From assembly GCA_036567785.1 (NCBI GenBank), contig DATCTV010000004.1:1-64000 (forward strand): a DNA stretch of 64,000 nt, in the 5' to 3' direction. A program made the translations under genes and the position numbers. This document shows, in pieces, positions 1 through 64,000 of the stretch. The notes beneath the pieces were generated by a model. It was not told the origin of the DNA, searched no databases, and saw only the letters and a program-made list of their open reading frames with translations. Position 1 is the stretch's first letter. The number at the start of each line of letters is the position of its first letter. The stretch is from Desulfomonilia bacterium (GTDB lineage: Bacteria > Desulfobacterota > Desulfomonilia > UBA1062).

Positions 1-64
1 CCCCGGCTTCTCTCTCCTTCAGTATCCGGATTATCTGCTCCTCTCCAAATCTCCCTCTCCTCAT
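1..64 (-). CDS. IS3-family transposase OrfA, N-terminal fragment (runs off the window)
   Basis: Reading leftwards from ATG at 64, the frame gives MRRGRFGEEQIIRILKEREA and continues off the edge. This is the typical start of IS3-family OrfA proteins, which open with a basic residue cluster followed by an F-x-E-E-Q-I-I helix leading into a helix-turn-helix DNA-binding domain. A strong ribosome binding site, AGAGGAGG, lies about 7-8 bases upstream on the same strand. Only 21 codons are visible, so whether the element is intact cannot be judged. Confidence 0.75.
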   Translation of the reverse strand, partial: MRRGRFGEEQIIRILKEREAG

Positions 65-139
65 GGTACGATCCTCCTCTTACCTTTTTACCAGATCATA
101 CTCGCTTCAAATATGGCTTATTTTTCGGGGGGAAGGTCA
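1..139 (-). mobile_element. End of an IS3-family insertion sequence (rest lies left of the window)
   Basis: The minus strand runs from a terminal sequence starting TGACCTTCCCCCCG (139 down to 126) through about 75 bp of leader to the start of an IS3-type OrfA. A TG-starting, C-rich terminus followed closely by orfA is the usual layout of the left end of an IS3-family element. The other end and the target duplication are outside the window, so the exact boundary (about 139/140) is inferred. The element sits inside a gene that reads in from the right and is cut at this point. Confidence 0.65.
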
Positions 140-340
140 TGTAAAAGCGCGCAAATTCTTGCGAAGTGCTGTTCTTTTATTTGGTATCGATGGTGGAAAA
201 GGATAATCTGGATATGGGATGTCTACACCATAATTATATGCATACTCATTAAGATGCTCGACAATTTTTGAGCCAGATAGTCCAGTATTTGTATCGCCGA
301 GTATTTCACAAGCGTGATTAATGAATGATGTAGGTATCAT
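137..340 (-). pseudogene. Abortive-infection-like protein, N-terminal fragment cut by the IS element
   Basis: This 67-residue frame starts at ATG 340 and resembles the N-terminal domain of abortive-infection proteins (AbiJ-type N-terminal domains): an S-F-I-x-H-A opening, then LSGSKIVEHLNEYA, then PNKRTALRKNLRAF. Homologues, as I remember them, continue for well over 100 more residues. Here the frame stops at a TGA that coincides with the first bases of the IS terminus (139-137), so the stop is supplied by the insertion and the remainder would lie beyond the element. The ATG is about 18 bases downstream of an attC-like site. The family call is from memory and only moderately sure; the truncation is seen directly. 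Confidence 0.5.
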
Positions 341-358
341 TTATTGTCCTCTTCTCAT

Positions 359-415
359 TGCTAACGAAAGGCTGAGAATAAAGCGTAGCGATTGGCTGTA
401 TTGATTTTGTTAGGT
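359..415 (-). repeat. attC-like (integron cassette recombination) site, tentative
   Basis: On the minus strand this stretch begins ACCTAAC (415-409), fitting the R-double-prime core RYYYAAC, and ends GTTAGCA (365-359), which keeps the GTTA of the R-prime core GTTRRRY but not its last two positions. The outer arms CTAACAAAA and TTTCGTTAG pair at 8 of 9 positions. The site starts about 10 bases after the stop of the secreted-protein gene and ends about 18 bases before the start of the Abi-like gene, the compact spacing expected of gene cassettes. The inner L boxes are not convincing and no integrase is visible. Confidence 0.3.
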
Positions 416-425
416 GTTACCTTTT

Positions 426-878
426 TCATCTCATGGGTTTCCCGCCAATTACAGCACCGCTTTTATAGACAATTTTACTTCTTCCTCTAACGTACAAGAC
501 AATGCCACTAATGGTGGTCTTGCCTGCATTTGCAACTACAGAAAAAACTTCTCCTTCAATTTCTATGATACCCCCATTGTTTTTAACTGTTCCATTTACG
601 ATGCCTGTAACAACTAACTTTCCATTTTTGTTTACTGTTATATCACCATTACAAGTACCGGAAAGATATAATGAGCCACCCTCAAGCAAATTCGCACCTT
701 CTATAATTCCAGATTCTGTTTTATTTGATGAAACTTTAATAATTCCTTTTGAACCAGTATTTAGAGTAACTCCCGCACAGTCGCCATACGCTTTACCATT
801 TACGATATTACATGCGGCGTAGGAGTAGACTGGTAATAAATAAAGAACTATTAGTGTGCATATTAATATTCGACTCAT
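426..878 (-). CDS. Small secreted protein with bactofilin-like beta repeats, unknown function
   Basis: The 150-residue product starts with a classical Sec signal peptide (residues 1 to about 22, ending Y-S-Y-A-A). The mature part is a run of short glycine/asparagine-rich turns with alternating hydrophobics (for example GSLYLSGTCNGDITVNKNGK and later GIVNGTVKNNGGIIEIEG). Such periodicity is typical of small beta-solenoids and recalls polymer-forming bactofilin domains, although bactofilins are normally cytoplasmic. Two cysteines near the mature N-terminus (C-N-I-V and D-C-A-G) may form a disulfide. The ATG at 878 is chosen over an upstream TTG at 890 because the signal peptide then starts normally. 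No enzymatic motif is seen. The codon pattern is AT-rich compared with the FGGY gene upstream. Confidence 0.6.
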   Translation of the reverse strand: MSRILICTLIVLYLLPVYSYAACNIVNGKAYGDCAGVTLNTGSKGIIKVSSNKTESGIIEGANLLEGGSLYLSGTCNGDITVNKNGKLVVTGIVNGTVKNNGGIIEIEGEVFSVVANAGKTTISGIVLYVRGRSKIVYKSGAVIGGKPMR

Positions 879-1019
879 CTCTTTAAACAACTAACATGGA
901 TAAATTGTCCAATGCAAACAGAACCGCATTCTTCCCGAGTTTCAAACCTTTCTTTCGGAGAAGAACCTGGCGTCGGAAAAGAATGTTTTCTTTTATACAG
1001 CGAATTATAGTAATTTTTC

Positions 1020-2525
1020 TCAGCCGTTCAACTGGCTCAGCGTATCCCAGATCTGCATGTTGTTATCGAATATCTGCTGATATGCTGCGGACTTTTTCTG
1101 ATAGTACGCCTTCATCTCAGGATTCGGATGATATACGGTTTTGATCTCGGGTTGTATGCAGGCCTCCTGATGATTCTTATATCTGCCCAGCCCAATGAGT
1201 GCATTCATCGCTCCGCCCCTGGCAGTGATCTCGTATGGTTTGGGCACCTTTACGGACAAGCCGGTAACATCTGCAAAAATCTGACCGAATATCTTGCTTT
1301 TTGCGCCGCCGCCTATGAGCCACATGGATTCGAAATTTGCGCTGCCTGGAATCAGCTTCATGTTCGAATGATACCTCATCACTATGCCTTCATATACTGC
1401 CCGCATTATATCTGCCTTTGTGTGCCAGTTCCTGATGCCGTAAAGGCAGCCGCTCGCAGAGCCGAAGAAGATATTCCCGAAAACGAAGGGATGAAAGAGT
1501 ATGCCGGTCGTTTTCGTGTTCTCGATCATATCTTCGATATATTCGTAAACGGAAATTCCATTTCGGATGGCCAGCTCTTTTTCATACTCGCACAGGTTAT
1601 TGATGATGATATCCAGGCAGCCTCCTGAATTGCCGTCACCGATCCCTGTAAGGAAATAGCCGGGAAACGTATGGTAATAGGCCATGAACATCCCTTCAAG
1701 GCTCGTAACCGGAACAACACTGAAACCCCATGTGCCAACCACTGTAACGAGTTCTTTCGAGTCCATCGAACCTATTCCGAATGGATACGCGGCAATATCA
1801 TGCGCACCGCACATGACAGGCGTACCTTCCTTAAGGCCTGTCGCCCGCGCCGCTTCTTTTGTAACGCGGCCTACCACCTCATGAGAGGGGCGGATTTCAG
1901 GAAGTTTGTCTTTTATATCTTCAAGGCCCAGCAGCTCGAAAACGTCCTCTGCGTATGTATTTTTTCTCGGGTCCATAAGGCCTGCACCGCTTGCATCACT
2001 CGGGTCCGTACAGATGGTGCCGCTTAATTTGTAGCGGATCCAGTCCTTTGAAAAGAGGACTTTATCGATTGCCTTGAAATCATCAGGTGCATTCTCTTTG
2101 AACCAGGCGAGAAGCGTAACCGGGGAACCGACCACGAACGGGAATACGAGCTTTTCTATGGCCTGGGAGTAGCGGCCGTCCATCGTCCATTCGTCGTGTA
2201 TGCCCTTTGCGCGGCTGTCCAGTGACAGTATGCCCATGCGGGACGGGTTTCCGTTTTTATCTATGGGCATCATGCCGTTACCCTGCCCCACTGCAAAAAC
2301 GCCAATGACCTCTTCGGGAAGAATGCCTCCCTTGAATATACCCCTGATTGCGCTTGCCGTGTTTTCCCATATTATCTGCATATCCTGTTCCCACCAGCCC
2401 GGCCTTACGGAAACAGGCTTCTGGCTTGCGCAGGCTGATGTGAAGACTTCGTTTCCTTTTGTGTCGAACGCAACTGCCTTGACATTCGTGCTTCCGCGGT
2501 CAATGACAACAACATATTCTTTCAT
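1020..2525 (-). CDS. FGGY-family carbohydrate kinase
   Basis: This 501-residue protein belongs to the FGGY kinases (glycerol kinase, xylulokinase, AI-2 kinase), which phosphorylate a sugar or polyol with ATP in the cytoplasm. The N-terminal phosphate-binding motif is D-R-G-S-T-N-V-K-A at about residues 9-17. A GQGNGMMPID segment lies near residues 100-110 and the catalytic aspartate region CGAHDIAAYPFG near 240. The C-terminal FGGY_2 signature IGGGAKSKIFGQIFADVTG lies near 405-425. The length matches the family. The start has GAGG five bases upstream. It lies 20 bp behind the class II aldolase on the same strand, so the two probably form an operon in which the kinase phosphorylates a ketose that the aldolase cleaves. 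The sugar cannot be told from sequence. Confidence 0.85.
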   Translation of the reverse strand: MKEYVVVIDRGSTNVKAVAFDTKGNEVFTSACASQKPVSVRPGWWEQDMQIIWENTASAIRGIFKGGILPEEVIGVFAVGQGNGMMPIDKNGNPSRMGILSLDSRAKGIHDEWTMDGRYSQAIEKLVFPFVVGSPVTLLAWFKENAPDDFKAIDKVLFSKDWIRYKLSGTICTDPSDASGAGLMDPRKNTYAEDVFELLGLEDIKDKLPEIRPSHEVVGRVTKEAARATGLKEGTPVMCGAHDIAAYPFGIGSMDSKELVTVVGTWGFSVVPVTSLEGMFMAYYHTFPGYFLTGIGDGNSGGCLDIIINNLCEYEKELAIRNGISVYEYIEDMIENTKTTGILFHPFVFGNIFFGSASGCLYGIRNWHTKADIMRAVYEGIVMRYHSNMKLIPGSANFESMWLIGGGAKSKIFGQIFADVTGLSVKVPKPYEITARGGAMNALIGLGRYKNHQEACIQPEIKTVYHPNPEMKAYYQKKSAAYQQIFDNNMQIWDTLSQLNG

Positions 2526-2545
2526 GATAACCTCGATTTTAGATT

Positions 2546-3466
2546 TTATTTTGCTTCTTTTCCGAGACTGAAGAGCATGATGTATTTTTTTGCAATGTTT
2601 GAGACTTCGGTCTTCGCCACATATATTAGCTCAGCAAAATGGAGCTTGTTTTCTCTGGCCTCAGCATGCGCCACACTTTTAGCAACTGCTGCCATTGAAA
2701 TCTCGGTAAAGAGATTGATCTTGTTTATGCCGCTTTGAATGGCTCTCACGAAATCTTCTTCGGACACGCCGGAGCCTCCATGCATGACGAGCGGAATTGT
2801 GACACTATCTTTTATCGCCTTCAGACGTTCAATATCGAGTTTAGGTGTGCCTTTATAAACGCCGTGGACCGTACCGAAAGCTACGGCCAGTGCATCCACG
2901 CCGGTTGCTTCTGCAAAGGCCTTTGCGTCTTCAGGCCTTGTGTACATGCTTTCATCCACAACGCTGCCCTCAAAGCTGCCCTCACCGCCTGCGACATGGC
3001 CTATCTCGGCTTCAACACTTACGCCCGCCGCATGGGCGACTTCGACTATCTTTTTTGTGAGCGCGATATTCTCATCATTGGGGAGGTCGGACCCGTCAAT
3101 CATAACCGAAGTGAACCCGCACCGGATCGCCTTCATGATGACATCAAGGCCTTTGCCGTGGTCAAGCTCGAGCGCAATGGGAACCTTAGCAATTTTCACC
3201 CTCTCAACAAGGAAGCGCATGAATATATCAGCATCAACCAGGAGAAGCCCTGCTTCAGGTAACATCAGAATCACGGGGCGGTTCAATTCCTCGGCCGCCA
3301 TGATTACAGCCTCAGCCGAGGCATGATCAAGCGCATCAAAGGCAGGCACGGCATAACCGCCCTTATTTGCTGCATCCAGAATTTCCTTTAAGCTTGCAAG
3401 CGCCATATGATTATTCTTCTTTGCTTGTTTTATTTTATTATGCATATCAAAACCATTAAAAGCCAT
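2546..3466 (-). CDS. Class II (zinc) fructose-bisphosphate / tagatose-bisphosphate aldolase family protein
   Basis: The product cleaves a ketose-1-phosphate or ketose-bisphosphate to DHAP and an aldehyde. Hallmarks of class II aldolases are all present: LELDHGKG with the zinc-site histidine, MIDGS, the EAEIGHVAGGE segment, GTVHGVYKG with a second metal-site histidine, LVMHGGSG with the third, and NLFTE for phosphate binding. The tagatose (GatY/KbaY) and fructose (Fba) subtypes are not separated with confidence. A 21-residue basic N-terminal tail precedes MALASLKEIL, where most homologues start, so translation may begin at 3406 instead, where AAGAAG precedes the ATG. The gene is first in the operon with the FGGY kinase. 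Divergent glnD starts about 165 bp away. Confidence 0.82.
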   Translation of the reverse strand: MAFNGFDMHNKIKQAKKNNHMALASLKEILDAANKGGYAVPAFDALDHASAEAVIMAAEELNRPVILMLPEAGLLLVDADIFMRFLVERVKIAKVPIALELDHGKGLDVIMKAIRCGFTSVMIDGSDLPNDENIALTKKIVEVAHAAGVSVEAEIGHVAGGEGSFEGSVVDESMYTRPEDAKAFAEATGVDALAVAFGTVHGVYKGTPKLDIERLKAIKDSVTIPLVMHGGSGVSEEDFVRAIQSGINKINLFTEISMAAVAKSVAHAEARENKLHFAELIYVAKTEVSNIAKKYIMLFSLGKEAK

Positions 3467-3602
3467 ATCTTAAATGAATACACGGCTCTTTCCGATTTTA
3501 TGAATATCGTAACATAGTCCGATTCATGCACAATATTGTATCGCTATTATTATCATAATTATCATTGAAGCGTAATATCCGTCAGTTAGACATTACATGA
3601 AA

Positions 3603-3618
3603 TGGCATGATCCTTGCC
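3603..3618 (+). promoter_or_regulatory. Sigma-54 (-24/-12) promoter of glnD
   Basis: TGGCATGATCCTTGCC matches the consensus TGGCAYRN4TTGCW at every position but the last, with correct GG-to-GC spacing. The predicted transcription start is near 3629. A perfect palindrome ACAATATTGT (3530-3539), preceded by TGCA, lies about 95 bp upstream and could be an activator site. Confidence 0.6.
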
Positions 3619-3631
3619 ACGCTTAAACTTT

Positions 3632-6103
3632 ATGGAATACAGCAGAATGAGAGAAGATGATCCCAGCTCGATACTGACAGAAAAGGTCGATCAGAAAATT
3701 ACCGGTCTGTTCGGAAGCATTAACGGCAGTTTATCAAAGGGCTGGTCTGTCATCGCCGTAGGAGGATACGGCAGAAAGGACATGTGCCCCTATTCGGATG
3801 TCGATATCCTTCTGCTTGCAGGTAAAAGTGGGATGAAAAAAGATGCCGACAGCCTGGTAAACGCTTTGATCTATCCGCTCTGGGACCTGGGGCTTAACGC
3901 AAGCTACAGTGTCCGTACAATAAAAGAAACGCTCGGTGACATGGAAAAGGATTTCTTTCTCAAGACCTCACTCCTGAACATGAGATTTGTCTGCGGGGAT
4001 CAGACCCTCTTCAGGGAACTTTCCTCATCAATTGCAAAGAAAACTTCAAAGAGAAAATGGAAAACCTCATTCATTGCCGACCTTATACTTCATGACAGGA
4101 AAAGACATGAGCTCTTCGGTGACGATGCATATATCCTGGAACCGGATATAAAAGACGGCCATGGAGGTCTTCGCGATTTCCACAGCATCCTGTGGATGGT
4201 GGGAACAGTCCTCGAAGCAGCCGGCATGGATACTCTCGTTGAAAAAAGGATCATTTCATCAAAGGATTTGAGCGACCTGCTCGATGCCGCCGGCTTTTTA
4301 CTGAAAACCAGATTTACCCTGCATGAAATTTCAGGAAGGAAACAGGATCATCTGGGTTTCGAATACCAGGAAAAACTTTCAAGAATCATGGGGCTTTCAT
4401 TTTCCGAAATAGAAACTCCTGTTGAAGCATTTATGAAAAGATTTCATCGAAGCGCTTCAACGATTAAAACACTTGGAAGAAACCTTACGTTTTCGATAAT
4501 GGATATGTTTTCCCTCATAAAAGACAGGTCTGACAAACCCCTCAGTTCCAATCTCACAATAAAATCCGGTATGGTTGCATTTTCAGAAGGCTTGCCCCTT
4601 CCACTCAAGCCCTCCATACTTATGGGGGCCTTTCTTGCATGTGCAAGGTCTGGTCTGGAACTCCATCCCTCGGCAAGAACGATTATCAGGAACAACCCGG
4701 ACTTTGCCGTAACCAGCAGGTCATTTCTCCAGACAAAAAGCATATTCCTCAAGATATTGAATTCCGATTACCCTCAGTCCGGCCTGATTCCTATGCTCGA
4801 GACGGGTGTCCTTGAGCTCTTCATTCCCGAATTCACGAGGATCCGTTCAAAGATCCAGTTTGATGCCTATCATGTCAACACCGTGGACATGCACAGCATA
4901 AATACGTTAGCAGAGATCAAGCATCTCGAACGTCATAAAAACCCGGCCTTTTCAAAAATCGAAGATACCGATATGCTCATGCTTGCTGCCTTGCTCCATG
5001 ACATTGGAAAGGGAAGCGGCGGCCGTCATGAGGCTACAGGAGCGGCCCTGGCATATGATATTGCATTGAGACTGGGATTCAAAACCGAATACGCTGAGAC
5101 GATTTCATTCCTTATCAGAAACCATCTGCTCCTTCCGCATACCGCAACCAGGCGCGACATATCCGATGAAAAAACCGTTTTTAAATTCGCCAGAGCGGCA
5201 GGTTCTGTAGAAAACCTGTGCATGCTTTATCTGCTCAGCATCGCCGATTCCATTGCAACCGGTCCTGCAGCCTGGAATGACTGGAAGGGTGCACTTTTCA
5301 ATGAACTCTACGTCAAGGCATTGTACTTTCTTGAAAAAGGGGAGCTTAAAAGCAGTGAAACCGTGCGCAGGCTGGATTCGGGATGGGAAGAGCTTCTAAG
5401 GATAGTTCCGGCTAAATATTCAGGAAGGCTGTGGGCGTTGCCCCAGCATTATCTCCTGCATTACGACACATCAGAAATAATAAGGCATCTGAAATTGTGT
5501 GAAGACATAACGAAAGGCAGCTCAATCAGGATTGAAGTGATTCACGAAGGAGGACGTGTCAGGCTTACGGTTGTCACAAAAGACAAACCCGGGCTCTTTG
5601 CCGAACTCTCCTGCATTATGGCATGCATGCACCTCGAAGTGCTTTCCGCCAAGGTCTTTACCTGGCACAACGGTATAGCTGTCGACACATTCGATGTAAT
5701 ACCCCCCTGGGAGGGTTATGACGACTGGGACAAATTTACCGGGCTTTTTATGAGTTTATCCACAGGACAAACAGATACCTTCACCGCAATATCACAAATA
5801 CCGTCATTGCTGCATTCTCCAAATAAACCGAAACTCGCAGCCGAGTCTCTTATAAGCATAGACAATCAGTCATCAGATTTCTTCTCCATAATCGAAATCA
5901 AGGCAGAACGTGCCAGGGACCTTCTTTTCCTGATATCTCAAACGATAAGCACACACAACCTGTCCATACATCGTGCATTCATAACAACAGATGCGGACGT
6001 TTCAGCGATCATCTTTTATGTCGTGCTTAAGACAGGAGAAAAAATCGAGGACAGGGAATTGCAGTCAAATCTTATTAAAGCAATCGGTGAAGCCCTGAGA
6101 TAA
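3632..6103 (+). CDS. glnD: [Protein-PII] uridylyltransferase / uridylyl-removing enzyme
   Basis: GlnD is the glutamine sensor that uridylylates PII proteins at low glutamine and removes UMP at high glutamine. The nucleotidyltransferase signature AVGGYGRKDMCPYSDVDILL lies in the first 70 residues with the G-G and D-x-D catalytic elements. A GlnD/PII linker region follows. The HD domain carries H-x-H-S-I-N-T and LLHDIGKG near residues 450-460. Two ACT domains close the protein; the first begins RLTVVTKDKPGLFAEL near 645. About 823 residues, within the family range. A TTG at 3614 extends the frame but lies inside the predicted -12 element, so ATG 3632 is preferred; ATG 3647 (M-R-E-D-D) is an equal alternative because 3632 would leave almost no leader. 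It faces glnN across a shared terminator. Confidence 0.9.
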   Translation: MEYSRMREDDPSSILTEKVDQKITGLFGSINGSLSKGWSVIAVGGYGRKDMCPYSDVDILLLAGKSGMKKDADSLVNALIYPLWDLGLNASYSVRTIKETLGDMEKDFFLKTSLLNMRFVCGDQTLFRELSSSIAKKTSKRKWKTSFIADLILHDRKRHELFGDDAYILEPDIKDGHGGLRDFHSILWMVGTVLEAAGMDTLVEKRIISSKDLSDLLDAAGFLLKTRFTLHEISGRKQDHLGFEYQEKLSRIMGLSFSEIETPVEAFMKRFHRSASTIKTLGRNLTFSIMDMFSLIKDRSDKPLSSNLTIKSGMVAFSEGLPLPLKPSILMGAFLACARSGLELHPSARTIIRNNPDFAVTSRSFLQTKSIFLKILNSDYPQSGLIPMLETGVLELFIPEFTRIRSKIQFDAYHVNTVDMHSINTLAEIKHLERHKNPAFSKIEDTDMLMLAALLHDIGKGSGGRHEATGAALAYDIALRLGFKTEYAETISFLIRNHLLLPHTATRRDISDEKTVFKFARAAGSVENLCMLYLLSIADSIATGPAAWNDWKGALFNELYVKALYFLEKGELKSSETVRRLDSGWEELLRIVPAKYSGRLWALPQHYLLHYDTSEIIRHLKLCEDITKGSSIRIEVIHEGGRVRLTVVTKDKPGLFAELSCIMACMHLEVLSAKVFTWHNGIAVDTFDVIPPWEGYDDWDKFTGLFMSLSTGQTDTFTAISQIPSLLHSPNKPKLAAESLISIDNQSSDFFSIIEIKAERARDLLFLISQTISTHNLSIHRAFITTDADVSAIIFYVVLKTGEKIEDRELQSNLIKAIGEALR

Positions 6104-6129
6104 GTGTGGAAATAAACATTCTTATTAAA

Positions 6130-6163
6130 AATACCGGCGGTGGCTAAAACCATCGCCGGTATT
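6130..6163. terminator. Bidirectional rho-independent terminator between glnD and glnN
   Basis: A 14-bp stem AATACCGGCGGTGG / CCATCGCCGGTATT with a six-base loop CTAAAA contains one G-T wobble. It is flanked by A-rich sequence on the left and T-rich sequence on the right, and it separates two convergent genes, so it can serve both. Confidence 0.8.
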
Positions 6164-6194
6164 TTCCAATACATTGTGTTCCGTGTTAATTTTT

Positions 6195-8366
6195 TCAGCT
6201 TATGAAAAGCATCTCCCAGTACTTGGGCATCGGCCAGAGTTCATCGTCTACATAATTTTCCAGTGTGTCGACCTTTTCCCTGATGTCATTCATTATCTCT
6301 TTAACTTCATCGCAGAAGTATGCTGCCTTCTTTTCTTCGGATGAAATCGCATTTGCTTTGGCGATCCTGTTCCTTAGTTCATTGCTAAGCGCCTGCGTAT
6401 CGCCGATAAGCCCGCTTATTAGTTTTAAAAGCTCTTTCTGCGCCTTCAGATTTTTGCTGTCACCAACAACATCGATTACTGATTTTACGGACTCGGCAAT
6501 CTTTTTCTGGTAGTTTATTGCCGCCGGGATAATCTGATTCTGAACCATATTGTTGAGCGTCACGGCCTCTATATCGATCTCCTTGATGTACTTTTCAAGG
6601 CGCACATGATATCGCGATTTAAGCTCAAGAGCTGAAAGAACTTTATACTTTTCGAATAGCTTTACGGCCTTGTCTGTCTTGAGGTCCTTCAATGCCTCAC
6701 ATGTAGTCTTCTTATTTGGCAGTCCTCTTCTTTCGGCTTCTGCTTCCCATTCCTTGGTATAGTTGTCGCCCATAAAGAGTATGGCTTTATTGGCTTTCAC
6801 TTCTTCCCTGACTACATCCAGTGCCGCCTGATTGATGTTTTTCCCGTTTCTCTCTTTGATCTTTTTAGCCAGAATGTCGATGCTCTCTGCAACTATGGTA
6901 TTGAGTATGGTTGCAGGGAATGAGATGGACTGCGAAGAGCCAACGGCCCTGAACTCAAATTTATTGCCGGTAAAAGCAAAAGGTGATGTCCTGTTCCTGT
7001 CCGTGCTGTCCTTGCTCAGATCCGGAAGTTTTGAAATGCCAAGGTCTATGATCGCCTCATCGGTAGCCTTCGTAATTTTCCCTTTTTCTATGTTGTCGAG
7101 TATCTGGGTAAGCTGCTCGCCGAGGAATATGGAGATGATCGCAGGAGGCGCTTCATTCGCTCCGAGCCTGTGGTCATTTCCTGCAGAAGCGACTGATGCC
7201 CTGAGCAGATCGGCATGCGTATTGACTGCCTTGATCGTGGCCATTAGAAATACCAGAAATTGAATATTGTCTTGAGGTGTTTTTCCTGGATTGAGCATAT
7301 TATTGCCGAGATCGTCTGCAAGCGCCCAGTTAACGTGTTTGCCCGAGCCGTTTATTCCGGCGAAGGGCTTCTCATGAAGAAGGAGTTTCAACTTGTGCTT
7401 CGGGGCAATGCGTTTCATTGTCTCCATTACAAGCTGGTTATGGTCAGCAGCCAGGTTGGCTTCCTCGAAAATGGGGGCTATTTCAAACTGGCTCGGTGCA
7501 ACTTCATTGTGTCTGGTTTTTGCCGGTATGCCGAGCTTATAGAGCTCTTCCTCGACATCATGCATATAGGACTGAATTCTTTCCTTGATGCTTCCGAAAT
7601 ACTGGTCTTCCAGCTGCTGTCCTTTCGGAGGCATCGCACCGATCAGGCTTCTGCCGCTCAGTACGAGGTCCTGCCTCTTGTAGAAATAGTCCTGGTCTAT
7701 AAGGAAATATTCCTGCTCCGGTCCAAGAGTCGCAAAGACTTTCTTGGATTCATTGTTCCCGAGAAGACGCATCATCGCAATGGCACTTTTGTTTATTGCC
7801 TCTATTGAACGAAGGAGGGGTGTCTTCTTATCGAGCGCTTCACCCGTATATGATATGAAAATCGTAGGAATGCAAAGCGTGGTACCAAGACCGTTCTTGA
7901 TTATGAAGGCAGGACTTGTCGGATCCCAGGCGGTATAGCCTCTGGCCTCAAACGTCGATCTTAATCCGCCGCTTGGAAAACTGGATGCATCAGGCTCACC
8001 CTGTATCAGCTGCTTTCCAGAAAACCTCTCTATCACATCACCCGAATCCGTAAATTCGATGAATGCATCATGCTTTTCCGCTGTGGTTCCCGTCATGGGC
8101 TGGAACCAGTGGCAATAGTGAGTTGCCCCCTTGCCGATAGCCCACTCCTTGATGGCGTGTGCGACCGAGTTTGCAGTATCCGCATCCATCTTTCGGCCTT
8201 CATGCATGATCTCCATCATGCGCTTGCAGACATTCTTGGGTAGCTTTTCCATCATTACCTTGGTACTGAAAATGTCTTCACCATAATAATTCGAAACAGG
8301 TATCGTTTTCTCTTTTTCAACGATGTAGTCTCTCTCGGATGCAGTGATAGGATTAATAACCTTCAT
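6195..8366 (-). CDS. glnN: Glutamine synthetase type III
   Basis: This 723-residue protein has the size and motifs of the GSIII class, dodecameric enzymes that make glutamine from glutamate, ammonia and ATP. Class-specific segments seen are GLGTTLCIPTIFISYTGEAL near residue 160, LGPEQEYFLID near 215, HNEVAPSQFEIAP near 288, the HRLGANEAPPAIISIFLG stretch near 403, and NRTSPFAFTGNKFEFRAVGS near 465. The start has GGAGG six bases upstream. A sigma-54-like promoter lies about 60 bp upstream and glnA is next on the same strand, with its terminator between them. Having both GSIII and GSI suggests redundancy under different nitrogen conditions. Confidence 0.93.
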   Translation of the reverse strand: MKVINPITASERDYIVEKEKTIPVSNYYGEDIFSTKVMMEKLPKNVCKRMMEIMHEGRKMDADTANSVAHAIKEWAIGKGATHYCHWFQPMTGTTAEKHDAFIEFTDSGDVIERFSGKQLIQGEPDASSFPSGGLRSTFEARGYTAWDPTSPAFIIKNGLGTTLCIPTIFISYTGEALDKKTPLLRSIEAINKSAIAMMRLLGNNESKKVFATLGPEQEYFLIDQDYFYKRQDLVLSGRSLIGAMPPKGQQLEDQYFGSIKERIQSYMHDVEEELYKLGIPAKTRHNEVAPSQFEIAPIFEEANLAADHNQLVMETMKRIAPKHKLKLLLHEKPFAGINGSGKHVNWALADDLGNNMLNPGKTPQDNIQFLVFLMATIKAVNTHADLLRASVASAGNDHRLGANEAPPAIISIFLGEQLTQILDNIEKGKITKATDEAIIDLGISKLPDLSKDSTDRNRTSPFAFTGNKFEFRAVGSSQSISFPATILNTIVAESIDILAKKIKERNGKNINQAALDVVREEVKANKAILFMGDNYTKEWEAEAERRGLPNKKTTCEALKDLKTDKAVKLFEKYKVLSALELKSRYHVRLEKYIKEIDIEAVTLNNMVQNQIIPAAINYQKKIAESVKSVIDVVGDSKNLKAQKELLKLISGLIGDTQALSNELRNRIAKANAISSEEKKAAYFCDEVKEIMNDIREKVDTLENYVDDELWPMPKYWEMLFIS

Positions 8367-8437
8367 TTTTTCCTCCAGCTATATTTGTTGTTCTGTAAAA
8401 TCAGAGCACATGCTAAAAGCCATGCTTATTGGTTACT

Positions 8438-8453
8438 AGCAAATAAAATGCCA
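8438..8453 (-). promoter_or_regulatory. Sigma-54 (-24/-12) promoter of glnN
   Basis: On the minus strand the sequence is TGGCATTTTATTTGCT, matching TGGCAYRN4TTGCW at all but one position (T for R at position 7). The predicted start is near 8427, about 60 bases ahead of the glnN ATG. A TGCACCTGCTGTACA element (8507-8521), with imperfect inverted arms TGCAC/GTACA, lies about 80 bp upstream. Confidence 0.65.
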
Positions 8454-8599
8454 ATTTTAATATTATTTAATATCTTGTAATTACAGGATATTCATCATCA
8501 AATTGATGCACCTGCTGTACATTATTGATTTATTGCCGATCATTGGTTCATTTTTGTATCATTGCCGTTTTTCAGATAAAATGAATTTCTTCTGGACAT

Positions 8600-8637
8600 A
8601 AAAAATTGGACGGGGACAAGGACTTGCCCCCATCCAA
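8600..8637 (-). terminator. Rho-independent terminator of glnA
   Basis: On the minus strand a long stem begins TTGGATGGGGGCAAG and closes CTTGTCCCCGTCCAA around a two-base loop, with two G-T wobbles, followed directly by six T residues (8605-8600). A smaller hairpin, AACACCCT / AGGGTGTT, overlaps the glnA stop codon (8643-8671). Confidence 0.8.
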
Positions 8638-8669
8638 CACTCAACACCCTACATGGAGGTGAAAGGGTG

Positions 8670-10001
8670 TTAAAGCACCGGTAGATAGTTTTCTATTTCG
8701 AACCTGCTTACATGAGTTCTGAAGGCATCCCATTCCTTTTTCTTGTTTTCGATAAACTTGAAGAATATGTGATCACCCAGCGTCTCACGAACGAGAGAAC
8801 TCATCATGGTATTCTGGACAGCTTCATAAAGGCTTCCGGGTAGTGACGCAATTCCAGCTTTCTCGCGTTCTTCTTCACTCATTTCAAATATATCTTCTTC
8901 AACGGGATCTGCCAGTCTGTATTTTCCTTCGATGCCTTTCATCCCTGCTGCGATCATTACAGCAAACGCAAGATACGGGTTGCATGCGGGATCTGGAGAG
9001 CGGAATTCCATCCTTGTCGCTTCTGCTTTTCCAGGTTTATACATGGGGACCCTTACCATTGCCGAACGGTTCATGCGTGCCCATGAAACGTAAACAGGCG
9101 CTTCATAGCCGGGTACAAGCCTCTTGTAAGAATTAACCCATTGGTTGCAAATCGCTGTTATCTCTGGCGCATGCGCAAGGATGCCTGCTATATAGTGTTT
9201 TGCCGTCATCGAAAGATGGTACTTGTCCTTTTCTTCGTAAAAGGCGTTCTTCCCTGATTTGAACAGCGACTGATGAACATGCATACCCGAGCCGTTTTCA
9301 CCGAATAAGGGTTTAGGCATGAAGGTCGCATATATCCCGTGCTGCCTTGCAATCTCCTTCACGGTTGTCCTGTATGTCATGACCGCATCGGCCATTGCAA
9401 GGGCCTCATTGTATTTGAGATCTATCTCATGCTGTGACGGGGCAACCTCGTGGTGACTGTATTCAACCTGAATCCCCATCTTTTGCAGTGAAAATATCGT
9501 ATCACGCCTGATGTTCGGTCCTTTGTCGATCGGAAGCCCGTCGAAATAACCGCCCCTGTCTAGAATTGCGGGTGCAGTTTCGTCCCTGAAATAGAAAAAT
9601 TCAAGTTCTGGCCCCAAATAGGCGGTGTAACCCATATCCGATACCTTTTTGAGAACCCTTTTCAAGGCATATCTGGGACATCCATCATAAGGCGTTCCAT
9701 CTGGATTAAGAATGTCACAGAACATTCGTGCAACCGGTCTGTCGCCCGGCCTCCATGGAACAAGCTGGAATGTTGACAGAACAGGTTTTGCTATCATATC
9801 GCTTTCATATATGCGTGCAAACCCTTCAATTGAGGAGCCGTCGAATCCCATCCCCTCGTCTATCCCCTCATCCAGTTCGGATGGAGTTATATTAAAGCAC
9901 TTCAGCCTGCCTAATACATCTGTAAACCAGAACTGCACAAAACTGACATCATATTCGGTGACCGCGGCAAAGATATCTTCCTTTGTCCTGCATGCCAGCA
10001 T
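8670..10001 (-). CDS. glnA: Glutamine synthetase type I (alpha-type, not adenylylated)
   Basis: The enzyme makes glutamine from glutamate, ammonia and ATP. It has the GSI motifs MGFDGSSIEGF near residue 55, ELEFF near 125, HHEVAPSQHEIDLKYNEAL near 185, PKPLFGENGSGMHVHQSL near 240, NRSAMVRVP near 318 and RMEFRSPDPACNPYLAFA near 336. At 443 residues it matches the short alpha class. The segment equivalent to the adenylylation site reads E-D-I-F-E-M, so the modifiable tyrosine is replaced by Phe372 and GlnE-type control is not expected. The start at 10001 has AGGAGG ten bases upstream; an in-frame extension to 10097 would cross the sigma-54 promoter and is rejected. The neighbouring NifA-like gene lies upstream on the same strand. 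Confidence 0.93.
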   Translation of the reverse strand: MLACRTKEDIFAAVTEYDVSFVQFWFTDVLGRLKCFNITPSELDEGIDEGMGFDGSSIEGFARIYESDMIAKPVLSTFQLVPWRPGDRPVARMFCDILNPDGTPYDGCPRYALKRVLKKVSDMGYTAYLGPELEFFYFRDETAPAILDRGGYFDGLPIDKGPNIRRDTIFSLQKMGIQVEYSHHEVAPSQHEIDLKYNEALAMADAVMTYRTTVKEIARQHGIYATFMPKPLFGENGSGMHVHQSLFKSGKNAFYEEKDKYHLSMTAKHYIAGILAHAPEITAICNQWVNSYKRLVPGYEAPVYVSWARMNRSAMVRVPMYKPGKAEATRMEFRSPDPACNPYLAFAVMIAAGMKGIEGKYRLADPVEEDIFEMSEEEREKAGIASLPGSLYEAVQNTMMSSLVRETLGDHIFFKFIENKKKEWDAFRTHVSRFEIENYLPVL

Positions 10002-10072
10002 GGTCTTTACTCCTCCTTTCATACTCCAAATCCACCCGGGATTTTTTTGAACTCTTTCCCGGAATATTTTAA

Positions 10073-10088
10073 AGCCAAAACTATGCCA
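10073..10088 (-). promoter_or_regulatory. Sigma-54-like promoter of glnA
   Basis: The minus strand reads TGGCATAGTTTTGGCT, which keeps the -24 GG and -12 GC at correct spacing and differs from TGGCAYRN4TTGCW only at position 13 (G for T). The predicted start is near 10062, about 60 bases before the glnA ATG. Confidence 0.5.
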
Positions 10089-10292
10089 TCTCCTCACATG
10101 AATTGCCGAAACAGTTCTGAAATTGCCGGTTTTTTCATTAATACCGGTAAGTTAGGTTTGATTTTGCAGGATTGATTTGAGCTTTACAAAAGGCTATTCG
10201 GATACAGATTTGTTCACTTGACATATTTCGGCTCAAATTTGCACCTGATATGTCGGGATGCTACATTTGACTAAATTCCGCCGTACAACCGT

Positions 10293-11843
10293 TCAGTTCT
10301 TCTTGGATTTGAATCTGTCAGTATCAATTGCGTATTTCTGAGTCTTATATTGAATAATTCTTTTCGTCGAGCCAAGTATCTTTGCAGCCCTGCTCTGGTT
10401 GCCGCGCGCATCCTTCAATGCATCGGTAATTATGGATCGCTCATACGCATCAACCAGCGATGTAAGTGTGCCCTGCTTTCTTTTGCCCTGCTCCAGTGAT
10501 GTCTTCATTTGAAGTGATGGCGGCAGGTGTATGCTGTCTATGGTGTCCCCTTTCGCAAGAAGAACCGCCCTCTCTATGCAGTTTTCGAGTTCGCGGACAT
10601 TTCCCGGCCAATGGTATGCCAGCAGCAGATCTATTGCCGGAGTCGATATGCGCTTGAGATTTTTCCCGAGTTCGCTTGAGTATTTCTCGACGAAATAATC
10701 CGCCAGCAGTATTATATCGCTTCCTCGTTCCCTTAAAGGCGGCATGTAAATCGGAAACACGTTCAACCTGTAGTAAAGGTCAGTCCTGAATGACCCTGCT
10801 TCCACCTCTTCCTCAAGCTTCCTGTTGGTCGCCGCAATTATTCTTACATTTATTTTCTGAGGACGGGATGCCCCTACAGGTTGTATCTGCTTTTCCTGCA
10901 GCACCCTCAAAAGTTTTACCTGTGCCATCTGAGAGAGATCTCCGATTTCATCAAGGAAAATGGTACCGCCGTGAGCCTCCTCGAATTTTCCGCGTCTTTT
11001 TATGTGCGCGCCTGTAAACGCCCCCTTTTCATGTCCGAAAAGCTCACTCTCGATAAGGGTGTCCGGTATTGCAGCGCAGTTGACCTCAATAAAAGGCATG
11101 TCCTTCCTGGGACTTCCATAATGTATGGCTCTTGCAACGAGTTCCTTGCCAGTGCCGGTTTCTCCATGAATAAGCACAGTGGCGTTAGAATCCGCCACCT
11201 GGGATATAAGCGTGAATATCTCGCGTATTATTTTGGAATTGCCCTTGAGTTCGGGATAAGGGTGCTTCACGCGGTTGAGCATATCCTTGAGCCTTATGTT
11301 TTCATCCTCCAGTCGCCTCAAATGCACCGATTTCGAAATCAGGGAAGCGACTTCGGAAAGGAGCTGAATCTCGTAATCAAGAGTGAAAATCTGCTTGGCC
11401 ACCTTATCAGCGGAAAGAACACCCACCGCTTTGCCGTCATAGATGATCGGAACGCAAAGAAAAGCAAGTTCCGACCTGTTCAGATCCCTTCTCGCGCCTG
11501 TACGATCTAGAAAAAGCTGCTCTGTGCCGAGGTTGGGAATTGCGATCGCCTTGCACGTGTGGGCCACCTGGCCCGTAACACCCTCCCCCGGGTTGAACCT
11601 GACGTCAAGCCCGCTGACATCAATCCCGTACGCCACATCAAGCATGGCTATGCCGGTTTCACGATCGAGTATCGAGATCATGCCGCGTTTCATGCCCGCT
11701 TTCTGGCTCAGTTCACCGAGTATCATCTCAAGAAGCTCTTTCAAGGGCAGCGGTTTGGATAGAACCTTTGCAATGCTGTTGAGCATTGACAAATCTTCGT
11801 AGGAATATGGCAACTGGTCTGTCATAGGTTGTTGAGATAGCAC
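10293..11843 (-). CDS. NifA-like sigma-54-dependent transcriptional activator (GAF, AAA+, Fis HTH)
   Basis: This 516-residue enhancer-binding protein activates sigma-54 RNA polymerase. An N-terminal GAF domain (about 25-175) contains NPGEGVTGQVAHTCKAIAIP and FLDRTGARRDLNRSE, features I associate with NifA. The central AAA+ domain (about 200-430) has Walker A GETGTGKE, the sigma-54 contact motif GAFTGA, Walker B GGTIFLDEIGD and the R-x-D-L-Y-Y-R-L-N segment. The C-terminal Fis-type helix-turn-helix is NQSRAAKILGSTKRIIQYKT. Its position beside glnA, glnN and glnD, all with sigma-54-like promoters, makes it the obvious candidate regulator. No nif genes are in the window, so a general nitrogen role is possible. 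The start is unclear: GTG 11843 and ATG 11825 both lack a good ribosome site. Confidence 0.85.
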   Translation of the reverse strand: MLSQQPMTDQLPYSYEDLSMLNSIAKVLSKPLPLKELLEMILGELSQKAGMKRGMISILDRETGIAMLDVAYGIDVSGLDVRFNPGEGVTGQVAHTCKAIAIPNLGTEQLFLDRTGARRDLNRSELAFLCVPIIYDGKAVGVLSADKVAKQIFTLDYEIQLLSEVASLISKSVHLRRLEDENIRLKDMLNRVKHPYPELKGNSKIIREIFTLISQVADSNATVLIHGETGTGKELVARAIHYGSPRKDMPFIEVNCAAIPDTLIESELFGHEKGAFTGAHIKRRGKFEEAHGGTIFLDEIGDLSQMAQVKLLRVLQEKQIQPVGASRPQKINVRIIAATNRKLEEEVEAGSFRTDLYYRLNVFPIYMPPLRERGSDIILLADYFVEKYSSELGKNLKRISTPAIDLLLAYHWPGNVRELENCIERAVLLAKGDTIDSIHLPPSLQMKTSLEQGKRKQGTLTSLVDAYERSIITDALKDARGNQSRAAKILGSTKRIIQYKTQKYAIDTDRFKSKKN

Positions 11844-11909
11844 AATTTTGTGGCAAATGGAAGAAGGGTAGTGTTTATTGTACCCTTCTTAATTTTGCCA
11901 TCCGCATAT

Positions 11910-12389
11910 TCATCCTCCATCAGAGGCATTAATCTCATCAAGAAGGGATAAAAGCTCATTGTTGTCTGGGATGTCAGACATCGAATGGCCGTAGTGGACA
12001 AAACGGACCATCCCTTTCTTGTCGATTATCACCTGTGCAGGCATGCGGCCAAGCCTGAAGATTTTTACTTCCTGGCCGTATGTCTTTAATACCGTATGTT
12101 CAGGGTCCGGCAACCCGATAAAGGGGAGCGATTCCTTTTCCCAGTATCTTCTGAATGCCTGTGCATTTTCAGGTCCGGCGACAATTATTACCGCGTCCTT
12201 TCCTGTGAATTTGTCAAAATCCTGGCGCAACTGCGCCATGTGCCTCTGGCAGAATGGTCAGAAGAAGCCCCGGTTGAAGACAAGTATTACATTATTCCTG
12301 TTCCTATAATCTGATAGCTTTACCGCCTGGCCGGCGAAGTCGTTAAGCGCAATCTCGGGGGCATCCTGGAAAAGACTTATTTTACTCAT
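11910..12389 (-). CDS. Selenocysteine-containing peroxiredoxin-like protein (AhpC/TSA fold, UxxC)
   Basis: Read from ATG 12389 (AGGAGG eight bases upstream), the frame is open for 159 codons except for one TGA at 12260-12258. Around it the protein reads VILVFNRGFF-U-PFCQRHM, exactly where peroxiredoxin-like thioredoxin-fold proteins have W-C-P-x-C. The TGA therefore most likely encodes selenocysteine (residue 44) in a U-P-F-C redox motif. The part after the TGA continues as a normal redoxin: IIVAGPENAQAFRRYW, LPFIGLPDPEHTVLKTYG and cis-proline RMPAQVIIDKKG. A hairpin follows the TGA directly. If the TGA were a stop, only the first 43 residues would be made and the conserved downstream region would be unexplained. 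It probably reduces peroxides or thiols. It is close to other redox genes, but no sel genes are in the window. Confidence 0.8.
12236..12257 (-). promoter_or_regulatory. SECIS-like hairpin immediately after the selenocysteine TGA
   Basis: The 22 bases after the TGA read, on the minus strand, CCAT-TC-TGCC-AGA-GGCA-C-ATGG. They fold into two 4-bp helices separated by a small TC/C internal loop and capped by a three-base loop containing G. This resembles bacterial SECIS elements (lower stem, bulged U, small apical loop with G), though the loop is closer to the TGA than in E. coli fdhF. A second hairpin TGGCGC/GCGCCA follows. SelB binding is not proven. Confidence 0.5.
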
Positions 12390-12501
12390 CGGTACACCTC
12401 CTCTTTTAAGTAACTGCTCTTTATCTTATTTCGTCATCCGGCCGATAAATCTGTAGAATATATTGAACTCTCTAAAACATAAAAAAAGGAAACTGTTTTA
12501 A

Positions 12502-12987
12502 ATGCCAAAGGAACACTTTTCAACAACGTCGGCCATACGGGTCATGAAGGAAAAGGGAATATCCTTTACCCTTCATCAGTACAGATATGAAGAGCACGGC
12601 GGTACGGAAGTTTCCGCTCGAGAGCTCGGTGTCGATGAACACATTATAATCAAGACGCTCGTCATGGAGGATGACAGAAAAGTGCCTTTTATCATACTCA
12701 TGCACGGCGACAGGCATGTCTCTACAAAAAACATGGCAAGATATCTCGGTGCAAAATCGGTTCAGCCGTGCGATCCGAATATTGCCGAACGACATACCGG
12801 TTACAGGGTGGGAGGCACATCCCCCTTCGGTACAAGAAAACACCTGAAAATATTTATAGAGTCCACCATCCTCGACCTGCCCAGAATACTTATAAATGCA
12901 GGACAAAGAGGACTTCTGGCTGAGATGTCGCCTCTGGATATGGCAAAGGCTTTGAGCACGGAGGCCGTTAATGTTGCGATTGACTGA
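12502..12987 (+). CDS. ybaK: YbaK/EbsC-type aminoacyl-tRNA deacylase
   Basis: This 161-residue protein matches the YbaK/EbsC family, which hydrolyses misacylated tRNA such as Cys-tRNA(Pro), a translation quality-control step. The family signatures seen are the opening TSAIRVMKEKGISFTLHQY, the catalytic lysine region I-I-K-T-L-V near residue 52, and GYRVGGTSPFGTRKHLKIF near residue 95. It is a single-domain, stand-alone protein. AAGGAAA lies ahead of the ATG. It is divergent from the selenoprotein and convergent with the flavoprotein. The substrate (Cys, Ala or other) cannot be set from sequence alone. Confidence 0.85.
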   Translation: MPKEHFSTTSAIRVMKEKGISFTLHQYRYEEHGGTEVSARELGVDEHIIIKTLVMEDDRKVPFIILMHGDRHVSTKNMARYLGAKSVQPCDPNIAERHTGYRVGGTSPFGTRKHLKIFIESTILDLPRILINAGQRGLLAEMSPLDMAKALSTEAVNVAID

Positions 12988-13024
12988 TCTGCCGCATATT
13001 TCATAAACAGGAACCATTCATCAG

Positions 13025-13597
13025 TTAGCCTGCAAGATTAATTCCTGCAGTGTATGCCTTCTTCATAAGATCTGTATTCCCTTCTGCATATTTCATATCT
13101 CTTGCACCTGAGGCTACTATTCGTTCCTTAATATCAAAGCCTATAAAGCTTAGTATGCCTTCGGTCAGATTGAAGCAGTCTTTGAATATGGCGGGATCAG
13201 GCTGCCCCTGGGCATATACGGTCACGGTTTTCTTTTTGTTTAATTTGGTTTTAAAGTTGCCTCCCAGTTCAGAAGCCGGGTACAGGAAAGCAAATAACCG
13301 GTCAATTAAAGCCTTTGTCTGGCTCGTAACCTGGGCCATATAGACAGGGCTGCCGATCACTATCGCATCGGCATTGTAAATATCATCATAGATTCCTGTC
13401 ATATCGTCTTGCTGAACGCATTTCCCTTCTTTTGTCTGACATTTCAAGCATCCCTGGCAGCCCCTTATATTGAGCTGGTTTATGTTATATATAATCGTTT
13501 CAGCACCGCTGTCATGTGCACCTCTGAGAACTTCTCCCACGAGTGAAGCGGTATTTCCAGATATCCTCGGACTTCCTATAAAACCAGCAACCTTCAT
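13025..13597 (-). CDS. NADPH-dependent FMN reductase / iron-sulfur flavoprotein family
   Basis: The 190-residue protein has a flavodoxin-like fold: the FMN phosphate loop GSPRISGNTASL near residues 8-19 and the second FMN-contact segment IVIGSPVYMAQVTSQTKALI near 88-107. A cysteine set C-Q-G-C-L-K-C-Q-T-K-E-G-K-C at about 48-61 is the compact 4Fe-4S motif of iron-sulfur flavoproteins (Isf) from anaerobes. Isf proteins move electrons between ferredoxin and small acceptors such as oxygen or peroxide. AGGAGG lies seven bases upstream of ATG. The gene is alone between ybaK (convergent) and the polyferredoxin gene. Electron partners are unknown. Confidence 0.8.
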   Translation of the reverse strand: MKVAGFIGSPRISGNTASLVGEVLRGAHDSGAETIIYNINQLNIRGCQGCLKCQTKEGKCVQQDDMTGIYDDIYNADAIVIGSPVYMAQVTSQTKALIDRLFAFLYPASELGGNFKTKLNKKKTVTVYAQGQPDPAIFKDCFNLTEGILSFIGFDIKERIVASGARDMKYAEGNTDLMKKAYTAGINLAG

Positions 13598-13675
13598 CTT
13601 TGATCCTCCTGTATGGTTTTCTGCTTAATTTTATACAATATTCAGGAACCCCTGTTGAAGCTTGACAAGATCATC

Positions 13676-15223
13676 CTATAAGAATCCCTGCAACCCTTCT
13701 TCCCTGCTTTCTCCCGTATTTGTAACAAAAATAGCAGGCCTGTCGTCAAGCGGACAGTTCTTTTCGCATTTGCCGCATCCGATACATCTTCGGGTATCGA
13801 CATGAGGAAGAAGAAGACTGACTTCCGCACCGCTCATGTCCTTGATTTTTGTTTCCTCGAGCCATATCGCCTTTTGAGGCACGATGCACATCTCTTCACA
13901 GACAATGCAGGGTTCCCCATCGGCCCAGGGCAGGCATCGCGAACGGTCAATCATTGCCTCTCCGATCTTGATGTTCATAAGTTTATCTTTCTTCATCTCA
14001 AGAATCGCCCCTGTAGGACACACCTGACCGCAAAGTGTGCAATACTCGCAAGAACCGATTAATGGAACCAGTCTGGGAGTCCAGATGCCTTGAAATCCGG
14101 CTTCGAGCAGTAATGGCTGAAGTCCGCCCGTAGGGCATACTTTCAGACACGCCCCGCATTTTATGCAGCGATTAGAAAAAACCGATTCTTTAACACTGCC
14201 CGGAGGCCTTATAAGTGACGGATCTTTAACGGCAGGCCTTTGTCTGAAAAACGGCACGGTGAAAATCCCTGCAACAAGGGAAAAAATAACCCCCCGGCGT
14301 TTGACATCCAGAGGTATATTTTTCATTATTATGCCATATTGCACAGCCTCATTCGGGCACGGATCGTCACAGTCCATGCACACCAGACACTCGGTCTTCA
14401 TCCGGGCTCTTCCATTATCGATTACGGCACCGCCCTGGCATGGTTTTGAACAGGCGCCGCAAGATGCGCATCCTTCGGAGACCTTGATGCCAAAAGGTGC
14501 AAATCTTGACAGCAGTCCGAGTAAAGCCCCGAGAGGACATAAGTATCTGCACCAGAACCTTTTCTCGACAATATTCAACAGGAGTACGATAAAAAATATC
14601 CCTCCAATGAGCATGGATTGAGAGAAATGAACTTCGTTGAACGGCAGGACGGTTCCCCTGAGAGATGAATAAATCCTTCCGGAAATATCAGCCGCACCTT
14701 CCGGTGCATATTTCTCAATGAGGTCAAGAATAGACATGAATAATGAACTGATAAAGGGATAGACATTTACTGTAATCGATCTTGCAAAGAGCGATAACGG
14801 GTCAAGAATCCCTGCCAGCTGAATGCCTGAAAATGCTGCTGCAATAATAAAGAACAATATGTAGTATTTTAGCCTGTAGAGTTTTCCCGGCCCGGTCTTT
14901 TTTGACCTGCTGAATGTTGAAATGGCATTATTCAATGTCCCTAGCGGACAGATCCAGCCGCAAAAAACACGCCCGAAAACAAGAGTCAGTACGATTGTTG
15001 CGAGTGACAGGAAGAGAGCTGCGGGGACTGCATGCGAGGAGATCATTGTTGTAATCAGCAAAAGCGGGTCGAAATCGAGGAACAGCCTTATGGGATAACC
15101 CATGGACTCGCTGCCCTTGTTCTCGGTCTGAACGAAAAGGAACAGGAAAACCAACAGGAAAGCGGCCTGGCATATCTTCCTAAGCCGCTTTGTTGTTATC
15201 AGAGAGTTCCAGGGTTTCATCAT
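13676..15223 (-). CDS. NapH/MauN-type membrane polyferredoxin
   Basis: The 515-residue protein is a membrane-bound electron carrier. The N-terminal half has about five to six membrane segments (near 15-30, 60-85, 120-145, 150-165, 190-215), with the NapH-type paired motifs GRVFCGWICPLG and RFWCRYLCPLGALLG. The C-terminal half carries several ferredoxin-like cysteine clusters, among them CASCGACSKPC, CLVCMDCDDPCP, CIKCGACLKVCP, CTLCGQVCP and CIGCGKCEKNCP. Some cluster spacings are irregular. It begins two bases after the DUF362 stop codon, so the two are translationally coupled. It probably passes electrons between a quinol or cytoplasmic donor and the exported DUF362 partner; that role is inference. 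Confidence 0.8.
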   Translation of the reverse strand: MMKPWNSLITTKRLRKICQAAFLLVFLFLFVQTENKGSESMGYPIRLFLDFDPLLLITTMISSHAVPAALFLSLATIVLTLVFGRVFCGWICPLGTLNNAISTFSRSKKTGPGKLYRLKYYILFFIIAAAFSGIQLAGILDPLSLFARSITVNVYPFISSLFMSILDLIEKYAPEGAADISGRIYSSLRGTVLPFNEVHFSQSMLIGGIFFIVLLLNIVEKRFWCRYLCPLGALLGLLSRFAPFGIKVSEGCASCGACSKPCQGGAVIDNGRARMKTECLVCMDCDDPCPNEAVQYGIIMKNIPLDVKRRGVIFSLVAGIFTVPFFRQRPAVKDPSLIRPPGSVKESVFSNRCIKCGACLKVCPTGGLQPLLLEAGFQGIWTPRLVPLIGSCEYCTLCGQVCPTGAILEMKKDKLMNIKIGEAMIDRSRCLPWADGEPCIVCEEMCIVPQKAIWLEETKIKDMSGAEVSLLLPHVDTRRCIGCGKCEKNCPLDDRPAIFVTNTGESREEGLQGFL

Positions 15224-15225
15224 CT

Positions 15226-16122
15226 CTACACTTGCATCTTTTTAATATTAAGGTTTTCAATATCCATTCTTCCGATACGTACGGCATCGCCAAGCTTCAC
15301 ATAATCGAGATCGGCCCCTTTCATACCGAAGAGAGTTGCGCCATAAGAATCAATCGCCACCATATCCGTACCTGCAACAACAGTATCGAGTTTCCTGACA
15401 TCCTTGAGATTGCCTCCTGTCGGACCGTTTGCCGTAAGTATCCGGACTGCATCAAGGATTGTAAGCGCCGGCCTCATGAACCTGGCCATATCCACAAGAT
15501 TCTCACCCATTTTTCTGTGAAGCTTCCCTCTGCGGCCTCCCATGACGCCCATCATGTTTTTCATTGAGAGAGTAAGTCTCGATATCCCGTGGTCTTTTGC
15601 AACAGGCACATTTATAATTTTGTCAGCATCAAGAGCATCCTTGTATATAGGCCATTTTTTAAGTGCAGTTCCTTTTATATCCACTTCGATATATTTCCTG
15701 TCCTCCATGTAAATGACTTCTGCACCGCATCTCTTTGCTTCGGCGGCTATGCCGCTTGCCGTATAACAATTTATGGCGTTATCGCATGTATTATCAAAAA
15801 CCTTGACTCTGCCGGCACCTGCATCGAGACACATTCTTACAACGGCCCCTACAACAAACGGATTCGTATTTGCAGCAAATTCAGGGGCCCTGTTCCATCC
15901 TATGTTAGGCTTTACCACAACAATATCCCCCCTGGATACGAACCGCTTCATCCCTCCCAGGGCATTGACTGCCGATAGTGTAATTCTTGCAGGATCATGC
16001 CCTTTTACAACTGCGATGTCAGGATACTGGGACTGAGCTGCAGCTAGATTTCTCAATCCCGGGTAAATTAATGTTGCTGCACCTGATATCACTGCGGTCT
16101 TGATAAATTCCCTTCTGTTCAT
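15226..16122 (-). CDS. DUF362-domain protein with Tat-type signal
   Basis: This 298-residue protein starts N-R-R-E-F-I-K-T-A followed by a hydrophobic stretch and A-A-A, a twin-arginine export signal. The rest is the DUF362 domain, recognised by GDIVVVKPNIGWNRAP, NPFVVGAVVRMCLDAGAGRVKVFDN-type Rossmann strands, INVPVAKDHGISRLTLSMKN and the VAIDSYGATLFGM region. DUF362 proteins commonly travel with 4Fe-4S proteins, but their chemistry is not established. GGAGG precedes the ATG by four bases. It is the first gene of a two-gene unit with the NapH-like polyferredoxin; the Tat signal suggests that it folds, perhaps with a cofactor, before export. Confidence 0.85.
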   Translation of the reverse strand: MNRREFIKTAVISGAATLIYPGLRNLAAAQSQYPDIAVVKGHDPARITLSAVNALGGMKRFVSRGDIVVVKPNIGWNRAPEFAANTNPFVVGAVVRMCLDAGAGRVKVFDNTCDNAINCYTASGIAAEAKRCGAEVIYMEDRKYIEVDIKGTALKKWPIYKDALDADKIINVPVAKDHGISRLTLSMKNMMGVMGGRRGKLHRKMGENLVDMARFMRPALTILDAVRILTANGPTGGNLKDVRKLDTVVAGTDMVAIDSYGATLFGMKGADLDYVKLGDAVRIGRMDIENLNIKKMQV

Positions 16123-16224
16123 TGTTCCTCCGTAATCACCCTTAATAAGAAATCACCGTTGATGATAAGGCTGATTTGTAATATATATTGTTTTACATTG
16201 AAATACAGTATGAGGACAACTTCT

Positions 16225-16890
16225 ATGAAGAACTGCTTGCTGATTTTTGCCGTGGTTTTAGTTGTAGCAGCCTGCAAGCCAGATATAACAGGCACATCAC
16301 CAGGTGACGGTGCAACAAATGTCAAGGGACACTCCCAGATAACCGCTGATTTCAGCACATCGATCGACCCGTCGAGCCTGCAGTTTTCAATTACCAGCAA
16401 TGGAATCCCGGTATCAGGGGTTGTGACAGTCGAAAAAAATCCTTTATCAGGCGATGATGTAGCTGTTTTTACACCGGATAAAAATTCCATGTTTACAGCT
16501 GGCAAAACCTATACCGCCACAATCAAAGCCGGTGTTGCAAATGCGGACGGTGGTAGCAGGATGAAAAGAGATTTTTCCTGGAGTTTTACAATCGAAACCA
16601 TACCGCCCGTTCTCGAATCAATTACACCTGATAATGATCAGAGCGTTTATGAAGGTTCACCTGAAATCACCTTAAAATTCAATGAAAGCATAGGTGAAAT
16701 ATCATTTAATGTCAGCCAAGAGCATACTCCCCCTGTTTTTTCGGAAGACCGTAAAAAGGTTACAATCAGGCTTAACAACATCAATGCCGGGCAGTCATGC
16801 CGTCTGGTGTTGTATGGTTTTTCGGATACCGCCGGCAACTACACCGAACTGAACAGGGTTGTTGAATTCAGCGCCGTTAAACCTCAATAA
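16225..16890 (+). CDS. Lipoprotein with bacterial Ig-like (Big_5) domain
   Basis: The 221-residue product has a lipoprotein signal ending V-V-A-A-C at residue 17, so it should be lipidated and anchored on the outer or inner membrane. Residues about 18-115 resemble an SbsA/Big_5 Ig-like domain (TGTSPGDGATNVKGHSQITA, then a W-S-F-T-I close). A second related beta-sandwich follows (PPVLESITPDNDQSVYEGSP to the end). The ATG at 16225 is preferred over upstream starts because GAGGA lies eight bases before it and the signal peptide then begins M-K-N-C. No catalytic residues are seen. It is divergent from the DUF362 operon. Confidence 0.7.
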   Translation: MKNCLLIFAVVLVVAACKPDITGTSPGDGATNVKGHSQITADFSTSIDPSSLQFSITSNGIPVSGVVTVEKNPLSGDDVAVFTPDKNSMFTAGKTYTATIKAGVANADGGSRMKRDFSWSFTIETIPPVLESITPDNDQSVYEGSPEITLKFNESIGEISFNVSQEHTPPVFSEDRKKVTIRLNNINAGQSCRLVLYGFSDTAGNYTELNRVVEFSAVKPQ

Positions 16891-16923
16891 CATAATCTCT
16901 TATCTTTCTTTAAAACAATATGT

Positions 16924-16939
16924 TGGGAGATTTCTTGCA
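16924..16939 (+). promoter_or_regulatory. Possible sigma-54-like promoter upstream of typA
   Basis: TGGGAGATTTCTTGCA keeps the -24 GG, the -12 TTGC and the correct spacing but lacks the usual C at position 4 and pyrimidine at position 6. The predicted start near 16950 is about 50 bases before the typA ATG. It is weaker than the other sigma-54 sites here and may be chance. Confidence 0.25.
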
Positions 16940-16998
16940 TTTCTCTCAATTTATCTGCTAGGAAGAGTCCTCACCAACAACTGCAAAAGGATAAGTTT

Positions 16999-18843
16999 AT
17001 GCGCCAGCACATCAGGAATGACAGCATCAGGAATATTGCGATTATTGCTCATGTTGACCACGGTAAGACCACACTCGTGGATGCCATGTTCAAGCAGAGC
17101 GGGGTTTTCCGTTCAGGGCAGGACATTGAGACCAGGGTCATGGACAGGATGGACCTTGAACGGGAGCGCGGCATTACCATAGCTGCAAAGAACTGTTCGG
17201 TTTCCTGGAATAACGTAAAAATAAATATTATCGACACCCCCGGCCATGCGGATTTCGGAGGAGAGGTCGAACGCGCACTCTCCATGGCCGACGGTGCGAT
17301 ACTGCTTGTAGACGCTGCGGAAGGGCCTCTTCCTCAGACGCGGTTCGTCCTCAAAAAGGCTATGGAAGCCGGTCACTCGATGGTAATAGTCATCAACAAG
17401 ATTGACCGAAAGGATGCCAGACCTGCCGAGGTACTGAACGAAATATACGATCTTTTCATAGACCTGGGCGCTGATGAAGAACTTCTCGAATTTCCTGTTC
17501 TATATGCAGTGGGACGCGACGGTATTGCCAAAAAGACACTCCAGGAGGAAGCAACCGACCTCAAGGCCCTTTTCGAGACAATCGTCAACGATCTTCCCGG
17601 ACCATCCTACAGCCCTTCGGAGCCTTTTCAGATGCTTGTGGCCGACCTTGACTATTCGGATTATATCGGAAGGCTTGCGGTCGGACGCATATTCAACGGC
17701 AGTGTCAGCTCCCAGGACTCCCTCGTATGCATAAACGAGAACAACGAACATGTAATGCTTCGCGTAACCAAACTCCAGGGTTACCAGGGCATTGCCTTAA
17801 GAGAGATCGAAAGCGCAGAACCGGGCGATATTGTCGTAATATCAGGAATCGAGAATGTTAAGATAGGAGATACCATCTGCACGGCGGACAACCCCAAGGC
17901 GCTTAAGCGGATTACAGTGGACGCACCTACGGTGTCAATGCGTATAACTGCAAACAATTCACCCCTTGCCGGCCAGGAAGGGCCTCATGTCCAATCCACT
18001 CGAATCCATGAAAGACTCAATAAGGAAACTCTCAGGAACGTTGCGATTAAGATGGAAATCGCCCCTGATAAGGACGCCTTCATAATAAAGGGACGGGGGG
18101 AATTCCAGCTGGCGATCCTGATAGAAACAATGCGGCGGGAAGGTTTTGAATTATGCGTAGGAAGGCCCGAAGTAATACTCGAGCACAAGGACGGCAGGAT
18201 ACTCGAACCTATTGAGCATCTGTTTATAGACTGTGAGGAAAGCTTTCTTGGTATCGTTACACAGAAGATATCACAGAGGAAGGGCCGTATGCTTAATCTC
18301 GTCAATCACGGCAGCGGCAGGGTCAGAGTCGAGTTCAGCGTTCCATCACGTGGCCTTATCGGTTTCAGGGATGAATTCCTTACCGACACGAAGGGCACAG
18401 GCATAATGAATTCCTACCTGCTTGCATACGAAGAATACAGGGGTGATTTCCCATACAGATTTACAGGATCAATTGTTTCAGACAGACGAGGCGAAGCGGT
18501 AGCCTATGCGCTTTTCAACCTCGAACCGAGAGGCCGCCTTTTCATAACACCCGGGGAACCTGTTTACGAAGGCATGATTATAGGTGAACACAACCGGGAA
18601 AACGACATCGATGTAAACCCGACAAAGATGAAAAAACTATCCAATATGCGCGCAGCAGGCAGGGATGACAATATTCTGCTCTCGCCGGTTACACCGCTGA
18701 CTCTGGAAAAGGCGCTTCAGTTTATCAGGGATGACGAGATGGTGGAGGTGACTCCCAAGTCGATCAGGCTTAGAAAAACGGAACTCTCGGCCCAGAAACG
18801 ACACACCACGACAGTTGCAAAGAAAAAGGTAATGTCGTCATGA
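16999..18843 (+). CDS. typA: Ribosome-associated GTPase TypA/BipA
   Basis: This is a 614-residue translational GTPase related to EF-G that binds the ribosome and acts in stress adaptation and 50S assembly. G motifs are complete: AHVDHGKTT near residue 18, RGITIAAK near 58, DTPGHADFGGEVERA near 78 and NKIDRKDARP near 133. The EF-Tu-like domain 2, the EF-G-like domains and the TypA-specific C-terminal domain follow (GTGIMNSYLLAYEEYRGD, RGEAVAYALFNLEPRGRLFI, NDIDVNPTKMKKLSNMRA). The C-terminus ends in a short basic tail. AAGGA precedes the ATG by seven bases. plsB follows on the same strand after 49 bp. Confidence 0.95.
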   Translation: MRQHIRNDSIRNIAIIAHVDHGKTTLVDAMFKQSGVFRSGQDIETRVMDRMDLERERGITIAAKNCSVSWNNVKINIIDTPGHADFGGEVERALSMADGAILLVDAAEGPLPQTRFVLKKAMEAGHSMVIVINKIDRKDARPAEVLNEIYDLFIDLGADEELLEFPVLYAVGRDGIAKKTLQEEATDLKALFETIVNDLPGPSYSPSEPFQMLVADLDYSDYIGRLAVGRIFNGSVSSQDSLVCINENNEHVMLRVTKLQGYQGIALREIESAEPGDIVVISGIENVKIGDTICTADNPKALKRITVDAPTVSMRITANNSPLAGQEGPHVQSTRIHERLNKETLRNVAIKMEIAPDKDAFIIKGRGEFQLAILIETMRREGFELCVGRPEVILEHKDGRILEPIEHLFIDCEESFLGIVTQKISQRKGRMLNLVNHGSGRVRVEFSVPSRGLIGFRDEFLTDTKGTGIMNSYLLAYEEYRGDFPYRFTGSIVSDRRGEAVAYALFNLEPRGRLFITPGEPVYEGMIIGEHNRENDIDVNPTKMKKLSNMRAAGRDDNILLSPVTPLTLEKALQFIRDDEMVEVTPKSIRLRKTELSAQKRHTTTVAKKKVMSS

Positions 18844-18892
18844 AATGTTTTCCTGCTTGAATAATCCGAGGCAAATCCTATAAACATACTTC

Positions 18893-21334
18893 ATGGGTAA
18901 ATCCTCTTTCTTTATGGAAGGTAAATACGGCCCGATCTTGAGACCTGTAATAAGGAGGCTGTTCGCTCCAGTAATACTTCAGGATGAATTCCGCGAACCT
19001 GTATCCAGGCTTTCAGAAAAAGGGCATCTTGTCTTTGTTATGGCCAGGACAAGCGTAATGGATTCCATGCTTCTGATACAGAAGCACAAGGCGGACGGTC
19101 TGCCTGTGCCCAAAATGATTTTCGGGAAAAGCTTTACCCTTTTCCAGCCTGCATGGAAACTGGCTGGCATCATAAAAAACCGGATTACAAAAAACAACCC
19201 TGTAAAAAGCGGAGAGATGAAGGCAAACATAGAGCTTGATAATTCGGCATCGCTTCTTTTTCTTGACAATACAAAACTGCCGGGCGGTTTTGACCCTGTT
19301 ATCGAATTGCTCAGAATCCAGCCTGAAATAGAAAAACCGATTTTCCTCGTCCCATTGAGATGTGTATATTCAAGGTTTCCTCTGAAGATGTCAAAAGATC
19401 AAAAAGAAGAGGAAACGTCCATGAGAGGTTTCAGCAAGTTCTGGACACTGTGGTGGAGAACAGAAGAAGAAAGCCATATCGAATATGGCGAGCCAATCGA
19501 TATCAGAGATTTTTCCGGAAAATTTTCAGAGAGCAGCTTTATTGAAGACACCGCCGAAAAGATCAAAAACGAACTCAGGCATAGAATCGCCCAGCTGGGA
19601 AGAAATATTTCAAGCGCACCTATCAAAAAGAAAGAGTGGATAATAAACGCCACTCTCAAGGATCCGAAACTGGCGGAATTTATCGGGGACATATCAAATC
19701 CTGATAATCTGAAAAAATTTGAGACCTCAAAGAAGTACCTCGAACAGATAGCATCTGATATGGACCCGTCCTATCTCAAGGTCTTCGCCAGGGTGTTCAC
19801 ATGGATAGTCAACAATATATATAATGGCCTGGATGTCGATATGAACAGCCTCAAGAAGGTCAAGGAATGGGCCCGCAAGGGACCCATTGTCTATGTCCCG
19901 TGCCATAAAAGCCACATGGATTATATGATACTTTCTTATATACTTTATCAGAACTGGATGGGCGTACCTTTCATAGCCGCAGGCGCCAACCTGTCATTCT
20001 TTCCGCTCGGCATAATCTTCCGCAGGAGCGGGGCATTTTTCCTGAAAAGGACTTTCAAGGGAAACAAACTTTACAGCCAGACCTTTGCGGCATACTTAAG
20101 GACACTCCTTTTCGAAAAGATACCGATTGAATTTTTTATTGAAGGCACCCGGAGCAGATCAGGCAAACTGGCCCTGCCCAAGCTCGGGCTTCTCTCGATG
20201 CTGGTCGATGCATGGAAGGAAGGAACAACTAAAAAAGACATCATCTTTGTGCCTGTTTACATTGGTTATGACCTCGTTGTTGAAGAAGATGCATATGCGA
20301 TGGAAATGAAGGGCGGCAAAAAGGAAAAAGAAAATCTGAGCCAGCTCATAAAGGCAGGCAGAATATTGAAACGCAGATACGGCAGAGTTTATGTACGTTT
20401 TTCCGAACCCTTTTCGCTTAAAGATTTTGCCAAAAGTAATGATGCAATACAGAAATCCGGTTCAGACAATGACACCATAACACGAGAGCTTGCCTGGGAA
20501 ATACTGGGGGCAATAAACAATAAAACAGTGGGAACTTCCACTTCTGTCATGGCTGCAGCGCTAATGAGCAGAAAAGGTGCCATCGATGAAACCGATGCGA
20601 TAAATCTTTTCAACATCTACACCGATTATCTTAAATATTTCAAATATGACATGTCGGATTCATTGAAAGACAAAGGAAGGGCATTCTCCGAGGCATCAGC
20701 ACTTCTTCAGGGCAGAGGACTTGTCTCGATTGAGAAAAATGAGGATGAGCCGGCAATCTATGAGGTGGACAACGAAAGCAGGATACATATGGCATACTAT
20801 AAAAACAACATTATCAACTGCCTTGTCCCTCTTGCAATTATTTCCAATATCATACTCAAACTTTCAGGCATCCCCAAAAAAACCCTGGAGGAAGAATACA
20901 ACCGGATTAAGAACCTTTTCTCAAAAGAATTTTCCATTAAAAAGGACGCCTTCGAAAATACCATTGACTATATGGTTGAAAAGAAAATGCTCAGAAAGCA
21001 CTGGGGCAATATCTCTTTTGAAAAAGACATGGCTCAACTTCTTTCTGATTTTTCAGGCCTCATCACTGACTATCTTGAATCATACCTGGTTGTATTCACT
21101 GGCATTAAAAAACTTTCGGGCGCAAAGGATATTTTCAAGGCATTTGAGTCCAGGGCTGAAATAATGCTCAAAAAGGATGAAATAGGAAGGCCTGAAGCGC
21201 TTTGTGTTCCCAACTTCAAAGGCGCCGTGGAGTATCTGAAGACCCTAGATTATATCGACAAGGACAATAAGATAAAGAATGAAAAAGGAATCAGCAGGCT
21301 TGCTGATGAGACAACAGGATTCCTTGAAAAATAA
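18893..21334 (+). CDS. plsB: Glycerol-3-phosphate 1-O-acyltransferase (PlsB-type)
   Basis: The 813-residue protein has the size and motif order of membrane PlsB, which acylates glycerol-3-phosphate at sn-1 in the first step of phospholipid synthesis. The acyltransferase blocks are H-K-S-H-M-D-Y (the H-x4-D catalytic pair, near residue 340), GAFFLKRTFKGNKLY near 378, FFIEGTRSRSGKLALPKLG near 415, and VPVYIGYDLVVEEDAYAMEM near 450. The conserved N-terminal PlsB region (VMARTSVMDSMLL, LPGGFDPVIELLRIQP) and long C-terminal domain are also present. The ribosome site is weak. It probably follows typA in one transcript. Confidence 0.88.
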   Translation: MGKSSFFMEGKYGPILRPVIRRLFAPVILQDEFREPVSRLSEKGHLVFVMARTSVMDSMLLIQKHKADGLPVPKMIFGKSFTLFQPAWKLAGIIKNRITKNNPVKSGEMKANIELDNSASLLFLDNTKLPGGFDPVIELLRIQPEIEKPIFLVPLRCVYSRFPLKMSKDQKEEETSMRGFSKFWTLWWRTEEESHIEYGEPIDIRDFSGKFSESSFIEDTAEKIKNELRHRIAQLGRNISSAPIKKKEWIINATLKDPKLAEFIGDISNPDNLKKFETSKKYLEQIASDMDPSYLKVFARVFTWIVNNIYNGLDVDMNSLKKVKEWARKGPIVYVPCHKSHMDYMILSYILYQNWMGVPFIAAGANLSFFPLGIIFRRSGAFFLKRTFKGNKLYSQTFAAYLRTLLFEKIPIEFFIEGTRSRSGKLALPKLGLLSMLVDAWKEGTTKKDIIFVPVYIGYDLVVEEDAYAMEMKGGKKEKENLSQLIKAGRILKRRYGRVYVRFSEPFSLKDFAKSNDAIQKSGSDNDTITRELAWEILGAINNKTVGTSTSVMAAALMSRKGAIDETDAINLFNIYTDYLKYFKYDMSDSLKDKGRAFSEASALLQGRGLVSIEKNEDEPAIYEVDNESRIHMAYYKNNIINCLVPLAIISNIILKLSGIPKKTLEEEYNRIKNLFSKEFSIKKDAFENTIDYMVEKKMLRKHWGNISFEKDMAQLLSDFSGLITDYLESYLVVFTGIKKLSGAKDIFKAFESRAEIMLKKDEIGRPEALCVPNFKGAVEYLKTLDYIDKDNKIKNEKGISRLADETTGFLEK

Positions 21335-21629
21335 GGGTTGCCGCATTTTTTTCGTGATGAATTGCCGGTTTATCTGTTGCGTTTTCAAAGGAACAGATGA
21401 AATCCGGGTCGGTATCCAGAACTAAGAGGCTCTCAAGACACAACCATTTTGTAAGGATAATAAAGGATATGTGGAATAACGCTTTTTTTCAGGGAATAGA
21501 GTTCTGCATGGCTTGACAAGCACAATTTCCTGAACACGTGATTATTGATTTTTTATATCCGGTTTTGTTGCATTTGGTTTGTCCGGCATTATATTTTCCT
21601 TGATTTAATTTCTATGCAGGGAGGATATG

Positions 21630-24578
21630 ATGTACGTAAGAAAAGCCACATTCTTAACTATCATTATAACCTGCGCGTGTCTGATTGCCGTTATTTATAT
21701 ATCATCCAACCTTATACTTTTTAGAAACATGGCAAATCTTGAGAGTAAATATGCTGAAAACAATGTAAGAAGGGCCATTCTCGTTCTGAATCAGAAGATT
21801 AGCACCCTCGATAAGAGTGCCATAGACTGGGCAAACTGGGATGATACCTATAATTATCTCAAAGGAAAATATCCTGATTTTGTAAAAGAGAACTTGATGG
21901 ATAATACTTTCTCGGGTCTGGGAATCAACCTGATAATGATACTTGACAATAAAGGGAACATAAAAGTCTCCAAATTGTACGATTTAAAACTCAACAAGGA
22001 GATACCCGTTGATAAATCTATCAACGATTTCATCAAGTCAAATTTCAACCCTCCGGCTAAATTTAATAACGGTAATGTAAAGTCAGGACTGATGATTATT
22101 TCAGGAAGGCTGGTGATAATCTCAACAAAACCCGTACTTACATCTCTCGTCAAAGGACCTGCTGCAGGAACTTTGATTATGGGAGAATTCATGGACAAGA
22201 CAGATATGGAAGGCATCTCACTTGCAACTCAGCTTTCCATCGAAATTTTTAAGAGTTCGGATAAGCCCTTGCCGGAGGATGTTGAAAGCAGAATTGCATC
22301 ACTGAACGAAGACGGTAATATAGTTACATCCAAGCTCGGCAAAAATTTCATTACAGGATATACCCTGATTAAGGATATATCGGGCAAACCATCATTGATC
22401 CTTAAGGTTACAATGCCCAGCGGTACATATTATCAAGCCAGGAAAGCGATTTTCTATTTCAATATCGGAATAATGATAACAGGCATAATTTGTGCGCTGA
22501 TTATCATCTTTTTTCTTGAGAGAAAATTCCTATCGAGACTTGATAAGATAATGAAAGGCATAATACGAATATCTGAAACCGGGAGTCTGAAAAGTAGAAT
22601 ATCTCTTAAAGGGAATGATGAACTTGCAAGGCTTGCCGAGATATTTAATTCAATGATGATATCACTGGAAACATCGAAAAAAACACTTGAAGAAAGCGAA
22701 GAGAAATACAGAAATCTTGTCGAATTTGCAAGTGATGGAATAATTATCAATCAGGATCAGACTATAAAATATGCCAATCCGCGAATGTCAGAAATTTCGG
22801 GCTATTCATTGGATGAAATCCTTGAATCCAACTACATTGATTTTATTCACCCGGATGATATTGTTAAAACCAGGGAACAGTATTCAACACGGTTGAATGT
22901 CGGTGATACAAGCAGCATCCTTGAAACATCCATCAGGCATAAGAACGGATACAAAATACCTGTCGAGGCCACTGCCAGGATAACTATATACAATGGCAAA
23001 CCTGCCGGAATAGTTATTATCAGAGACATCTCAGATAAGAAGAGGGCCCAGGAAATGCTGGCCTCTGAAAAAGAACGACTTCTTGTTACTTTGAGATCTA
23101 TCGGGGACGGCGTTATTACCACAGACATAAATATGAAAATCAAGATTATGAACAGAATCGCAGAGAAGCTTACCGGATGGAAGCAGGATGAAGCCTTTGA
23201 CCGGAATCTTTTCGAAGTTTTTCCTTTAATCAAGGAAAAGACAAGAGAACGATGCGATCAGCCGTTGAGCAAGATTATAATGAAAGGAATTATTATCGAA
23301 CTTGTCAGTCAGACCATCCTGGTATCAAGAGACGGGACAGAATATTTTGTTGCAGTAACAGGCGCGCCGATTCGGACAAAAGAAGGAGAATCTCTTGGTC
23401 TGGTAGTTGTATTCAGGGATATAACAGAACGTCGAAAGATCGAGGAAGAACTCTCCAAGATTCAGAGATTCGATACCATGGGCATACTGGTCAGCGGAAT
23501 AGTACATGATTTCAGCAATATCCTTACATGCATAATCGGAAATATCGCTCTTGCAAAAGAATACAGTTCGACCAACGATAAACTTCTGGAATGTATAAAT
23601 GAGACAGAAAAGGCATCAATCAAGGCAAAGGAACTTATCAGGCAACTGCAGGCTCTTTTCAGAAGCAGCTATCCGGAAAAAGTCAGGATGTCTGTTATGA
23701 AAATTATCAGGGATTCTACAGCTTTTGTTCTCAGGGGTTCCAATGTGAAATATACCATTAATTTTGCCCCGGACCTCTGGCTCGCCGATATAGACCCCGG
23801 ACAGATATCTCAGGTTATATATAACATCGTACTCAATGCAAAGCAGGCAATGCCTGAAGGCGGAATACTCACCATATCCGCAGAAAATACTGAGATCGGC
23901 GAAGAACGTAATCTTCCACTGGCTAATGGCAACTATATAAAAATAAAGATCAGTGATACCGGAGTGGGTATTCCGGAAGAAATAATCACAAGAATATTCG
24001 ACCCCTTCTTTACAACCAATCTTTCGGGGTCCGGTCTCGGACTGGACAGTGTAAAATCAATCATATCCAAACACCAGGGACTGGTAACAGTCGATTCGAA
24101 ACCTGGTTCCTATACAACATTTGAAATATTTCTACCTGCATCCAGAGATCAGTCAATAAAACAGAAGGATTCAAACAGGGATATTTATCATGAACTCGGC
24201 AAGATTCTAATAATGTCCGAAAATAATGAGGAATGCTCGATCCTGGATGATATTCTTACCATGCTCGGATATGAAACAATAATTGCATCGAATTCCAATG
24301 AGGCTTCCAGTTTGTTTTCAGAATCAAAGAAACAGGGCAAAGCCCCTGAAATTGTAATCGTTGATATGAGTGAAGACATTAATCATTGGGAACCAGCTTT
24401 AAGTTATTTTAAAGAGATCAGTGCCGATATAAAGACAATAGCATTGATAGACAATAACACTTTAGCTTTCAGGGAAAAGCTCTCGAGATTTGATTTTAAT
24501 GATTTTGTTTTGAAACCCTTGAAAGTTCAATATTTGAATGAATCACTGATGCGCATGTTTGCTGGGAGTATTGAATGA
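21630..24578 (+). CDS. Hybrid sensor histidine kinase (CHASE4, HAMP, two PAS, HisKA, HATPase, receiver)
   Basis: This 982-residue membrane sensor starts with a transmembrane helix (about 8-30), followed by an extracytoplasmic region typical of CHASE4 (I-D-W-A-N-W-D-D-T-Y, then D-N-K-G). A second helix (about 275-295) and a HAMP linker follow. PAS domain 1 begins YRNLVEFASDGIIINQDQT and contains FIHPDDI; PAS domain 2 begins LRSIGDGVITTDINMK. The phosphoacceptor is in GILVSGIVHDFSNILT. ATP-binding boxes are NAKQAM, ISDTGVGIPEE and GSGLGLDSV. A C-terminal receiver has the phospho-Asp in IVIVDMS and the lysine in LKPLK. GGAGG fits ATG 21630 better than 21627. The ligand is unknown. A TetR gene follows. 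Confidence 0.85.
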   Translation: MYVRKATFLTIIITCACLIAVIYISSNLILFRNMANLESKYAENNVRRAILVLNQKISTLDKSAIDWANWDDTYNYLKGKYPDFVKENLMDNTFSGLGINLIMILDNKGNIKVSKLYDLKLNKEIPVDKSINDFIKSNFNPPAKFNNGNVKSGLMIISGRLVIISTKPVLTSLVKGPAAGTLIMGEFMDKTDMEGISLATQLSIEIFKSSDKPLPEDVESRIASLNEDGNIVTSKLGKNFITGYTLIKDISGKPSLILKVTMPSGTYYQARKAIFYFNIGIMITGIICALIIIFFLERKFLSRLDKIMKGIIRISETGSLKSRISLKGNDELARLAEIFNSMMISLETSKKTLEESEEKYRNLVEFASDGIIINQDQTIKYANPRMSEISGYSLDEILESNYIDFIHPDDIVKTREQYSTRLNVGDTSSILETSIRHKNGYKIPVEATARITIYNGKPAGIVIIRDISDKKRAQEMLASEKERLLVTLRSIGDGVITTDINMKIKIMNRIAEKLTGWKQDEAFDRNLFEVFPLIKEKTRERCDQPLSKIIMKGIIIELVSQTILVSRDGTEYFVAVTGAPIRTKEGESLGLVVVFRDITERRKIEEELSKIQRFDTMGILVSGIVHDFSNILTCIIGNIALAKEYSSTNDKLLECINETEKASIKAKELIRQLQALFRSSYPEKVRMSVMKIIRDSTAFVLRGSNVKYTINFAPDLWLADIDPGQISQVIYNIVLNAKQAMPEGGILTISAENTEIGEERNLPLANGNYIKIKISDTGVGIPEEIITRIFDPFFTTNLSGSGLGLDSVKSIISKHQGLVTVDSKPGSYTTFEIFLPASRDQSIKQKDSNRDIYHELGKILIMSENNEECSILDDILTMLGYETIIASNSNEASSLFSESKKQGKAPEIVIVDMSEDINHWEPALSYFKEISADIKTIALIDNNTLAFREKLSRFDFNDFVLKPLKVQYLNESLMRMFAGSIE

Positions 24579-24676
24579 CAAATATTAAATATATGAGTTA
24601 TTCATTGAAATGATTGGCTGGAATCTGTATAGCATTCTGGTTGTATGTAATATCAACAACCAGAAAAAAAATATAC

Positions 24677-25363
24677 ATGGATAAAAGTTGGATCATGGAA
24701 GACGATTTACTCAGAGAAAAGCTGATCAGAAGAAAAAGACAGATCAAAAGGAACAGAGCGATCATTTTGAAGTCTGCCAAGGAGCTTTTTCTTAAAAAAG
24801 GGCTCAGCAGCACTACAATGGAGGACATAGCCGGTTATTCCGGCTTTGACAGACGCACTATATATAACCATTTCAAGAACAAGGAAGAAATTTTTGCAGC
24901 CCTTGTTTTCGAGGTTATTTCAGACATAACAATGGTTTACAACGAAGTTTCCCTTGAGAATATAACTCCCCTTGAAAAGCTGAAACAGCTTGTATTGAAA
25001 CTTCTTGATTTATATATCGACAATTCACATCTTATAAATGTCTTCACTACCGAGATTGAGACTAATGACAATAGAAGGAAAAAGAACACTTCAAGCCTTG
25101 CAGTTAAAAATATAAATGACTACGGCGAACTGGAATCCAGATTGATGAACATGATAAAAGAAGCTCAGGATGCCGACCAGCTTATAGATGTTCACCCCTT
25201 CATACTTGCCGGCCTTTTGAATGAAATAATCTTAAGAAGCGTGATTGTCCTTCACCAGAATAAAAGGATCATCACAAAAGAAGATATAATCAGGGATCTT
25301 TTGAGAATCATTGAAGGTAATCTAATCAAAGGGACTGTCAGACAACCTGAGAACAAATTATAA
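24677..25363 (+). CDS. TetR-family transcriptional regulator
   Basis: About 228 residues. The TetR DNA-binding domain is clear: R-A-I-I-L-K-S-A-K-E-L-F then GLSSTTMEDIAGYSGFDRRT and IYNHFKNKEEIFAALV, near residues 25-75. The helical C-terminal ligand domain has no recognisable subfamily signature. The start is uncertain: an upstream TTG (24614) and ATG 24695 are alternatives, and none has a strong ribosome site. The gene is about 100 bp behind the sensor kinase on the same strand and faces groL across a terminator. Target genes are not evident. Confidence 0.8.
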   Translation: MDKSWIMEDDLLREKLIRRKRQIKRNRAIILKSAKELFLKKGLSSTTMEDIAGYSGFDRRTIYNHFKNKEEIFAALVFEVISDITMVYNEVSLENITPLEKLKQLVLKLLDLYIDNSHLINVFTTEIETNDNRRKKNTSSLAVKNINDYGELESRLMNMIKEAQDADQLIDVHPFILAGLLNEIILRSVIVLHQNKRIITKEDIIRDLLRIIEGNLIKGTVRQPENKL

Positions 25364-25365
25364 AA

Positions 25366-25400
25366 AAAAGCCCGTCCAAAAGACGGGCCTTTCGTTTTTT
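25366..25400. terminator. Bidirectional terminator between the TetR gene and groL
   Basis: GCCCGTC (25370-25376), loop CAAAA and GACGGGC (25382-25388) form a hairpin with eight A residues on the left and a T-run (TTTCGTTTTTT) on the right, between two convergent genes. Confidence 0.8.
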
Positions 25401-25413
25401 GAATCTTACCCGA

Positions 25414-27358
<1,945 letters not shown>

Positions 27359-27400
27359 AAATCAACACCTCCTGTTAAATGTTGTTTTTTATTTTTTTTG

Positions 27401-27427
27401 TTAGCACTCACTTCTGGCGAGTGCTAA
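27401..27427. promoter_or_regulatory. CIRCE operator (HrcA binding site)
   Basis: TTAGCACTC and GAGTGCTAA flank a nine-base spacer ACTTCTGGC. This is a perfect match to the 9-9-9 CIRCE consensus bound by the repressor HrcA, located about 43 bp ahead of groS and just downstream of its -10 element. Confidence 0.96.
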
Positions 27428-27429
27428 CC

Positions 27430-27458
27430 CAGATAGTTCCTTGGGATTTTTTTTTCAA
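27430..27458 (-). promoter_or_regulatory. Sigma-70-type promoter of groSL
   Basis: On the minus strand TTGAAA (27458-27453), a 17-base spacer and TATCTG (27435-27430) sit immediately before CIRCE, so HrcA binding would overlap the transcription start. Confidence 0.6.
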
Positions 27459-27652
27459 GTCCTGATTTCTTTTATAAACAATTTAAAACATGCTCTTAGA
27501 AGCAGCCTATAAATGATCTGTCTATATTGCTTCGTTTATCTTCAATTTTTTTTGAATAAAGCCTTTTTTCAGATGGCCAATTACAAATCTGATTGATTTA
27601 TTTCCCGTGTAGGTATTTCAAAACATTCTCAACCTGTTTTTATATGCAAAAC

Positions 27653-27692
27653 AACGAGACACCCTGAATCATTTTATCCAGAATGTCTCGTT
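27653..27692 (-). terminator. Terminator of the potABCD operon
   Basis: AACGAGACA and TGTCTCGTT form a 9-bp stem around 22 bases that can pair further; on the minus strand it is followed by GTTTTG. It lies 10 bp after the potD stop codon. Confidence 0.7.
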
Positions 27693-27701
27693 TAAAAATA
27701 T

Positions 27702-28811
27702 TTACTGAGCAGCCTTAATCTGATCCCAGATCTTTGTATATTTCTGGTTGTTATCCCCGAGGTCGTTTATTATTTCGCATTTTGCCCTGATTTCGGGTTT
27801 CAGGAATATTGCCTGATTGTTCCTTGTTTCCGGGGAGATGAATTCATAGCTTGCCTTATTCGGGCAAAGGTATCTGATGAACTCTGTATTCTCGGCTGCA
27901 ACTTTGGGATCGTGCAGAAAGTTGATGAATTTGTAAGCAAGCTCTGCATTTTTTGCCATTTTAGGAATTACAAGATCATCAAAACATACAGAAGTGCCTT
28001 CTTCGGGGATTGCGAATTCTATATCGGGGTTCTCTGACTGCACCTGCATCAGATCTCCGCCGTAACCATGAACAATATAGAATTCACCCGAGGCAAGACC
28101 GGTCTTGTACTGTTCATTTTCGAATTTTGCCAGATTTCTCTTCCATACGACAACCAGCTTTTTCGCGGCCTCAAGATCTTTTTCATCCGTGCTGTTTATG
28201 CTCTTGCCCATGAATTTCAAAGCCGCGCCTATTGTTTCCCTCATATCATTAAGCATAGTCATCCTGCCCTTCATGTCCTTTCTTCCGAAAACTCCCCATG
28301 TCGGTTTGAAATCCTTTGCCTTGCTCTTCAAATATCCGATCCCTGTTACACTGAACATATACGGCACACTGTGTTTCATGGAAGGATCAAAAGAAAGCTT
28401 GAGATAATCAGGATCGACGTTTGAAAGATTAGGAATCTTCGAATGGTCAAGGTCTATTATCATATCCTGCTTTTTCAAAAGAGTAACCATATAACTGCTT
28501 GGTGTAATGATGTCATAGCCTGTGGCGCCTGCCTTAAGCTTTGAATACATGGCCTCATTTGAGTCGAAGGTGTCTATTGTCACCCTGCAGTTGTTCTCCT
28601 TCTCAAAACGCTGCACCAGTTCAGGTTTTATGTAGTCCGCCCAAGTATATACAAACAGTTCGGATTTTTTAGAACCTTGGGTTTCGGAAGATACCTGCCT
28701 GCTGACATCAACAGGTTTGGTGCCATTTTTCCTGTCGGCGAACAGGAAGTAAATCAGCACTAACGCCAGCACGATGACAATAATCATTAGCATGCTACTC
28801 TTATTTCTCAT
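27702..28811 (-). CDS. potD: Spermidine/putrescine ABC transporter substrate-binding protein
   Basis: The 369-residue binding protein captures polyamines outside the membrane. Residues about 7-26 form a hydrophobic signal or anchor, without a lipobox cysteine, so it may stay membrane-tethered. The PotD fold is shown by LFVYTWADYIKPELVQRFEK, GYDIITPSSYMVTLLKKQDM, FVYTW-type ligand aromatics, and the E-E-G-T-S-V-C-F-D-D-L-V-I-P segment lining the site. The ATG overlaps the potC stop (ATGA). It is last in the operon before a terminator. The preference for spermidine or putrescine is not readable. Confidence 0.88.
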   Translation of the reverse strand: MRNKSSMLMIIVIVLALVLIYFLFADRKNGTKPVDVSRQVSSETQGSKKSELFVYTWADYIKPELVQRFEKENNCRVTIDTFDSNEAMYSKLKAGATGYDIITPSSYMVTLLKKQDMIIDLDHSKIPNLSNVDPDYLKLSFDPSMKHSVPYMFSVTGIGYLKSKAKDFKPTWGVFGRKDMKGRMTMLNDMRETIGAALKFMGKSINSTDEKDLEAAKKLVVVWKRNLAKFENEQYKTGLASGEFYIVHGYGGDLMQVQSENPDIEFAIPEEGTSVCFDDLVIPKMAKNAELAYKFINFLHDPKVAAENTEFIRYLCPNKASYEFISPETRNNQAIFLKPEIRAKCEIINDLGDNNQKYTKIWDQIKAAQ

Positions 28812-29581
28812 GTTTCGTCCTCCTCCATAAGATTCTGGCTTATCACTACGGCCACGAATGTGACCAGAAGCAGTATTGTCGAAAGTGCGTTGATCAGCGG
28901 CGGAGACCCGTGTTTTATCATGCTGTAAATCCGTAGAGGCAGAGTTGTCGAACCTGGACCCGCTACAAAGAATGTTATTACGAAATCATCAATCGAAAGC
29001 GTAAAGGCAAGGAGAGCGCCTGATACTATGCCGGGTGACAGAAGCGGTATAAGTATTCTCCATGCCACCGCAGGCCAGCTTGCCCCGAGGTCCTGCGCCG
29101 CCTCTACTACTGCATAATCAAAATTCTGCAGCCTCCCGAGAACCACCATGGCAACAAAACTTATGCAGAAAGTCACATGTGATATCATTATGGTAAAAAG
29201 TCCCAGTTGCATTCCGATAGCAACAAAGAACAGCAGGAGGCCAATGCCCATGAGTATTTCCGGAATAACGAGCGGCGTATATATGAGCATATAATGTGCT
29301 TTCTGAAGGCCAGTCTGAAAACGGTGCAGGGCCAGCGCAGCAGTAGTGCCAATAATTACCGACAGCACGGTTGCACCGAATGCTATAAAAAGAGTGTTTC
29401 TTACGGCGGCCCATATTTCGCGGTGATGAAACAGTTTATGATACCAGATGAGCGAAAAGCCTTCCCATGAACTGCCGAATTTGGCTGCATTGAAGGAATT
29501 AACCACGAGCACGATAACGGGCAGATAAAAGAAGACAAGCAATGATATAGTAATAATAAGGGGAAGCCTGCTTTTCTTCAT
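28808..29581 (-). CDS. potC: Spermidine/putrescine ABC transporter permease PotC
   Basis: A 257-residue inner-membrane permease with about six helices (the first at 8-28). The cytoplasmic EAA loop reads E-A-A-Q-D-L-G-A-S-W-P-A-V-A-W-R-I-L-I-P, the contact site for the ATPase. SIDDFVITFFVAGPGSTTLP is a PotC-type segment. The start codon overlaps the potB stop (ATGA) and the stop overlaps the potD start, showing tight coupling. Confidence 0.9.
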   Translation of the reverse strand: MKKSRLPLIITISLLVFFYLPVIVLVVNSFNAAKFGSSWEGFSLIWYHKLFHHREIWAAVRNTLFIAFGATVLSVIIGTTAALALHRFQTGLQKAHYMLIYTPLVIPEILMGIGLLLFFVAIGMQLGLFTIMISHVTFCISFVAMVVLGRLQNFDYAVVEAAQDLGASWPAVAWRILIPLLSPGIVSGALLAFTLSIDDFVITFFVAGPGSTTLPLRIYSMIKHGSPPLINALSTILLLVTFVAVVISQNLMEEDET

Positions 29582-30471
29582 GCCTCCTCCTCAAATATCG
29601 GGGCTGCCTTCTTGCGATTCTGCATAATCAGCACGATTATCATGGGCACAAGCACCGCCAGGGTCAGGAATGCAGACAGTCCGCTGGCATGCGGCAAATT
29701 GCGGTCGGTGAAGACTCTCTGGGCAATTTTGTTTCCGATCATTTCCCCGCTGGTTCCGCCGACTATATCGGGAATTATGTAAGAACCCAGAGCAGGAATG
29801 AAAACCATCAGAATCGCGGTAACAATCCCGCGCCATATCCCGGGGATAAAAACCTTCATAAAGCTCTGGAACCTGTGCGCTCCAAGGTCCTGCGCAGCCT
29901 CGACCAGCCGGAAATCGAATTTTGCAGCAGCGGCATAAATAGGAAGTATCGCAAAAGGCAGGAAGTTGTTGACCATCACGAGCAGTACCGCCCCGGCATT
30001 ATACAATAATGACGTATCAGGCCCGATGACATGAAGAAAGACCAGAGATTTCTTGATTATTCCGTCGGGATGCAGCAGCACCTTCCATGCAAATATCCTT
30101 ACGAGAAAGCTTGTCCAGAATGGCAGCACGACCAGCAGCAGGAATATCTGCCTCCATTTTCCCTTTAGTCTTGCTATGCAGTATCCGGCTGGTACAGCAA
30201 GGAGAATACATAGAATTGTTGTTATTAAGCTTAAATAAATGGTGCGCCATATAATTATGGGATAACTTGGCTGAGCAAGGTCTTTCAGCGTATTCAAGGT
30301 CCATCCGGAGGCAAAACCGCCATACATGTCCGGCGGTTTGAAGGCGATTGCAAAAATCATGACTGTGGGCAGCAGAAAAAGTACGAACAGCCACACCAGA
30401 GAAGGCAGCGTCAGCAGCCACTCATTTGTTTTTTTTGAGTTAACCTTCGCCACCGTTTGTCTCCCCGACAT
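29578..30471 (-). CDS. potB: Spermidine/putrescine ABC transporter permease PotB
   Basis: The 297-residue permease has about six membrane helices and the EAA loop E-A-A-Q-D-L-G-A-H-R-F-Q-S-F-M-K-V-F-I-P. It pairs with PotC to form the channel. The annotated ATG overlaps the end of potA by 32 bp; a GTG at 30453 with GGGGAG seven bases upstream is an alternative start that would shorten the overlap and drop six residues. Confidence 0.9.
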   Translation of the reverse strand: MSGRQTVAKVNSKKTNEWLLTLPSLVWLFVLFLLPTVMIFAIAFKPPDMYGGFASGWTLNTLKDLAQPSYPIIIWRTIYLSLITTILCILLAVPAGYCIARLKGKWRQIFLLLVVLPFWTSFLVRIFAWKVLLHPDGIIKKSLVFLHVIGPDTSLLYNAGAVLLVMVNNFLPFAILPIYAAAAKFDFRLVEAAQDLGAHRFQSFMKVFIPGIWRGIVTAILMVFIPALGSYIIPDIVGGTSGEMIGNKIAQRVFTDRNLPHASGLSAFLTLAVLVPMIIVLIMQNRKKAAPIFEEEA

Positions 30472-31612
30472 AAGTGGGAGGAACTCCCATCAGTTCCTCG
30501 TCCGATTCGCTGTATCGTTCCAGCATGAAACCGTCATCAGCATGCCAGGATATCCATACGTCCTCGTTCCAGCGGATTGGCTTCTCGTCGAGGAGAAATC
30601 GGCTGTGTTGCTGTATTATCGCAAGGCGGTATTCACCGGTGCTTACCCAGAACCTCGTCATGGCACCCTGATATATGACATCTTCAACATGCACCTTGAC
30701 TGTGTTGTGCAGCGGGTCATCGGAAGGCTTGTCGCGTGATATGCGGATTTTCTCTGGCCTGACGCTCAGATAGACAAGGTCGCCCTTCTTCCTCTGCTTG
30801 TCGTTGAAGCATACGACATCTGGGAAATCACCTATGTCGATCCTCAGATAATCGCTGCTGATTACATCCTTGACCTGACCCTCAAAGAAATTCGTGTCTC
30901 CTATGAATGCCGCCACGAAACTAGAGCTCGGCGCTTCGTAAATTTCCATGGGCGCACCGGTCTGTTCGATAATGCCCTTGTCCATCACCGCAATTCTGTC
31001 GGAGAGGCTCATCGCTTCACCCTGGTCATGCGTGACGTAGACAAAAGTAATACCGACCTCGTCATGAATAAGGTCAAGCTCTATGAGCATGCGCTGCCTT
31101 AATTTGAGGTCAAGCGCCGCAAGCGGTTCATCGAGGAGAAGAACTTCAGGCTTCTTGATAAGCGCCCTTGCAATGGCAACCCTTTGCTTCTGCCCCCCGC
31201 TTATCTGGTCCGGATACTTCCATGCCTGATCCTCCATCTGGATGAGTTTCAGCATGCTCCCCACTTCGGCTTCGATCTCCCTTTTGGGTCGTTTTTCGAT
31301 TTTGAGGCCGAAAGCGATATTGTCCCATACTGTGAGGTGAGGAAAGAGCGCATAGTTCTGGAAGATGGTATTTACCTTTCGTCTGTTCGGTGGAAGGTCG
31401 GTGATGTCTTCTCCATTGAGATAGATTCTTCCGGTATCGGGCTTTTCAAATCCGGCAACCATTCTGAGAAGGGTGGTTTTTCCACAGCCTGATGGACCGA
31501 GAAGCGAGAAGAATTCACCTTTTTTTATCGAGAGCGAGGTGTTCACAACAGCACGAACATTTCCAAAGCTCTTGGAGATATTCTCGAATTCAAGAAATGC
31601 GCGCTGTGTCAT
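30440..31612 (-). CDS. potA: Spermidine/putrescine ABC transporter ATP-binding protein PotA
   Basis: The 390-residue ATPase powers polyamine import. It has Walker A GPSGCGKTTL near residue 39, the Q-loop F-Q-N-Y-A-L-F-P-H, the ABC signature ISGGQKQRVAIARALIKKPE, Walker B LLLDEPLAALD and the switch histidine YVTHDQGEAMSLSDRIAVMD. The C-terminal TOBE-like regulatory domain contains V-Y-L-S-V-R-P-E-K-I-R-I. It is the first pot gene; a C8/G9 hairpin lies about 60-90 bp upstream, between it and the GTPase gene. Confidence 0.92.
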   Translation of the reverse strand: MTQRAFLEFENISKSFGNVRAVVNTSLSIKKGEFFSLLGPSGCGKTTLLRMVAGFEKPDTGRIYLNGEDITDLPPNRRKVNTIFQNYALFPHLTVWDNIAFGLKIEKRPKREIEAEVGSMLKLIQMEDQAWKYPDQISGGQKQRVAIARALIKKPEVLLLDEPLAALDLKLRQRMLIELDLIHDEVGITFVYVTHDQGEAMSLSDRIAVMDKGIIEQTGAPMEIYEAPSSSFVAAFIGDTNFFEGQVKDVISSDYLRIDIGDFPDVVCFNDKQRKKGDLVYLSVRPEKIRISRDKPSDDPLHNTVKVHVEDVIYQGAMTRFWVSTGEYRLAIIQQHSRFLLDEKPIRWNEDVWISWHADDGFMLERYSESDEELMGVPPTYVGETNGGEG

Positions 31613-31669
31613 CTCTCTTTATCAGGGCCTCCGTGATAAATAATTTGGTAGCCGTCATATAGGATAAGA

Positions 31670-31700
31670 CCCCCCCCATGTCAAACAAAAAGGGGGGGGG
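31670..31700. repeat. C8 / G9 homopolymer inverted repeat ahead of potA
   Basis: Eight C (31670-31677) and nine G (31692-31700) are separated by ATGTCAAACAAAAA, so they can pair as a very GC-rich hairpin. The sequence TCAAACAAAA also occurs on both sides of the G-run. It lies in the 136-bp gap between the GTPase stop and the potA start and could act as an attenuator, a terminator without a U-tract, or a slippage-prone tract. Confidence 0.6.
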
Positions 31701-31748
31701 ATATCAAACAAAATATTCTAATATGAATTTTACGGTTTTCGTTTTAGC

Positions 31749-32735
31749 TCATATATGGAGTTCTACAACATCTCCATCCTTGAGGACATGATCACGCTGT
31801 ATCATCTGCCCGCTGTGAGCGGATTTTCCCCACACCCTTGCAAACTTGAGTTTTGTCAGGAAATCCTTGTGAATCCTGCCGGCAAGTTCTTCAAGCGTGC
31901 TGTCCTTTGGCAGGACAAAAGGTTCATTCAAATCCGGTTCCCTGCCCGGATATTTCGAATAGACCCTCATAATATCCAAGAGGTCAAATACCGTTTTTAA
32001 AAAGGTGTCGAGATTTATGCTGTTCAATATTGAAACAGGGATTGCAGGGACCTTCAAATCGACAAGCTCGGTGAACGTATTGAAATCATCCATCTGTGAA
32101 GGCGCATCGGTTTTATTGACAAGAATAATCATCTTTTTAAAGGTCACAGGCCTTTTCATCCCCTCTTCCAGAACAGCCCCTTCCGGGAATATCCTGTTCG
32201 CCGCCAGTTCGGATAAAATATACTCATACTGGCCTATCAGGTCGGATGTTGTGTCAAGAAGGATCACAACAATATCCGAACGGCGGATCATATCGATCAT
32301 CTGAGGATCGACATATTCTTCGGTCAGAGGCGGCGTATCGATGAGCTGGAACTGCACGTTTTCAAACAACGCCATGCCAGGAATCGGCTTATGCGTTGAG
32401 TGCGGGAAAGGCGAAATCTCAGGACTTGCATTAGTAAGTGCGGCAACAAGAGAAGATTTACCGGTGTTCGGCGGGCCGATAATCACAATCTGTGCGGCGC
32501 CTTCCGTGTCTATTAAATACATGCTTTTTTGTTTTACCGCGCCTTTCTTTTTCTGGGATTCTTCCTTCAGTTTCGAGATGCGGTGTTTGAGGTCAGCCTG
32601 CATCTTGTCAGTTCCCTTATGCTTTGGAATTACTGCAAGCATTTCCTGCAGCGCTTTAATCTTTTCCTCGTTTGTCCTGGCTTCCTTGAAACGCTTTTCA
32701 GCCTCATAATAATCCGGTGAAAGATTTGCAGGCAT
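31749..32735 (-). CDS. DRG/Obg-like GTPase with C-terminal TGS domain
   Basis: The 328-residue protein has an N-terminal helical region (about 1-75, basic and coiled-coil-like) and a G domain with G1 IIGPPNTGKSSLVAALT near residue 85, G3 IDTPPL near 130 and G4 N-K-T-D near 205. A C-terminal TGS domain follows (about 270-328, ending W-G-K-S-A-H-S-G-Q then L-K-D-G-D-V-V-E-L). The order helix-G-TGS resembles the DRG GTPases of archaea and eukaryotes more than bacterial Obg or YchF; that likeness is from memory. TGS domains often bind RNA or ribosomes. GGGAAGG precedes ATG. It is followed on the same strand by the pot operon. Confidence 0.75.
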   Translation of the reverse strand: MPANLSPDYYEAEKRFKEARTNEEKIKALQEMLAVIPKHKGTDKMQADLKHRISKLKEESQKKKGAVKQKSMYLIDTEGAAQIVIIGPPNTGKSSLVAALTNASPEISPFPHSTHKPIPGMALFENVQFQLIDTPPLTEEYVDPQMIDMIRRSDIVVILLDTTSDLIGQYEYILSELAANRIFPEGAVLEEGMKRPVTFKKMIILVNKTDAPSQMDDFNTFTELVDLKVPAIPVSILNSINLDTFLKTVFDLLDIMRVYSKYPGREPDLNEPFVLPKDSTLEELAGRIHKDFLTKLKFARVWGKSAHSGQMIQRDHVLKDGDVVELHI

Positions 32736-32841
32736 TTTTCCTTCCCAACAAGTTATCTTTTAATATAAATATAATCATATCAGTACCTGCTGCAAGATTA
32801 TTAAAGGGTCTTAAACTAGTCGTCAGTGAGGTTATTTTGAT

Positions 32842-33063
32842 ATGATGAAGATTGACTGGCAATATCTGAGTATTTCAATGGTAGTTTCGATAATAATATC
32901 CGCCATGATTGCATTCGTCATCAGGAAAGTCCAGCCCGACCTCAATATCTCGGCAGGTACTTGGGTCTTTATCTTCATTGGGGTTTTTGCCGCCAACCTG
33001 ATTATAGAAGCAGGCAGACAAAGGCTTCATAAGGATAATGAAGATAATGGAAAAACACCTTGA
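32842..33063 (+). CDS. Small membrane protein, unknown function
   Basis: A 73-residue product with two predicted membrane helices, one near residues 9-28 and one near 40-57, and a charged C-terminal tail (R-Q-R-L-H-K-D-N-E-D-N). GAGG lies ten bases ahead of the ATG. I do not recognise a family. It stands alone between the GTPase (divergent) and the tRNA genes. Confidence 0.5.
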   Translation: MMKIDWQYLSISMVVSIIISAMIAFVIRKVQPDLNISAGTWVFIFIGVFAANLIIEAGRQRLHKDNEDNGKTP

Positions 33064-33088
33064 CAAGAAAAAGACCAATCGTTAGAAG
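33060..33088 (+). promoter_or_regulatory. Possible sigma-70 promoter of the tRNA pair
   Basis: TTGACA (33060-33065), 17 bases, then TAGAAG (33083-33088), four of six matches to the -10 consensus, ending ten bases before tRNA-Gln. Confidence 0.45.
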
Positions 33089-33098
33089 AAATTGTCGC

Positions 33099-33172
33099 TG
33101 GGGGATCGTCCAACGGCAGGACTACGGACTCTGACTCCGTCTATCTTGGTTCAAATCCAGGTCCCCCAGCCA
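33099..33172 (+). tRNA. tRNA-Gln (anticodon CTG)
   Basis: The acceptor TGGGGGA pairs with TCCCCCA (33162-33168), followed by G and an encoded CCA. The anticodon arm ACGGA-CTCTGAC-TCCGT places CTG in the anticodon, reading CAG glutamine codons. The T arm is CTTGG-TTCAAAT-CCAGG. All arms fold. Confidence 0.95.
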
Positions 33173-33181
33173 AATTTTTTT

Positions 33182-33257
33182 GGTCCCATCGTCTAGGGGT
33201 CTAGGACGCTGGCCTCTCACGCCGGTAACAGGGGTTCGAATCCCCTTGGGACCGCCA
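33182..33257 (+). tRNA. tRNA-Glu (anticodon CTC)
   Basis: The acceptor GGTCCCA pairs with TGGGACC (33247-33253), then G and an encoded CCA. The anticodon arm CTGGC-CTCTCAC-GCCGG gives CTC, reading GAG. The T arm AGGGG-TTCGAAT-CCCCT is perfect. It lies nine bases after tRNA-Gln, so the two are probably co-transcribed. Confidence 0.95.
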
Positions 33258-33266
33258 AAGCATTTC

Positions 33267-33296
33267 AAAGGGTTAGATCATCAGGTCTGGCCCTTT
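33267..33296 (+). terminator. Terminator after the tRNA pair
   Basis: AAAGGGTTAGA and TCTGGCCCTTT pair over 11 positions (two G-T wobbles) around an eight-base loop, followed by CTTATTTTC. The rest of the gap to 33526 shows no gene. Confidence 0.65.
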
Positions 33297-33526
33297 CTTA
33301 TTTTCAAGGCTTCGCCCCCAACCATATCCCCGACAGCGGAATTGTTACTATGGAATACGGAACTTTATATGCTTATGAAATTATGTTATTCAAAGCATGT
33401 CTGATAGGTTCTCAGCCACTTAAAGGGGGACATTAAGATGTTGATTATAATACGATTGATGAAGCGAATTAATCATAATTTCATCAGCGTCTCCAAACTA
33501 CAAACTACTTCTACTTGGAGTGAGAA

Positions 33527-34156
33527 ATGTTGAAATGCAGAATGAATAATTTGCTGATTTGCATATTATTTCTGGCGATGATGTTCATCCCTACCGCCTG
33601 CAGCAGCAGGGACAAAAACACTGACCCGCCAGGGCCAACTGCAACGGTGATCGACGACGAGACAGGCAACCCAATCGAAGGTGCTGTGGCAATAGCGATA
33701 TGGAGAGGAACGCAAAAGAACTGCACAATTGTGGGCCCTCTTGATGGCTCATGCTGGGGATTCAGGAGGGCTGAAGAAACAGCTTCGGACAAGGAAGGCA
33801 AAATAAACATTCCCGACTTCTGGAAAACAACAATAGATCCCGGGAAAAGAGGCAGTGCGACATCTCCCCGTCTTACAGTCTATAAATTCGGCTATGTCTG
33901 CTGGGACCAGAAGATGATATTTCATCCGTCCAGCAGTTGGGAAGACCGCAAGGATTTCAACAGAGACAACCGGATCGTGAGGCTGAAGAAATGGCCTGAG
34001 GATATGTCGTTTCATAATCATTTAAGTTTTATTGGTAATTGCACAATGGGAGATTATTCAGGAGCTATAACGCCATTGTTTATGAAAGCATTCGAGGATG
34101 AAGGTCCATATTTTTCAAAAGAAATTGATTATAAACATTCACCGAAGAAGAACTAG
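33527..34156 (+). CDS. Lipoprotein of unknown function
   Basis: The 209-residue protein has a lipoprotein signal ending I-P-T-A-C-S-S near residue 25. The mature part begins with a carboxypeptidase-regulatory-like beta motif (T-A-T-V-I-D-D-E-T-G-N-P-I-E-G-A), a frequent surface-protein module. It contains several cysteines (K-N-C-T, G-S-C-W, Y-V-C-W, G-N-C-T) that could form disulfides. GGAG precedes ATG. It is followed after 11 bp by the phospholipase C-like fragment, so the two may be one exported unit. No enzyme motif is seen. Confidence 0.65.
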   Translation: MLKCRMNNLLICILFLAMMFIPTACSSRDKNTDPPGPTATVIDDETGNPIEGAVAIAIWRGTQKNCTIVGPLDGSCWGFRRAEETASDKEGKINIPDFWKTTIDPGKRGSATSPRLTVYKFGYVCWDQKMIFHPSSSWEDRKDFNRDNRIVRLKKWPEDMSFHNHLSFIGNCTMGDYSGAITPLFMKAFEDEGPYFSKEIDYKHSPKKN

Positions 34157-34167
34157 GAGAAACTACT

Positions 34168-34788
34168 ATGAAATTGAAATGCTATTTTATTATCCTATTT
34201 ATAATTATTTTTTTCCCTCTAACAGTACATTCTTATAATGATAAGAAAACTCATAGATATATAACTGATGTCTCAATTCAAAGCTCTGATGTATATGACT
34301 ACTTTAAAAATATACTTGGTTTTCAGAAAGGTTATAGAGATTCAGTAAATGGTAGTTTAATAACCAAGCTAATTCAAGACGGGGCCGAGCACGAAGACTT
34401 TGCAAACAGGGCATACAACCATTTCTACAACCCTTTACAAGAAGAAGGCCTTGATGATTTTCCATTTCCACATTTCAGATTATATGACCCCCAAACAAGG
34501 CTGGTTTGTGGTACTGAATATTTTTTCACGGGTATACCTACACTAAAATGGGCAATGGGAACTGGATGCAGACAATGCTGCAACAGCTCGAACAAGAGTG
34601 AAGATGACAACTGTAATGATTACTCATGGCAAAGAGCAATGGAGTCATATTATCAGGCCTTGACTGCAACCAGTGATAGGAAAAGAAACGATCTGTTCTC
34701 AGCCTTTTTTGAAAAACTGGGGCGGGTTGAGAAGACTCGAAGACTCGGGGACGCTGATGATAATATGAAATTAACTAGTTACTCTTAA
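34168..34788 (+). pseudogene. Zinc-dependent phospholipase C-like secreted protein, C-terminally truncated
   Basis: The 206-residue frame starts with a Sec signal (to about residue 22, V-H-S-Y). It then follows the pattern of the zinc phospholipase C / S1-P1-like fold: D-K-K-T-H-R-Y-I-T near the mature start, IQDGAEHEDFANRAYNHFYN, and SWQRAMESYYQALTAT. In relatives I remember, the next segment reads L-G-x-V-x-H-L followed by a metal-site D-x-x-x-P-x-H and a long extension. Here it breaks off after KLGRVEKTRRLG and stops. Several metal ligands are therefore missing and the gene is probably a remnant. AT content is higher than in the neighbours. Confidence 0.5.
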
Positions 34789-34853
34789 TATCATCAATGT
34801 CCCAAAACCGTTCCTCAAATCAACCTCATCAATTGATTATTTACATCTTGTCA

Positions 34854-36500
34854 TCAAATGCTTACCGTGCTGTATGTCCTGTATCCCCCGCTTAAATTGT
34901 AGACCTTTTCGTATCCCTTCTGCATGAGAATCCTGCAGGCAATATATGCCCTCAGTCCGATCCCGCAGTATATAATAATCGTCTTGTCTTTAGGCAATTC
35001 ATCAAGGCGTGCCCTCAACTCGTCCAGGGGTATGTTCACAGCGTCATCGACCGAATCCGCCGCGAACTCGACGGGCGTTCTTACATCCAGTATCAGGACA
35101 TCCTCTTTTCCTTCAGGGATTTCGTTCCAGTGTACTATTTTCACCTTGCCGCTCAGGATGTTTTCGGCAACCATCCCGGCAATATTCACAGGGTCTTTAG
35201 CAGATGAAAACGGTGGCGCGTAAGCATGCTCTATGACCGACAGATCATATATCGTCCCATTCTTCTTTATGACGGACGCTATGAGGTCAATCCTTTTATC
35301 GACCCCTTCCATTCCTATGACCTGCGCGCCATATACGCGTCCGTCATCCGGAGAAAATATCAGTTTGATCGCAAGCATGTACGCACCCGGATAGTAACTT
35401 GCGTGCGAAAAGCCGTGCGTGATCGAAGAGATGTACCTGATGTTTGATGCCTTGAGCAGGCGCTCCGACACGCCGGTGCAGGCGCAGTTGAGGCCGAATA
35501 CCCTGACTATGGCCGTTCCTATCGATCCCTCGTATCTGCTGACGTCTCCAAGCGCTATATTATCCGCAACTATCCTTGCCTCCTTGTTTGCAGGCCCGGC
35601 CAGAGGAATGGCCATGCGCTTGCCCAGAATCGGATGGATCATCTCAACGGCATCACCCAGCGCATATATGTCGGGGTCGGACGTGCGCATGTATTCATCC
35701 ACGATTATTCCTCCACCCTGCCCAATTTCAAGACCCGCCTCCCTTGCAAGGGACGAGTCAGGCCTTACACCTATCGAAAGAATGATCATATCCGCTTTCA
35801 GAATTCTGCCGCTTTTGAGGTTAACGGAAAGGCCGTTTTCATTCCTTGTAACTGAAACAACAGTCTCGCTTAATATGAGATTCACACCCTTCTGCATCAT
35901 GTGAACCTTTGCCAGAGAGGCCATGTCATAATCGAACGGCGGCAATACGTGGTCGAGCATCTCGACCACGCTTACATTGATTCCGATTTGCATGAGATTC
36001 TCCGCAGCTTCCAGGCCTATGAAACCCGCACCTATGACAACTGCCTTCTTCGGTTTTCTTTCTTCGATAAAGGCCTTTATCCTGTCCGAGTCTCCGACAG
36101 AGCGGATCGTGAAAACAGCCTCATCGTCGATGCCCTTTATCTCAGGGCGGAAAGGGTATGCGCCCGGCGACAGTATGAGCTTGTCGTATTTTTCCGTATA
36201 CTGTTTCCCGCTTATGAGGTCTTTTGCTGCAACGGTCTTTGCTGCCCTGTCAATTGAGGTCACCTCGTTTCTTACCCTGACATCGAGATTGAATCTTTTC
36301 CTGAGGCCTTCGGCGCTCTGAACGAAAAGGCTCTCTCTAGCCGGTATTACGCCGCCCACATAATACGGCAGCCCGCAGTTCGCATAGGACACATAATCAT
36401 CCCTTTCGAAGATGATAATTTCAGCATTCTCGTCGAGCCTTCTGAGTCTGGCTGCAGTAGAAGCCCCCCCGGCAACTCCGCCAATGATGAGATAACGCAT
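34854..36500 (-). CDS. CoA-disulfide reductase-type flavoprotein with C-terminal rhodanese domain
   Basis: The 548-residue protein is an FAD/NAD(P)H disulfide reductase of the CoADR/Npsr class fused to a rhodanese. The FAD motif is IIGGVAGGASTAARLRR at the N-terminus; the redox cysteine lies in YANCGLPYY near residue 43. The NAD-binding motif is VVIGAGFIGLEAAENL near 150, and the second FAD motif SDPDIYALGDAVEM lies near 270. The rhodanese domain (about 455-548) has DVRTPVEFAADSV and active cysteine I-I-Y-C-G-I-G-L-R. Such proteins reduce persulfides, polysulfide or CoA disulfide. ATG 36500 has GGAG nine bases upstream; a longer frame to 36569 overlaps the previous gene. Third gene of the sigma-54 operon. 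Confidence 0.85.
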   Translation of the reverse strand: MRYLIIGGVAGGASTAARLRRLDENAEIIIFERDDYVSYANCGLPYYVGGVIPARESLFVQSAEGLRKRFNLDVRVRNEVTSIDRAAKTVAAKDLISGKQYTEKYDKLILSPGAYPFRPEIKGIDDEAVFTIRSVGDSDRIKAFIEERKPKKAVVIGAGFIGLEAAENLMQIGINVSVVEMLDHVLPPFDYDMASLAKVHMMQKGVNLILSETVVSVTRNENGLSVNLKSGRILKADMIILSIGVRPDSSLAREAGLEIGQGGGIIVDEYMRTSDPDIYALGDAVEMIHPILGKRMAIPLAGPANKEARIVADNIALGDVSRYEGSIGTAIVRVFGLNCACTGVSERLLKASNIRYISSITHGFSHASYYPGAYMLAIKLIFSPDDGRVYGAQVIGMEGVDKRIDLIASVIKKNGTIYDLSVIEHAYAPPFSSAKDPVNIAGMVAENILSGKVKIVHWNEIPEGKEDVLILDVRTPVEFAADSVDDAVNIPLDELRARLDELPKDKTIIIYCGIGLRAYIACRILMQKGYEKVYNLSGGYRTYSTVSI

Positions 36501-36522
36501 TCCTAACCGCTCCTTATTGTTT

Positions 36523-37101
36523 TTATTGTACCGTCGCGCCTCCGCAGCATCCTGCAGGCGCACCTCCACATAGTACCTGAGATTGAGTCTTTTTTGAAGC
36601 GCCCGATGAAATGATTCTGAGTGCGGCGGCGGCTGCCTTGCCCACTACGTCAGAACAGTGGCCGGACATGCCCTGTTCTATCGCCAGGGTGGCGTCATCC
36701 TGGTTTCTCAGGTTGAAGCTCCTGCCCATGAGTTTTTTCTGGATATCCGCACAGCGGCATGTCCCGTACTCGGATATGAAGTGTTCATGGAGTTCCTTTG
36801 CAAGATCGTATGATCCGATTGCGGCCAGCGGGTCCTTGAACTCAGCGTATTCTCTGCCGAAGACAAGCCCGATCACCATGGCTCCCCCGGTAAGCGCACC
36901 GCAACTTCCGTCGCTGCTGAGACCTATTCCGTCGGCCAGGCCGCTTGCAGCCTTGAATACCTCATTACTCTTAATATCCAGAACCTCAAGTAGGGCTGCC
37001 ACCGCGCTCTGGGCGCACCCGGTGCAGGTCATCTCATATTCCTTTGCAATATCCCTGATCCTTTCGATATCCGCTTCCTTTATGGTTTTCAGATTCCTCA
37101 T
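36523..37101 (-). CDS. C_GCAxxG_C_C family protein (putative redox protein)
   Basis: The 192-residue protein has the family signature C-T-G-C-A-Q-S at about residues 26-32, G-S-C-G-A-L-T-G-G near 67, and later conserved cysteines (G-T-C-R-C, G-H-C-S-D). The C-terminus ends in a short cysteine/glycine tail, C-G-G-A-P-A-G-C-C-G-G. Members of this family are suspected redox or metal-binding proteins of anaerobes, without a proven reaction. GGAGG lies seven bases upstream. It sits 15 bp behind the MBL gene and 22 bp ahead of the CoA-disulfide reductase, so the three are one operon; thiol or sulfur chemistry is the likely theme. Confidence 0.85.
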   Translation of the reverse strand: MRNLKTIKEADIERIRDIAKEYEMTCTGCAQSAVAALLEVLDIKSNEVFKAASGLADGIGLSSDGSCGALTGGAMVIGLVFGREYAEFKDPLAAIGSYDLAKELHEHFISEYGTCRCADIQKKLMGRSFNLRNQDDATLAIEQGMSGHCSDVVGKAAAAALRIISSGASKKTQSQVLCGGAPAGCCGGATVQ

Positions 37102-37116
37102 GGTCTTTCCTCCGTA

Positions 37117-38415
37117 TCAGGCAAAACGCCACGTCTCTTTGGGTGAAAAGAGCATCTTATCCCCTGATACACGTTTGTTATAACCGGCCTCGTCCAGAAT
37201 TCTCGTCACCAGTACATTAGGTCTTGACGGGAATGGAAAGCTCTTTTTGAACTTCACCTCAGGCGTATCGAGCTTGAACAGCTCTTCAACGATTTCTTTT
37301 ATAGTCGCTTCACCTAGTCTTGCATGCGTTTCAAGCACGTCTCTTTTCAAACCTGAATAGAATTTCTCAAACGTCGAAAAGAATTCAATGCACTCGTCTT
37401 CGCCCCTGGCACAGTCCTCGAGCTCTATCGGATTGAGCACCTCGATATTGAGCATGCTCATTGCATCCTTGAAAAAGGCCTTGCTCCTGTGGGCATCCGA
37501 TGCGAGTGCAATAAAGCCCTGTTCCGCCATACGCCTGAACCCTCTTGCCGTTGTAATGCATTTCTCAAATGAGCTGTCAAAAAACGGCGGATTTATCTCG
37601 ACAGTTACATCTCCGCTCAATAAAAGGCGGTTCTGCGGATCATAAAGACATACGTGCCCGGGGCTGTGCGAACCGTCATGTATCACAAAAAACCGGCCGA
37701 TCTGCCATCCCATGAACTCGGTATCACCGAATGTCCTTTTCTCACGGCTTGAAAGCGGAAGTATCTCCGCCATTTCCGACAGGTTTCTCTTGTTCCCAAT
37801 TAGCACACGGTCTATGAGCAGTTTGAGGGCCATCCTGTAATCCTCATAGCTCGAATCAGGCCTCAACTCCGTCAGGGATTTCCATACCGGTGCATATTGC
37901 GGTTCTTCATATTCGCTGAAATTTCTGGCGTATCTTTCGATCTCCTGAAGCAGTTCCCTCCAGGATTCGTATGGGTTGAAGAAAGCCTCGAGCTTCCTGA
38001 AATCGCCGATCCAGTGATATGCGCAATCGATTACCGGCACCTCCGGTTCGGGAAGAAGGAAACGTACGGTCTTGAACCCGGCCTCCAGAACAACATCGTT
38101 GTTGAGCGCATGATCCCAGTGTCCCTGGGTATCCATGAGGACGAGCGTGCTGCAGCCGTGGGCCGAATATTTCCTTAGCACATCGAGTATTCTCTGTCTG
38201 TAGAATGGCTGCATACCTGAATCGAGCATGAATACAAGATCACCGTCTCTCAATATGTAGACATTACTGGAAGGCGGGGCGAGAAAAAATGAGAAGCCTG
38301 CAAAACCCTCAACCTGCCATACGTCAGGGGCAATCTCGTTAACACTGGACTTGGCAAACGCCTCGTCCATATCCGGGAAACAAAAAGGATGAAGCTTCGG
38401 ACAATTTTCTTTCAT
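37117..38415 (-). CDS. Metallo-beta-lactamase fold hydrolase
   Basis: The 432-residue protein has an MBL fold with F-M-L-D-S-G-M near residue 60, the metal motif in a divergent form D-T-Q-G-H-W-D-H-A (T-x-G-H-x-D-H), and later H-D-G-S-H-S-P-G-H-V-C-L-Y and S-G-D-V-T-V. The two histidines and the aspartate of the metal site are kept. A helical C-terminal extension of about 150 residues follows. ATG 38415 has GGAGG six bases upstream; the longer frame to 38463 reads through the promoter. First gene of the operon with the C_GCAxxG_C_C and CoA-disulfide reductase genes. By analogy with persulfide-dioxygenase or glyoxalase-like MBL proteins a sulfur substrate is possible, but that is inference. 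Confidence 0.8.
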   Translation of the reverse strand: MKENCPKLHPFCFPDMDEAFAKSSVNEIAPDVWQVEGFAGFSFFLAPPSSNVYILRDGDLVFMLDSGMQPFYRQRILDVLRKYSAHGCSTLVLMDTQGHWDHALNNDVVLEAGFKTVRFLLPEPEVPVIDCAYHWIGDFRKLEAFFNPYESWRELLQEIERYARNFSEYEEPQYAPVWKSLTELRPDSSYEDYRMALKLLIDRVLIGNKRNLSEMAEILPLSSREKRTFGDTEFMGWQIGRFFVIHDGSHSPGHVCLYDPQNRLLLSGDVTVEINPPFFDSSFEKCITTARGFRRMAEQGFIALASDAHRSKAFFKDAMSMLNIEVLNPIELEDCARGEDECIEFFSTFEKFYSGLKRDVLETHARLGEATIKEIVEELFKLDTPEVKFKKSFPFPSRPNVLVTRILDEAGYNKRVSGDKMLFSPKETWRFA

Positions 38416-38451
38416 GTCATACCTCCGTTTTTTATATTTGCCTGGATACAG

Positions 38452-38467
38452 AGCAAGTCCCATGCCT
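38452..38467 (-). promoter_or_regulatory. Sigma-54 (-24/-12) promoter of the MBL operon
   Basis: The minus strand reads AGGCATGGGACTTGCT, matching TGGCAYRN4TTGCW except for the first base. The predicted start near 38441 leaves a leader of about 26 bases with a good GGAGG site. A sigma-54 activator gene is divergent from it. Confidence 0.65.
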
Positions 38468-38502
38468 GTTAATAGATATATCTTTCTTAGCGATTTTATT
38501 GG

Positions 38503-38559
38503 TCAATTAATTGATTAACATTCCTTTTTATCATTTATTGACATTATATTGACATTATA
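38503..38559. promoter_or_regulatory. Palindrome and tandem repeat between divergent MBL operon and sigma-54 activator
   Basis: TCAATTAATTGA (38503-38514) is a perfect 12-bp palindrome about 65-75 bp upstream of the predicted sigma-54 start. TTGACATTATA is repeated twice in tandem (38538-38548, 38549-38559), and GACA-TTATAT-TGTC (38551-38564) overlaps it. Either could be the enhancer for the adjacent activator, and the TTGACA units could serve its own promoter. Confidence 0.35.
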
Positions 38560-38618
38560 TTGTCCATATTTTGTCATTTTACTTGTTCAATGATTCGAAT
38601 CCTGATATCATATTCGGT

Positions 38619-41600
38619 ATGAGAACAGAAAATGTAAAAAAGGACCGGACCAAGCTGACACCGGAGCAATGGAAGATGCTTGCTTTCCTTCATATTGCAG
38701 GAACGCCGGTCCATATAGATACAGCCGCTGCAATAGTTCAAATACGACCTGCTTCACTAATGGCATTGATCAATGACGGGATGCAATCAGGATACCTTAT
38801 GGAAACGCTGAAGGATACATACTCTCTGTCGCCTGAACGTCCTGACTGGATAGAGTCAGGCATCAGGATTGTTGCAACCGGCGAATTCTTTTCTTCCACT
38901 CTCAGGTCAATTGAAGAAATCCATGCTTCTGATCAGCTGCACCCCAGGTCCATAGCGGGAATTCTCGAAGGCGCAGGGAAACTGTACGAAGCGGCGTATG
39001 CATATCATGGCGCCGCATCAAAATATCTTTCCGAAGGTATTTCGAATGTCGCACTCGAATGCGAACTGTCGGCAATAGATATTCTCAAGAAAGAAAAGCC
39101 CTCAAAAGACAGGGATGCGCTTTTCGTCTCCTCTGTATTAGGACTCTCCGGAATCTATATACGCATATCTCAGGCACACCCGGAAATCATAACGCTTCTC
39201 AGGGTCGCCAAAAAGCTGGCACTGGGCATGGGCGATAAGAGGTCTTCTGTAATAATTGACCTGCATCTGGGACGCTACTATTTCATGAATAACAAGCTTT
39301 CCGAAACCCTTGACGCCCTTGATAACGCCGTCAGAGAACTCGACGTATTCAAAGACGACGACATGATAGACCAGACCGAGCAGTTCGTAGGCATTTACTA
39401 TTATCTAAAGGGTATGTACAGCGAGGCCTCAGACCATCTGGGCAAGGCCGTACATTCCCCATCGGTTGTCTTTCCAGGAGTGGCCGATTACATCCTGATT
39501 CTCTATTATGCCTTCAGCTGCTCCTGCACAGGGCAATTCCACAAAGCCATCGGAGTCCTTGACGCACACTGGCGTCGGACATTCAACCTTTCTGAACCCG
39601 AACATGCGTATCATGCCCGTGCCGTTCTCGGTTACATTCTTATCATGAGCGGCAGAACAGAAGAAGCCATCAGCCATCTTAAGGCCTCAAGATCGTATGA
39701 ATGGAAAAACCCGCATGCATTCGGCAGGTGGATCACAGAGGCAGGCTTTGCGATGGAGGCATTCAGATCGGAGCGCATCAATGAAGCATACGACATACTC
39801 AAAAATCTTCTGACCGGTAACTTTCAGATAAGGCAATATCCTGTGCCCGCATTTCTCGAAATGCTCGCCGAATTCGATAGAAGGAAATATCCGGCAATAA
39901 AAGGCCTTTCATTTGAACAGGAGAGGCTTCGTATCCTGAAGGGCCTCAATGTTCATATGAAAGGCGCGGCCTTTCGGATCATGGCTCAGAACGCCGCATC
40001 GGCTTCTCCCTCAAGCCTTTTGATTCCCAGATATCTTTCCGAAAGCGAAAAATATCTTATCATGTCCGGAGACCCGGTGGAACTTGCTAAAACCTATGCC
40101 GAATTCGCAAGATACTATATCCGAAGGAAAAAAAATGAAAAGGCATCTGAATATGCGATAAAGGCATGGGAGAACTTTTCCGGCCTCGGAGACATATACC
40201 TTCCCGATGATATAAAACAACTGCTTACGGGCGAGTCAAAATCCAGGCCGACAGCGGTCGCACGTGATGACGTTACAGCGAGACTTGTAAAAATGATCGG
40301 CGACATCATACCCACATATGATTCCGACAGCCTTTTCGATAAAGTGCTCGAGGCCATAACCGGATTTCTCAGGGCCGAGCGCTCAGCTCTGTTTCTCTTC
40401 ACAAAAGGGAAGAAAAATGCCCCGATATTGAAGGCATCACGGTCTATATCCAGAGACGAGACAGATACAACCCTGTTCCGCAGCTCACTTTCACTCATAT
40501 TCTCAGTAAGAAAAAGCAAGATCCCGGCAAGCAAGAAGCTGATTGACAATAACGGAGCAGAGCGAACCTCATTATGCATACCGGTTGAAGCAGGGCCGGA
40601 TTTCGACGGTGTCATGTACTTCGAATCATTTTTCATCGAAGACACAATGACAGACCCGTCAGGACCTGTTCAAGGACTGCTCATCGATATTGCGAGCGAT
40701 GCATTTACAAAGATTATGAGGCTAGAAAATGCCAGGAACATGACTAAATCATTGCCGGGTAAAGACATGTCCCTCTCCGGCATTAAAGATGATGAAATTA
40801 TTGCAAGTAGCGGTGTAATGACCACTATGCTTTACGAGGTGGACAAGGCAGCCTCAACCGATGCATCCATTCTTATTACCGGAGAGACAGGCGTAGGCAA
40901 GGAACTCGTCGCAAAGCGCATACACAACAAGAGCATGAGGGCAGGAGGACCCTTTATTACCGTAAACATTGCAGGCATCCCTGAAACGCTCATCGAAAGC
41001 GAATTGTTCGGTCATGAAAAGGGTTCGTTCACAGGGGCAGATTCACGACATATCGGCAGGATAGAACTCGCACACACAGGGACGCTTTTCATAGACGAGC
41101 TTGGAGATATCCCGCTTTCAGTGCAGATCAAGCTCCTTCGGGTTCTTCAGGACAGAACATTCAACCGTCTTGGAGGAGCAAGAAGCATAAAGTCCGATTT
41201 CAGGCTCGTCACTGCAACGAACAAGGATATTGAAGCCGAGATTGATAAAGGAAGGTTCCGCAGAGACCTGTTCTACAGGATCAACACCTTCCATATCCGT
41301 GTCCCTCCGCTTCGTGAGCGGAAAACAGATATCCTTCTTATTTCCGAAAGTTTCATCAGGCGCTTTATAAAAGAGTTCAACAAACCTTCCATTAGGCTTT
41401 CACGTGAACAGGAAGAAGCACTCGTAAATTATCCATGGCCCGGCAATGTCAGGGAACTTAGAAATGTAATCGAACGCGGCATCCTGTTATCAGACAAGAA
41501 TTCCATCGATCTCAACCTTCCCGTGCTGCATGATCTAAAACATAAGGATATCTTTTCCGGCACCCCTACCCTCGACGAACTTCAAAGACGCTACATAAAA

Positions 41601-41714
41601 CTGGTGATCGAGATGACAGGGGGAAGAATCTCCGGAAAGAACGGTGCCTCTGCCATCCTCGGAATGAAAAGAACGACATTAAACGCAAGGATGAAGAAAC
41701 TGGGCATCCGTTGA
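38619..41714 (+). CDS. Sigma-54-dependent activator with N-terminal TPR region and GAF domain
   Basis: About 1031 residues. The N-terminal two-thirds is a long helical repeat region of TPR type (roughly 100-510), without a kinase or receiver domain. A GAF-like domain follows (about 550-690). The AAA+ domain has Walker A ITGETGVGKEL, the sigma-54 loop in the variant form GSFTGA, Walker B GTLFIDELGDI and the R-R-D-L-F-Y-R-I-N segment. The C-terminal Fis-type HTH carries GKNGASAILGMKRTTLNARM. ATG 38619 is chosen; a TTG at 38571 would add 16 residues. Divergent from the MBL operon, whose sigma-54 promoter is the obvious target. The signal is unknown. Confidence 0.85.
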   Translation: MRTENVKKDRTKLTPEQWKMLAFLHIAGTPVHIDTAAAIVQIRPASLMALINDGMQSGYLMETLKDTYSLSPERPDWIESGIRIVATGEFFSSTLRSIEEIHASDQLHPRSIAGILEGAGKLYEAAYAYHGAASKYLSEGISNVALECELSAIDILKKEKPSKDRDALFVSSVLGLSGIYIRISQAHPEIITLLRVAKKLALGMGDKRSSVIIDLHLGRYYFMNNKLSETLDALDNAVRELDVFKDDDMIDQTEQFVGIYYYLKGMYSEASDHLGKAVHSPSVVFPGVADYILILYYAFSCSCTGQFHKAIGVLDAHWRRTFNLSEPEHAYHARAVLGYILIMSGRTEEAISHLKASRSYEWKNPHAFGRWITEAGFAMEAFRSERINEAYDILKNLLTGNFQIRQYPVPAFLEMLAEFDRRKYPAIKGLSFEQERLRILKGLNVHMKGAAFRIMAQNAASASPSSLLIPRYLSESEKYLIMSGDPVELAKTYAEFARYYIRRKKNEKASEYAIKAWENFSGLGDIYLPDDIKQLLTGESKSRPTAVARDDVTARLVKMIGDIIPTYDSDSLFDKVLEAITGFLRAERSALFLFTKGKKNAPILKASRSISRDETDTTLFRSSLSLIFSVRKSKIPASKKLIDNNGAERTSLCIPVEAGPDFDGVMYFESFFIEDTMTDPSGPVQGLLIDIASDAFTKIMRLENARNMTKSLPGKDMSLSGIKDDEIIASSGVMTTMLYEVDKAASTDASILITGETGVGKELVAKRIHNKSMRAGGPFITVNIAGIPETLIESELFGHEKGSFTGADSRHIGRIELAHTGTLFIDELGDIPLSVQIKLLRVLQDRTFNRLGGARSIKSDFRLVTATNKDIEAEIDKGRFRRDLFYRINTFHIRVPPLRERKTDILLISESFIRRFIKEFNKPSIRLSREQEEALVNYPWPGNVRELRNVIERGILLSDKNSIDLNLPVLHDLKHKDIFSGTPTLDELQRRYIKLVIEMTGGRISGKNGASAILGMKRTTLNARMKKLGIR

Positions 41715-41748
41715 GTTTTTTTATAACTGCTTTATAAAATGTCTCCCC

Positions 41749-42375
41749 CTATTCCAGAAGACTCTGAACACATTGAACAGAAGCAAAAGCATCAGGTGCA
41801 TAACCGCTTGCACCGATCTTATCGGCGAATTCCTGTGTTACCGGGGTGCCGCCTACGATAATGCGCGCTGCCGGATCAAAGACCCTTATGGCATCTATAG
41901 TATTCTTCATATAGAGCATGGTCGAACTCAGAAGCGCCGAAAGCCCCAGTATATCCGGTTTCATGCTTTTATAGGCCTCAACGAATTTCTCTGTTTTAAC
42001 GCCTTCGCCAAGATCGATGACCTCGTAGCCAGCACCTTCCATGCACATCCTGACAAGATTTTTCCCAATGGAATGTATATCACCCTCTACCGTGCCGAGT
42101 ACGATCTTTCCCCTGTTCTTAATATCCCCTTTCATACTGCCTTTGAGGCATGCCATTCCCTGTTCCATTGCATAAGCCGCTACTATCAGTTCCGGAATGA
42201 AGGCCTCGCCCAGAGCAAAACGTGATCCAATCTCCTCCATGGCCGGCATCATTGAAGCTTCAAGGATCTCCCTCGGCTCTATCCCTTCACGAATCGCCTT
42301 TTCAACAAGCTGAACCGTCTTCTCATCATCCCCTGATTTGACCGCAGTATTAATATCTTCCAGAACCTTTATCAT
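41749..42375 (-). CDS. Corrinoid (B12-binding) protein of a methyltransferase system
   Basis: The 208-residue protein has an N-terminal methionine-synthase-type cap (I-L-E-A-S-M-M-P-A-M-E-E-I-G) and a C-terminal cobalamin-binding domain. The cobalt-ligand motif D-x-H-x-x-G appears as TVEGDIHSIGKNLVRMCMEG. It matches MtaC/MtbC/MttC-like corrinoid proteins, which carry a methyl group between a substrate-specific methyltransferase and a second one. ATG 42375 has GGAG seven bases upstream; a GTG three bases earlier is less likely. It lies 19 bp after the UroD-type methyltransferase. No MtaB, MtbB or MttB partner is in the window, so the methyl donor is unknown. Confidence 0.88.
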   Translation of the reverse strand: MIKVLEDINTAVKSGDDEKTVQLVEKAIREGIEPREILEASMMPAMEEIGSRFALGEAFIPELIVAAYAMEQGMACLKGSMKGDIKNRGKIVLGTVEGDIHSIGKNLVRMCMEGAGYEVIDLGEGVKTEKFVEAYKSMKPDILGLSALLSSTMLYMKNTIDAIRVFDPAARIIVGGTPVTQEFADKIGASGYAPDAFASVQCVQSLLE

Positions 42376-42394
42376 CACTGGTCTCCTTTTATAT

Positions 42395-43486
42395 TCATAC
42401 AGTAATGGGATATTTCCCGTATTTCTTCGCCGCCCTCACCATTGCCAGATAATTTTCCGGTTTGCAGCCCGGGTGTATGGAATTGGATGAGCTTATGATG
42501 TAACCTCCGCCTGGTGCTGCTTTGGCGATTGTTTCCTTGACGGTCTGCTCCACCTCTTCCTCAGTTCCGAACGGGAGCAGATATGTACAGTCGATATTCC
42601 CCAGAAGACACAGCCGGTCTTTATATGCTGCCTTGACCTCTCCTATGTCCATGCACTGGGGCTGATTGGGGTGGAAACCGTCAAAACCGGCCTCTGCTAT
42701 ATCATCAAGAATAGGCCCCATGTTTCCGTCCGAATGCTTTATGATTTTAAGACCCTTTTCATGGGCGCGTGTGACTATCTCCTTATGGAACGGGAAGATG
42801 AACTGCCTGTATTGAGCGGGCGACATCAGTGTGGTCTGGTTGAAGGCCAGATCGCCATCCAGTGCAAATACGTTCGCCCCGAGCGCCGCGGCCTTATCAA
42901 CCACTTCAAGTATGTAATCCGTAACAATCCGTCCGAGATCCATGACAAAAGAGGGTTTTTTAATATAGTAGAACAAAAGTTTTTCCATGCTGCCCAGAAG
43001 CGACCAGCTTTCACGGAATGGTCCGGGCTGAACAAAGACCTGGGCTATATCAGCGCCCATGCCCCCGGTTGACGCCATAAGCATCAGAAAGTCCATGTCC
43101 TGTGGATGGTATATCTTGAGATCTTTCAGATCATCAGGTCCTGAAACCGGTCCGCCGACAGCAGTTGCCTCACCTTCACCGGCCACATACAGGACACGGC
43201 CCCATCCGTCCTTATAGTGCGTTTCGTCTATTTTCTCCGTAACAGGCAGCGTGATCGAGGTGAGGCCGTCCAGTTCAAGGGCCTTTGCAAATGTGAACAG
43301 TGTGTTGAGAAGCTTGATTTTCTCCTCCATCGTCATCTGGCTTGCAAATTTCATTGGAGGAAGGTCATCAGTGAAGAATTTTCCAATCTTGATAATCGAC
43401 TCTTCGTTAAAAGCCATCTCCCAGACTGGAACCCGGTCAGGTTCCCTGCGATCCAGGGCCGTCAGCATTCTTTCTTTGCCCGTCAT
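42395..43486 (-). CDS. Uroporphyrinogen decarboxylase-family methyltransferase (MtaA/MtbA-like)
   Basis: The 363-residue protein has the UroD/MtaA fold. It opens MTGKERMLTALDRREPDRVP, typical of this family, and contains an H-S-D-G-N (in KIIKHSDGNMGPILDDI) near residue 245 that matches the zinc-site region. LLGNIDCTYLL and the closing GGGYIISSSNSIHPGC segment follow. Such enzymes move methyl groups to or from a corrinoid protein. It is upstream of, and coupled with, the corrinoid gene, so together they form part of an O- or N-demethylation system; the final acceptor is probably tetrahydrofolate or a thiol. GGGAGG precedes ATG. The specific substrate is not known. Confidence 0.82.
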   Translation of the reverse strand: MTGKERMLTALDRREPDRVPVWEMAFNEESIIKIGKFFTDDLPPMKFASQMTMEEKIKLLNTLFTFAKALELDGLTSITLPVTEKIDETHYKDGWGRVLYVAGEGEATAVGGPVSGPDDLKDLKIYHPQDMDFLMLMASTGGMGADIAQVFVQPGPFRESWSLLGSMEKLLFYYIKKPSFVMDLGRIVTDYILEVVDKAAALGANVFALDGDLAFNQTTLMSPAQYRQFIFPFHKEIVTRAHEKGLKIIKHSDGNMGPILDDIAEAGFDGFHPNQPQCMDIGEVKAAYKDRLCLLGNIDCTYLLPFGTEEEVEQTVKETIAKAAPGGGYIISSSNSIHPGCKPENYLAMVRAAKKYGKYPITV

Positions 43487-43761
43487 ACGCCTCCCTCTTT
43501 CTGTAAACTGGAATTTTTATTCAGCAATTCAAATTCCCTGCATTACTTGATGGCTTTTGTCAAATATTTCAGCAGTTTTTTTACCTGTTATTCAAATATA
43601 TATTAAATAATAGTTTGCCTAAATAAAATTGCGTTTCTAATCGATTCTTCATGGAAACATAGTCTACTTTCACATTCCATTTTATTTCCCAGTTGCTTTA
43701 ATCTTTCATCTTATTTTTTCATAACCCTCTGTTTCTTCTAATTTTTATTTAACTTTCAATT

Positions 43762-43777
43762 TGGCATATTAATTGCT
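43762..43777 (+). promoter_or_regulatory. Consensus sigma-54 (-24/-12) promoter
   Basis: TGGCATATTAATTGCT matches TGGCAYRN4TTGCW at every position. The predicted transcription start, 12 bases past the -12 C, is at about 43788, immediately before the ATG of the next gene. The rest of the 302-bp gap (43487-43761) is AT-rich and shows no gene. Confidence 0.7.
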
Positions 43778-43788
43778 AGCCGTCGGAT

Positions 43789-44418
43789 ATGGCATACAAA
43801 AAAAACTATCAATCGGGTTTCAGGTACTGTTTGAACAGGGATTCCGGTTTTTACAGAATATTGGGCATTACCCGGGACTATCGTATCGCCTTATTGTGCG
43901 AATCCGATAATATCATCTATTTTATCATGTTTTACGAAATGGTACTGGAAGCATACGGGCCAAAACTTCACACCCCCCTGGATCTGATTGCCAGAACCGA
44001 TATAAGAAAGCTGAAGTACATTCAATCAATCCAGAAATCAAAATCCGTCAAGCGTGCAAATCTCTGCAATATTCCGGAGATACTAAAAAATTATGGATTA
44101 CAGTGGCACTGGTGGTGCGAAAACTACGGCATGAATGAAGGAGGACTTGTCTCGGATATAACTGCTGTCAATACATCAGGTAAATGCCTGCTCATATTAA
44201 AGGAAGATTGTCTGGATACATTGCTGATGTATTATGACATGTTTCATGATGATCTTCTTTCAAAAGGCATATACCTTCCACACCTCAAAAATATGCTTGA
44301 TGATTTTGCCAACATAATCTCAATACGCGGGATGCTTACCAACAAAAACCTGTTCTGCGGCCCTTCCAGCACATGCATAAGAACACTGGGGGAACACCTT
44401 TCATCAATATCACTTTAA
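43789..44418 (+). CDS. Unknown protein behind a sigma-54 promoter
   Basis: I do not recognise this 209-residue protein. It appears soluble and alpha/beta, with a hydrophobic patch near residues 46-54, several aromatic-rich segments (Q-W-H-W-W-C-E-N-Y-G near 104) and seven or so scattered cysteines without a metal-binding spacing. No signal peptide is seen. The ATG coincides with the predicted sigma-54 start, so the message would be leaderless unless a later start is used; TTG 43831 is a possible alternative. It is convergent with the DHS-like gene and divergent from the methyltransferase pair, so it may be a single-gene transcript. Confidence 0.6.
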   Translation: MAYKKNYQSGFRYCLNRDSGFYRILGITRDYRIALLCESDNIIYFIMFYEMVLEAYGPKLHTPLDLIARTDIRKLKYIQSIQKSKSVKRANLCNIPEILKNYGLQWHWWCENYGMNEGGLVSDITAVNTSGKCLLILKEDCLDTLLMYYDMFHDDLLSKGIYLPHLKNMLDDFANIISIRGMLTNKNLFCGPSSTCIRTLGEHLSSISL

Positions 44419-44571
44419 GAAAATTTTCATCCCGGTCAACACATCCATCTTTTTACGTAAATGATGGCACAACGCAGAGTGGAGACTCCTGCACAACCAG
44501 AGTCTTTATCAATTCGACCGAAGGGAGAAATCTCAAGACCTTTATAAAGCAAAAATTTCCCCACACTAACG

Positions 44572-45696
44572 TTACTCGAAATGACAGCCGGGGCGGTTGC
44601 CGTCTTCGAGCAGCCTCCACAGGTTCAGGAAAAAAGCCCGGTTGTCGGCACTTATATATTCCATTACCCCCCCCATCCTGCTGAAAGATTTAAGGTGGCG
44701 CATATAATATGCAGGGTTGTCTTCAGAAGGTTCCCCTTCCCTCCAGTCCCAGGAACTCTCAGACAAGTCCACAACAAATATTTTGTGCCCGATTATATGA
44801 CTGCCGTTTTGAATCGATACATTCTGCGCCATTGAAAACGACTTTTCGAATATCATGGGAGACATCACCGCAGAGCCCACAGAGAGATAGACACCGTTCT
44901 CAATCCGGCTGACGCTCTCTGCAAACCTTAAAAAATCCCTTTCCGCGGTCCTTCCTATTGCAGCACCCTTATTCATGGGATGCGTATAAATTATATCATG
45001 CCCGAACATCGGATGAGCAGTGAAAGGAACACCGGCAATAAATGTCCTGTATTGGAGGCTGTATTTTTTATATGGATGATTTATTTCAATATGTCCGGAT
45101 TTGAGCCCGGATTTTCTGATCGTATCAATAAAGTCCGCAGCTGAAGCTGCTTTTTCCATATCGTCGGAAGTCACCATCTTGAGAAGCTCATCTTCATCAG
45201 GGATAACGATGCCATTGTCTGCAATCATCGATCCTACGGCTTCGCCGTACCCAAGGCCCCTGTATGCCCCGGCAACAATGGCCAGGTTTATGAATTTTCC
45301 GGTCTCATCCCACATGCCGAACATGCCTTTACCGGCATTTTCTTTTACGTTTTCACTGCTCATGCCGATATATGAAAACTCCCAGTCATGGATCACTCCT
45401 GCGCCGTTCGTTGCCAGATGCGTAAACCACCCTTTTTCAGCAAACTCGGCAAGGAGCGGCCCGAGACCGTTCTTTATTGCATGGGCTCCGAAAGCAAGAA
45501 TGACCGGACGATTCAAAGTTCGGGCTTCCCTGATTGCCCGGGCAGCACGTTCTATTGATTCAAGGGCCTTATCGGAAAGCTTTGGAACCTCGCTTCGGGA
45601 GTCAATTTTTTCAGTTTCAATTTCAACCCTGTTGACCCGTATATTTAAAGGATAAAATTTCAGATCAGCCCTGTTGAACAGGTTTTTTAAATCCAT
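44572..45696 (-). CDS. Conserved protein with deoxyhypusine-synthase-like features, unknown function
   Basis: The 374-residue protein has a Rossmann-like core: PVILAFGAHAIKNGLGPLL near residue 63, THLATNGAGVIHDWEFS near 92 and a G-K-G-M-F-G-M-W-D-E-T-G-K segment near 122. The middle pattern of glycine loops and the sequence A-T-N-G-A-G recall the NAD-binding part of deoxyhypusine synthase-like proteins, but the likeness is weak and from memory. Later it has GVPFTAHPMFGHDIIYTHPM with three histidines that could bind metal. It starts two bases after the stop of the PfkB-HAD gene, so the two are translationally coupled and probably act in one pathway. Confidence 0.65.
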   Translation of the reverse strand: MDLKNLFNRADLKFYPLNIRVNRVEIETEKIDSRSEVPKLSDKALESIERAARAIREARTLNRPVILAFGAHAIKNGLGPLLAEFAEKGWFTHLATNGAGVIHDWEFSYIGMSSENVKENAGKGMFGMWDETGKFINLAIVAGAYRGLGYGEAVGSMIADNGIVIPDEDELLKMVTSDDMEKAASAADFIDTIRKSGLKSGHIEINHPYKKYSLQYRTFIAGVPFTAHPMFGHDIIYTHPMNKGAAIGRTAERDFLRFAESVSRIENGVYLSVGSAVMSPMIFEKSFSMAQNVSIQNGSHIIGHKIFVVDLSESSWDWREGEPSEDNPAYYMRHLKSFSRMGGVMEYISADNRAFFLNLWRLLEDGNRPGCHFE

Positions 45697-45698
45697 AT

Positions 45699-47585
45699 CT
45701 ATACACCGAACCTGAGTGCTGAAAAAACAAGTCCGATATCAGAGAAATCAGGAATTATTACATCTGCACCCGCGCGGATTAACCGTGATCTCTTCTTATG
45801 GTTGAATCCAAAACGCCTGACCTCATCGCTCGCAACTCCTACAGCCATAAAGTCCCTCTTTCTTGCTTCCCTGATCTCCACCGGCCCGTCTCCAAACACT
45901 ACAATACCTTTGGAACCTTCACTTTGGATATTATTAAGGATAATCTTAAATACTTTTTTCTTGGGATCTTCTTCATCCGAATCTTCTGCCCCGAAAATTC
46001 CACCTTTGAACAGGTCTGCATATCCGAGCAGATTTGCCTCGTTGCTGACATCAGTTTCGTCCGTTCCGGATGCCAGATATAATATCACCCCTCTTCTATT
46101 CAACTCCTTAAGAAAACTTACTGCACCTTTGATAATAAAATCATCAGGACTGAATATTCCTTTCGAAACGCCATCAAGCCTGCCTGATATACGGGATTTC
46201 AGTCTTTGAAGATAAAGCCTTTTATATCCGGATTCCGTCAGCTTGTCTTTCTTCTCAACTATTCCAAACTGATCTATCAGCTTTAAAAGACCCCGCATCT
46301 GCTCGATCGTTCTCATGCCTGTTGTCAAATCAATCAGCTTATCGACCTCAAGACATATTGAATTATACAAACCGACCGGAAGCCTTTCGAGCTGACTGCC
46401 GGAAATGGATTCTATCATGGTTTCCCGCATGCATGTCTCCCAGCCTTCCCTGAGTGTGGATATGGTACCGTCATGATCGAATACGGCATGCAACGGGAAA
46501 CCGCTTGTTTTTCCCGAAATAATCTCTATATCCGAATTTTTGAACCTTTTAGCTCTTCTTGGATCATCAGCCAGCACCAGATTATAAATATAGTCGGGAT
46601 CGCTGCCGATTTTGCGCACCTGATCAGGAAATGGAGAACCGGCTGTAAAACGCTGAGTTATGGTTACGGCTGCACAGAAATTACCGAATCGTGCGGCGTC
46701 ATGATGTTTCATACCAGACCCCAGGCATGCTGCAATTCCGGCAACAATGGCATCGCCTGCACCGACGGTGTCAACCGCACCTGACGTGTTTATTCCCCTT
46801 ATCAGTTCAAGATGCTCTTCGTTTTTAACAGCGATGCCGTTTTCCCCCATTGTTATGAATACGGTCTGTTTCCATCTGTCATGCAGTTCATCCGATACTT
46901 TTCTTATCGAATCATCATCCACAGGTTCCTTCAGATTAAAACCAAGCACATTTGCAGCCTCACTCAGGTTGATCTTGCGCATTGCACCATCGAACTCGTC
47001 ACTGTATGCCCTGCTGTCTACAATGAATACGGTTTTCGGATATTTTTTTATGATGCGAATAATTCGCTTTCTGAACCATCTGGTGCTGATGCCTGAAATC
47101 AGCTGCTGGTTTACTATCACGGCGTTCATATTCTTCAGTGCCGACTCAAACCTTGAAAGAACATCTTCTGAAATGTCCTTGTCCGGGGTATTGAAATTGC
47201 CGATATCAATCCTGGGCTCTTCACGGAAATCACTGTAGGGTTTTGTATAGGTATTGGTTGACCAGCCCGTCTTCTGAACAAGCAGGCCTGTCCGGTCAAT
47301 CCCCAGAGAATCTAACTGTCTGCACATTTCCCGGCCATAGACATCATCTCCGATTATACCGAAAGCAAATACATTCCCAACCCCCAGCACGGAAAGATTC
47401 TTGGCGACATTGGCAGCGCCACCCAGTTCAAACCGAATCTCTTTCACCGATCTAGTCCTGAGACCGGTCTCAACGGAAATTTCCCCTTTATCACCGTGAA
47501 GAACAAGGTATGCATCGATGCAGAAATCCCCGATTACAGCAACTGATATTCCCTTGAATCCATTCAGAACAGCTTCAATATTCAT
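45699..47585 (-). CDS. PfkB-family sugar kinase fused to a HAD-superfamily phosphatase
   Basis: The 628-residue protein has two enzymes. The N-terminal part (about 1-330) resembles the HldE/RfaE kinase: V-A-V-I-G-D-F-C-I-D-A-Y, FELGGAANVAKNLSVLG near residue 52 and the PfkB catalytic motif D-T-V-G-A-G-D-A near 265. The C-terminal part (about 360-628) is a HAD phosphatase: motif I V-F-D-H-D-G-T, motif II Y-L-A-S-G-T-D-E and motif IV V-F-G-D-G-P with a cap insertion of roughly 100 residues. HldE normally carries an adenylyltransferase instead, so this kinase-phosphatase pairing is unusual. ATG 47585 has GGTGG five bases upstream; ATG 47603 has none. The substrate is probably a sugar phosphate. 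Confidence 0.8.
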   Translation of the reverse strand: MNIEAVLNGFKGISVAVIGDFCIDAYLVLHGDKGEISVETGLRTRSVKEIRFELGGAANVAKNLSVLGVGNVFAFGIIGDDVYGREMCRQLDSLGIDRTGLLVQKTGWSTNTYTKPYSDFREEPRIDIGNFNTPDKDISEDVLSRFESALKNMNAVIVNQQLISGISTRWFRKRIIRIIKKYPKTVFIVDSRAYSDEFDGAMRKINLSEAANVLGFNLKEPVDDDSIRKVSDELHDRWKQTVFITMGENGIAVKNEEHLELIRGINTSGAVDTVGAGDAIVAGIAACLGSGMKHHDAARFGNFCAAVTITQRFTAGSPFPDQVRKIGSDPDYIYNLVLADDPRRAKRFKNSDIEIISGKTSGFPLHAVFDHDGTISTLREGWETCMRETMIESISGSQLERLPVGLYNSICLEVDKLIDLTTGMRTIEQMRGLLKLIDQFGIVEKKDKLTESGYKRLYLQRLKSRISGRLDGVSKGIFSPDDFIIKGAVSFLKELNRRGVILYLASGTDETDVSNEANLLGYADLFKGGIFGAEDSDEEDPKKKVFKIILNNIQSEGSKGIVVFGDGPVEIREARKRDFMAVGVASDEVRRFGFNHKKRSRLIRAGADVIIPDFSDIGLVFSALRFGV

Positions 47586-47743
47586 ATTCGCCACCGGCAG
47601 CATAATTAATGCATCCGATTATATTTATCATTATTCAGCCTGTCATTTAAATATCTTAAAAATTATTTACATTACAGGCAATATCCATATTAACATAAGT
47701 TTGTAAGACATAGAAAATGGTGTATTCTGCCCTTAAAGATACC

Positions 47744-47772
47744 TTGACACGATTAAATTTTTCGTGTTCTAT
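47744..47772 (+). promoter_or_regulatory. Candidate promoter with overlapping operator for the flx-hdr operon
   Basis: TTGACA (47744-47749), 17 bases, then TTCTAT (47767-47772), a weak -10. An inverted repeat ACACGA (47747-47752) / TCGTGT (47762-47767) with a nine-base spacer lies between the boxes, where a repressor could block polymerase. It does not match the Rex consensus I know. The start is about 60 bp ahead of hdrA. Confidence 0.35.
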
Positions 47773-47841
47773 TTTTTCTGATATAAAAATGAATCTTCAT
47801 TCAATTCGCAATAAAGACTACTGACTAAGAGGGTGAAACAG

Positions 47842-50800
47842 GTGACCAATAAGAGTGAAAAAATAGGCGCGGTAATGGTAGTCGGATCCGGTATTGCAGG
47901 CATTCAGGCATCCCTCGATCTGGCTAATTCAGGCATGAAAGTGTATCTCGTAGACAACGGGATCTCTATCGGCGGCGTCATGGCTCAGCTTGACAAAACC
48001 TTCCCGACAAATGACTGTTCGGCGTGCATCCTCTCTCCCAAACTGGTTGAAGTCGGCCGTCATCCGAATGTTGAGATACTTACAAGAAGAACCGTTGAAT
48101 CTGTAGAAGGCAAACCCGGGAACTTCAAGGTCAAACTCACAAAAGCCCCTCGTTATGTCGACTTGTCAAAATGTACTGGCTGCGGTGACTGCGCAAATGT
48201 CTGTCCCGTCTCTGTCCCATCGGATTTCAACGAAAACCTGAACGAAAGAAAGGCAATATACCGTCACTTTCCACAGGCTATCCCAAGCGGATTTGCAATC
48301 GACAAGAGGGGCACATCTCCCTGCAAAGCCACCTGCCCTACACATATAAGCGTACAGGGATATATCGCCCTCATTGCAAAGGGTAAATACAAGGAAGCGC
48401 TCAAGCTCATCAAGCAGGAGCACCCCTTCCCGGCAGTATGCGGCCGGGTTTGCAACCACCCGTGCGAAGAGGCCTGCAAGAGGGGGGATGTCGATGAACC
48501 TCTAGATATAATGCATCTGAAACGCTTCGTGGCTGATATGGACCTTTTTGATGAAACAAAATTCATGCCTGAATGCAAGGAAAAGAACGGTAAAAGAATC
48601 GCCGTTATCGGAGCAGGCCCTTCAGGCCTCACCGCAGCATACTATCTTGCTATTGAAGGCTATGAAGTTGTTGTTTTCGAAGCGGCTCCTATTGCAGGCG
48701 GCTGGATGACATTGGGTATTCCGGAATACAGGCTGCCGCGCGATATAATAAACGCCGAAATACAGATAATTAAAGACCTCGGAGTTGATATCAGGTGCAA
48801 CACCGCTGTCGGCAAGGATGTACAGTTTGATGACCTTATGAAAGAATACGATGCTGTCTTCGTAGGATGCGGAACGATGCTTTCCAGCAAACTCGACATC
48901 CCCGGCGAAGACATGCAGGGAGTCATTCACGGGGTTGACTACCTGAGACGCATAAACCTCGGCGAAAAGGTATTTCTCGGTGACAAGGTCGCCGTTGTCG
49001 GCGGTGGAAACGTTGCAATGGACGCGGTGCGAGTAGCCAAGAGAACCGGCTCTAAAGACGTGTTCATCCTTTACAGAAGAACTAGGGCTGAAATGCCGGC
49101 TGCACCGGAGGAAATCGAAGAGGCGCTTGAAGAGGGAATCCGCATGGAATTCCTGGTGGCACCTGTTCGTGTAGTCGGCGAAAACGGTAAAGTCACAGGC
49201 ATCGAATGCCAGAGAATGGAACTCGGTGAACCTGACAAGAGCGGACGAAGGCGCCCGATTCCGATAAAAGGTTCGGAATTCATAGTTGAATGCGATGCCA
49301 TTGTACCGGCCATCGGCCAGGCTGCAGACCTTGGCTTCATATCAAAAGAATCAGGCGTATCAATCAACAAATGGAACAATATCGATGCCGACGAAGTAAC
49401 ATTCCAGACAAATATTGATAAGGTATTTTCCGGCGGTGACGTGGTAACAGGCCCGCAGACAGTTGTAAAGGCAGTCAATGCAGGCAAGGAAGCGGCAATC
49501 TCCATCGATCGCTTTCTAAAAGGCGAAGACCTTAAGGCCGGTCGAAGGACAGACTGGAAAGAGGGTCTTGCCGACCCCGGCGATACGTCAAAAGTCGCGA
49601 AGAAAAAACGCGTGAAGATGGAACATCTTGACCCGAAAACCAGGGCTTCAAACTGGGAAGAAGTCATCAAGGGCATGAGCGAGGAAGCGGCGAAATACGA
49701 GGCCGAAAGATGCCTTAGCTGCGGAATCTGCTGCGAATGTTATCAGTGCGTGAATGCATGTATTGCCAAAGCGATAGTTCATAATGAGAAAGCCGCAGAA
49801 GAGTTTGTGGAAGTAGGAGCCGTGATAGCGGCGCCCGGTTTCGAGACATTCGACGCGACACTAAAACCGGAGTACGGCTACGGAATTTATCCGAATGTCG
49901 TTACAAGCATTCAATTTGAAAGAATCCTTTCGGCGTCAGGGCCGTATTTCGGCCATGTCCAGAGGCTTTCCGACGGCAAGGAGCCGCGCAAGATTGCATT
50001 CATCCAGTGCGTGGGTTCACGAGATACCGCCTGCGGCAACTCCTGGTGCTCTTCAGTATGCTGCATGTATGCAACAAAAGAGGCTATCATAGGGAAAGAG
50101 CATGCCAAGAACCTCGAACCGACAATATTCTTCATGGATATCCGTGCTCACGGTAAAGACTTCGACCGCTTTGTCAACCGCGCCAAGGATGAGTACGGAA
50201 TCCGCTATATACGTTCGATGCCGTCTACGATAAAGGAACTTCAACAGTCAAAGAACCTGCTTATGAAATATGTCCTTGAAGACGGAACAATTGTCGAAGA
50301 AGAATTCGACATGGTCGTTCTCTCCGTAGGACTTACTCCACCAAAAGAAGCCGAAAAACTCGCCAAAGCGCTTGGAGTCGAGCTTGAAGAGCATGGGTTC
50401 TGCAGAACACAACTTGAAAATCCGGTGCTTACAAGCAGGGATGGCGTATTCGTATGCGGAGCATTCGGCGGTCCCAAGGACATCCCTGAAACGGTCATGG
50501 AGGCAAGCGGTGCGGCGGCCTGCGCATCAGGGCTTCTTGCGGAAAGGCGCGGAACGCTTATCACCGAGCAGGAACTTCCTCTTGAAAAGGACATCAAGGG
50601 CATAGGTCCGCGGACAGGCGTATTCGTATGCCATTGCGGAATCAATATCGGTGGAGTCGTAAATGTTCCGGAGGTTGTTGAATATGCCAAGACACTGCCG
50701 AATGTCGTATTCGCTACAGACAACCTGTTCACATGCTCTCAGGATACAGCGGTCAGAATGGGAGAGATCATCAAGGAACAGAATCTCACCAGGGTTGTCG

Positions 50801-52278
50801 TCGGATCGTGTTCTCCGAGAACGCATGAAGGGCTCTTCCAGGAAAACTGTGAGAAGGCAGGGCTCAACCGTTACCTGTTTGAAATGGCCAATATAAGAGA
50901 CCAGGATTCATGGGTGCATATGCACGAGCCCGCTGCCGCGACAGAAAAGGCGAAAGACCTGATCCGAATGTCGATAGCAAAAGCCGAATATTTGAAACCG
51001 CTCAAACCCGGCCAGCTGAACGTAAATCATGCAGCGCTGATAATAGGCGGCGGCCTCGCTGGTATCACAGCAGCCCTTTCCCTGGCGGATCAGGGATTCT
51101 CATCATACATAGTAGAGAAGGAATCAGAGCTTGGCGGAAACTATGCGAAACTGCATTATACCCTCGAAGGCCTCGACACCAAGAAACACCTCGCCGGCCT
51201 GATTGAAAAAGTCAAGGCGAGCGACAAGATAACGGTATTCACTTCAGCCGAGATCAAAAAGATCGAAGGCTTCATAGGGAACTACAAGACCACAGTGAGT
51301 GCAAAGGGAGAAGAGACCAAATTCGAACATGGGGTAGTAATAGTCGCTACAGGCGCTTATGAACTCGAAACCGACGAGTATCTGAACAAGAAGAGCGACA
51401 AGGTCGTGACACAGCGCAAACTCGAGGACATGATTGTCGAGAATGATCCGAAGATAAATAACGCCAAGAGCATCACAATGATTCAGTGTGTAGGTTCAAG
51501 GACGAAGGAAAGGCCGTACTGCAGCCGCTACTGTTGCAGCGAAGCCATGAAGAACGCGCTCAAGATCAAGGAGCTTGACCCTTCGAAAGACGTGACCATA
51601 TTGTATCGCGACGTCCGAACTTTCGGTCTCAAGGAAGACTTCTACAAAAAGGCCAGAGAGCTTGACGTCAAGTTCATACGCTATGACGAAGACCGCAAAC
51701 CTGAAGTGACTGACAACGGCGGCAACCTATCAATCAAGGTTTTCGACCCGATACTTAACCAGACAGTCACGCTTAAGACCGACATCCTTGCACTGAGCGT
51801 CGGCACCGCGCCGAACCCTGAGAACGAGGAAATCGGTAAAATGCTGAAGGTCCCGACCAATCAGGACGGTTTCTTCCTCGAAGCCCACGTCAAACTGCGG
51901 CCTGTCGACTTTGCAACCGACGGAGTATTCATGTGTGGCATGGCGCATGCGCCGAAGCTGAGTGAAGACACGGTTGTCCAGGCCAATGCCGCAGTAAGCA
52001 GGGCATGCACAATCCTGACAAAAGACCTGATTGAAGCCGAAGGCAAGACGGCGTTCGTCAACAAAGAGCGCTGCGCTGCATGCGGCCTCTGCGAGGCCAA
52101 CTGCCCGTTCGGAGCGGTTGCCGTAAATATCGCCGAAGGCTGCGCAGAAGTGAACACGGTTCTTTGCAAAGGATGCGGAGTATGCACTGCATCATGCCGC
52201 ATGAATGCGATAGACTTGAACGGTTTCTCTAACGAGCAGGTCATAACACAGATTCAGGCTTTTTCTTTACAGGATTAA
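47842..52278 (+). CDS. hdrA: Giant HdrA: two HdrA units with an inserted GltD/NfnB-like module
   Basis: About 1478 residues of iron-sulfur flavoprotein. Unit 1 starts VVGSGIAGIQASLDLANSG (FAD), with D-C-S-A-C-I-L-S-P-K and a 4Fe-4S set C-T-G-C-G-D-C. From about 155 to 590 a GltD/NfnB-like module is inserted: C-P-T-H-I, CGRVCNHPCEEACKRG, VIGAGPSGLTAAYYLA (FAD) and VVGGGNVAMDAVRVAKRTG (NAD(P)H). Unit 1 then resumes with CLSCGICCECYQC near 617. Unit 2 begins V-F-V-C-H-C-G-I-N-I near 926, has IIGGGLAGITAALSLA near 1063, and ends in ferredoxin motifs CAACGLCEANCP and CKGCGVCTASC. GTG 47842 has GAGGG eight bases upstream. HdrA is the bifurcating flavin subunit; this first gene leads the flx-hdr operon. 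Confidence 0.85.
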   Translation: MTNKSEKIGAVMVVGSGIAGIQASLDLANSGMKVYLVDNGISIGGVMAQLDKTFPTNDCSACILSPKLVEVGRHPNVEILTRRTVESVEGKPGNFKVKLTKAPRYVDLSKCTGCGDCANVCPVSVPSDFNENLNERKAIYRHFPQAIPSGFAIDKRGTSPCKATCPTHISVQGYIALIAKGKYKEALKLIKQEHPFPAVCGRVCNHPCEEACKRGDVDEPLDIMHLKRFVADMDLFDETKFMPECKEKNGKRIAVIGAGPSGLTAAYYLAIEGYEVVVFEAAPIAGGWMTLGIPEYRLPRDIINAEIQIIKDLGVDIRCNTAVGKDVQFDDLMKEYDAVFVGCGTMLSSKLDIPGEDMQGVIHGVDYLRRINLGEKVFLGDKVAVVGGGNVAMDAVRVAKRTGSKDVFILYRRTRAEMPAAPEEIEEALEEGIRMEFLVAPVRVVGENGKVTGIECQRMELGEPDKSGRRRPIPIKGSEFIVECDAIVPAIGQAADLGFISKESGVSINKWNNIDADEVTFQTNIDKVFSGGDVVTGPQTVVKAVNAGKEAAISIDRFLKGEDLKAGRRTDWKEGLADPGDTSKVAKKKRVKMEHLDPKTRASNWEEVIKGMSEEAAKYEAERCLSCGICCECYQCVNACIAKAIVHNEKAAEEFVEVGAVIAAPGFETFDATLKPEYGYGIYPNVVTSIQFERILSASGPYFGHVQRLSDGKEPRKIAFIQCVGSRDTACGNSWCSSVCCMYATKEAIIGKEHAKNLEPTIFFMDIRAHGKDFDRFVNRAKDEYGIRYIRSMPSTIKELQQSKNLLMKYVLEDGTIVEEEFDMVVLSVGLTPPKEAEKLAKALGVELEEHGFCRTQLENPVLTSRDGVFVCGAFGGPKDIPETVMEASGAAACASGLLAERRGTLITEQELPLEKDIKGIGPRTGVFVCHCGINIGGVVNVPEVVEYAKTLPNVVFATDNLFTCSQDTAVRMGEIIKEQNLTRVVVGSCSPRTHEGLFQENCEKAGLNRYLFEMANIRDQDSWVHMHEPAAATEKAKDLIRMSIAKAEYLKPLKPGQLNVNHAALIIGGGLAGITAALSLADQGFSSYIVEKESELGGNYAKLHYTLEGLDTKKHLAGLIEKVKASDKITVFTSAEIKKIEGFIGNYKTTVSAKGEETKFEHGVVIVATGAYELETDEYLNKKSDKVVTQRKLEDMIVENDPKINNAKSITMIQCVGSRTKERPYCSRYCCSEAMKNALKIKELDPSKDVTILYRDVRTFGLKEDFYKKARELDVKFIRYDEDRKPEVTDNGGNLSIKVFDPILNQTVTLKTDILALSVGTAPNPENEEIGKMLKVPTNQDGFFLEAHVKLRPVDFATDGVFMCGMAHAPKLSEDTVVQANAAVSRACTILTKDLIEAEGKTAFVNKERCAACGLCEANCPFGAVAVNIAEGCAEVNTVLCKGCGVCTASCRMNAIDLNGFSNEQVITQIQAFSLQD

Positions 52279-52303
52279 GACAAGGATAGATTGGAGAACT
52301 CTT

Positions 52304-52735
52304 ATGGCTGAAGATAAACAAGGCTGGGAACCGAAAATAGTTGCCATAGTTTGCAACTGGTGTACCTATGCGGGAGCAGACCTCGCTGGTATCAGCAGGA
52401 TTCAGTATCCGCCGAATGTAAGAATAATAAGGGTGCCCTGCACCGGCAGGATCAACCCGTTCTACATTATGCGAGCCCTGCAGGAAGGGGCCGATGGTGT
52501 TCTGGTCTCCGGATGTCATCCGGGTGAATGCCACTACATCACAGGCAACTATCATGCACGCCGCAAGTTCGCGATGCTGAAGAGATTCCTGGGTTATATC
52601 GGAATAGAGCCTGACAGAACAATTTTCACATGGGTGTCGGCCTCGGAGGGGGAGCGTTTCGCCAACGTTATCAAGGGCGTTACAGCCAAGGTCAAGGAAC
52701 TTGGACCTGCCTCCAAACTCGTTAAAAGCTACTGA
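52304..52735 (+). CDS. flxD: MvhD/FlxD-type hydrogenase iron-sulfur subunit
   Basis: The 143-residue 2Fe-2S protein links the electron-input module to HdrA. It matches MvhD: A-I-V-C-N-W-C-T-Y-A-G near residue 17, RIIRVPCTGRINPFYIMRA near 43 and V-S-G-C-H-P-G-E-C-H-Y near 66. The second cysteine motif is selenocysteine in some relatives but Cys here. It lies 25 bp behind hdrA, with TGGAGA upstream of the ATG. In Flx-type complexes FlxD replaces the hydrogenase-linked MvhD, so electrons would come from NADH via FlxA. Confidence 0.85.
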   Translation: MAEDKQGWEPKIVAIVCNWCTYAGADLAGISRIQYPPNVRIIRVPCTGRINPFYIMRALQEGADGVLVSGCHPGECHYITGNYHARRKFAMLKRFLGYIGIEPDRTIFTWVSASEGERFANVIKGVTAKVKELGPASKLVKSY

Positions 52736-52749
52736 TTGGGAGCCTTGAT

Positions 52750-53763
52750 ATGGATGAAAAAATAAATGCAAAAATAAGAGAAGAGGCCGGAAAGCTCCTG
52801 GCAGACGGCAAGGTTGATATTGTCATCGGTTACGAGAAAGGGACACTGCCGTTGACCTCGACGCCCGTATTCATAACAAAACCTGAAGAAGCGGAAAGGC
52901 TTGTATGGGATGAGGGCTGCTATCAGAATCTGGCGAAGTTCGTAACCGATATTCTCTCAGCGCATAAGGAAGCCCAGCGTAAGATAAGAAATCCTGAAGA
53001 CAGGAAAAAGAAGACTGTCGGAATAATAGCAAAAGGCTGCACAAGCCGTTCCATAATACTTCATCTTCAGGAAAGGCAGTACGACAGGGACGAGATAGTC
53101 ATCATCGGCGTTCCATGCACAGGGTACATTGACAGGAAGAAGCTTGCAATTCTCGTCGACAATGAAGAGATCGTCGAGGGGTCGGTTTCTTCCGGCCAGG
53201 TGTCAGTTAAGACAACCTCGGGAGAAAAAAAGATCGCACTGACTGATGTCCTTGCCGATAACTGCATCACCTGCCGTTTCAACAATCCGGTCATATCGGA
53301 CGTCATGGCAGGAGATCCTGCGCCTGCAATGCAGCCTGATAAGGAATATGAAAAGATCGAAGCCATCGAAAAATTGAGCACTGACGAAAGATTCGCATAT
53401 TTTGTCAAGGAGATGTCAAAATGCATACGCTGTTATGCATGCCGTCAGGCCTGCCCGAGCTGCTACTGCAAGATTTGTTTTGTCGAGCAGACCCAGCCCC
53501 AGTTTACTGGGCTTTCGGCAGACGCTTCCGATACGCAACTCTTCCAGATGCTCAGAATATTCCACATGGTAGGACGCTGTGTAGACTGCGGAAGCTGCGT
53601 CAATGCCTGCCCTATGGGGGTTGACTTAAGGGCGTATCTTAAGAAGCTTGACAAGGATGTCCTGGAACTTTTCGAAACCAGGGCCGGAGCCAGGATCGAG
53701 GATGTGCCGCCTTTGAGCACATACCGCGAAAATGACAAAGAAGATTTTATCTATCACCCATAA
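52750..53763 (+). CDS. 4Fe-4S dicluster subunit of the Flx module (FlxB/FlxC type)
   Basis: The 337-residue protein resembles F420-hydrogenase/dehydrogenase beta-like iron-sulfur proteins found in Flx-Hdr clusters. It contains A-K-G-C-T-S-R-S near residue 98, VPCTGYIDRKKL near 121, NCITCRFNNP near 177, and two ferredoxin motifs: CIRCYACRQACPSCYCKIC near 225 and CVDCGSCVNACPMG near 277. No flavin motif is seen. It sits 14 bp after flxD and 15 bp before hdrC, and should pass electrons between FlxA and HdrA. Which of FlxB or FlxC it corresponds to is not resolved. Confidence 0.75.
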   Translation: MDEKINAKIREEAGKLLADGKVDIVIGYEKGTLPLTSTPVFITKPEEAERLVWDEGCYQNLAKFVTDILSAHKEAQRKIRNPEDRKKKTVGIIAKGCTSRSIILHLQERQYDRDEIVIIGVPCTGYIDRKKLAILVDNEEIVEGSVSSGQVSVKTTSGEKKIALTDVLADNCITCRFNNPVISDVMAGDPAPAMQPDKEYEKIEAIEKLSTDERFAYFVKEMSKCIRCYACRQACPSCYCKICFVEQTQPQFTGLSADASDTQLFQMLRIFHMVGRCVDCGSCVNACPMGVDLRAYLKKLDKDVLELFETRAGARIEDVPPLSTYRENDKEDFIYHP

Positions 53764-53778
53764 AAGGTGGATTAAAAT

Positions 53779-54300
53779 ATGAACAGCTTTCTAGCCGAAG
53801 TTAATGAGAAGATAAACGGTGTGCCTCTGCAGCGCTGTTATCACTGCCGCAAGTGCACGGCTGGCTGCCCGATGGCAAACATCATGGAGTATAATCCCAA
53901 CAGGATTATCAAGATGATTCAGAACGGCATGAAGGATGAAGTCCTGAATTCTTCTACCATATGGATGTGTGCATCATGCGAAACCTGCATAACACGATGT
54001 CCCAATGAGGTCGACATCGCACGAATGATGGATGCACTCAGAGAAATGGCTCTCGAACAGGGTTATGCGGCAAGGGAAAAGAACATCCTGAAGCTGCACA
54101 AGGCATTCCTGCATAACATCTGGGTAAACGGCCGCATAAATGAAGGCATGATGATGGCTGAGTACAAACTCTGGTCGGGTGACCTCTTCTCGGATGTTAT
54201 TATGGGCATGGGCATGTTCATGAAAGGTAAGATTCATCCCATATCACCACGGACGAAAGATATGGCCGCGGTGAGAAAAATATTCAGGGAAACAAAATAA
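53779..54300 (+). CDS. hdrC: Heterodisulfide reductase subunit HdrC
   Basis: A 173-residue soluble HdrC with two 4Fe-4S sites: CYHCRKCTAGCP near residue 20 and CASCETCITRCP near 57. These carry electrons from HdrA to HdrB. The size and the N-R-I-I-K-M-I-Q-N-G segment are typical. AGGTGGA precedes ATG. It is followed after 12 bp by hdrB. Confidence 0.9.
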   Translation: MNSFLAEVNEKINGVPLQRCYHCRKCTAGCPMANIMEYNPNRIIKMIQNGMKDEVLNSSTIWMCASCETCITRCPNEVDIARMMDALREMALEQGYAAREKNILKLHKAFLHNIWVNGRINEGMMMAEYKLWSGDLFSDVIMGMGMFMKGKIHPISPRTKDMAAVRKIFRETK

Positions 54301-54312
54301 AGGAGGCGCATC

Positions 54313-55161
54313 TTGAAACTTTCTTATTATCCAGGATGTTCACTGCACGGTACGGCCAGGGAATATGGAGAATCCGTTACGGCCGTGAGCGCCGCCCTTG
54401 GCATTGAACTCAATGAAATCAAGGACTGGTCATGCTGCGGTGCAACCGCCGCACACAGCACGAACTTCAAGCTTTCGGTTGCGCTGCCTGCACGCGACCT
54501 TGTTGCAGCAGAGAAGAACGGCATGGATGTGATGGTCCCGTGTGCCGCCTGTTTCAACCGCCTTAAAAGCACCCAGCACCACCTTAAAGAAGACAGCAAA
54601 CTGAAAGGCGAGATTGAAAAGATTGTCGGCGGAAAATATGAAGGAAATATTGCGATCCGTAACCCTATAGACATAATCATAAATGACATCGGCCTGGAAG
54701 AGCTTGCAAAAAAGGTTGTCAAACCGCTTAAGGGCATAAGGCCTGTTTCTTATTACGGCTGCCTGCTTCTAAGGCCGAAAGAAATCTGCAACTTTGACAA
54801 CCATGAGAATCCCGTCCTTCTTGACAAGATTATGGAAACGGTTGGCGCCGATGTCAAGCAATGGTCGTACAAGACCGACTGTTGTGGTGGAAGCCTTACT
54901 ATCAGCATGACGAAGGTCGTCAACAACATGGTTGACAAACTAATGACCATGGCCAGGGAAGCAGGCGCCAATTGTGTAGTCGTTGCATGCCCGATATGCA
55001 TGGCAAACCTCGACATGAGGGCAAGCGCAAACCTCAAGCTGCCTGTTTTCTATTTCACGGAACTTCTTGCCCTGGCAATGGGGATTGCAGGACCTGAAAC
55101 CTGGGCAAAAATGCATACCGTTGACGGAACGCCGCTCCTAAAGGGACTCGGACTTATTTAA
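54313..55161 (+). CDS. hdrB: Heterodisulfide reductase subunit HdrB
   Basis: The 282-residue catalytic HdrB carries two CCG domains that bind the noncubane 4Fe-4S clusters used to cleave disulfides. The first is Y-Y-P-G-C-S then W-S-C-C-G-A and V-P-C-A-A-C; the second is S-Y-Y-G-C then D-C-C-G-G and V-A-C-P-I-C. The start is TTG at 54313, supported by AGGAGG seven bases upstream and by lack of an in-frame ATG nearby. In non-methanogens the disulfide is not CoM-S-S-CoB; DsrC or a related thiol is a possible partner, but no dsrC is in the window. Confidence 0.9.
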   Translation: MKLSYYPGCSLHGTAREYGESVTAVSAALGIELNEIKDWSCCGATAAHSTNFKLSVALPARDLVAAEKNGMDVMVPCAACFNRLKSTQHHLKEDSKLKGEIEKIVGGKYEGNIAIRNPIDIIINDIGLEELAKKVVKPLKGIRPVSYYGCLLLRPKEICNFDNHENPVLLDKIMETVGADVKQWSYKTDCCGGSLTISMTKVVNNMVDKLMTMAREAGANCVVVACPICMANLDMRASANLKLPVFYFTELLALAMGIAGPETWAKMHTVDGTPLLKGLGLI

Positions 55162-55171
55162 GGAAAGAGAG

Positions 55172-56209
55172 ATGGCCATGGAAAAGAAACTTATAGCAAA
55201 AGACGAGTTGGCTGCAATTGCTGAAAAGATTGCCGAAACCATGACAGTGATTGCACCGGTTGCCGATGAGGACAATATCCTGTTCGCACCGCTTAAAAAA
55301 GGCGATAAGGTAAAACTTGTCGCGGGCAACACCAAGAACGCTCCCAAAAACTACATGTTCCCCAGAAGCGAGTGCATGCTTAAATATACAAGGACAAAGG
55401 CGGGTGTGGAATTCAACGGTGAAACCATTGACGCGGCACCGACAGTGCTCTTCGGAGTAAAGCCTTGTGATGCAAGAAGCTTCTGGCTTCTGGATTTTCT
55501 CTTTGACCAGGAAAAATACAAGGATCCATATTATATAGAGAAGAGGAACAACACAACGGTCATTGCAATCGCATGCTCAAAGGTTCCTTATACGAGCTGT
55601 TTCTGCACATCAGTCGGCGGCAGTCCTACATCCACCGAAGGTGTCGACGTAATGGTTACCGATCTCGGCGATAACTGTCTTGTCGAATTTCTTACTGAGA
55701 AAGGCGGGAAACTTGCAGACTTCTTCGGCGGGAAAAAAGCGGACAAAAAGGCCGAAAAAAAGAAGGAAGAAATCGCATCAGCTGCTGCTTCTCAAATCAA
55801 ATCAAAGGTTCCGGCCAAAGACATCAAGGCATGGCTGGATGCCAATTTCGAGCATGAGTTCTGGAATACGCTTCATCAGAAATGCCTGGCCTGCGGCACA
55901 TGCACCTATCTTTGCCCGACATGCCACTGCTTCGACATACAGGACGAGATAAAAGGCTCAGACGGCAAAAGGATCAGGAATTGGGATTCCTGCATGTTCT
56001 GGCTGTTTACGAAAGAAACATCGGGCCATAATCCCAGGCCTTCTCAGAAAGAGCGATGGCGCCAGAGGGTGATGCACAAATTCCGCTATTATGTAGACAA
56101 CTTCGATGCGATTGCATGCGTCGGCTGCGGCAGATGCGTAATGTTCTGTCCTGTCAACATGGACATCCGCAAAATCGTCGAAGACATTTCAAAACAGAGT
56201 CAGGGGTGA
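55172..56209 (+). CDS. Iron-sulfur subunit of the Flx module (AsrA-like, FlxB/FlxC type)
   Basis: The 345-residue protein resembles the anaerobic sulfite reductase subunit A / hydrogenase beta-type proteins. It has FPRSECMLKYTRTKAG near residue 65, T-V-L-F-G-V-K-P-C-D-A-R-S near 90, C-S-K-V-P-Y-T-S-C-F-C near 133, and two ferredoxin motifs, CLACGTCTYLCPTCHC near 238 and CVGCGRCVMFCP near 315. A lysine-rich insert lies near 190-205. It starts 10 bp after hdrB and ends 3 bp before flxA, so it should hand electrons from the FAD subunit to the rest of the complex. Confidence 0.78.
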   Translation: MAMEKKLIAKDELAAIAEKIAETMTVIAPVADEDNILFAPLKKGDKVKLVAGNTKNAPKNYMFPRSECMLKYTRTKAGVEFNGETIDAAPTVLFGVKPCDARSFWLLDFLFDQEKYKDPYYIEKRNNTTVIAIACSKVPYTSCFCTSVGGSPTSTEGVDVMVTDLGDNCLVEFLTEKGGKLADFFGGKKADKKAEKKKEEIASAAASQIKSKVPAKDIKAWLDANFEHEFWNTLHQKCLACGTCTYLCPTCHCFDIQDEIKGSDGKRIRNWDSCMFWLFTKETSGHNPRPSQKERWRQRVMHKFRYYVDNFDAIACVGCGRCVMFCPVNMDIRKIVEDISKQSQG

Positions 56210-56212
56210 GCA

Positions 56213-57052
56213 ATGAATAATCCTTATGTTCCCTTCCCGGTGAGGGTTGATAAGATAATTACAGAAGTCGACACGAAAGACATCAAATCTTTCAGGTTTG
56301 TATTTGTCAATCCCGAGGACGAGCAGAAGTTTGCATATATCCCGGGCCAGTTCGGAGAACTTTCAATTTACGGCAAGGGCGAATCCCCGATCGGTATCGC
56401 AAGCTCGCCTACCCAGAAAGGCTATGTGGAATTCACTGTACAGAAGGCCGGTGTTGTAACGTCAGCCCTGCATGAGATGGAAGAAGGCGCTCTCATGGGG
56501 ATCAGGGGACCACTCGGCAATTCCTGGCCGCTTGAATTTCTCAAAGGAAAGAACATAGTTGTAGTAGGAGGCGGATTCGCATTCACAACACTGCGTTCCC
56601 TCATCATATACATGCTTGATGAGAAAAACCGTAAAGACTTCGGCAACATCACATGCATCTACGGCGCAAGGACTCCCGGCCTCCTTCTTTACAAGAACGA
56701 GCTTGAGGCATGGGGGAAAAGGGATGACATAAACCTTCATGTAACTGTCGATAAGGCTGATTCAAGCTGGAAAGGCAGGGAGGGATTTGTCCCGGCAGTC
56801 TGCAAGGAAGTGGCACCCAGCAACGAAAACGCAGTTGCAGTAATATGCGGGCCCCCGATCATGATCAGGTTTACGCTGCCTGTTTTCTTTGACCTGAACT
56901 TTTCCAAGGAAAACATCCTCACATCTCTCGAAATGCGGATGAAGTGCGGAATCGGCAAATGCGGCCGCTGCAACGTCGGAAACAAATACGTCTGCAAGGA
57001 TGGTCCTGTATTCTCACTTGCTGAGTTGGACAACCTTACAAAAGAATATTAA
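56213..57052 (+). CDS. flxA: FlxA-type FAD/NAD(P)-binding subunit
   Basis: The 279-residue protein is a ferredoxin-NADP-reductase-like flavoprotein of the DHOD-B/hydrogenase gamma class. The FAD site is near residues 45-70 (Y-I-P-G-Q-F, then S-P-I-G-I-A-S-S-P) and the NAD(P) site is N-I-V-V-V-G-G-G-F-A-F near 120. A C-terminal 2Fe-2S set C-G-I-G-K-C-G-R-C-N-V-G followed by Y-V-C-K-D-G-P-V-F completes it. It is the NADH entry point of the Flx-Hdr complex and the last gene before a strong terminator. Confidence 0.85.
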   Translation: MNNPYVPFPVRVDKIITEVDTKDIKSFRFVFVNPEDEQKFAYIPGQFGELSIYGKGESPIGIASSPTQKGYVEFTVQKAGVVTSALHEMEEGALMGIRGPLGNSWPLEFLKGKNIVVVGGGFAFTTLRSLIIYMLDEKNRKDFGNITCIYGARTPGLLLYKNELEAWGKRDDINLHVTVDKADSSWKGREGFVPAVCKEVAPSNENAVAVICGPPIMIRFTLPVFFDLNFSKENILTSLEMRMKCGIGKCGRCNVGNKYVCKDGPVFSLAELDNLTKEY

Positions 57053-57072
57053 AGATTAATCTTATATCCCTG

Positions 57073-57100
57073 AAAAGCGGCATATCCTGCCGCTTTTTTT
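57073..57100 (+). terminator. Rho-independent terminator of the flx-hdr operon
   Basis: AAAAGCGGCA and TGCCGCTTTT form a perfect 10-bp stem around TATCC, followed by a T-run (57094-57100). Confidence 0.92.
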
Positions 57101-57373
57101 ATTTAAAGGTTCATACATATTCATATCGTCTCATCTGGCAACTGACCTGCTCCATAGATGTCAACAGGCCTCTGATTTTTAAATCATATAGACAGCCACG
57201 TGCAAATTACTTTTAAGAATATTAACTAACATGTTAATTGCACTTAAATACAATTCATATTTCAGTTTTTTCTTTTTAAGTCACAATTTAATTGACACCT
57301 GAAGCAGTTCTAATTATGTCGTTCAATATAATCAGAATCAGGCTGAAAACTAATAATTGAAAGGAAAGGATAT
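57101..57373 (+). promoter_or_regulatory. AT-rich leader of the D-amino-acid operon with a palindrome
   Basis: This 273-bp gap holds no gene. ATTAAC (57221-57226) and GTTAAT (57233-57238) form an inverted repeat around TAACAT that could be an operator. TGGCAACTGACCTGCT (57136-57151) keeps sigma-54 GG/GC spacing but is otherwise a poor match. No clear sigma-70 promoter is evident by eye. Confidence 0.3.
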
Positions 57374-58219
57374 ATGGACACTTACTACATTGACGGACAG
57401 TTTGTGGATGACGACAAGGCGGTTTTATGCGCAAAAGACATAGTTGTATTGAGAGGATTCGGCGTATTCGACTTTCTTATTACCTACAACAGGCGTCCAT
57501 TTTATCTTAAAGAGCATGTCGAGCGCCTTGAGAACTCGGCAAAATATATAGGCCTCGAACTCAAACACACCAATGCCCAGATGTGTGAAATTGTAGAAGA
57601 AACCATAAAGAAGAATCCTCACCATAAAGAATTAAATATACGTATCGTTTATACCGGCGGCGTAAGTTCCGACGGGGTTTCACCTGAAGGCAAAGGCATC
57701 CTCATGGTTATGGTGACAGGCAAACATATGCTTCCGCCATCATGGTACACCGACGGCGTTAAAGTCATAACCGTCGATATGGAAAGATTTATTCCCGGAG
57801 CCAAGAGCACGAATTATCTTTCTGCGGTTTTCGCACAGCAGCAGGCCAAAAGAGAAGGCGGCGTTGAGGCTATATATGTCGACAGGCATAATCGCATTCT
57901 TGAAGGCACAACAACAAACTTTTTCTTCTTCAAGGACGGCAAACTCATAACATCCGGTAATGACATATTACCGGGAATCACTCGCAGTGTAGTATTGAAG
58001 CTTGTTCAGAACCGTTTTGATGTGAATATCAGGGATATCGACAAATCGGAACTTGAGAGCATGGAAGAGGTTTTCATTACCGCATCAAACAAAGAAATCG
58101 TCCCGGTTGTGAAGGTGAATGATATACAGATAGGCAGCGGACTGGTTGGAAAAAATACACTCGAGATCATGCGCCTGTTCAAAGAATATACAACAGCATA
58201 CGGTGAGGGAAAAATATAA
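57374..58219 (+). CDS. Class IV (PLP) aminotransferase, D-amino-acid or branched-chain type
   Basis: The 281-residue protein is a fold-type IV aminotransferase. The PLP lysine lies in PGAKSTNYL near residue 142, the cofactor-binding threonines in L-E-G-T-T-T-N-F-F-F near 178, and LPGITRSVVLKL near 207 is also conserved. The family includes branched-chain (IlvE), D-amino-acid (Dat) and aminodeoxychorismate lyase members. Its place as first gene of an operon with alanine racemase, a MurI-like racemase and a Ddl-like ligase favours the D-amino-acid type; that is inference from context. AAAGGA precedes the ATG and alr starts six bases after its stop. Confidence 0.8.
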   Translation: MDTYYIDGQFVDDDKAVLCAKDIVVLRGFGVFDFLITYNRRPFYLKEHVERLENSAKYIGLELKHTNAQMCEIVEETIKKNPHHKELNIRIVYTGGVSSDGVSPEGKGILMVMVTGKHMLPPSWYTDGVKVITVDMERFIPGAKSTNYLSAVFAQQQAKREGGVEAIYVDRHNRILEGTTTNFFFFKDGKLITSGNDILPGITRSVVLKLVQNRFDVNIRDIDKSELESMEEVFITASNKEIVPVVKVNDIQIGSGLVGKNTLEIMRLFKEYTTAYGEGKI

Positions 58220-58225
58220 ACAAAA

Positions 58226-59398
58226 ATGGACAACGACAACCCAATACCACCCCTTACAAGGGCTGAAATCGATCTCAATGCCCTTGCGCATAACTTCCGG
58301 GAACTGAGACGGGTCACCTCAAAAACCTCAAGGATTATGGCGGTAGTCAAAGCTGACGGTTATGGCCATGGCGCAGTAAAGGTCTCACAGACGGCATTGG
58401 CCAATGGCGCTGATTTCCTGGCGGTTGCGAGAATATCTGAAGCCGCACAGCTCAGGCAGTCAGGCATAAACGCCCCGATACTGCTTTTTGGATACTGTTC
58501 CCCGGCTTATGTGGATTACCTGTCAACTAACGATATAAGGGCTTCAATCAATTCGCTGGAATCCGCCAGAGCTCTTTCAGATGAGGCCGTCAGGCAGCAT
58601 AAAAACTTAAAATCGCATATTAAAATCGATACCGGAATGGGAAGACTGGGTCTTATGTCGGACATGTCCGCCTTGACGCCTTTTCCAAAGAGTGAAATGA
58701 ACCGTACAATAAAGGAAATACTGGATATCGCCAGAATGCCGGGACTTCAGATTGAAGGAATCTACACACATTTTGCACGTGCGGACAGTCGTGATAAAAC
58801 TCATGCATTGTCACAGTTCAACATATTCATGGATATTCTGACTCAATTAAAAAAACATTCATTCGAGGTCGAGATCCGCCATGCGGCCAATAGTGCTGCA
58901 ACAATCGAAATGCCAGAAACACATCTCGACATGGTAAGGCCGGGCATTGCACTGTATGGACTCTGGCCGTCGAATGAAACAGACAGAGAAATGATAAGTC
59001 TCAAGCCGGTAATGTCTTTAAAGTCCTGCGTAATCCATGTAAAGGAAGTGCCCGCTGGATTCAAAGTCAGTTATGGGTGTACCTGGGAAAGTGTCAGGTC
59101 CACAAAAATAGCCACAATACCTCTCGGTTATGCAGATGGATACGAAAGGCTGCTTTCTTCAAAAGGCTCAATGCTCGTCAGAGGACAAAGGGTTCCTGTT
59201 GTGGGAACAATATGCATGGACCTGACAATGCTCGATGTGGGCTGTCTGGAAAACATAGATATTGAAGATGAGGTTGTCATAATAGGAAAGCAGGGTGATA
59301 ATGAAATTACGGCCGATGAGATTGCCGGTTCGATCGGAACGATTAATTATGAGATTGTGTCATCTCTGGCGCCGCGAGTACCAAGAATATACATATAA
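58226..59398 (+). CDS. alr: Alanine racemase
   Basis: The 390-residue PLP enzyme interconverts L- and D-alanine. The PLP lysine is in MAVVKADGYGHGAVKV near residue 38, the second catalytic base (Tyr) region is G-F-K-V-S-Y-G-C-T-W near 277, and IDTGMGRLG near 133, EGIYTHFARAD near 175 and VGTICMDLTMLDV near 327 are conserved. The size is normal. It is the second gene of the operon. Whether it is the only alr in the genome cannot be known here, so it may serve cell wall synthesis as well as the operon product. Confidence 0.93.
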   Translation: MDNDNPIPPLTRAEIDLNALAHNFRELRRVTSKTSRIMAVVKADGYGHGAVKVSQTALANGADFLAVARISEAAQLRQSGINAPILLFGYCSPAYVDYLSTNDIRASINSLESARALSDEAVRQHKNLKSHIKIDTGMGRLGLMSDMSALTPFPKSEMNRTIKEILDIARMPGLQIEGIYTHFARADSRDKTHALSQFNIFMDILTQLKKHSFEVEIRHAANSAATIEMPETHLDMVRPGIALYGLWPSNETDREMISLKPVMSLKSCVIHVKEVPAGFKVSYGCTWESVRSTKIATIPLGYADGYERLLSSKGSMLVRGQRVPVVGTICMDLTMLDVGCLENIDIEDEVVIIGKQGDNEITADEIAGSIGTINYEIVSSLAPRVPRIYI

Positions 59399-59409
59399 AG
59401 GCAGTTCTC

Positions 59410-60648
59410 ATGAACCTTGATTCAAGCTGCAAGGCATCTGATGGGTTTGACTGGAAGAACGGATGCTGGATAAATGAGAAAGCGCAGAAGCCTGACGCCG
59501 AGATTATCATTTCCGGCGACTGGGCGCCTATCCGCGCATTCGATGAAATAATCGAGAACGCCCCCGAATCGATCTACGGTAATGTCCTCAATGTATTACG
59601 GGGCAGCAATCTCCGCATTACCAACCTTGAATGCACTCTCTTCGGCGATACGCCCGTATGGAAAAGCGGAGCTGTTTTCAAGGGCCGTCCGGAGCACATC
59701 AAAGGCCTCACATCAGTTCCATTCGAGATAGTAACATTAGCCAATAACCATGTATTCGACTACGGTGTCGATTCTTTTGAAAAGTCGCTGGAACTACTCG
59801 ATAAAAATTCCATACGATTCCTCGGCGCAGGAATGTCAGCAAATGAGGCTCAAGCACCACTGATTCTAAATCTCAAGGGTATCAGAATCGGCATCATCAA
59901 TTTCAGCGAAGGCGAAGACCTTACATCCGCAATCGACGGTCCGGGCGTATTCGGCTGGGATATCGACAAGGTCGCGAGATTAACCGGTGAGATCCGTGGC
60001 AAAGTCGATATCATCATCGTAATCTGTCATTGCGGCGTTGAATATATCGCTTTCCCACCCCCCTATGTGACAGATGCCTTCAAACGCATAGCTGATGCAG
60101 GCGCAAACCTGATCATAGGACACCACCCGCATGTGCCGCAAGGCATAGAGATATACAAAGGCATACCTCTTTGCTACAGCCTCGGCAATTTCGTGTTCTA
60201 TCAGGAGACAGATCTGCTCCACCGAAAGATGGGTTATCTTGTAAAGGCTGGCCTTTCGAGAAATGGTGTTTCAGGCATAAGCGTCATTCCATATGAGATA
60301 GGCGGCACAAGTCTGGCCCTTCTTGAAGGAGAGAGACTCAGCATGTTCTTTGATAATCTTCAAAGGATATCCGCACCTCTTTCAGACGATATCAGCATCA
60401 GGGATGCCTGGAACGGCTTCCTGCGCTACTACGGCACAGACGGCTTCAAAAACGAGATAGATACACTTATGAAGAAACTGGCTGACGAACCGAAGAAAGG
60501 CGCGGCCATGTTCCGTAACCGCATTGCCACTATGCAGCACAATCAGCACTGGATAGACGCCATGACCAGGATCATTGAAGGGAAAATAGACGAATCACCA
60601 GACTGGGCTTATGAACTTACGACAAAATGGATGACGGAAAAGCGGTGA
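59410..60648 (+). CDS. CapA-family metallophosphoesterase-like protein
   Basis: The 412-residue protein has the CapA/PgsA fold: I-I-S-G-D-W near residue 33, L-R-I-T-N-L-E-C-T-L near 76, T-L-A-N-N-H-V-F-D-Y-G near 112, I-V-I-C-H-C-G-V-E near 205, G-H-H-P-H-V-P-Q-G near 238 and Y-S-L-G-N-F-V-F near 258. The metal-ligand Asp, Asn and His residues are all present. CapA/PgsA act in poly-gamma-glutamate capsule export in Bacillus, but many relatives have other roles. No signal peptide or membrane anchor is visible, unlike classical CapA, so it is probably cytoplasmic. It starts 11 bp after alr. Confidence 0.82.
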   Translation: MNLDSSCKASDGFDWKNGCWINEKAQKPDAEIIISGDWAPIRAFDEIIENAPESIYGNVLNVLRGSNLRITNLECTLFGDTPVWKSGAVFKGRPEHIKGLTSVPFEIVTLANNHVFDYGVDSFEKSLELLDKNSIRFLGAGMSANEAQAPLILNLKGIRIGIINFSEGEDLTSAIDGPGVFGWDIDKVARLTGEIRGKVDIIIVICHCGVEYIAFPPPYVTDAFKRIADAGANLIIGHHPHVPQGIEIYKGIPLCYSLGNFVFYQETDLLHRKMGYLVKAGLSRNGVSGISVIPYEIGGTSLALLEGERLSMFFDNLQRISAPLSDDISIRDAWNGFLRYYGTDGFKNEIDTLMKKLADEPKKGAAMFRNRIATMQHNQHWIDAMTRIIEGKIDESPDWAYELTTKWMTEKR

Positions 60649-60652
60649 TCCG

Positions 60653-61561
60653 ATGACATCATTTTCCGGAAAGAACGAAATCTCTTTGCTTATTACCGAT
60701 TCCGGCCTTGGAGGACTTTCCGTCTGCGCGGACATAGTCGAAAACCTGAAAAAATACCGCCCGTTCGGACACGCAAAACTCACTTATTTCAATGCCTGGC
60801 CCGAACAGAACAGGGGCTATAATCTCCTTCCGGATATGAACGAAAGGATACGAGTATTCAACCGCGCTCTTATCGGAATGGAAAAATTCAAACCCGACAT
60901 GATAATGATTGCATGCAACACGCTCTCTACCATATATCCCAAAACCGAGTTCAGCAGGAACACGAAGACCCCTGTCATGGGCATAATCGATACCGGCGTG
61001 GAGATTATAAGCAAAGAAATGGCATCACAGCCTGGAAGCAGGGTGATCATACTGGGGACTCCGGCCACGATCGAATCGGATGCTCACAGGAAAGCGCTTA
61101 TTGAAAAAGGCATTCCCGACGAAAGGATCATCCTGCAACCATGCGACAAACTCGCAGGGGAGATCGAAAAAGACCCTGCAAGCGAAGCCGTCGTTTCCAT
61201 GATAGACCGCTATATAGGTGAAGCCTCCATCAAGGCCGTGAACAGGACTCTTCCCGTAATCGCAGCCTTCTGCTGCACCCATTACGGTTACAGTCACGAC
61301 GTTTTCATGGATAAGCTGAAGAAATATTTTGAAGCTCAGATTACAATACTCAACCCGAATAAAGAAATGAGCGAAACCATCTTCAAGGATGGTGTGGCCG
61401 GAAGTCAAAACGATATCAGGATCGACCTGGAGGTAGTCTCAAGGATTATCCTGAGCGATGAGAAAATAGCTTCGATTTCCCGCATTCTCGAGGCTTCTTC
61501 CCCGATGACTGCGGATGCACTCAGAAATTACCGGCATGATCCGGATTTGTTTACATTCTAA
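60653..61561 (+). CDS. Aspartate/glutamate (MurI-like) racemase family protein
   Basis: The 302-residue protein has the MurI pattern: L-I-T-D-S-G-L-G-G-L-S-V near residue 13, I-A-C-N-T-L-S near 87 with the first catalytic cysteine, and F-C-C-T-H-Y-G-Y near 206 with the second. Both cysteines needed for cofactor-independent racemisation are present. It is longer than typical MurI (about 260-290) and the internal sequence is divergent, so a different amino acid substrate is possible. It starts four bases after the CapA gene and may supply D-glutamate or D-aspartate to the ATP-grasp ligase next door. Confidence 0.8.
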   Translation: MTSFSGKNEISLLITDSGLGGLSVCADIVENLKKYRPFGHAKLTYFNAWPEQNRGYNLLPDMNERIRVFNRALIGMEKFKPDMIMIACNTLSTIYPKTEFSRNTKTPVMGIIDTGVEIISKEMASQPGSRVIILGTPATIESDAHRKALIEKGIPDERIILQPCDKLAGEIEKDPASEAVVSMIDRYIGEASIKAVNRTLPVIAAFCCTHYGYSHDVFMDKLKKYFEAQITILNPNKEMSETIFKDGVAGSQNDIRIDLEVVSRIILSDEKIASISRILEASSPMTADALRNYRHDPDLFTF

Positions 61562-61579
61562 AGACAAGGAGATCAACTA

Positions 61580-62575
61580 ATGAAAAAGGTACTGATAGTA
61601 ACGGGTCCCGGCGGTGACGCTCAGGGATGGGGCGACATGAAGGTGACAAACATAATGTGCGAAACGCTCAACACAGGGGACAGATCGGCTGAAATTGCCT
61701 ATGTTGAGACCCTTGATGATTTCATGAAGGCCATCAACAACAAGTCATACGATATTGTCTGGAGTGCGCTTTATTACATATCCCAGCGTGAGGACATAAT
61801 CGGCATCAAGGGCGATATCGACTGGGTGGCGGATATCATGGACGATAAGGGCATCCCTTATATCGGACCGAGCGCTCTCACAATGAAGCAGCTCATACAG
61901 AAATACGAAACCCATAGAATCATGCACGAACACGGAGCGCTGTGTCCGAAGCATTTCCTCGTTGACGTCGGATGCGACATTCCCGATGGCATCCCCTTCC
62001 CGGCCTTTGTAAAACCTAACTGTGAATCGCGCTCTATCGGTATCAGCGACGAAAGCGTCGTACACAACAGGGAACAGCTCGAAAAGCGCATAAAATACGT
62101 ACACGACGAACTTGAACAGGCGGCCCTCGTCGAGGAATATCTGCCGGGCCAGGAATATACCGTGCTCATGTTCGGAAACGGCAGGCTCCAGGAAATACTG
62201 CCGGGAAAGGTAACCGTCGACAAGTCCCACTACGGCAAATATCAGATATTAAGGAGCGACCTCAGGGGTGTTGGACTTACAAAGATAAGCATACCCGAAA
62301 CCAAGTTCGAGGAGTCAAAAGAACTCTGCAAACAGGCGACCGATGCACTCAACTGCCTCGATCACGTCAGGGTGGACATGCGCGTGGGGTCCGACGACAG
62401 ACTGCGCGTCATAGAGATAAACGGCATTCCCGGCCTGAAACCGTACAAGAGCTGGAGCCCGCAGATATATTCCCTTTATCACCCGTCCGGCAAAGGCCAT
62501 ATGGAAGAATACAAGGAGATGCTGCATCTGATCGTCACCTCGGCCCTGGAAAGATACGGCATCAATCAGGCTTAG
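61580..62575 (+). CDS. ATP-grasp ligase related to D-alanine--D-alanine ligase
   Basis: The 331-residue protein has the Ddl-type ATP-grasp fold. Segments seen are FVKPNCESRSIGISDES near residue 143 (phosphate-binding loop), LVEEYLPGQEYTVLMFGNG near 180 and V-R-V-D-M-R-V-G then V-I-E-I-N-G-I-P-G-L near 265-285 (Mg ligands). The N-terminus, G-P-G-G-D-A-Q-G-W-G, differs from ordinary Ddl. The L-M-F-G/P-G-L pattern suggests carboxylate-amine ligation of a D-amino acid. It lies between a racemase and an amidohydrolase, so it probably joins a D-amino acid to an unknown partner rather than making D-Ala-D-Ala for the wall, but this is inference. Confidence 0.78.
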   Translation: MKKVLIVTGPGGDAQGWGDMKVTNIMCETLNTGDRSAEIAYVETLDDFMKAINNKSYDIVWSALYYISQREDIIGIKGDIDWVADIMDDKGIPYIGPSALTMKQLIQKYETHRIMHEHGALCPKHFLVDVGCDIPDGIPFPAFVKPNCESRSIGISDESVVHNREQLEKRIKYVHDELEQAALVEEYLPGQEYTVLMFGNGRLQEILPGKVTVDKSHYGKYQILRSDLRGVGLTKISIPETKFEESKELCKQATDALNCLDHVRVDMRVGSDDRLRVIEINGIPGLKPYKSWSPQIYSLYHPSGKGHMEEYKEMLHLIVTSALERYGINQA

Positions 62576-62587
62576 CGAAAACAACGA

Positions 62588-63418
62588 ATGAATATCCCCT
62601 TCGACCCTGAAATTGCCGAAAGGTTTAAAAACCTGGGACATATCAATGGCACAGGCCCTGAAGGCGGATATTCATTCGATATCGATATTTCCGTTCCATA
62701 CATAGCAACCGCAATACATGCGGGCCACAGAGTAAGAAAAGAGCTGCTTCCCCTGATGAGCATTTCCGAAGAGGCAAGACTTTTCGAGGAAGACCCTGCA
62801 ACCGATACCATGATCAGAGGGTGCAGGAGTACCGTTTGGGCGCTGGATTCAAGGGCCGAATATGACCTCAACCGCCCTTCCGAACTCGCACTTCCCCTGA
62901 GCCCTGAAAGGTTCTGGGGAGTCAGTGTCTATAAGGAACAGCCCGATGAAAAAATGAATATGGCCAGCCTTGAAAAATATGAGGCATTCTACCTCTTCAT
63001 GGGAACCTGCATAACCGTTCTTCTCGAAAGGTTCGGACACTGCATTATTTACGACATTCATTCATATAACATTTCAAGACAGGTTGAGAAAGGGATAGCA
63101 AACCCGCCGGTGTTCAATCTGGGGACAGCGCTACTTGACAGGAAACGCTGGGATAAAGCCATTAAAAGATGGCTCGAATGCCTCGGTGATATATCTATTC
63201 CAGGCATTGAAGTGAGCGCTGCCGAGAATCTCGTTTTCTTCGGAAAAGGAGAGCTGTGCAGAAGGCTAAGTGCCTGGAACGAAAACATCCTTGTCCTTCC
63301 CACAGAAGTATCAAAGATTTACATGGATGAACATAAAGGTGTTATCTATCCGGAGATTGTCGAAGCCATAAAAGAAGGTCTGGCAAGTGCAGTTGCCATA
63401 CATTCCTTTCAATCATAA
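62588..63418 (+). CDS. N-formylglutamate amidohydrolase-family protein
   Basis: The 276-residue protein matches the N-formylglutamate amidohydrolase family, metal enzymes that cleave amide bonds of acylated glutamate. Visible motifs are I-H-A-G-H-R-V-R near residue 41, D-S-R-A-E-Y-D-L-N-R-P near 86, Y-D-I-H-S-Y-N near 155, and a V-L-P-T-E-V-S-K segment near 237. The histidines and acidic residues of the metal site are in place. In this operon it could trim or hydrolyse an amide product of the ligase upstream; no histidine-utilisation genes are present to support the classical role. It starts 12 bp after the ligase. Confidence 0.75.
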   Translation: MNIPFDPEIAERFKNLGHINGTGPEGGYSFDIDISVPYIATAIHAGHRVRKELLPLMSISEEARLFEEDPATDTMIRGCRSTVWALDSRAEYDLNRPSELALPLSPERFWGVSVYKEQPDEKMNMASLEKYEAFYLFMGTCITVLLERFGHCIIYDIHSYNISRQVEKGIANPPVFNLGTALLDRKRWDKAIKRWLECLGDISIPGIEVSAAENLVFFGKGELCRRLSAWNENILVLPTEVSKIYMDEHKGVIYPEIVEAIKEGLASAVAIHSFQS

Positions 63419-63429
63419 CCTGCACAGCC

Positions 63430-64000
63430 ATGACTGATAAATTCAAATGGGGAATTCTGGGTTGCGCTAATATAAGCAGGGCAATCTTTGACGCTATGAA
63501 GCTCACAAAAAACGGCGTCGTTCACGCCATTGCAAGCCGCGACATCAAAAAGGCCCAGGAATGGCAGCGGCTGTATGGAATTGAAAAAGCCTGCGGTTCA
63601 TATATTGAGCTTCTTGATTCAGGCGGTATCGATGCAATCTATATCCCTCTGCCCAACAGCATGCATGCCGAATGGTGTCTGAAGGCAATCGAAAGACGCA
63701 TTCCGGTCCTCTGCGAAAAGCCATTTGCCCTTAATGCAGAACAGGCTCTAACCGTCACCGAAGCATCAGCAGAATCGGGAATACCTGTCGCGGAAGCCTT
63801 TATGTACAGATTTCACCCATTGTATAAAAAAGTGCTCGACGCGGTTTCGCAGGGAAGGATTGGAAAACCATCAACCATCTTCAGCCGCTTTACATTCATG
63901 CTGGACGATCCTGAATCCATTTGCGCAAATCCCGGCCTTGGCGGAGGGGCCCTGATGGATGTCGGTTGCTACTGCGTCAACCTCTCGCGCCTCATTACAG
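63430..64000 (+). CDS. Gfo/Idh/MocA-family oxidoreductase (5' part, runs off the window)
   Basis: 190 codons are visible with no stop. The N-terminal dinucleotide fold reads W-G-I-L-G-C-A-N-I-S-R-A near residue 7, followed by the family motifs AIYIPLPNSMHAEW near 70, the catalytic lysine segment V-L-C-E-K-P-F-A near 94 and E-A-F-M-Y-R-F-H-P near 120, and G-G-G-A-L-M-D-V-G near 175. These NAD(P)-dependent enzymes oxidise or reduce sugars and related polyols. It starts 11 bp after the amidohydrolase gene, so it belongs to the same operon. The substrate is unknown. Confidence 0.85.
   Translation, partial: MTDKFKWGILGCANISRAIFDAMKLTKNGVVHAIASRDIKKAQEWQRLYGIEKACGSYIELLDSGGIDAIYIPLPNSMHAEWCLKAIERRIPVLCEKPFALNAEQALTVTEASAESGIPVAEAFMYRFHPLYKKVLDAVSQGRIGKPSTIFSRFTFMLDDPESICANPGLGGGALMDVGCYCVNLSRLIT

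Follow-up and report, generated by a model that had tools for sequence, protein, structure and literature searches.

A predicted UxxC peroxiredoxin-like selenoprotein gene in a Desulfomonilia genome and its TGA-bearing relatives

The window analyzed here, a stretch of 64,000 nucleotides from Desulfomonilia bacterium contig DATCTV010000004.1 (assembly GCA_036567785.1), carries on its reverse strand a single frame of 159 codons (12389–11910) with one internal TGA only, at codon 44 (12260–12258; Table 1). The reverse strand reads AAAAGAGGAGGTGTACCG-ATG, a strong Shine-Dalgarno arrangement, and AGAGGAGGTG precedes the ATG at 12389, from which a protein of 159 residues would be translated. The frame, its lone TGA and the hairpin that follows it lie exactly where a sequence-only reading of this DNA had put them. 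That reading had also anticipated that standard calling would yield a 109-residue product, and Table 11 ORF calling indeed returns just a 109-aa ORF (11910–12239). The annotation is corrected here accordingly, as gene callers would lose the first third of the protein together with its active site. The read-through protein matches the AhpC-TSA family (Pfam PF00578) with 75.2 bits (cutoff 26) over residues 8–130, while the truncated ORF scores 31.1 bits only. The stretches before and after the TGA belong, in a single frame, to the same Pfam family, and the arrangement recurs in other genomes; a TGA-containing frame of this kind is far beyond what chance would produce.

Table 1. Coordinates of the features assigned to the predicted selenoprotein gene in the window.
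Feature	Position	Strand	Description
Complete selenoprotein gene (predicted)	11910..12389	-	159 codons plus stop TGA (11912-11910); peroxiredoxin-like/AhpC-TSA-fold protein with GFFUPFC
In-frame TGA, codon 44, predicted to be read as selenocysteine	12258..12260	-	motif G-F-F-U-P-F-C
Codon 47 (TGC)	12249..12251	-	Cys of the UxxC motif, probable resolving residue
SECIS-like hairpin	12223..12238	-	UGGCGC-AGUU-GCGCCA, 6 bp; loop AGUU at 12232-12229; 25 nt past the TGA
Shine-Dalgarno region	12390..12407	-	AAAAGAGGAGGTGTACCG, ahead of the ATG

The genome that harbors this gene encodes the machinery for inserting selenocysteine (Sec). A search for selA, selB, selC and selD, proposed in the sequence-only reading, recovered all four from the 3.96-Mb assembly to which the window gene itself belongs: selA (8.9e-132), selB (2.6e-107), selD (4.1e-113) and selC, a tRNA-Sec with anticodon TCA. 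The selD gene carries an in-frame TGA of its own, so that the genome holds at least one further predicted selenoprotein gene; this SelD has the motif GAGUACKIG (L018 1447–2510 (+), G000:C27:68217–69131). The genome also encodes another redoxin (L024 1447–1974 (-), G000:C52 about 4552–4944) with an in-frame TGA, which lies within TSGUT, an instance of the TxxU motif found in peroxiredoxins that contain Sec. Its Sec would occupy the peroxidatic position, unlike that of the window protein, which stands at the first position of the motif. Of the genomes carrying a relative of the window gene, all but one gave a SelA match; from the exception, G049, whose completeness is 82%, only a sub-threshold fragment was obtained. 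This co-occurrence is weak evidence, since SelA is also present in most non-carrier genomes of the window's class.

We searched 395 genomes of a phylum sample for relatives at a threshold of E<=1e-20. Twenty-one genomes match, the window's own included, with the others at 37–71% protein identity, and in each of the 21 one copy or more contains an in-frame TGA. The in-frame TGA is thus kept in 20 other genomes from about eleven families of the sample, as well as in a Desulfobulbus MAG, the only close relative returned when contigs were scanned with patterns that had C in place of U. A genome draw centered on this MAG gave an identical set, so that the phylum sampled is that of the MAG, Thermodesulfobacteriota. 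Our alignment comprises 26 members: the window protein, 21 other TGA-bearing relatives (among them the Desulfobulbus copy, L025) and four Cys paralogues. A frameshifted TGA copy, L040, was left out of it; in this copy (L040/L049, G130:C63:14629–15083) the frame appears to shift after about codon 63, as would be expected of a pseudogene or of a misassembled sequence. In all 21 other aligned TGA-bearing relatives the TGA falls on codon 44 of the window gene. The Sec form therefore accounts for 22 of the 26 members, and the sequence-only reading's question of whether Cys aligns to the TGA is answered by the four paralogues, all from genome G085, which have TGC in that column. Arg40, Gly41, Phe42 and residue 44 are invariant (26/26).

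A hairpin had been reported directly after the TGA, and one is present at 12238–12223. The published model of bacterial SECIS elements calls for an apical loop of 3–9 nt, a stem of 4–16 bp, a G in one of the first two loop positions, a distance of 16–37 nt from the UGA and an MFE <= -7.5 (PMC13188914). With its 6-bp stem, 4-nt loop with G in second place, 25-nt spacing between TGA and loop and MFE of -10.8 kcal/mol, the window hairpin fits this model, which settles favorably the bacterial SECIS check that had been suggested for this region. Most close relatives retain a hairpin of the window type, and inspection of the sequences of distant groups revealed different stems at nearly the same place (CAUCUG-GGU-CAGAUG in L044 and CUGGAG-GUG-CUCCAG in L043). 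The 27-nt region folds at <= -7.5 kcal/mol in 17 of the 23 TGA members and in none of the four Cys paralogues (-3.0 to -5.3 kcal/mol); the Sec form L048 also fails to reach this value. Greater stability than synonymous shuffles (p<0.05) was seen for 15 of the 23 TGA members and not for the other 8. An Rfam scan of the window reported two tRNAs only and no SECIS-type family.

Codon usage provides a further line of evidence. Leu54 is encoded by TTG in 14/14 relatives, although TTG makes up only ~12% of Leu codons, and Ala52 by GCG in 12/12. The mean share of the top codon is 0.84 in codons 50–57 versus 0.59 elsewhere (permutation p 0.002, an optimistic value because the alignment rows are related). 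Judged from these counts, the hairpin codons are conserved beyond the need of the protein. The 46-nt UGA region of the window is no outlier against dinucleotide shuffles (z -1.15), and hence the case for a SECIS is built on where the hairpin lies, on its fit to the published model and on the conserved codons.

Taken as a reading of sequence, decoding of the TGA at codon 44 as Sec is strongly supported, and three other accounts of this codon can be weighed against it. A sequencing or assembly error that hides a true TGC or TGT would suit the Cys homologues seen in the codon-44 column; yet the same codon is TGA in independent genomes of many families, mostly with hairpins behind it. An assembly error, which the sequence-only reading had named as a way in which its proposal could fail, is excluded by the identical TGA in the 21 other aligned homologues, and its probability is negligible. 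It is very improbable, too, that the gene is a pseudogene, or that the TGA is a genuine stop and translation begins anew at the internal Met51 to give a 109-aa protein without an active site. Gene callers would report precisely that ORF, but relatives conserve the protein sequence before and after the TGA alike, including the invariant residues 40–42 and 44, and the strong Shine-Dalgarno sequence precedes the first ATG. Code reassignment or suppression could also let UGA specify another residue, such as Trp or Gly, and codes of this kind exist in some bacteria. Here, however, the terminal stop of the window gene is itself TGA, the genome possesses the full Sec machinery, and homologues place Cys, neither Trp nor Gly, in the column, which leaves this account next to no probability. 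Sec thus remains the preferred reading, and we regard the window gene, on the comparative evidence, as a real selenoprotein gene of an already known selenoprotein type.

To place the Sec residue structurally, we examined an AlphaFold2 model built from the 26-row alignment (pLDDT 90.1, pTM 0.87). The predicted fold is of the peroxiredoxin/TlpA type, and its best PDB matches are the Bcp1/Bcp4 and AhpE peroxiredoxins (Z 23–24 over about 150 residues). Residue 44 lies immediately ahead of the active-site helix (residues 45–56) in the model. In folds of this type the nucleophile usually sits just N-terminal to that helix.

Which of the two motif residues coincides with a catalytic Cys depends on the template chosen. 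In the alignment with Bcp1 and AhpE, U44 shares a column with the TxxC Thr, and Cys47 with the peroxidatic Cys; when aligned with the genome's own ResA-like protein, U44 falls on the first Cys of CPYC. The earlier claim that the TGA coincides exactly with a redoxin's catalytic cysteine consequently stands for thioredoxin/ResA-type proteins and not for canonical peroxiredoxins, whose TxxC active site is absent from the window protein (RGFFUPFC). The first alignment, together with an overall predicted fold closest to peroxiredoxins, could favor a selenoprotein that acts as a true peroxiredoxin, with Cys47 peroxidatic and U44 accessory. We consider this unlikely: Cys47 is replaced by Ala, Thr or Ser in other, distant members while U44/C44 is invariant, and the CPYC alignment points the same way. 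Because position 44 never varies and Cys47 is replaceable, the attack is most likely made by U44, with Cys47 serving for resolution, and Sec is probably the essential nucleophile.

We are highly confident that the locus encodes a peroxiredoxin-like Sec oxidoreductase whose UGA is decoded via SelB, Sec-tRNA(Sec) and a SECIS, and from this we infer the following scheme of insertion and catalysis. The product would be a peroxiredoxin-like thiol/selenol oxidoreductase of 159 aa that is probably located in the cytosol. SelB and Sec-tRNA(Sec) would insert Sec at the UGA of codon 44, with the adjacent downstream hairpin acting as the SECIS. From its place at the N-terminal end of the active-site helix, the selenolate may then attack an oxidized substrate, either a hydroperoxide or a disulfide. 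Cys47 would subsequently resolve the selenenylsulfide, which a thioredoxin-type system would presumably reduce.

The motif itself varies across the subfamily. UxxC is confined to the window gene and most of its close relatives, and other members have UPYT, UPFA, UPYA or UKQS. In the tree, one Cys paralogue of G085, L051 (CKQS), pairs as sister with the Sec form L048 (UKQS) from a congener (support 98/96), indicating that Sec and Cys were exchanged within one genus. This pair offers a natural comparison of Sec and Cys on one scaffold. In addition to its four Cys paralogues (L047, L050, L051 and L052), G085 has one Sec copy, and some of these proteins bear C-terminal extensions. As dS is saturated among the relatives, no dN/dS ratio is given.

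Among the 42 genomes of the window's class, only two others have a relative, and a distant one (42–45%), and the closest copies (65–71%) occur in another family (f32). This distribution suggests horizontal transfer or repeated loss, although the tree does not resolve the placement of the window copy. A conserved gene neighborhood was sought in 18 related loci and none was found beyond congeners, so that the surrounding genes do not hint at a substrate. In the window, genes at 12502–12987 (+) and 13025–16122 (-) encode an aminoacyl-tRNA editing domain protein, a flavodoxin-like FMN reductase, a NapH/NapG-like polyferredoxin and a DUF362 protein; those on the minus strand possibly form an electron-transfer cluster, one not common to the relatives. 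More tentatively, and with less than even confidence, the relatives may constitute a Thermodesulfobacteriota subfamily, uncurated and dominated by Sec, in which Sec rather than Cys is the usual state, Cys forms are nested and some members keep Sec as the only motif residue. If Sec were ancestral, the Cys forms would have given up Sec for Cys, contrary to the common Cys-to-Sec trend, and this would have been accompanied by gene transfer between families.

In curated collections, the closest model to the window protein is the SelL-related redox protein of NCBIfam (NF040769), which all 26 members match. The window protein, however, reaches 74.1 bits against a cutoff of 120 bits and aligns over residues 9–105 only. 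No NCBIfam model scores it above its own cutoff, and the subfamily thus looks uncurated there, as the sequence-only reading had supposed. Searching the literature for a bacterial family named as SelL-related added nothing. What the present analysis adds is a conserved, apparently uncurated subfamily of selenoproteins.

The broader type is familiar, again in agreement with that reading. Descriptions of peroxiredoxin-like selenoproteins with UxxC replacing TxxU go back to the mid-2000s (PMC1088965, PMC1794560, PMC2398784); such proteins were reported from anaerobic Deltaproteobacteria (now Thermodesulfobacteriota). A 2026 review has the entry “Prx-like thiol:disulfide oxidoreductase, PF00578, UxxC/UxxU.” The window gene is assigned to the UxxC type (listed sequence WP_010940744.1) by its described features rather than by sequence alignment. 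It shares with these proteins the PF00578 fold (the domain is found in 26/26 aligned members), a predicted bacterial SECIS after the UGA, and UxxC, here GFFUPFC, in place of the peroxiredoxin TxxU/TxxC (PMC1088965, PMC1794560, PMC2398784, PMC13188914); distant members of its subfamily differ in having no second Cys. The peroxiredoxin-like family selenoprotein cd02970 (UxxS) is also listed as Sec-containing (PMC13188914), and we compare it through that listing alone. Peroxiredoxin Q/Bcp and AhpE (3drn, 3hjp, 1xvw) have the same fold as that predicted for the window protein, but carry TxxC where the window protein has UxxC, with Sec at the position of Thr.
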